The translations under genes and the position numbers were made by a program. A DNA stretch of 15,568 nt. Origin: a bacterium (lineage in GTDB: Bacteria; SM23-81; DAOVCL01). The notes beneath the pieces were generated by a model. That model made no database searches. It was not told the origin of the DNA and saw only the letters and a program-made list of their open reading frames with translations. Positions 1 through 15,568 of the stretch are shown one piece after another (position 1 is the stretch's first letter; the number at the start of each line of letters is the position of its first letter). The stretch is taken from assembly GCA_029932675.1 (NCBI GenBank), contig JAOZPP010000046.1:7692-23259 (forward strand). The letters are read 5' to 3'.

Positions 1-782
1 GTGGGGCAACAATCTTATACACCGAAGATGGTGGAAGAGGGTGGTATGAGGGAGAGGCGAATTTGCCTCTTTGCTATGGGATACACTTTGTTGATTCACT
101 CAACGGTTGGGCGGTGGGATGTAGTGGGCCTCCTCCCCAACCGCCTCCCTGGTTGAGGCCGATAATCCATACCAGGGATGGAGGTATGACCTGGTTTGAT
201 CAGGAGTTTGATAGTGACACTATATGGGATATCTTCATGGCAGACCTGTATAATGGTTGGGCAACAAAATGCTACCATATCTTTCACACCAGCAACGGAG
301 GTTACACCTGGGAACGCTACGACAATTTTAGTCTCTGGTGTTTGGGAAAGCTTTCCTTCCCGGATCCTGATCATGGCTGGGTTGTGGCTACCTGGGCTTC
401 ATTTCCCGTTGAGTATATGGGGGCGGTCTTCTCCTATCGCCATAGCTCTGGCATAGAGGAGAGGGATTTCAATCATAGAGGGGGCGAGGGTTTTGCTCTC
501 CAGCAAAACTATCCCAATCCGTTTAACTCAAATACAGCTATCAGCTATCAGTTATCAGCTATCAGGCCGCACCGCACCACCCTGAGAATCTATAACGTCT
601 TGGGGCGAGAGGTGAGGACGCTGGTGAATAAACCACAGAAAGGAGGGTACTATAAGGTGATCTGGGATGGGAGGGATAACCGGGGGAAGGAGGTGGGCTC
701 GGGGGTGTATTTCTGTAGGTTAGAGGTGATGGGTGATAGGTTAAAGGAAACAAAGACGAGAAAGCTGATAGTGCTGCGGTAA
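1..782 (+). CDS. Ycf48/BNR-repeat surface protein with T9SS-type C-terminal sorting domain (5' partial)
   Basis: The frame is open from base 3 to the stop at 780-782, so only the C-terminal 259 or so residues are visible. The front half has repeats of the Ycf48/BNR beta-propeller type: pairs of (T/S)xDGGxxW or SNGGYTW with GWAVG/GWATK turns (TEDGGRGW, DSLNGWAVG, TRDGGMTW, LYNGWATK, TSNGGYTW, DHGWVV). The last 95 or so residues form a sorting domain: ALQQNYPNPFNSNTAISYQL, YNVLGREVRTLV, WDGRDNRG, GSGVYFCRLE, ending KTRKLIVLR. In known T9SS bacteria such a domain directs export through the outer membrane and surface attachment or release. A tandem 7-bp repeat encodes the stretch just after the NPFN motif (see findings). 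The next gene begins about 40 bp downstream without an evident terminator, so the two may be co-transcribed. The role of the propeller is unknown; the sorting domain is confident, the ligand is not. Confidence 0.88.
   Translation, partial: GATILYTEDGGRGWYEGEANLPLCYGIHFVDSLNGWAVGCSGPPPQPPPWLRPIIHTRDGGMTWFDQEFDSDTIWDIFMADLYNGWATKCYHIFHTSNGGYTWERYDNFSLWCLGKLSFPDPDHGWVVATWASFPVEYMGAVFSYRHSSGIEERDFNHRGGEGFALQQNYPNPFNSNTAISYQLSAIRPHRTTLRIYNVLGREVRTLVNKPQKGGYYKVIWDGRDNRGKEVGSGVYFCRLEVMGDRLKETKTRKLIVLR
539..566 (+). repeat. Four tandem copies of a 7-bp unit (TATCAGN) inside a coding region
   Basis: TATCAGC, TATCAGT, TATCAGC and TATCAGG follow one another without gaps. The units differ only in their last base. 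In frame they encode part of YQLSAIR in the sorting domain of the preceding partial gene. Because seven is not a multiple of three, gain or loss of one unit shifts the reading frame. Confidence 0.95.
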
Positions 783-810
783 AGAGGTCCAAAGACTTAA
801 GCCTCAGAGA

Positions 811-818
811 AGAGGTGG
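811..818 (+). promoter_or_regulatory. Ribosome binding site deciding the start of the C25 peptidase
   Basis: AGAGGTGG lies five bases before ATG 824. The alternative GTG at 815 overlaps this site, so ATG 824 is the likelier start. Confidence 0.6.
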
Positions 819-823
819 AAACA

Positions 824-3800
824 ATGTTTCAGGAGATCTTAAAGAAGTTGGCAAAGGCTGGCCTTTTTGCTGTTATATTATCCCTCTTTTGTCTTAACTC
901 GGCAGTGAGTCAAGAGTCCACCCCCCCGCTGCAATATGTGGGGGACAATTACCCGCAAAGCTGGGAGGAGTATCAGGAGACGAAAGACCAAGGTCCCTTT
1001 GTTATCGACGAGGTTCATACCAGCTCGACCCAGAGGCCAAAAGTGCTTTACCTCATAGTCCATTCCTCCATAATCGACTCTCTGGAGAGCACTCTGGACC
1101 AGTTCTATACCGACTTAGAGGAGCAGGGATATTTCCTGCGGGCCTATTCGGTAAGCGGTGGTGAGCCGAGCGACATCAGGTCGCTTTTGCAGACCGGCTA
1201 CTCCTCCGAGGGATTGGAGGGATGCATACTTATGGGACGGAAGCTCCCTGTAGCTTTCTCTGAGATAGCGTGGCGCGACGCCAAAGTTGATAGTGATTAC
1301 CCAATTGATCTATATTATATGGACCTCGATGGTGAATGGATAGATGCAGATGCGGATAACTGGTTCGACGATCACCTTGATGGTTCAGGCGATGTTGAGC
1401 CAGAGATCTACATCGGTAGGCTGGCCATAGAAGATGAACCATACGGCGATAAACGGAAAGAATGGCAGATGATACGGAACTATCTCCAGAGAGATCACAA
1501 GTATCGTATAGGAGAGCTCTCTTCCTTTTATCGAGCACTGGTCTTTATTGACGACAGTTGGCGGGGGCAGGCCAACGACTCCCGGGACGCAGTCCACCAA
1601 GCCTACCCCCAGGCGGTTTTGGTGGTTGACCAGCCCGGGGCACCTGAGTATCATACCACGACTCAGGGTTACCGGGATGAACTCTCCCAAAGCTATGAGT
1701 TCGTCCATGAGATGTCTCACTCCAACTATTATATGCACGCCTTCCAGTCTCCCGAAGACGTGGGTTGCAGTTGGTGTTATAGTCAGGGAAGCGTATATTC
1801 GGATACCATGGCGCTTATCAGAATTGACGGTAATGATCCTGACCATCCACCGGCCTTCTGTCTAAATAGCATTGCCAACGGTGCTGGTCCCCAGGCGATA
1901 TTCTATAACCTCATCTCCTGCACCGCCGGCAACTTTATGGCAAAGGATTATGGATGTTACTATTTGGCCGGACATTATATATTCCGTCTGAATGAGAATA
2001 GCTGCGGCTTGGGAGCTATAGCCAGCACCAAAATAGGGGGTATGGGTAATTATAATTCTCATTGTGAAGATTTTTATGAAGCTTTTGCCAACGGGATGTG
2101 CATTGGCGAGGCCTTCTTAAAATGGTTTGTCAGACGAGGGGAGGCTTCACGCGAGTGGCATTATGGGCTCACTTACTTTGGAGATCCAACCCTACACCAA
2201 TGTGGATATGTGTATCAGGACTACTCTTTAACCGGTTTTCCCGTCAACCTGAACGGCCCGGTTTCATCTTCCCCTGTTTTGGTTGATCTGGACGGCGATG
2301 GAAAGAGGGAGGTAATTGTGGGCTCAGGAAGTGATAGTCTTTATGTATTGGGCGCTACTGGACAAACGATATGGACCAAGGGGTTGGACGGTGGTGTGAG
2401 AACCTGCCCAGCCATAGGAGATTTAAATGGCGATGGTGATTTGGAGATAGTAATTACGAACTCACCTTCGGGTTGCGGAAAGCTCTGGGTTCTTAATGCC
2501 AATGACGGGACCAACTTTGGGAACTTCCCCTTAATAATGGGGGATTACCTAAATCTGCCTCCTGCTTTAGGAGATCTGGATGGTGACGGCCAGTTGGAAA
2601 TTGTTATAGCAGCAAATTACTTATTCATTGATCCACACGAGGTTAAAGAGACTTTAAAGGTTATTAAACCCAATGGTTCATCTCTTTGGAGCCGCTATTC
2701 AGAGGTTTCGGCTCCTCCTTCTGGGATAGCATTGGGCGATTTGAATGAGGATGTCCTTCCAGATGTGATCGTTACGGCCGACGACTCTGTTATTGCACTT
2801 GAAGGCATGACAGGAGGTCGACTATGGAGCTCCTTTTTGCAAGGGCCCTTCGGTGCTGTAGCGCTGGCCGATTTAGACAGGGACGGAGATTTGGAGGTGG
2901 TTGTTGGCTCCAGCGATGAAATATTTGTTTTAGAAGGGGGTGAGGGAGGGGTCTTGTGGACACATCCCACTAATGGAATGGTAACTGGCATAGCAATAGG
3001 TGACATAGACGCAGATAGTGATTTGGAGATCGTGGCCGGGTCCCAAGGGGGGACACTCTATGTCTTGGATAACAGTGGATCTGAGAAGTTAACCTACCCA
3101 ATTGAGGCTCCAATCTTTTCTTCCCCAGCTTTAGGAGATATTGATGAGGATGAGGAAACAGAGATCGTAGTGAGCACTTTTAGGGGTACATATGTCCTGA
3201 ACCCTGATGGAAGCAATGTTTTGCCAGGATTCTTTTTGGGTGGAAAATCGTACTCCTCGGTGGCGATCGGTGATATTAATGACGACGAGAATACCGAAGC
3301 TGCGGTGGACGGTATGGATGGTCAAATTCATGTCTATGATTTCTGGGGAAACCCCGATCATACCGAATGGGGCATGTATCAGCATGACAGGTGGCATACG
3401 GGGCTATATGGAGCTGTGCCTACCAGAGGGGCTAGTGGTCATATCACCGAAAACACTACCTGGTCAGAAAGAATTGTTGTCCTCGGCGATGTCACAGTGG
3501 ATAGTGGGGTGGTATTAACGGTTCAACCAAGCACAGAAGTGCTATTTATGCCAAATCAGGACAACGAGAAGTCAGGAGTAGATACTTCCCGGTGTGAGCT
3601 CATTGTGCAGGGGGAGCTGGTTGCCTCCGGTGCAGGTGCAGACTCCGTGGTTTTCAGTTCTCCGGTTAGTGGAGGTTGGTATGGGGTAAGGTTCAAGCCG
3701 GAGGGCCAGGGCCATATCCAAGGAGCTATAGTGAAGAACGGATACTGTGGGGTCTTTCTGGACACCTCCAGTGTGGTGACCATAGAGGAAAGCAGCATCA

Positions 3801-4825
3801 GGGATAATCAGCTTTGTGGCATTAGGTGCGATCACACGGACTCAGCCACGGCCATCTCTGACAACACCATCTCTGGGAACAATCTCTATGGGGTCTACGC
3901 CGAGGGTTGCTCTCCTTCTATAATCGGGAATAGCTTTCCCTATCCCAATCAGGATTATGCTATCAGGATAGTTGGGGATTCCCCTGATAAGCCAGTGGTC
4001 ATCAGAAGCAACAATATCCTTATGCCTGTTCTGGAGTGTAACCCACCACGAGGAGGAGGAGATAGCACCGGTGTGGGGATATATATCGAGGATGCCACAG
4101 CCCAGATTGAGGATAACCAGATAATTGGTGGCCATTACGGCATAATAGGGGTAGGTCTTGATTCGGCTACCGTGATCAAAGGGAGCGAGGAATTGAGTCA
4201 AGAGTTGGATAGAAACTGTATAGGGTTGGCTCTCTATGCAGGCTCCAGGCCCATAGTCTCCAGCAATCAGATTAGCGATTATGGAGACATAGGTGTGGCC
4301 TGCTACCAGAGCTGCCCTCTATTAGGTGATTCCCTCATCCCGGGAACGGGCAACAACAGCATCACCCCAGGCTCCTGTTCTCCTCAATATGCGGTATACT
4401 GTGAGGGGGTAACCGATACGATAAAGGCGGAGATGAACTTCTGGGGTGGGTCACCGCCTGATCCCGCCTGGTTCTATGGGCCGGTGGACTATGACCCTTG
4501 GCTTACCTCAGTAGGGGTGGAACCAACTACTAAGCCATCTCTGCCAGATCACTTCTCCCTCTCCCAGAACTACCCCAATCCAATCAATTCAGTCACACAG
4601 ATCAAGTATGCTCTACCAGAAGGTTACCAGGTGAGTTTGAAGGTGTATAACATCCTTGGGCAGTTGGTGAGAACTCTGGTCGATGAGGGTAAACCCACTG
4701 GTTATTACTCAATAGCCTGGGATGGGAGAACTGATTCTGGGGAAGAGGTGGCCAGTGGGGTTTACATCTACCGGATAAGGGCTGGTGGCTATACCAGCAG
4801 CAAGAAGCTGGTAGTTTTACGCTAA
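824..4825 (+). CDS. Gingipain-like C25 family cysteine peptidase with FG-GAP repeats, beta-helix and T9SS sorting domain
   Basis: Predicted secreted protein of 1333 residues. I chose ATG 824 over the in-frame GTG 815 because AGAGGTGG (811-818) sits five bases before it. Residues 1-29 are a signal peptide (KKLAK, then a hydrophobic core, cut near AVS/Q). Residues 70-465 match the C25 caspase-like fold: VLYLIVH, then YPIDLYYMDLDGEWID, then EPEIYIGRL. A His (H295 or H299 in FVHEMSHS) and C366 in ISCTAGNF fit the family's catalytic dyad. Eight calcium-loop repeats of FG-GAP type start near residues 488, 533, 584, 639, 683, 727, 772 and 817 (DLDGDGKREV and similar). Residues 875-1215 look like a right-handed parallel beta-helix. 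Residues 1244-1333 are a sorting domain (SLSQNYPNPINS, YNILGQLVRTLVDEG, WDGR, SGVYIYRI). The substrate is unknown. The GHG usual at the His is replaced, so activity is inferred only. Confidence 0.88.
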   Translation: MFQEILKKLAKAGLFAVILSLFCLNSAVSQESTPPLQYVGDNYPQSWEEYQETKDQGPFVIDEVHTSSTQRPKVLYLIVHSSIIDSLESTLDQFYTDLEEQGYFLRAYSVSGGEPSDIRSLLQTGYSSEGLEGCILMGRKLPVAFSEIAWRDAKVDSDYPIDLYYMDLDGEWIDADADNWFDDHLDGSGDVEPEIYIGRLAIEDEPYGDKRKEWQMIRNYLQRDHKYRIGELSSFYRALVFIDDSWRGQANDSRDAVHQAYPQAVLVVDQPGAPEYHTTTQGYRDELSQSYEFVHEMSHSNYYMHAFQSPEDVGCSWCYSQGSVYSDTMALIRIDGNDPDHPPAFCLNSIANGAGPQAIFYNLISCTAGNFMAKDYGCYYLAGHYIFRLNENSCGLGAIASTKIGGMGNYNSHCEDFYEAFANGMCIGEAFLKWFVRRGEASREWHYGLTYFGDPTLHQCGYVYQDYSLTGFPVNLNGPVSSSPVLVDLDGDGKREVIVGSGSDSLYVLGATGQTIWTKGLDGGVRTCPAIGDLNGDGDLEIVITNSPSGCGKLWVLNANDGTNFGNFPLIMGDYLNLPPALGDLDGDGQLEIVIAANYLFIDPHEVKETLKVIKPNGSSLWSRYSEVSAPPSGIALGDLNEDVLPDVIVTADDSVIALEGMTGGRLWSSFLQGPFGAVALADLDRDGDLEVVVGSSDEIFVLEGGEGGVLWTHPTNGMVTGIAIGDIDADSDLEIVAGSQGGTLYVLDNSGSEKLTYPIEAPIFSSPALGDIDEDEETEIVVSTFRGTYVLNPDGSNVLPGFFLGGKSYSSVAIGDINDDENTEAAVDGMDGQIHVYDFWGNPDHTEWGMYQHDRWHTGLYGAVPTRGASGHITENTTWSERIVVLGDVTVDSGVVLTVQPSTEVLFMPNQDNEKSGVDTSRCELIVQGELVASGAGADSVVFSSPVSGGWYGVRFKPEGQGHIQGAIVKNGYCGVFLDTSSVVTIEESSIRDNQLCGIRCDHTDSATAISDNTISGNNLYGVYAEGCSPSIIGNSFPYPNQDYAIRIVGDSPDKPVVIRSNNILMPVLECNPPRGGGDSTGVGIYIEDATAQIEDNQIIGGHYGIIGVGLDSATVIKGSEELSQELDRNCIGLALYAGSRPIVSSNQISDYGDIGVACYQSCPLLGDSLIPGTGNNSITPGSCSPQYAVYCEGVTDTIKAEMNFWGGSPPDPAWFYGPVDYDPWLTSVGVEPTTKPSLPDHFSLSQNYPNPINSVTQIKYALPEGYQVSLKVYNILGQLVRTLVDEGKPTGYYSIAWDGRTDSGEEVASGVYIYRIRAGGYTSSKKLVVLR

Positions 4826-4841
4826 AGTGGAAACCTTTAGC
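4821..4841 (+). terminator. Hairpin over the stop codon of the C25 peptidase gene, without a U-tract
   Basis: GCTAAAG (4821-4827) and CTTTAGC (4835-4841) are perfectly complementary around a 7-base loop. The stem contains the TAA stop at 4823-4825. No run of T follows, so it is not a canonical intrinsic terminator. It may protect the 3' end of the mRNA or act as a weak terminator. Confidence 0.35.
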
Positions 4842-4847
4842 CAGAAA

Positions 4848-4875
4848 TTGAGGATATTGTGAAGAGGATTATACT
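4848..4875 (+). promoter_or_regulatory. Candidate sigma70-type promoter for the ribosomal cluster
   Basis: TTGAGG (4848-4853) and TATACT (4870-4875; five of six matches to TATAAT) are separated by 16 bases. Transcription would start near 4882, giving a leader of about 200 bases before rplE. A promoter is needed here because the usual upstream ribosomal genes are missing. The match is by eye and unproven. Confidence 0.3.
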
Positions 4876-5059
4876 TTTAACCATATTAGCCTTTACTATA
4901 GCTATGCCGCTTAAAGGGGCACAGTTGGAGATACCGGTTAAAACAGTCTGCCTCATATCGCCATCTGGTTCTTCCCAGGCAGGTATCTTCTCAAGGTTAA
5001 TCTGCCATAGGAGGTTAATTCTTGGGGTTTGTGAAAGGAACATTTTACCTACAAGGTAA
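4859..5059 (+). pseudogene. 66-codon ORF with signal-peptide-like start; possible remnant of a secreted-protein gene
   Basis: A GTG start leads into MKRIILLTILAFTIAMPLKG, which has the basic end, hydrophobic core and small residues of a signal peptide. The remaining residues up to ILPTR resemble no family I know, and the stop TAA overlaps an ATG at 5059. No good Shine-Dalgarno site precedes the GTG. It could be the 5' scrap of a secreted-protein gene left by the rearrangement that placed these genes next to rplE, a real short secreted peptide, or chance translation of the rplE leader, since the candidate promoter overlaps it. Confidence 0.25.
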
Positions 5060-5085
5060 TGGGGTATGGAAACCAAAGTGAGCCA

Positions 5086-5625
5086 ATGGCCAGGTTGAGG
5101 GAATATTATCAGAAGGAGGTCGTTCCCCTCCTCAGCAAAAAGTTTGGCTACAAGAACCCCTTGGAGGCGCCTAAGCTGGAGAAGATCGTGATAAATATGG
5201 GGGTGGGGGACGCTATCCAAAACCCAAAACTTTTAGACGCTGCTGTCGATGATCTAACTTTGATCGCCGGACAGAGACCAGTGATCACCAGGGCAAAGAA
5301 GTCCATCTCTAACTTCAGGCTGAGGGCGGGGATGGCTATCGGCTGTAAGGTGACCCTACGCGGGGAGAGGATGTACGAGTTCTGGGATAGGCTGGTGAAT
5401 GTGGCCATACCTCGGATAAGGGACTTTCGCGGTGTGCCCACAAAATCCTTCGATGGAAGGGGAAATTATACCTTGGGGATAAGGGAACAGGTTATATTTC
5501 CGGAGATCAACTATGACAAAGTGGAGAAGCTGCGGGGTATGGATATCACCATCACCACTACCGCCAAAACGGATGAAGAGGCCTTGGAGCTTCTGGCGGC
5601 TATGGGTATGCCATTTAAGAGGTAG
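5086..5625 (+). CDS. rplE: 50S ribosomal protein L5
   Basis: Part of the central protuberance of the large subunit, binding 5S rRNA together with L18. The 179-residue product starting at ATG 5086 ([16 protein letters not shown]) has the family's usual length and start. An in-frame ATG at 5059 would add nine residues (MGYGNQSEP) not typical of L5, so 5086 is preferred although its Shine-Dalgarno signal is weak. Hallmarks are [14 protein letters not shown], the [17 protein letters not shown] segment, [23 protein letters not shown] and a C-terminal [15 protein letters not shown]. In most bacteria rplN and rplX lie directly upstream; here the upstream neighbours are secreted-protein genes, so L5 opens the cluster. 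rpsZ follows after 12 bases. Confidence 0.98.
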
Positions 5626-5637
5626 AAAGGAGAGGGT

Positions 5638-5823
5638 TTGGCGAAAAAGTCCTTAAAGATAAAGGCAAGTAAGGAACCGAAGTTCAAAGTGAGAAGATAT
5701 AACAGGTGCCCCCGTTGTGGCCGTCCCCGCGCCTACATGCGAAAGTTTGGCCTCTGCAGAATATGCTTCCGGGAACTGGCTCTACGGGGAGAAATTCCAG
5801 GTGTGGCCAAGGCCAGTTGGTAG
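5638..5823 (+). CDS. rpsZ: 30S ribosomal protein S14, zinc-binding type Z
   Basis: Small-subunit head protein of 61 residues. It is the short form with a zinc ribbon: C24, C27, C40 and C43 (CPRC and CRIC). The start is TTG at 5638, with AGGAGAG a few bases upstream, and the TTG gives the expected MAKKS start. It ends [10 protein letters not shown], as the family does. It sits in its canonical place between rplE and rpsH. The 12-bp and similar short gaps suggest translational coupling. No zinc-independent S14 copy is visible in the window. Confidence 0.97.
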
Positions 5824-5835
5824 GGGGGTAAATCG

Positions 5836-6234
5836 ATGACTATGACAGATCCCATCGCAGATATGTTGACCAGAATCAGAAATGGTCTGCAAGCCAGATT
5901 GCCTGTGGTAGAAGTTCCCTCCTCAAAGATTAAGAAGAAGCTGGCCGAGATTCTCTTAAAGGAGAAATATATAGCCGATTATAAATTATCCGAGGAGGGA
6001 AGTCACAAAAAACTAAGGATTTATCTAAAATATACCCCAGATGGACGCCCGGTAATATCCGGCCTAAAGAGGGTGAGCAAGCCAGGGTTGAGGGTTTATG
6101 TGGGGAAGGATAAGATCCCTCGGGTGCAGAATGGTTTGGGCACAGCAATTCTCTCCACATCCAAAGGGATTTTGCAGGATAAACTATGCAGGAAGGAAGG
6201 AGTTGGAGGGGAGGTCTTGTGTTACATATGGTAG
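5836..6234 (+). CDS. rpsH: 30S ribosomal protein S8
   Basis: Primary 16S rRNA-binding protein of the small-subunit platform, 132 residues. ATG 5836 follows a GGGGGG purine tract. The N-terminus [15 protein letters not shown] and the C-terminus [17 protein letters not shown] and [11 protein letters not shown] are the two conserved blocks of the family. In Escherichia coli S8 represses its own operon by binding a site around the L5 gene; I did not identify such a site here, so feedback is only an inference. It ends 9 bases before rplF. Confidence 0.98.
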
Positions 6235-6243
6235 GAGATAGAG

Positions 6244-6807
6244 ATGTCTCGGGTAGGTAAAGCCCCTATACCCCTTCCCCAGGGGGTAGAGGTGAAGGTA
6301 GAGGGGGATAGGTTACGGGTAAAGGGACCGTTGGGGACCTTAGAGAGGGAGATCCATACCGGCCTGCGGGTGGAGGAAAGAGAAGGGAAACTATTTATTT
6401 TACGTCCTTCAGATGATCGGTTCTATAGATCTCTACATGGACTGACCAGGACCCTGGTGGCCAATATGGTGGAAGGGGTATCGAAGGGATTTAAAAAGGT
6501 TTTAGAGATAATTGGGGTGGGCTATAAGGCCGAGCTCATCGGGAGGAAGCTCAACTTTCAGTTAGGTTATTGCCATCCCATTCTTTTTGAACCCCCGGAG
6601 GGGATCAGCTTTGAGGTGGAGATGATGGCCAGGGCTGGTCGGGGGGACGTAGTGGAAAGAATTACCGTCAAGGGGATAGATAAGGAATTGGTGGGTCAAG
6701 TTGCCGCCAAGCTAAGGTCACTACAGCCACCTGATCCCTATAAAGGCAAGGGTATCAGGTATCATGGAGAGAAGGTGCGGCGGAAGGCTGGCAAGACAGC
6801 AGCTTAA
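6244..6807 (+). CDS. rplF: 50S ribosomal protein L6
   Basis: Large-subunit protein near the sarcin-ricin loop and factor-binding site. The product has 187 residues, starting [17 protein letters not shown], with [11 protein letters not shown] in the first domain and the signature [23 protein letters not shown] near the end, quoted here in part. It is slightly longer than the usual 177-180 residues. The extra residues appear to lie in the segment [15 protein letters not shown], where most homologues have a shorter turn before the VKGxDKxxVGQVAA block. Spacing to rplR is five bases. Confidence 0.98.
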
Positions 6808-6812
6808 AGGCT

Positions 6813-7193
6813 ATGGGTATCGTAGATAAGAATAAAACGAAAATCCTTTCCTGGAAGAGGAGGAAAAGGAGAATAAGGGAAAAGGTCTTTGGTACCCCAC
6901 AACGTCCTCGATTGAGCGTTCACCGTAGCCTCCGCCAGATTTATGCGCAGGTAATTGATGACCAGGCTCAGAGGACCATCCTTTCCCTTTCTACCCTTTC
7001 CCCAGAATTATCCTCAGCACTGGGGGAACTGTCGGGGAAGGCAGCTAAGGCTAAGCACCTGGGTAAGGTCTTGGCTGAAAAACTGAAGGAGAAAGGGGTA
7101 GAGAAGGTGGTTTTTGATCGGGGAGGTTATAAATATCACGGAAGGGTTAAAGCTCTTGCTGAGGGTGCCAGGGAAGGGGGACTGAGATTTTAG
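6813..7193 (+). CDS. rplR: 50S ribosomal protein L18
   Basis: Binds 5S rRNA in the central protuberance with L5. The product has 126 residues. The basic N-terminus ([13 protein letters not shown]), [20 protein letters not shown], the middle [21 protein letters not shown] and the ending [26 protein letters not shown] are family hallmarks. ATG 6813 lies just after the rplF stop with AAAGG upstream. rpsE follows after 14 bases. Confidence 0.98.
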
Positions 7194-7207
7194 AAAGGAA
7201 GGAAAAC

Positions 7208-7714
7208 TTGAAGGGGAAAAGGGAAGAGGAAGGGGGCATTGAACTTGAGGAGAAGCTCATCTACTTAAATCGGGTAGCAAAGGTAGTTAAGGGAGGGAGA
7301 AGGTTTGGTTTTAATGCCCTAGTGGCGGTAGGAGATGGCAATGGAAGCGTGGGGGTAGGTTTGGGAAAGGCCAATGAGGTATCCGCTGCCATTAGGAAGG
7401 CTACTGAGGCTGCTCGCAAGACAATGATTAAAATCCCTCTTCTGCGGGGGACCATACCCCATGAGATCTTGGGCAAATTTGGGGCGGGAAGGGTGCTTAT
7501 GAAACCGGCTAGTCCGGGGACTGGGGTGATAGCTGGTGGGCCGGTGAGGGCGGTGATGGAGGTGGCTGGTGTAGAAAACGTGTTAACTAAATCCTTGGGT
7601 TCATCTAACCCTCATAATGTGGTCAAGGCAACCATGAATGGTCTGTTACGGTTGAGGGATGCCCGGATGGTGGCCAATCTGAGAGGGATGGAGATTAAGG
7701 AGCTCCTCTCCTAA
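7208..7714 (+). CDS. rpsE: 30S ribosomal protein S5
   Basis: Small-subunit protein at the mRNA entry site, involved in decoding accuracy. The product has 168 residues from TTG 7208, with AGGAAGG upstream. Hallmarks are [19 protein letters not shown], the [11 protein letters not shown] loop, [14 protein letters not shown], and [16 protein letters not shown] short acidic N-terminal tail ([11 protein letters not shown]) precedes the conserved core. The 73-base gap that follows is the longest inside the ribosomal cluster and contains a palindrome. Confidence 0.98.
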
Positions 7715-7730
7715 TCTTAGGATAATCCAT

Positions 7731-7743
7731 TAAATCGGATTTA
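7731..7743. promoter_or_regulatory. 13-bp palindrome in the rpsE-rpmD gap
   Basis: TAAATC, one G, then GATTTA form a perfect inverted repeat. It lies in an AT-rich 73-base gap within an otherwise tightly packed operon. The one-base loop makes an RNA hairpin unlikely, so a protein-binding site or chance are the main options. A weak TTTATT / AATTAT promoter-like pair lies in the same gap. Confidence 0.25.
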
Positions 7744-7787
7744 TTAATCGTTTACACCATAGGAATTATTCAGACCGAGGAGATTAG

Positions 7788-7985
7788 ATGGCCAAAAGGT
7801 TGAAGATAACTCAGAGAAAGAGCGCAATAGGCTATCCGCGTAGACAGAAACTTACCATTGAGGCCTTGGGGATAAAGAGACTGAACCGATCAGTGGTGCA
7901 CCAGGACACCCCTCAGATAAGGGGTATGGTGAGGAAGGTAATCCATTTGGTGGAAGTTGAGGAATTAGAGGATGATGCAGATTAG
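7788..7985 (+). CDS. rpmD: 50S ribosomal protein L30
   Basis: Small large-subunit protein of 65 residues, slightly longer than the usual 58-60. Core pattern KITQRKSAIGYPRRQKLTIEALG, LNRSVVHQDTPQIRGMVRKV and HLVEVEE matches L30; an acidic tail ends the protein (ELEDDAD). ATG 7788 is preceded by GAGGAG. Its last 14 bases overlap the start of rplO, so the two are probably translationally coupled. Confidence 0.96.
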   Translation: MAKRLKITQRKSAIGYPRRQKLTIEALGIKRLNRSVVHQDTPQIRGMVRKVIHLVEVEELEDDAD

Positions 7986-8430
7986 ACCACCTTCTGGGTC
8001 AAGAAAGAAGAGAAAAAGGGTGGGAAGGGGCCCGGGCTCTGGCCTGGGGAAAACCTCCGGTCGGGGAGAGAAGGGGCAGAAATCAAGATCTGGTTCAAAG
8101 TCAAAGGCCTGGTTTGAGGGAGGCCAGATGCCCTTGAGTAGAAGGGTGCCCAAAAGGGGAATGAAGAGGGGAAAGAAATCAGTGATGATGCGCCACTTTC
8201 GCCCTTCTTACCAGATAGTCAACCTCAAGCAATTGCAGAGGTATGGTGATCCTCAGGTCATTGATCCGCCTCGACTGAAGAGGGATGGTCTGATAAAGAG
8301 TTTAGATCTTCCCTTGAAGGTGTTAGGGGAAGGTCAACTGGAATGCGCTCTCACCATCAAGGCTCAGGCCTTTAGTAAATCGGCGAGGACAAAGATTGAA
8401 GCCAGTGGGGGGAAGGTGGAGGTGATCTAA
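7972..8430 (+). CDS. rplO: 50S ribosomal protein L15
   Basis: Large-subunit assembly protein, 152 residues. The N-terminal glycine- and arginine-rich tail is characteristic: RPPSGSRKKRKRVGRGPGSG, then LGKTSGRGEKGQKSRSG, then FEGGQMPLSRRVPKRG. The C-terminal domain ends with the short conserved SKSARTKIEASGGKVEVI. ATG 7972 with GAGGAA seven bases upstream is favoured over ATG 7975. Both lie inside the end of rpmD. The stop is directly followed by the TTG start of secY. Confidence 0.97.
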   Translation: MMQIRPPSGSRKKRKRVGRGPGSGLGKTSGRGEKGQKSRSGSKSKAWFEGGQMPLSRRVPKRGMKRGKKSVMMRHFRPSYQIVNLKQLQRYGDPQVIDPPRLKRDGLIKSLDLPLKVLGEGQLECALTIKAQAFSKSARTKIEASGGKVEVI

Positions 8431-9738
8431 TTGTTTCAGACATTTCAAAACACCTTTAAGATCCCTGAGCTGAGGAGGAGGATACTCTTCACCATAGGTC
8501 TCCTTGTCGTTTACCGAATAGGTTGTCATATCCCCATTCCGGGTATAGATATGAGCGTTTTGAAGGGCTTCTTTGCCCAGGCTCAAGGGACCCTCTTCGG
8601 CCTCTACGACATATTTGCTGGGGGGGCATTCAAGAACGCTGCCGTCTTTGGCTTGGGAATAATGCCCTATATCACCTCCTCCATCATTATGCAGCTTTTA
8701 GGGGCAGTTGTCCCTTATTTTCAGAAGTTACACAAGGAGGGAGAGGAGGGAAGAAGGAAGATAACCCAGTATACCCGATATGGAACGGTTCTCATCTGCA
8801 TTCTTCAATCCTATGGGGTGAGTATATTCTTAGAGAGCCTCCAATGGGGAGGGGCTTCGCCGGTTGTTCATCCCGGGATAGGGTTTAGGCTTTTAACTAT
8901 GTTGACGATGACCACAGGGACCATCTTTCTGATGTGGATTGGGGAGCAGATGACCGAGAAGGGGGTGGGCAATGGGATTTCCCTCATCATCTATGTGGGG
9001 ATTCTGGCCCGGTTTCCCGGGTCTGTCTTAAACGAGGGAAGACAGTTAGCTGCTGGCACCCGCACGCCATTTCAGGGTTTTATGATTTTGGCCATTATTG
9101 TGGCCGTCACCGCTTCAGTTGTCCTCATTACCCAGGCTCAGCGGAGGGTGCCAGTGCAATACGCCAAGAGGGTGGTAGGAAGAAGGATCTACGGCGGGCA
9201 ATCCACCCATATCCCCTTAAATATGAATGCTGCTGGGGTCATCCCAATTATCTTTGCCCAGTCCCTGATGTTTGCCCCTCGGACGATAACTACTTTCTTC
9301 CCGAAAAGCGAGCTCTTAAAGGGTATAGCTAATTGGTTTACCCCTGGGGCGTTGGTCTATTCGGTAGTCTATGCTCTTTTGATCATATTCTTTGCCTATT
9401 TTTATACAGCTATCGTCTTTAACCCTGTTGAGTTGGCCGATAATATGAAGAGATACGGTGGTTTCATTCCTGGGGTGAGGCCAGGGAAGAAGACAGCGGA
9501 CTACATAGACAGGATACTTACCCGCCTCACCCTCCCCGGTGCCCTTTTCTTTGCCTGCATCGCTATCTTACCTTGGTTCCTGATGAGATCGATGGATGTT
9601 TCCTTTTACTTTGGGGGAACCTCTATCCTGATCATTGTCGGGGTGGCCTTGGATACCATGAAGCAGGTGGAATCCCATCTGGTGATGAGGCATTATGAGG
9701 GGTTTATGAAGAGGGGGAGGATAAAGGGGAGGAGATGA
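8431..9738 (+). CDS. secY: Protein translocase channel subunit SecY
   Basis: Central pore of the Sec translocon in the inner membrane, 435 residues and about ten membrane segments. The start is TTG 8431, directly after the rplO stop, with GGAGGTGA ending seven bases upstream. Recognisable blocks in order are PIPGID, FALG-like GLGIMPYITSSIIMQLL (segment 2), GEQMTEKGVGNGISLII (segment 4), PLNMNAAGVIPIIFAQSL, NPVELADNMKRYGGFIPG with RPGKKTADYI (the C5 loop region), and the C-terminal tail KQVESHLVMRHYEGF. It would be needed for signal-peptide export of the T9SS substrates upstream, though that is general to the cell. The stop overlaps the adk start as ATGA. Confidence 0.99.
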   Translation: MFQTFQNTFKIPELRRRILFTIGLLVVYRIGCHIPIPGIDMSVLKGFFAQAQGTLFGLYDIFAGGAFKNAAVFGLGIMPYITSSIIMQLLGAVVPYFQKLHKEGEEGRRKITQYTRYGTVLICILQSYGVSIFLESLQWGGASPVVHPGIGFRLLTMLTMTTGTIFLMWIGEQMTEKGVGNGISLIIYVGILARFPGSVLNEGRQLAAGTRTPFQGFMILAIIVAVTASVVLITQAQRRVPVQYAKRVVGRRIYGGQSTHIPLNMNAAGVIPIIFAQSLMFAPRTITTFFPKSELLKGIANWFTPGALVYSVVYALLIIFFAYFYTAIVFNPVELADNMKRYGGFIPGVRPGKKTADYIDRILTRLTLPGALFFACIAILPWFLMRSMDVSFYFGGTSILIIVGVALDTMKQVESHLVMRHYEGFMKRGRIKGRR

Positions 9739-10400
9739 GGTTAGTGATTTTGGGACCCCCAGGGGTAGGGAAGGGGGTAGAGGCAGAAATGCTTAGCCAG
9801 AGGTTACGGATACCGCATATCTCTACAGGGGAGATATTGAGATCCTCAGTGGAGGAGGGTACCCCATGGGGGGAAAGGGCAAGGAGCTTTTGGGAGAAGG
9901 GTGAGTTAGTTCCCGATGAGATTATGATGGAGTTGGTTAGGTTTAGGCTGGCTGAACCGGATTGTGAGAGGGGCTTTATCTTGGACGGGTTCCCGCGCAC
10001 CCTTTCTCAAGCCCAGGGGTTGGATGCCATAGGCAAGGAGAATGGTTGGACCCTCGATGGGGTCATTAATATGGGTGCCTCAGAGGAGACCATTCTGCTT
10101 AGGCTTTCTAACCGGAGGGTCTGTTCAGTTTGTGGAGCGGTCTATAACCTAATCACTTCGCCTCCCCAGGTGGAAGGTATCTGTGATCGATGTGGGGGTA
10201 AGCTCTATCAGAGGGAGGATGATCAACCTCAGACTATAAAGAAGAGGCTTTCCATATACTTTAGGGAGATAAAGGGGTTAGAGGAGTATTATCGAAATAG
10301 GGGGATCTTAGTGGATGTTCAGGGAAACGGGGAAGTAGAGAAGGTTTACGAGGAAATAGTGGAAAAACTTACCCCAAAGTTTGAGGCCAAGTATGGCTAA
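9735..10400 (+). CDS. adk: Adenylate kinase, zinc-LID type
   Basis: Balances AMP, ADP and ATP in the cytoplasm. The product has 221 residues and overlaps secY by four bases (ATGA). The P-loop is [14 protein letters not shown] (residues 7-20); K13 is kept but the usual Thr at position 15 is Val. Other hallmarks are HISTGEILR (AMP site; usually TGDMLR), [17 protein letters not shown] and the LID. The LID holds C130, C133, C150 and C153 (CSVC and CDRC), a structural zinc site found in many adenylate kinases. [14 protein letters not shown] follows, then YYRNRGIL. Length and order of motifs are those of a long-form enzyme. The change in the P-loop is unusual, so activity should be checked. map, which often comes next, is absent. 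Confidence 0.97.
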
Positions 10401-10611
10401 ACAGGAGACGATAAAAGTGGACGGGGTTGTGATTGAGCCCCTCCCCAATGCCACGTTTAGGGTTGAGTTGAAGAACGGTCACCAGGTTTTGGCACACATC
10501 TGTGGGAAGATGAGGATGCACTACATAAAGATTCTTCCTGGAGATAGGGTTGCCGTTGAACTCTCACCTTACGATTTAACCCGGGGAAGAATAACCTATA
10601 GGTACAAATGA
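10393..10611 (+). CDS. infA: Translation initiation factor IF-1
   Basis: Binds the A site of the small subunit during initiation. ATG 10393 gives the usual 72-residue OB-fold protein ([71 protein letters not shown]). An upstream in-frame TTG at 10381 would add four residues, but GAGG six bases before the ATG favours ATG 10393. The gene overlaps adk by eight bases and its stop overlaps the rpmJ start as ATGA. Confidence 0.98.
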
Positions 10612-10742
10612 AAGTTAGAGTTTCCATAAAACCCATCTGCGAACACTGTAAGGTGATCAGGAGAAGAGGGGTGCTCAGAGTCATTTGCTCTAACCCCCGT
10701 CACAAACAGAGGCAGAAGGGCAAACCAAAAAGGGTGGGCTGA
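10608..10742 (+). CDS. rpmJ: 50S ribosomal protein L36, zinc type with short C-terminal extension
   Basis: The smallest large-subunit protein, 44 residues, in its standard place between infA and rps[21 protein letters not shown] and the downstream NPRHKQRQ are diagnostic. The zinc ligands C11, C14, C27 and H32 are all present. Usual L36 proteins end at about residue 37-38 (RHKQRQG); here seven more residues (GKPKRVG or so) follow, basic in character. The start overlaps the infA stop by four bases. Confidence 0.95.
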
Positions 10743-10757
10743 AAAGGAGGCTTAAGG

Positions 10758-11132
10758 TTGGCCAGAATAGCAGGTGTTGATCTGCCGAAAGGGAAGAGGT
10801 TAGAGATCGCTCTTACCTACATTTATGGCATTGGCCGCTCCTCTGCAAACGAGATATTAAAGAAGACAGGGATCTCACCGGATATTAGGGTGGAGAAACT
10901 TAGCGAGGAAGAGGTCTCTAAGCTGAGGTCTGTTATAGAGTCGGACTATAAGGTCGAGGGGAGTAAAAGGGCAGAGGTGGCGATGAACATTAAGAGGTTG
11001 ATGGATATAGGCTCCTATCGCGGCCTCCGGCACAGGAGGAACCTTCCGGTGAGGGGGCAGAGGACGAGGACCAACGCTCGCACAAAGAGGGGTTCCCGCA
11101 GGACTATTGGTGCGAAGAGGAAGAAAAAATAG
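10758..11132 (+). CDS. rpsM: 30S ribosomal protein S13
   Basis: Small-subunit head protein contacting the P-site tRNA and bridging to L5. The product has 124 residues. TTG 10758 follows AAGGAGG by seven bases and gives the expected [20 protein letters not shown] start. [32 protein letters not shown] and the C-terminal [15 protein letters not shown] are family hallmarks, and the tail is basic (GAKRKKK). Confidence 0.98.
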
Positions 11133-11144
11133 GAGGTATGGGAT

Positions 11145-11537
11145 TTGGCAGATAAGAGATCTAGGGGGAGGTCAAAGAAGAAGGGGAGGGTAGAGGCGAA
11201 GGGGGTTGCGCACATTCAGGCAACTTTTAACAACACGATAATCACTATTACTGATATCCAAGGAAGGGTCGTCTCCTGGGCCTCAGCAGGGAGAGTTGGT
11301 TTTAAAGGTTCAAAGAAGAGCACTCCGTTTGCCGCCGGACAAGCAGCTACCACCTCGGCTAAGGAAGCAATGGATAGGGGGATGAAGAGTGTGGAGGTGA
11401 GGGTTAAGGGCCCGGGCTCAGGGAGGGAGGCAGCCATAAGATCCCTCCAGGCCGCAGGGTTAAATATCACTGCCATTAGAGATGTGACCCCTATTCCCCA
11501 TAATGGTTGTCGTCCTCCAAAGCGAAGGAGGGTATAA
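11145..11537 (+). CDS. rpsK: 30S ribosomal protein S11
   Basis: Platform protein next to the mRNA exit, 130 residues. TTG 11145 lies eight bases after AGGAGG (11131-11136), which overlaps the rpsM stop; an ATG at 11138 is out of frame. Hallmarks are [52 protein letters not shown] and [18 protein letters not shown]. The spacing and Shine-Dalgarno placement tie it to rpsM. Confidence 0.98.
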
Positions 11538-11540
11538 GGG

Positions 11541-12170
11541 ATGGCCAGGTATACAGGACCAGTTTGTAGGCTTTGTAGAAGGGAGGGGGCTAAGCTTTTT
11601 TTGAAGGGTGATCGGTGCTATACCGATAAGTGTAGTTTGGAGAGGAAGGAAAGGCTTCCTGGGGAGCATGGAGAGGTGCCTCGACGGAGGATGTCCGAAT
11701 ATGGGCTCCAGTTGAGGGAAAAGCAGAAGGCGCGTAGGATATATGGGATAATGGAGAAGCAGTTTAGGAACTACTTCGAAAAGGCGGAGAGGAAGAAGGG
11801 GATAACTGGTGAAAACCTTCTGCGTGCCTTAGAGTGTCGCTTAGACAACGTCGTCTACCGGCTCGGCTTCGCCCCTTCTCGCAGGGCAGCAAGGCAGTTG
11901 GTGAGGCATGGCCACTTTCAAGTCAATGGGAGGAAGGTGAACATTCCCTCCTATCAGGTGAAGCCTAAGGATGTGGTGAAGGTGAGGGAAAAGAGCAGGA
12001 ATCTGGGCGTAATACATGAGTCATTGAGGGCTGCGGAGAGGATGGGTAGGGTTAGTTGGCTCAGGGTGGATAAGGCCAAGCTGGAGGGTGAGGTCTTAGA
12101 TTATCCCACAAGGGACCAAATACCGGAAGCCATCACGGAGAAGCTTATTGTGGAGCTCTATTCTAAGTAA
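11541..12170 (+). CDS. rpsD: 30S ribosomal protein S4, zinc-binding (C+) form
   Basis: Primary 16S rRNA-binding assembly protein, 209 residues. The N-terminus [16 protein letters not shown] with C9, C12, C26 and C31 is the zinc-holding version; others lack these cysteines. The S4 RNA-binding domain follows, with [40 protein letters not shown] and [16 protein letters not shown]. The C-terminal motif is VELYSK. ATG 11541 lies eight bases after GGAGGG. In E. coli S4 is the repressor of the alpha operon; no target pseudoknot was recognised here. Confidence 0.98.
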
Positions 12171-12186
12171 GGAGGAATACTTTTAG

Positions 12187-13176
12187 ATGAAGTGGATCAG
12201 CCTTCAACTTCCCAAGGGATTAGAGGTGGAAGAAGAGTCTATGACAGAGGAGTATGGTAAGTTCGTTATCGAGCCATTAGAGAGGGGTTTTGCGGTGACC
12301 TTGGGAAATTCCCTTCGCCGTATTCTCCTCTCCTCCTTGCAAGGGGCGGCCATAACCGCCTTGAGGCTGGAGGGGGTTTCCCATGAGTTCTCCACTATCC
12401 CTGGGGTAGTAGAGGATGTGCCAGAAATAGTGCTTAACCTGAAGGAGGTGAGGATAAAATTCTTGGCTGATAAACCAGTAGTGGTGCCGATTGAGAAGTC
12501 AGGGCAAGGAGAATTCCGCGCCGGCGATATCGATGGCGGAGGGAATTTTCTTATCCTTAACCCTGATCATCATTTGGCTACTTTGAGTGATGGGGCCAAG
12601 ATTAAAGGGGAGATAGAGGTCGGTTTTGGCCGTGGTTATGTTACCGCTGAACGGAACAGGAAGCCCAACCATCCATTCGGCACTATCTGCCTTGATTCCA
12701 TCTTCACCCCGGTGACCAAGGTCAACTATCAGGTGGACAGCACTAGGGTGGGACATAGGGTGGACTTCGAGAAGCTTACCCTGCAAATTTGGACAGATGG
12801 GAGTATTACCCCAGGGGAGGCTTTAAGCTATGCTGCACAGATCTTAAAGCAACATGTGGAACTTTTCATCACTCATCCCGCCCACTTCGAGGAGGTCAAG
12901 GAGAGTAAGGTGGACAAGGAGGTGCTGCGGATAAGGAACCTCCTGAAGACAAGGGTTGATGAATTGGAACTCTCCGTGCGGTCGAGCAACTGCCTGCGGG
13001 CAGCTAATATAGTTACCCTGAAGGATTTGGTGCAGAAGACGGAATCCCAAATGCTTAAATACAGAAACTTTGGCCGTAAATCCCTTTCTGAACTGCAAAG
13101 GGTTTTAGCAGAATTCGGTCTCTCCTTCGGTATGGATGTAACTCCATATATGGAGGGCGAGGAGGAGGAGCATTGA
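12187..13176 (+). CDS. rpoA: DNA-directed RNA polymerase alpha subunit
   Basis: Dimer scaffold of RNA polymerase, 329 residues. The N-terminal domain (about 1-230) has GFAVTLGNSLRRILLSSLQG, GVSHEFSTIPGVVEDV, GRGYVTAERN and PVTKVNYQVDSTRVG. The C-terminal domain (about 250-320), which contacts UP elements and activators, keeps the VRSSNCLRAANI helix with the DNA-contacting Arg, and the KYRNFGRKSLSELQ motif. A short acidic tail ends the protein. The start is ATG 12187; the AAGGAGG upstream overlaps the rpsD stop and is about 11 bases away. The TGA stop overlaps the TTG of rplQ. Confidence 0.99.
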   Translation: MKWISLQLPKGLEVEEESMTEEYGKFVIEPLERGFAVTLGNSLRRILLSSLQGAAITALRLEGVSHEFSTIPGVVEDVPEIVLNLKEVRIKFLADKPVVVPIEKSGQGEFRAGDIDGGGNFLILNPDHHLATLSDGAKIKGEIEVGFGRGYVTAERNRKPNHPFGTICLDSIFTPVTKVNYQVDSTRVGHRVDFEKLTLQIWTDGSITPGEALSYAAQILKQHVELFITHPAHFEEVKESKVDKEVLRIRNLLKTRVDELELSVRSSNCLRAANIVTLKDLVQKTESQMLKYRNFGRKSLSELQRVLAEFGLSFGMDVTPYMEGEEEEH

Positions 13177-13574
13177 GACACCGCAAGAAGGGCAGAGCTC
13201 TGGGCAGAAACCCTGCCCATCGGATGGCCACCTTGAGAAATCTGGTTTCCAATCTTTTCCTCTGTGAGAGCATCACCACTACCGATGCCAGAGCTAAAGA
13301 GGCCCAGAGGCTTGCCGAGAAGCTGATCAACTTGGGTAAGAGGGGTGATTTACATTCCCGGCGGATAGCTTTAAGGTTGCTTCCTCGTAAGCCAGTTGTA
13401 GCCAAATTATTTGATGACATTGCCCTCAGGTGTGCGGAGAGGAATGGAGGTTATACCCGCAGGGTTAAGCTAGGGCCTCGTTCAGGAGATGGGGCATCAT
13501 TAACTCTTCTCCAGTTGGTGAAGGAGAGGGGGGAGGGGGCAGAGAAGCCGGCCGGCAAAGGGGAGGAAGAATGA
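13173..13574 (+). CDS. rplQ: 50S ribosomal protein L17
   Basis: Large-subunit protein near the exit tunnel, 133 residues. TTG 13173 overlaps the rpoA stop, preceded by GGAGGAGGAG. The start MRHRKKGRALGRNPAHRMAT, LRNLVSNLFLCESITTTDAR, AKEAQRLAEKLINLGKRGD and GGYTRRVKLGPRSGDGASL are typical. The last 20 residues or so are a charged linker (KERGEGAEKPAGKGEEE). Its stop overlaps the next small gene as ATGA. Confidence 0.98.
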   Translation: MRHRKKGRALGRNPAHRMATLRNLVSNLFLCESITTTDARAKEAQRLAEKLINLGKRGDLHSRRIALRLLPRKPVVAKLFDDIALRCAERNGGYTRRVKLGPRSGDGASLTLLQLVKERGEGAEKPAGKGEEE

Positions 13575-13903
13575 AGAAGGGTTGCCTGGCTACCATCTTC
13601 GCCGTTCTCGCCGTTTGCGTTCTGGCCATTATTATCATCATAGTTATGCGAGGAAGAATAGCGGAATACGGGGTAAAGGTGCTGGAGAAGAGGGTTGTTG
13701 AATTACTTCCCCCAGATGTTGAGCAGGCTAAGGTGAAGTCCGCCTTCAGGAAGTTTGAGGACGCTCTTCGGGAGAAGAGGCTGAAGGAGGGAGGGGCAGA
13801 GGAGGTTAGAAAGGCTATCACCCAGGCCTTTAAAGATGGGAAACTGACCCGCGAGGAGGTTGAACAGATTCTGGATAAGTTGCAAGGGGCGATAAAAAAA
13901 TAG
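13571..13903 (+). CDS. Small membrane-anchored protein of unknown function, coupled to rplQ
   Basis: I do not recognise this 110-residue product. ATG 13571 overlaps the rplQ stop by four bases, so it should be translated with the ribosomal genes. Residues 5-26 are one strongly hydrophobic segment rich in isoleucine after a short KKG tail, so it is predicted to be anchored with an N-in, C-out or signal-anchor topology. The rest (about 28-110) is charged and helical: VEQAKVKSAFRKFEDALREK, then GGAEEVRKAITQAF, and DGKLTREEVEQILDKLQ, which resembles short acidic helix-turn-helix ends such as SHOCT-like or EF-hand-like tails, but no calcium loop is evident. It is the last gene before an intrinsic terminator. 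Confidence 0.8.
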   Translation: MKKGCLATIFAVLAVCVLAIIIIIVMRGRIAEYGVKVLEKRVVELLPPDVEQAKVKSAFRKFEDALREKRLKEGGAEEVRKAITQAFKDGKLTREEVEQILDKLQGAIKK

Positions 13904-13916
13904 TAAAGGGAATCAG

Positions 13917-13972
13917 TTTTTAGGGGCAGGGGAACCTGTGGGAATTGGCCTCCTACCCAATAACTGTAAAAA
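13917..13972 (+). ncRNA. Possible structured 3' UTR or attenuator-like region next to the terminator
   Basis: CAGG-GGAA-CCTG (13927-13938) is a four-base-pair stem with a GNRA loop. TAGGGG (13921-13926) can pair with CC and CCTA (13949-13955) around it. TTTTTA (13917-13922) is complementary to TAAAAA (13967-13972), and that pairing would compete with the terminator's A-rich arm. Pairings are by eye only. Confidence 0.2.
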
Positions 13973-14001
13973 TGGGCCCCATTGATGAGGCCCTAATTTT
14001 T
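13968..14001 (+). terminator. Intrinsic terminator after the ribosomal cluster, probably bidirectional
   Basis: GGGCC (13974-13978) pairs with GGCCC (13989-13993) around a ten-base loop. AAAAAT (13968-13973) can pair with ATTTTT (13996-14001) across a two-base TA bulge, giving a GC stem extended by an A/T stem. The run of T after the stem fits a rho-independent terminator on the plus strand, and the run of A before it fits the minus strand. Confidence 0.75.
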
Positions 14002-14031
14002 TATGAGACTTGATTCCAATCCGATCAGGCT

Positions 14032-14041
14032 TGGTTAACCA
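14032..14041. promoter_or_regulatory. TGGTTAACCA palindrome just before the etfA start
   Basis: A perfect 10-bp palindrome ends three bases before the ATG at 14045. No Shine-Dalgarno sequence lies at a usable distance, unlike almost every other gene here. It could be an operator or a chance sequence. Confidence 0.25.
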
Positions 14042-14044
14042 GCT

Positions 14045-15256
14045 ATGAATATAGAGGTAATCCAGGAAAGATGTGTGGGGTGTGGGGTCTGTGTAGAGGC
14101 TTGCCCCTATGGGGCGATCAAAATAGTTGAGGACCTGGCAGTCATCGATGAGAGCTGCACCCTTTGTGGTGCCTGTGTCGACCCATGTAAGTTCGATGCC
14201 ATCCTAATCAGAGGTCGGAAAGAGGTGCCTAACAGGAGGAACTACTCCGGAATCTGGATCTTTGCCGAGCAGAGGAATGGAAAGTTGCATCCGGTAAGTT
14301 TTGAACTCCTTGGCGTGGGCAGAAGGCTTGCTCAAGCTAAGGGTTGTGAGCTCTCTGCGGTTCTGCTTGGCTTAGAGATAAGGGATAAAGCGGAGGATTT
14401 AATCGCGAGGGGAGCAGATAGGGTATATCTGGTTGAATCCGCTCAATTAAAGGATTTTCTGGTTGAGAGCTATACCCAGGCTTTGGTTGAGCTCATCCAG
14501 GAATACCGCCCGGAGATATTCCTCAGTGGGGCGACCTCCTTAGGTAGGTCCCTTATTCCCAGGGTGGCCACCAAGTTGCGGACTGGGCTGACCGCCGACT
14601 GCACTGGGCTGGAGATTGATCCAGAGAGCGGCCTGCTTCTCCAGACCCGTCCCGCTTTTGGAGGAAACATTATGGCCACCATCGTTTGTCCCCACCATCG
14701 TCCCCAGATGGCCACCGTGAGGCCAAAGGTGATGAAAGAAGCGGCGGTTGACCAGAAGAGAAAAGGGGAGGTCATCTTAAAGGAGATCGGTTCGGATAGG
14801 CTTCCCTCCCGTACCAAGTTGCTGAAGGTGGTGAGGGAAGAGGGGGAGATGGTGAACATAGCCGAGGCCGATGTAATCGTCTCCGGAGGTAGGGGATTGG
14901 GTGACCCTTCAAAGTTTGTCTTAATAGAGGAGCTGGCCAAAACCTTAGGGGGTGCTGTAGGGGCTTCCCGGGCGGCAGTGGATGCCGGTTGGATCCCTTA
15001 CTCTCATCAGGTTGGTCAAACCGGGAAGACCGTCTGCCCTCAGCTCTACATCGCTTGCGGCATATCTGGAGCCATTCAGCATCTGGTAGGGATGCAATCG
15101 GCAAAGGTAATTGTAGCCATAAACAAGGACCCAGAGGCCCCTATCTTCAAAGTGGCCACCTATGGGATAGTGGGTGACCTCTTCGAGGTGATTCCCGCCC
15201 TGATAAAGAGGATAAAGAGCACCGGCCAAGCCACCCCGGAGATTGGAGGGGGATGA
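14045..15256 (+). CDS. etfA: Electron transfer flavoprotein alpha subunit with N-terminal two-cluster ferredoxin domain
   Basis: Predicted cytoplasmic flavoprotein of 403 residues. Residues 1-60 are a ferredoxin with two CxxCxxCxxxC motifs for [4Fe-4S] clusters (C10, C13, C16, C20; C38, C41, C44, C48). Residues 65-250 are the EtfA N-terminal domain (GIWIFAEQRNG, then FLSGATSLGRSLIPRVATKL, TGLTADCTGL, RPAFGGNIMATI). Residues 275-400 bind FAD: VSGGRGLGDPSKF, GAVGASRAAVDAGWIPYSHQ, VGQTGKTVCPQLYIACGISG, AINKDPEAPIF and YGIVGDLFEVIPAL. This fused form is known from electron-bifurcating Etf complexes of anaerobes such as the caffeyl-CoA reductase and lactate dehydrogenase partners. A beta subunit (etfB) usually lies directly upstream, but none is in the window, so its electron donor and acceptor are unknown. 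Confidence 0.95.
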   Translation: MNIEVIQERCVGCGVCVEACPYGAIKIVEDLAVIDESCTLCGACVDPCKFDAILIRGRKEVPNRRNYSGIWIFAEQRNGKLHPVSFELLGVGRRLAQAKGCELSAVLLGLEIRDKAEDLIARGADRVYLVESAQLKDFLVESYTQALVELIQEYRPEIFLSGATSLGRSLIPRVATKLRTGLTADCTGLEIDPESGLLLQTRPAFGGNIMATIVCPHHRPQMATVRPKVMKEAAVDQKRKGEVILKEIGSDRLPSRTKLLKVVREEGEMVNIAEADVIVSGGRGLGDPSKFVLIEELAKTLGGAVGASRAAVDAGWIPYSHQVGQTGKTVCPQLYIACGISGAIQHLVGMQSAKVIVAINKDPEAPIFKVATYGIVGDLFEVIPALIKRIKSTGQATPEIGGG

Positions 15257-15315
15257 AACTGCCTCCAGATAACCTCCTTCTCGATCACCTCAAACTTCCA
15301 TTTCCTTTCCTATAA
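15253..15315 (+). other. 20-codon ORF overlapping the etfA stop (possible remnant or leader peptide)
   Basis: ATG 15253 overlaps the etfA stop as ATGA and is preceded by GGAGGGG, so it has the look of the next gene in an operon. It encodes MKLPPDNLLLDHLKLPFPFL and then stops. It resembles no family I know. It may be the cut-off start of a lost gene, a leader peptide, or chance. Confidence 0.15.
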
Positions 15316-15568
15316 TAGGCTTTCACTCACAAGAAGTCAAAGGTAAAGATACACCCTCTTTTCAATCGGTTTTCCCCCAGTTCCCCTAAGCCTTTTCGAT
15401 GGAAAGCAACCCACCACCGGACGAGCGAGAAAAGCTTTGACAAATTCGTTCGATATGTTAACTTAGTAGTCAAATTCATAATTACAATGACGTATAAAGG
15501 ACTTGACATAAAGGTTTTATTGTCCCCTTCGGGGAATGGGAGAAAAACCCTCGCCTTTAGGCGAAGAC
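15316..15568. other. Non-coding stretch with promoter-like and hairpin elements, running to the window edge
   Basis: No ORF I can support lies here. TTGACA boxes occur at 15437-15442 and 15503-15508, and TATAAA at 15493-15498, but no pair is well spaced with a good partner. The second TTGACA overlaps an imperfect inverted repeat (GACATAAA at 15505-15512, TTTA and TGTC at 15516-15524). Three short hairpins follow: CCCC-TTC-GGGG, GGG with CCC, and TCGCC-TTTA-GGCGA. This looks like the leader of a transcript whose gene lies beyond the window. Confidence 0.35.

Follow-up and report, generated by a model that had tools for sequence, protein, structure and literature searches.

The stretch of DNA analysed here (the window, 15,568 nt; C23:7692-23259) ends together with the 23,259-base scaffold C23, which belongs to a draft genome of 3.03 Mb in 116 contigs that is 97% complete and 0.24% contaminated. 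From position 5086 onward, the window carries the canonical row rplE, rpsZ, rpsH, rplF, rplR, rpsE, rpmD, rplO, secY, adk, infA, rpsM, rpsK, rpsD, rpoA and rplQ on the plus strand, as the first-pass annotation had read it. rplE, encoding L5 (window 5086..5625, with its ATG at C23:12777), was assigned by Pfam (PF00281/PF00673), while rpsZ to rplQ (window 5638..13574), which make up the rest of the spc operon and the alpha half, were read from ORF translations. Downstream of rplQ, window 14045-15256 encodes an electron transfer flavoprotein alpha subunit with an N-terminal ferredoxin domain. An Rfam scan of the window returned 0 families.

The same annotation had described rplN and rplX as missing upstream of rplE, which a search of the same genome did not confirm. 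The L14 family search found one match, at C23:5269-5634 on the plus strand, which together with the translation identifies rplN (C23:5269-5637); rplX follows on the same strand (C23:5634-5945), with Pfam matches to ribosomal_L24 and KOW. Both genes lie 1.7-2.4 kb ahead of the window start, on the scaffold and strand of rplE, and they complete an S10 half that is intact and in canonical order within C23:1-9000 (rpsJ, rplC, rplD, rplW, rplB, rpsS, rplV, rpsC, rplP, rpmC, rpsQ, rplN and rplX; genes named from translations, with rplX backed by Pfam). rplN and rplE are each present in one copy in the genome. As rplN and rplX are found upstream in order and orientation on the same scaffold, their loss or relocation was rejected. 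The sole N run of C23 consists of 100 N at 7592-7691, the conventional length of a scaffold gap, and the first base of the window comes directly after it; the apparent absence of rplN and rplX is thus explained by a window that starts right behind a scaffold gap.

Secreted-protein genes between rplX and rplE

The rplX stop (C23:5945) and the rplE start (C23:12777, window 5086) are separated by 6,831 scaffold positions, including the 100 N, and all genes in this interval are co-oriented with the operon on the plus strand. The first of these (C23:6079-7443), characterized by Pfam and ORF reading, encodes a 454-aa YCF48/BNR-repeat protein with a FlgD_ig or sorting-type C-terminus. It is followed in tandem by a second YCF48/BNR-type secreted gene (C23:7487-8473), which is interrupted by the scaffold gap, with its 5' part at C23:7487-7591 and its 3' part at window 1..782. 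The two copies are ~90% identical overall (about 86-94% by segment). Their spacing is 1390 ahead of the gap and 1027 behind it, which, if the copies are collinear, would indicate a real gap near 460 nt and an insert of about 7.2 kb; the tandem copy number could be larger than two.

The next gene (window 815..4825, C23:8506-12516) encodes a predicted secreted protein of 1336 aa with Peptidase_C25, FG-GAP repeat and right-handed beta-helix matches and a FlgD_ig/Por_Secre_tail C-terminal sorting domain. Like Por_Secre_tail or FlgD-like secreted proteins and the C25 family, it has Pfam matches over the cut-off, but its match to C25 (PF01364, residues 119-460, E 9e-7) is weak, at 28.8 bits against a cut-off of 23, and its secretion route and activity are putative. 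A search for a solved C25 structure matching this protein by sequence found none. By its profile match, the protein falls within C25 (the gingipain family) and can be considered a putative peptidase. The right end of the insert (window 4826..5085, 260 nt) contains a 66-aa ORF (4859-5059) with a signal-peptide-like start and no Pfam family match, which may be what is left of a gene for a secreted protein. The gingipain-like protein and the short ORF that had been placed just upstream of rplE are therefore both found at this locus.

Promoter-like and terminator-like sites across the insert occur at or near shuffle levels, and a new promoter driving the second half of the cluster, as had been proposed, gains no support from promoter-like sites that are no commoner than in shuffled sequence. 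A candidate conserved leader ahead of the first gene of the insert (ACATAAGGCCTTAAGTTTGA) was also rejected: two genomes contain it at just 3 places, and at the other two the downstream sequence does not clearly match a gene of this type.

Comparison with a congener and other bacteria

The one congeneric genome compared, G001, shows ~77-84% nucleotide identity along the ribosomal cluster. In this genome, the rplX stop TAA and the rplE ATG are 1 nt apart. The alignment of G001 to C23 extends up to 5941 and restarts at 12777, with collinearity on both sides, on the right through rpsZ to rplQ, so that synteny is lost within a few bases of the end of rplX and picks up precisely at the rplE ATG. 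Searches of G001 found no ortholog of the inserted genes. It had been considered that close relatives might show rplX directly before rplE, with these secreted-protein genes elsewhere; the former is the case in G001, and no orthologous genes were found elsewhere in that genome. The ribosomal flanks are hence collinear with those of G001, as would be expected of a gene insertion. The idea that a rearrangement split the S10-spc block is retained in so far as a rearrangement at the rplX-rplE step is supported; it would be an insertion into a cluster that stays on one scaffold, with rplN-rplX not moved away.

In 58 of the 59 genomes examined, L14 and L5 are 306-779 nt apart; in the genome that contains the window, the distance is 7,211 nt. 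Spacing is also normal in two further members of the phylum. A further 77 loci, mostly from Bacillota, show distances of 333-484 nt; these were obtained from a contig scan with rplE and serve as spacing controls, with no recognisable phylum member among them. Taking into consideration that rplX and rplE are 1 nt apart in G001 and that no orthologs of the insert genes were found in G001, the insertion appears to be derived in the lineage of this species, and, as far as the genomes compared (with one congener) can tell, it would date after the split from G001.

Origin of the insert and contiguity of the scaffold

Paralogs of the inserted proteins occur elsewhere in the genome, with 70, 64, 57 and 51% identity over long stretches, and their FlgD-like or Por-type C-terminal domain has some 160 matches genome-wide, reflecting a large repertoire of secreted proteins. 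The G+C content of the insert (0.491) is close to that of its flanks (0.503 and 0.500). Since paralogs are common in the genome and G+C is flat, the insert seems to be of native type and contamination is an unlikely source. An assembly or binning chimera, in which foreign sequence was joined to ribosomal contigs, might be suspected in a draft genome of 116 contigs, but two erroneous joins would be needed, one at the rplX stop and one at the rplE start, where the sequence is ungapped in both cases, and composition, paralogs and the low contamination of a nearly complete genome all speak against it; we give this explanation a very slim chance.

The scaffold gap raises a different question. The flanks from rplX to rplE and the insert are on one scaffold and strand, but the 100 N fall inside the insert, within the second of the two tandem copies. 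Similar tandem sequence is a common place for assembler breaks. The S10 and spc halves could therefore be two loci lying apart in the genome, both with secreted-protein genes at their border, that were wrongly scaffolded via the similar tandem genes, and both the position of the gap in a repeated gene and the abundance of the shared C-terminal domain in the genome are compatible with such an error. Against this, the gene fragments flanking the gap complement each other, and other genomic matches to the interrupted gene reach no more than about 66% identity, confined to the C-terminal domain; because the genome has no other close copy, the two orphan gene ends fit each other. Moreover, the genes on the two sides of the join follow each other in the ancestral order, and we regard separate loci as quite improbable. 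Contiguity from rplX to rplE relies on scaffolding and synteny rather than on a single gap-free contig. The concern about a contig mis-join, which had also been voiced in the first-pass annotation, is weakened by the ungapped gene junctions and persists with regard to the gap inside the insert.

No second genomic copy of the right junction (window 4820-5090) was found, and the earlier observation of neither repeat nor transposase at the junction is correct for the rplE side and with regard to transposases. It does not hold for the rplX side, where a dispersed palindromic repeat, AGACATAAATGTCTGTCCCTAC, is located at C23:6021-6042, in the stretch that separates rplX from the first gene of the insert. 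Allowing up to 3 mismatches, this repeat has 34 copies in the genome of the window and 27 in G001 (control, 0); it is often preceded by a second palindrome, e.g., GGGACAGGGCTTTAGCCCTGTCC, and is dispersed in both genomes. A different dispersed repeat of ~150 nt is found between rplE and rpsZ of G001 (L004:8299-8454), with 42 matches in G001 and 5 in the genome of the window, suggesting that insertions into the ribosomal cluster occur in this genus. Transposon-borne insertion was considered and not adopted: inspection of the ORF lists revealed no transposase ORF in the insert, a repeat search found no terminal inverted repeats and no target-site duplication was recognised at its ends, leaving only the dispersed palindrome close to the left end.

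Very probably, this locus results from a recent insertion, specific to this lineage, that placed ~6.8-7.2 kb of native secreted-protein genes behind the rplX stop and ahead of the rplE start. According to this explanation, an ordinary S10-spc-alpha cluster would have received a co-oriented block of secreted-protein genes after the split from the sister genome. The block may have arisen by duplication or relocation of native secreted-protein genes, and dispersed repeats could have aided its arrival. As all genes keep the direction of transcription, rplE and the genes that follow are probably transcribed by read-through and/or from a promoter within the insert. The close rplX-rplE junction of the sister type would have been lost, together with any translational coupling that depended on it. 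That the insertion is adaptive, with the secreted-protein genes retained since co-transcription couples their output to growth rate and with control of the second half of spc rewired, seems hardly probable.

Relation to known rearrangements of ribosomal gene clusters

Between rplX and rplE, which are 1 nt apart in the sister genome, ~7 kb of unrelated genes can evidently be accommodated with no ribosomal gene lost from the row. The locus also calls for caution with genes that seem to be missing at the edge of a window, as this can reflect a scaffold gap. Beyond these points, it represents one lineage-specific rearrangement.

In the secE-to-alpha cluster of Gammaproteobacteria and Bacilli, 115 rearrangements have been described, in a classification that includes gene insertions, and 75 of the 115 disrupt the joins between operons and leave the operons intact (PMC8046335). 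Known insertions include tusDCB between rpoBC and str, bfd-bfr between str and S10, and nrdHEF between rplL and rsmC; the mechanism was left unsettled in that study, with duplication, transposons or transfer being proposed (PMC8046335). As in those cases, a few unrelated genes have entered a conserved cluster of which the remaining order is kept. Unlike the majority of them, the present insertion is located within the spc operon, between rplX and rplE, and consists of secreted-protein genes. The rearrangement is therefore unusual, but of an already known sort.
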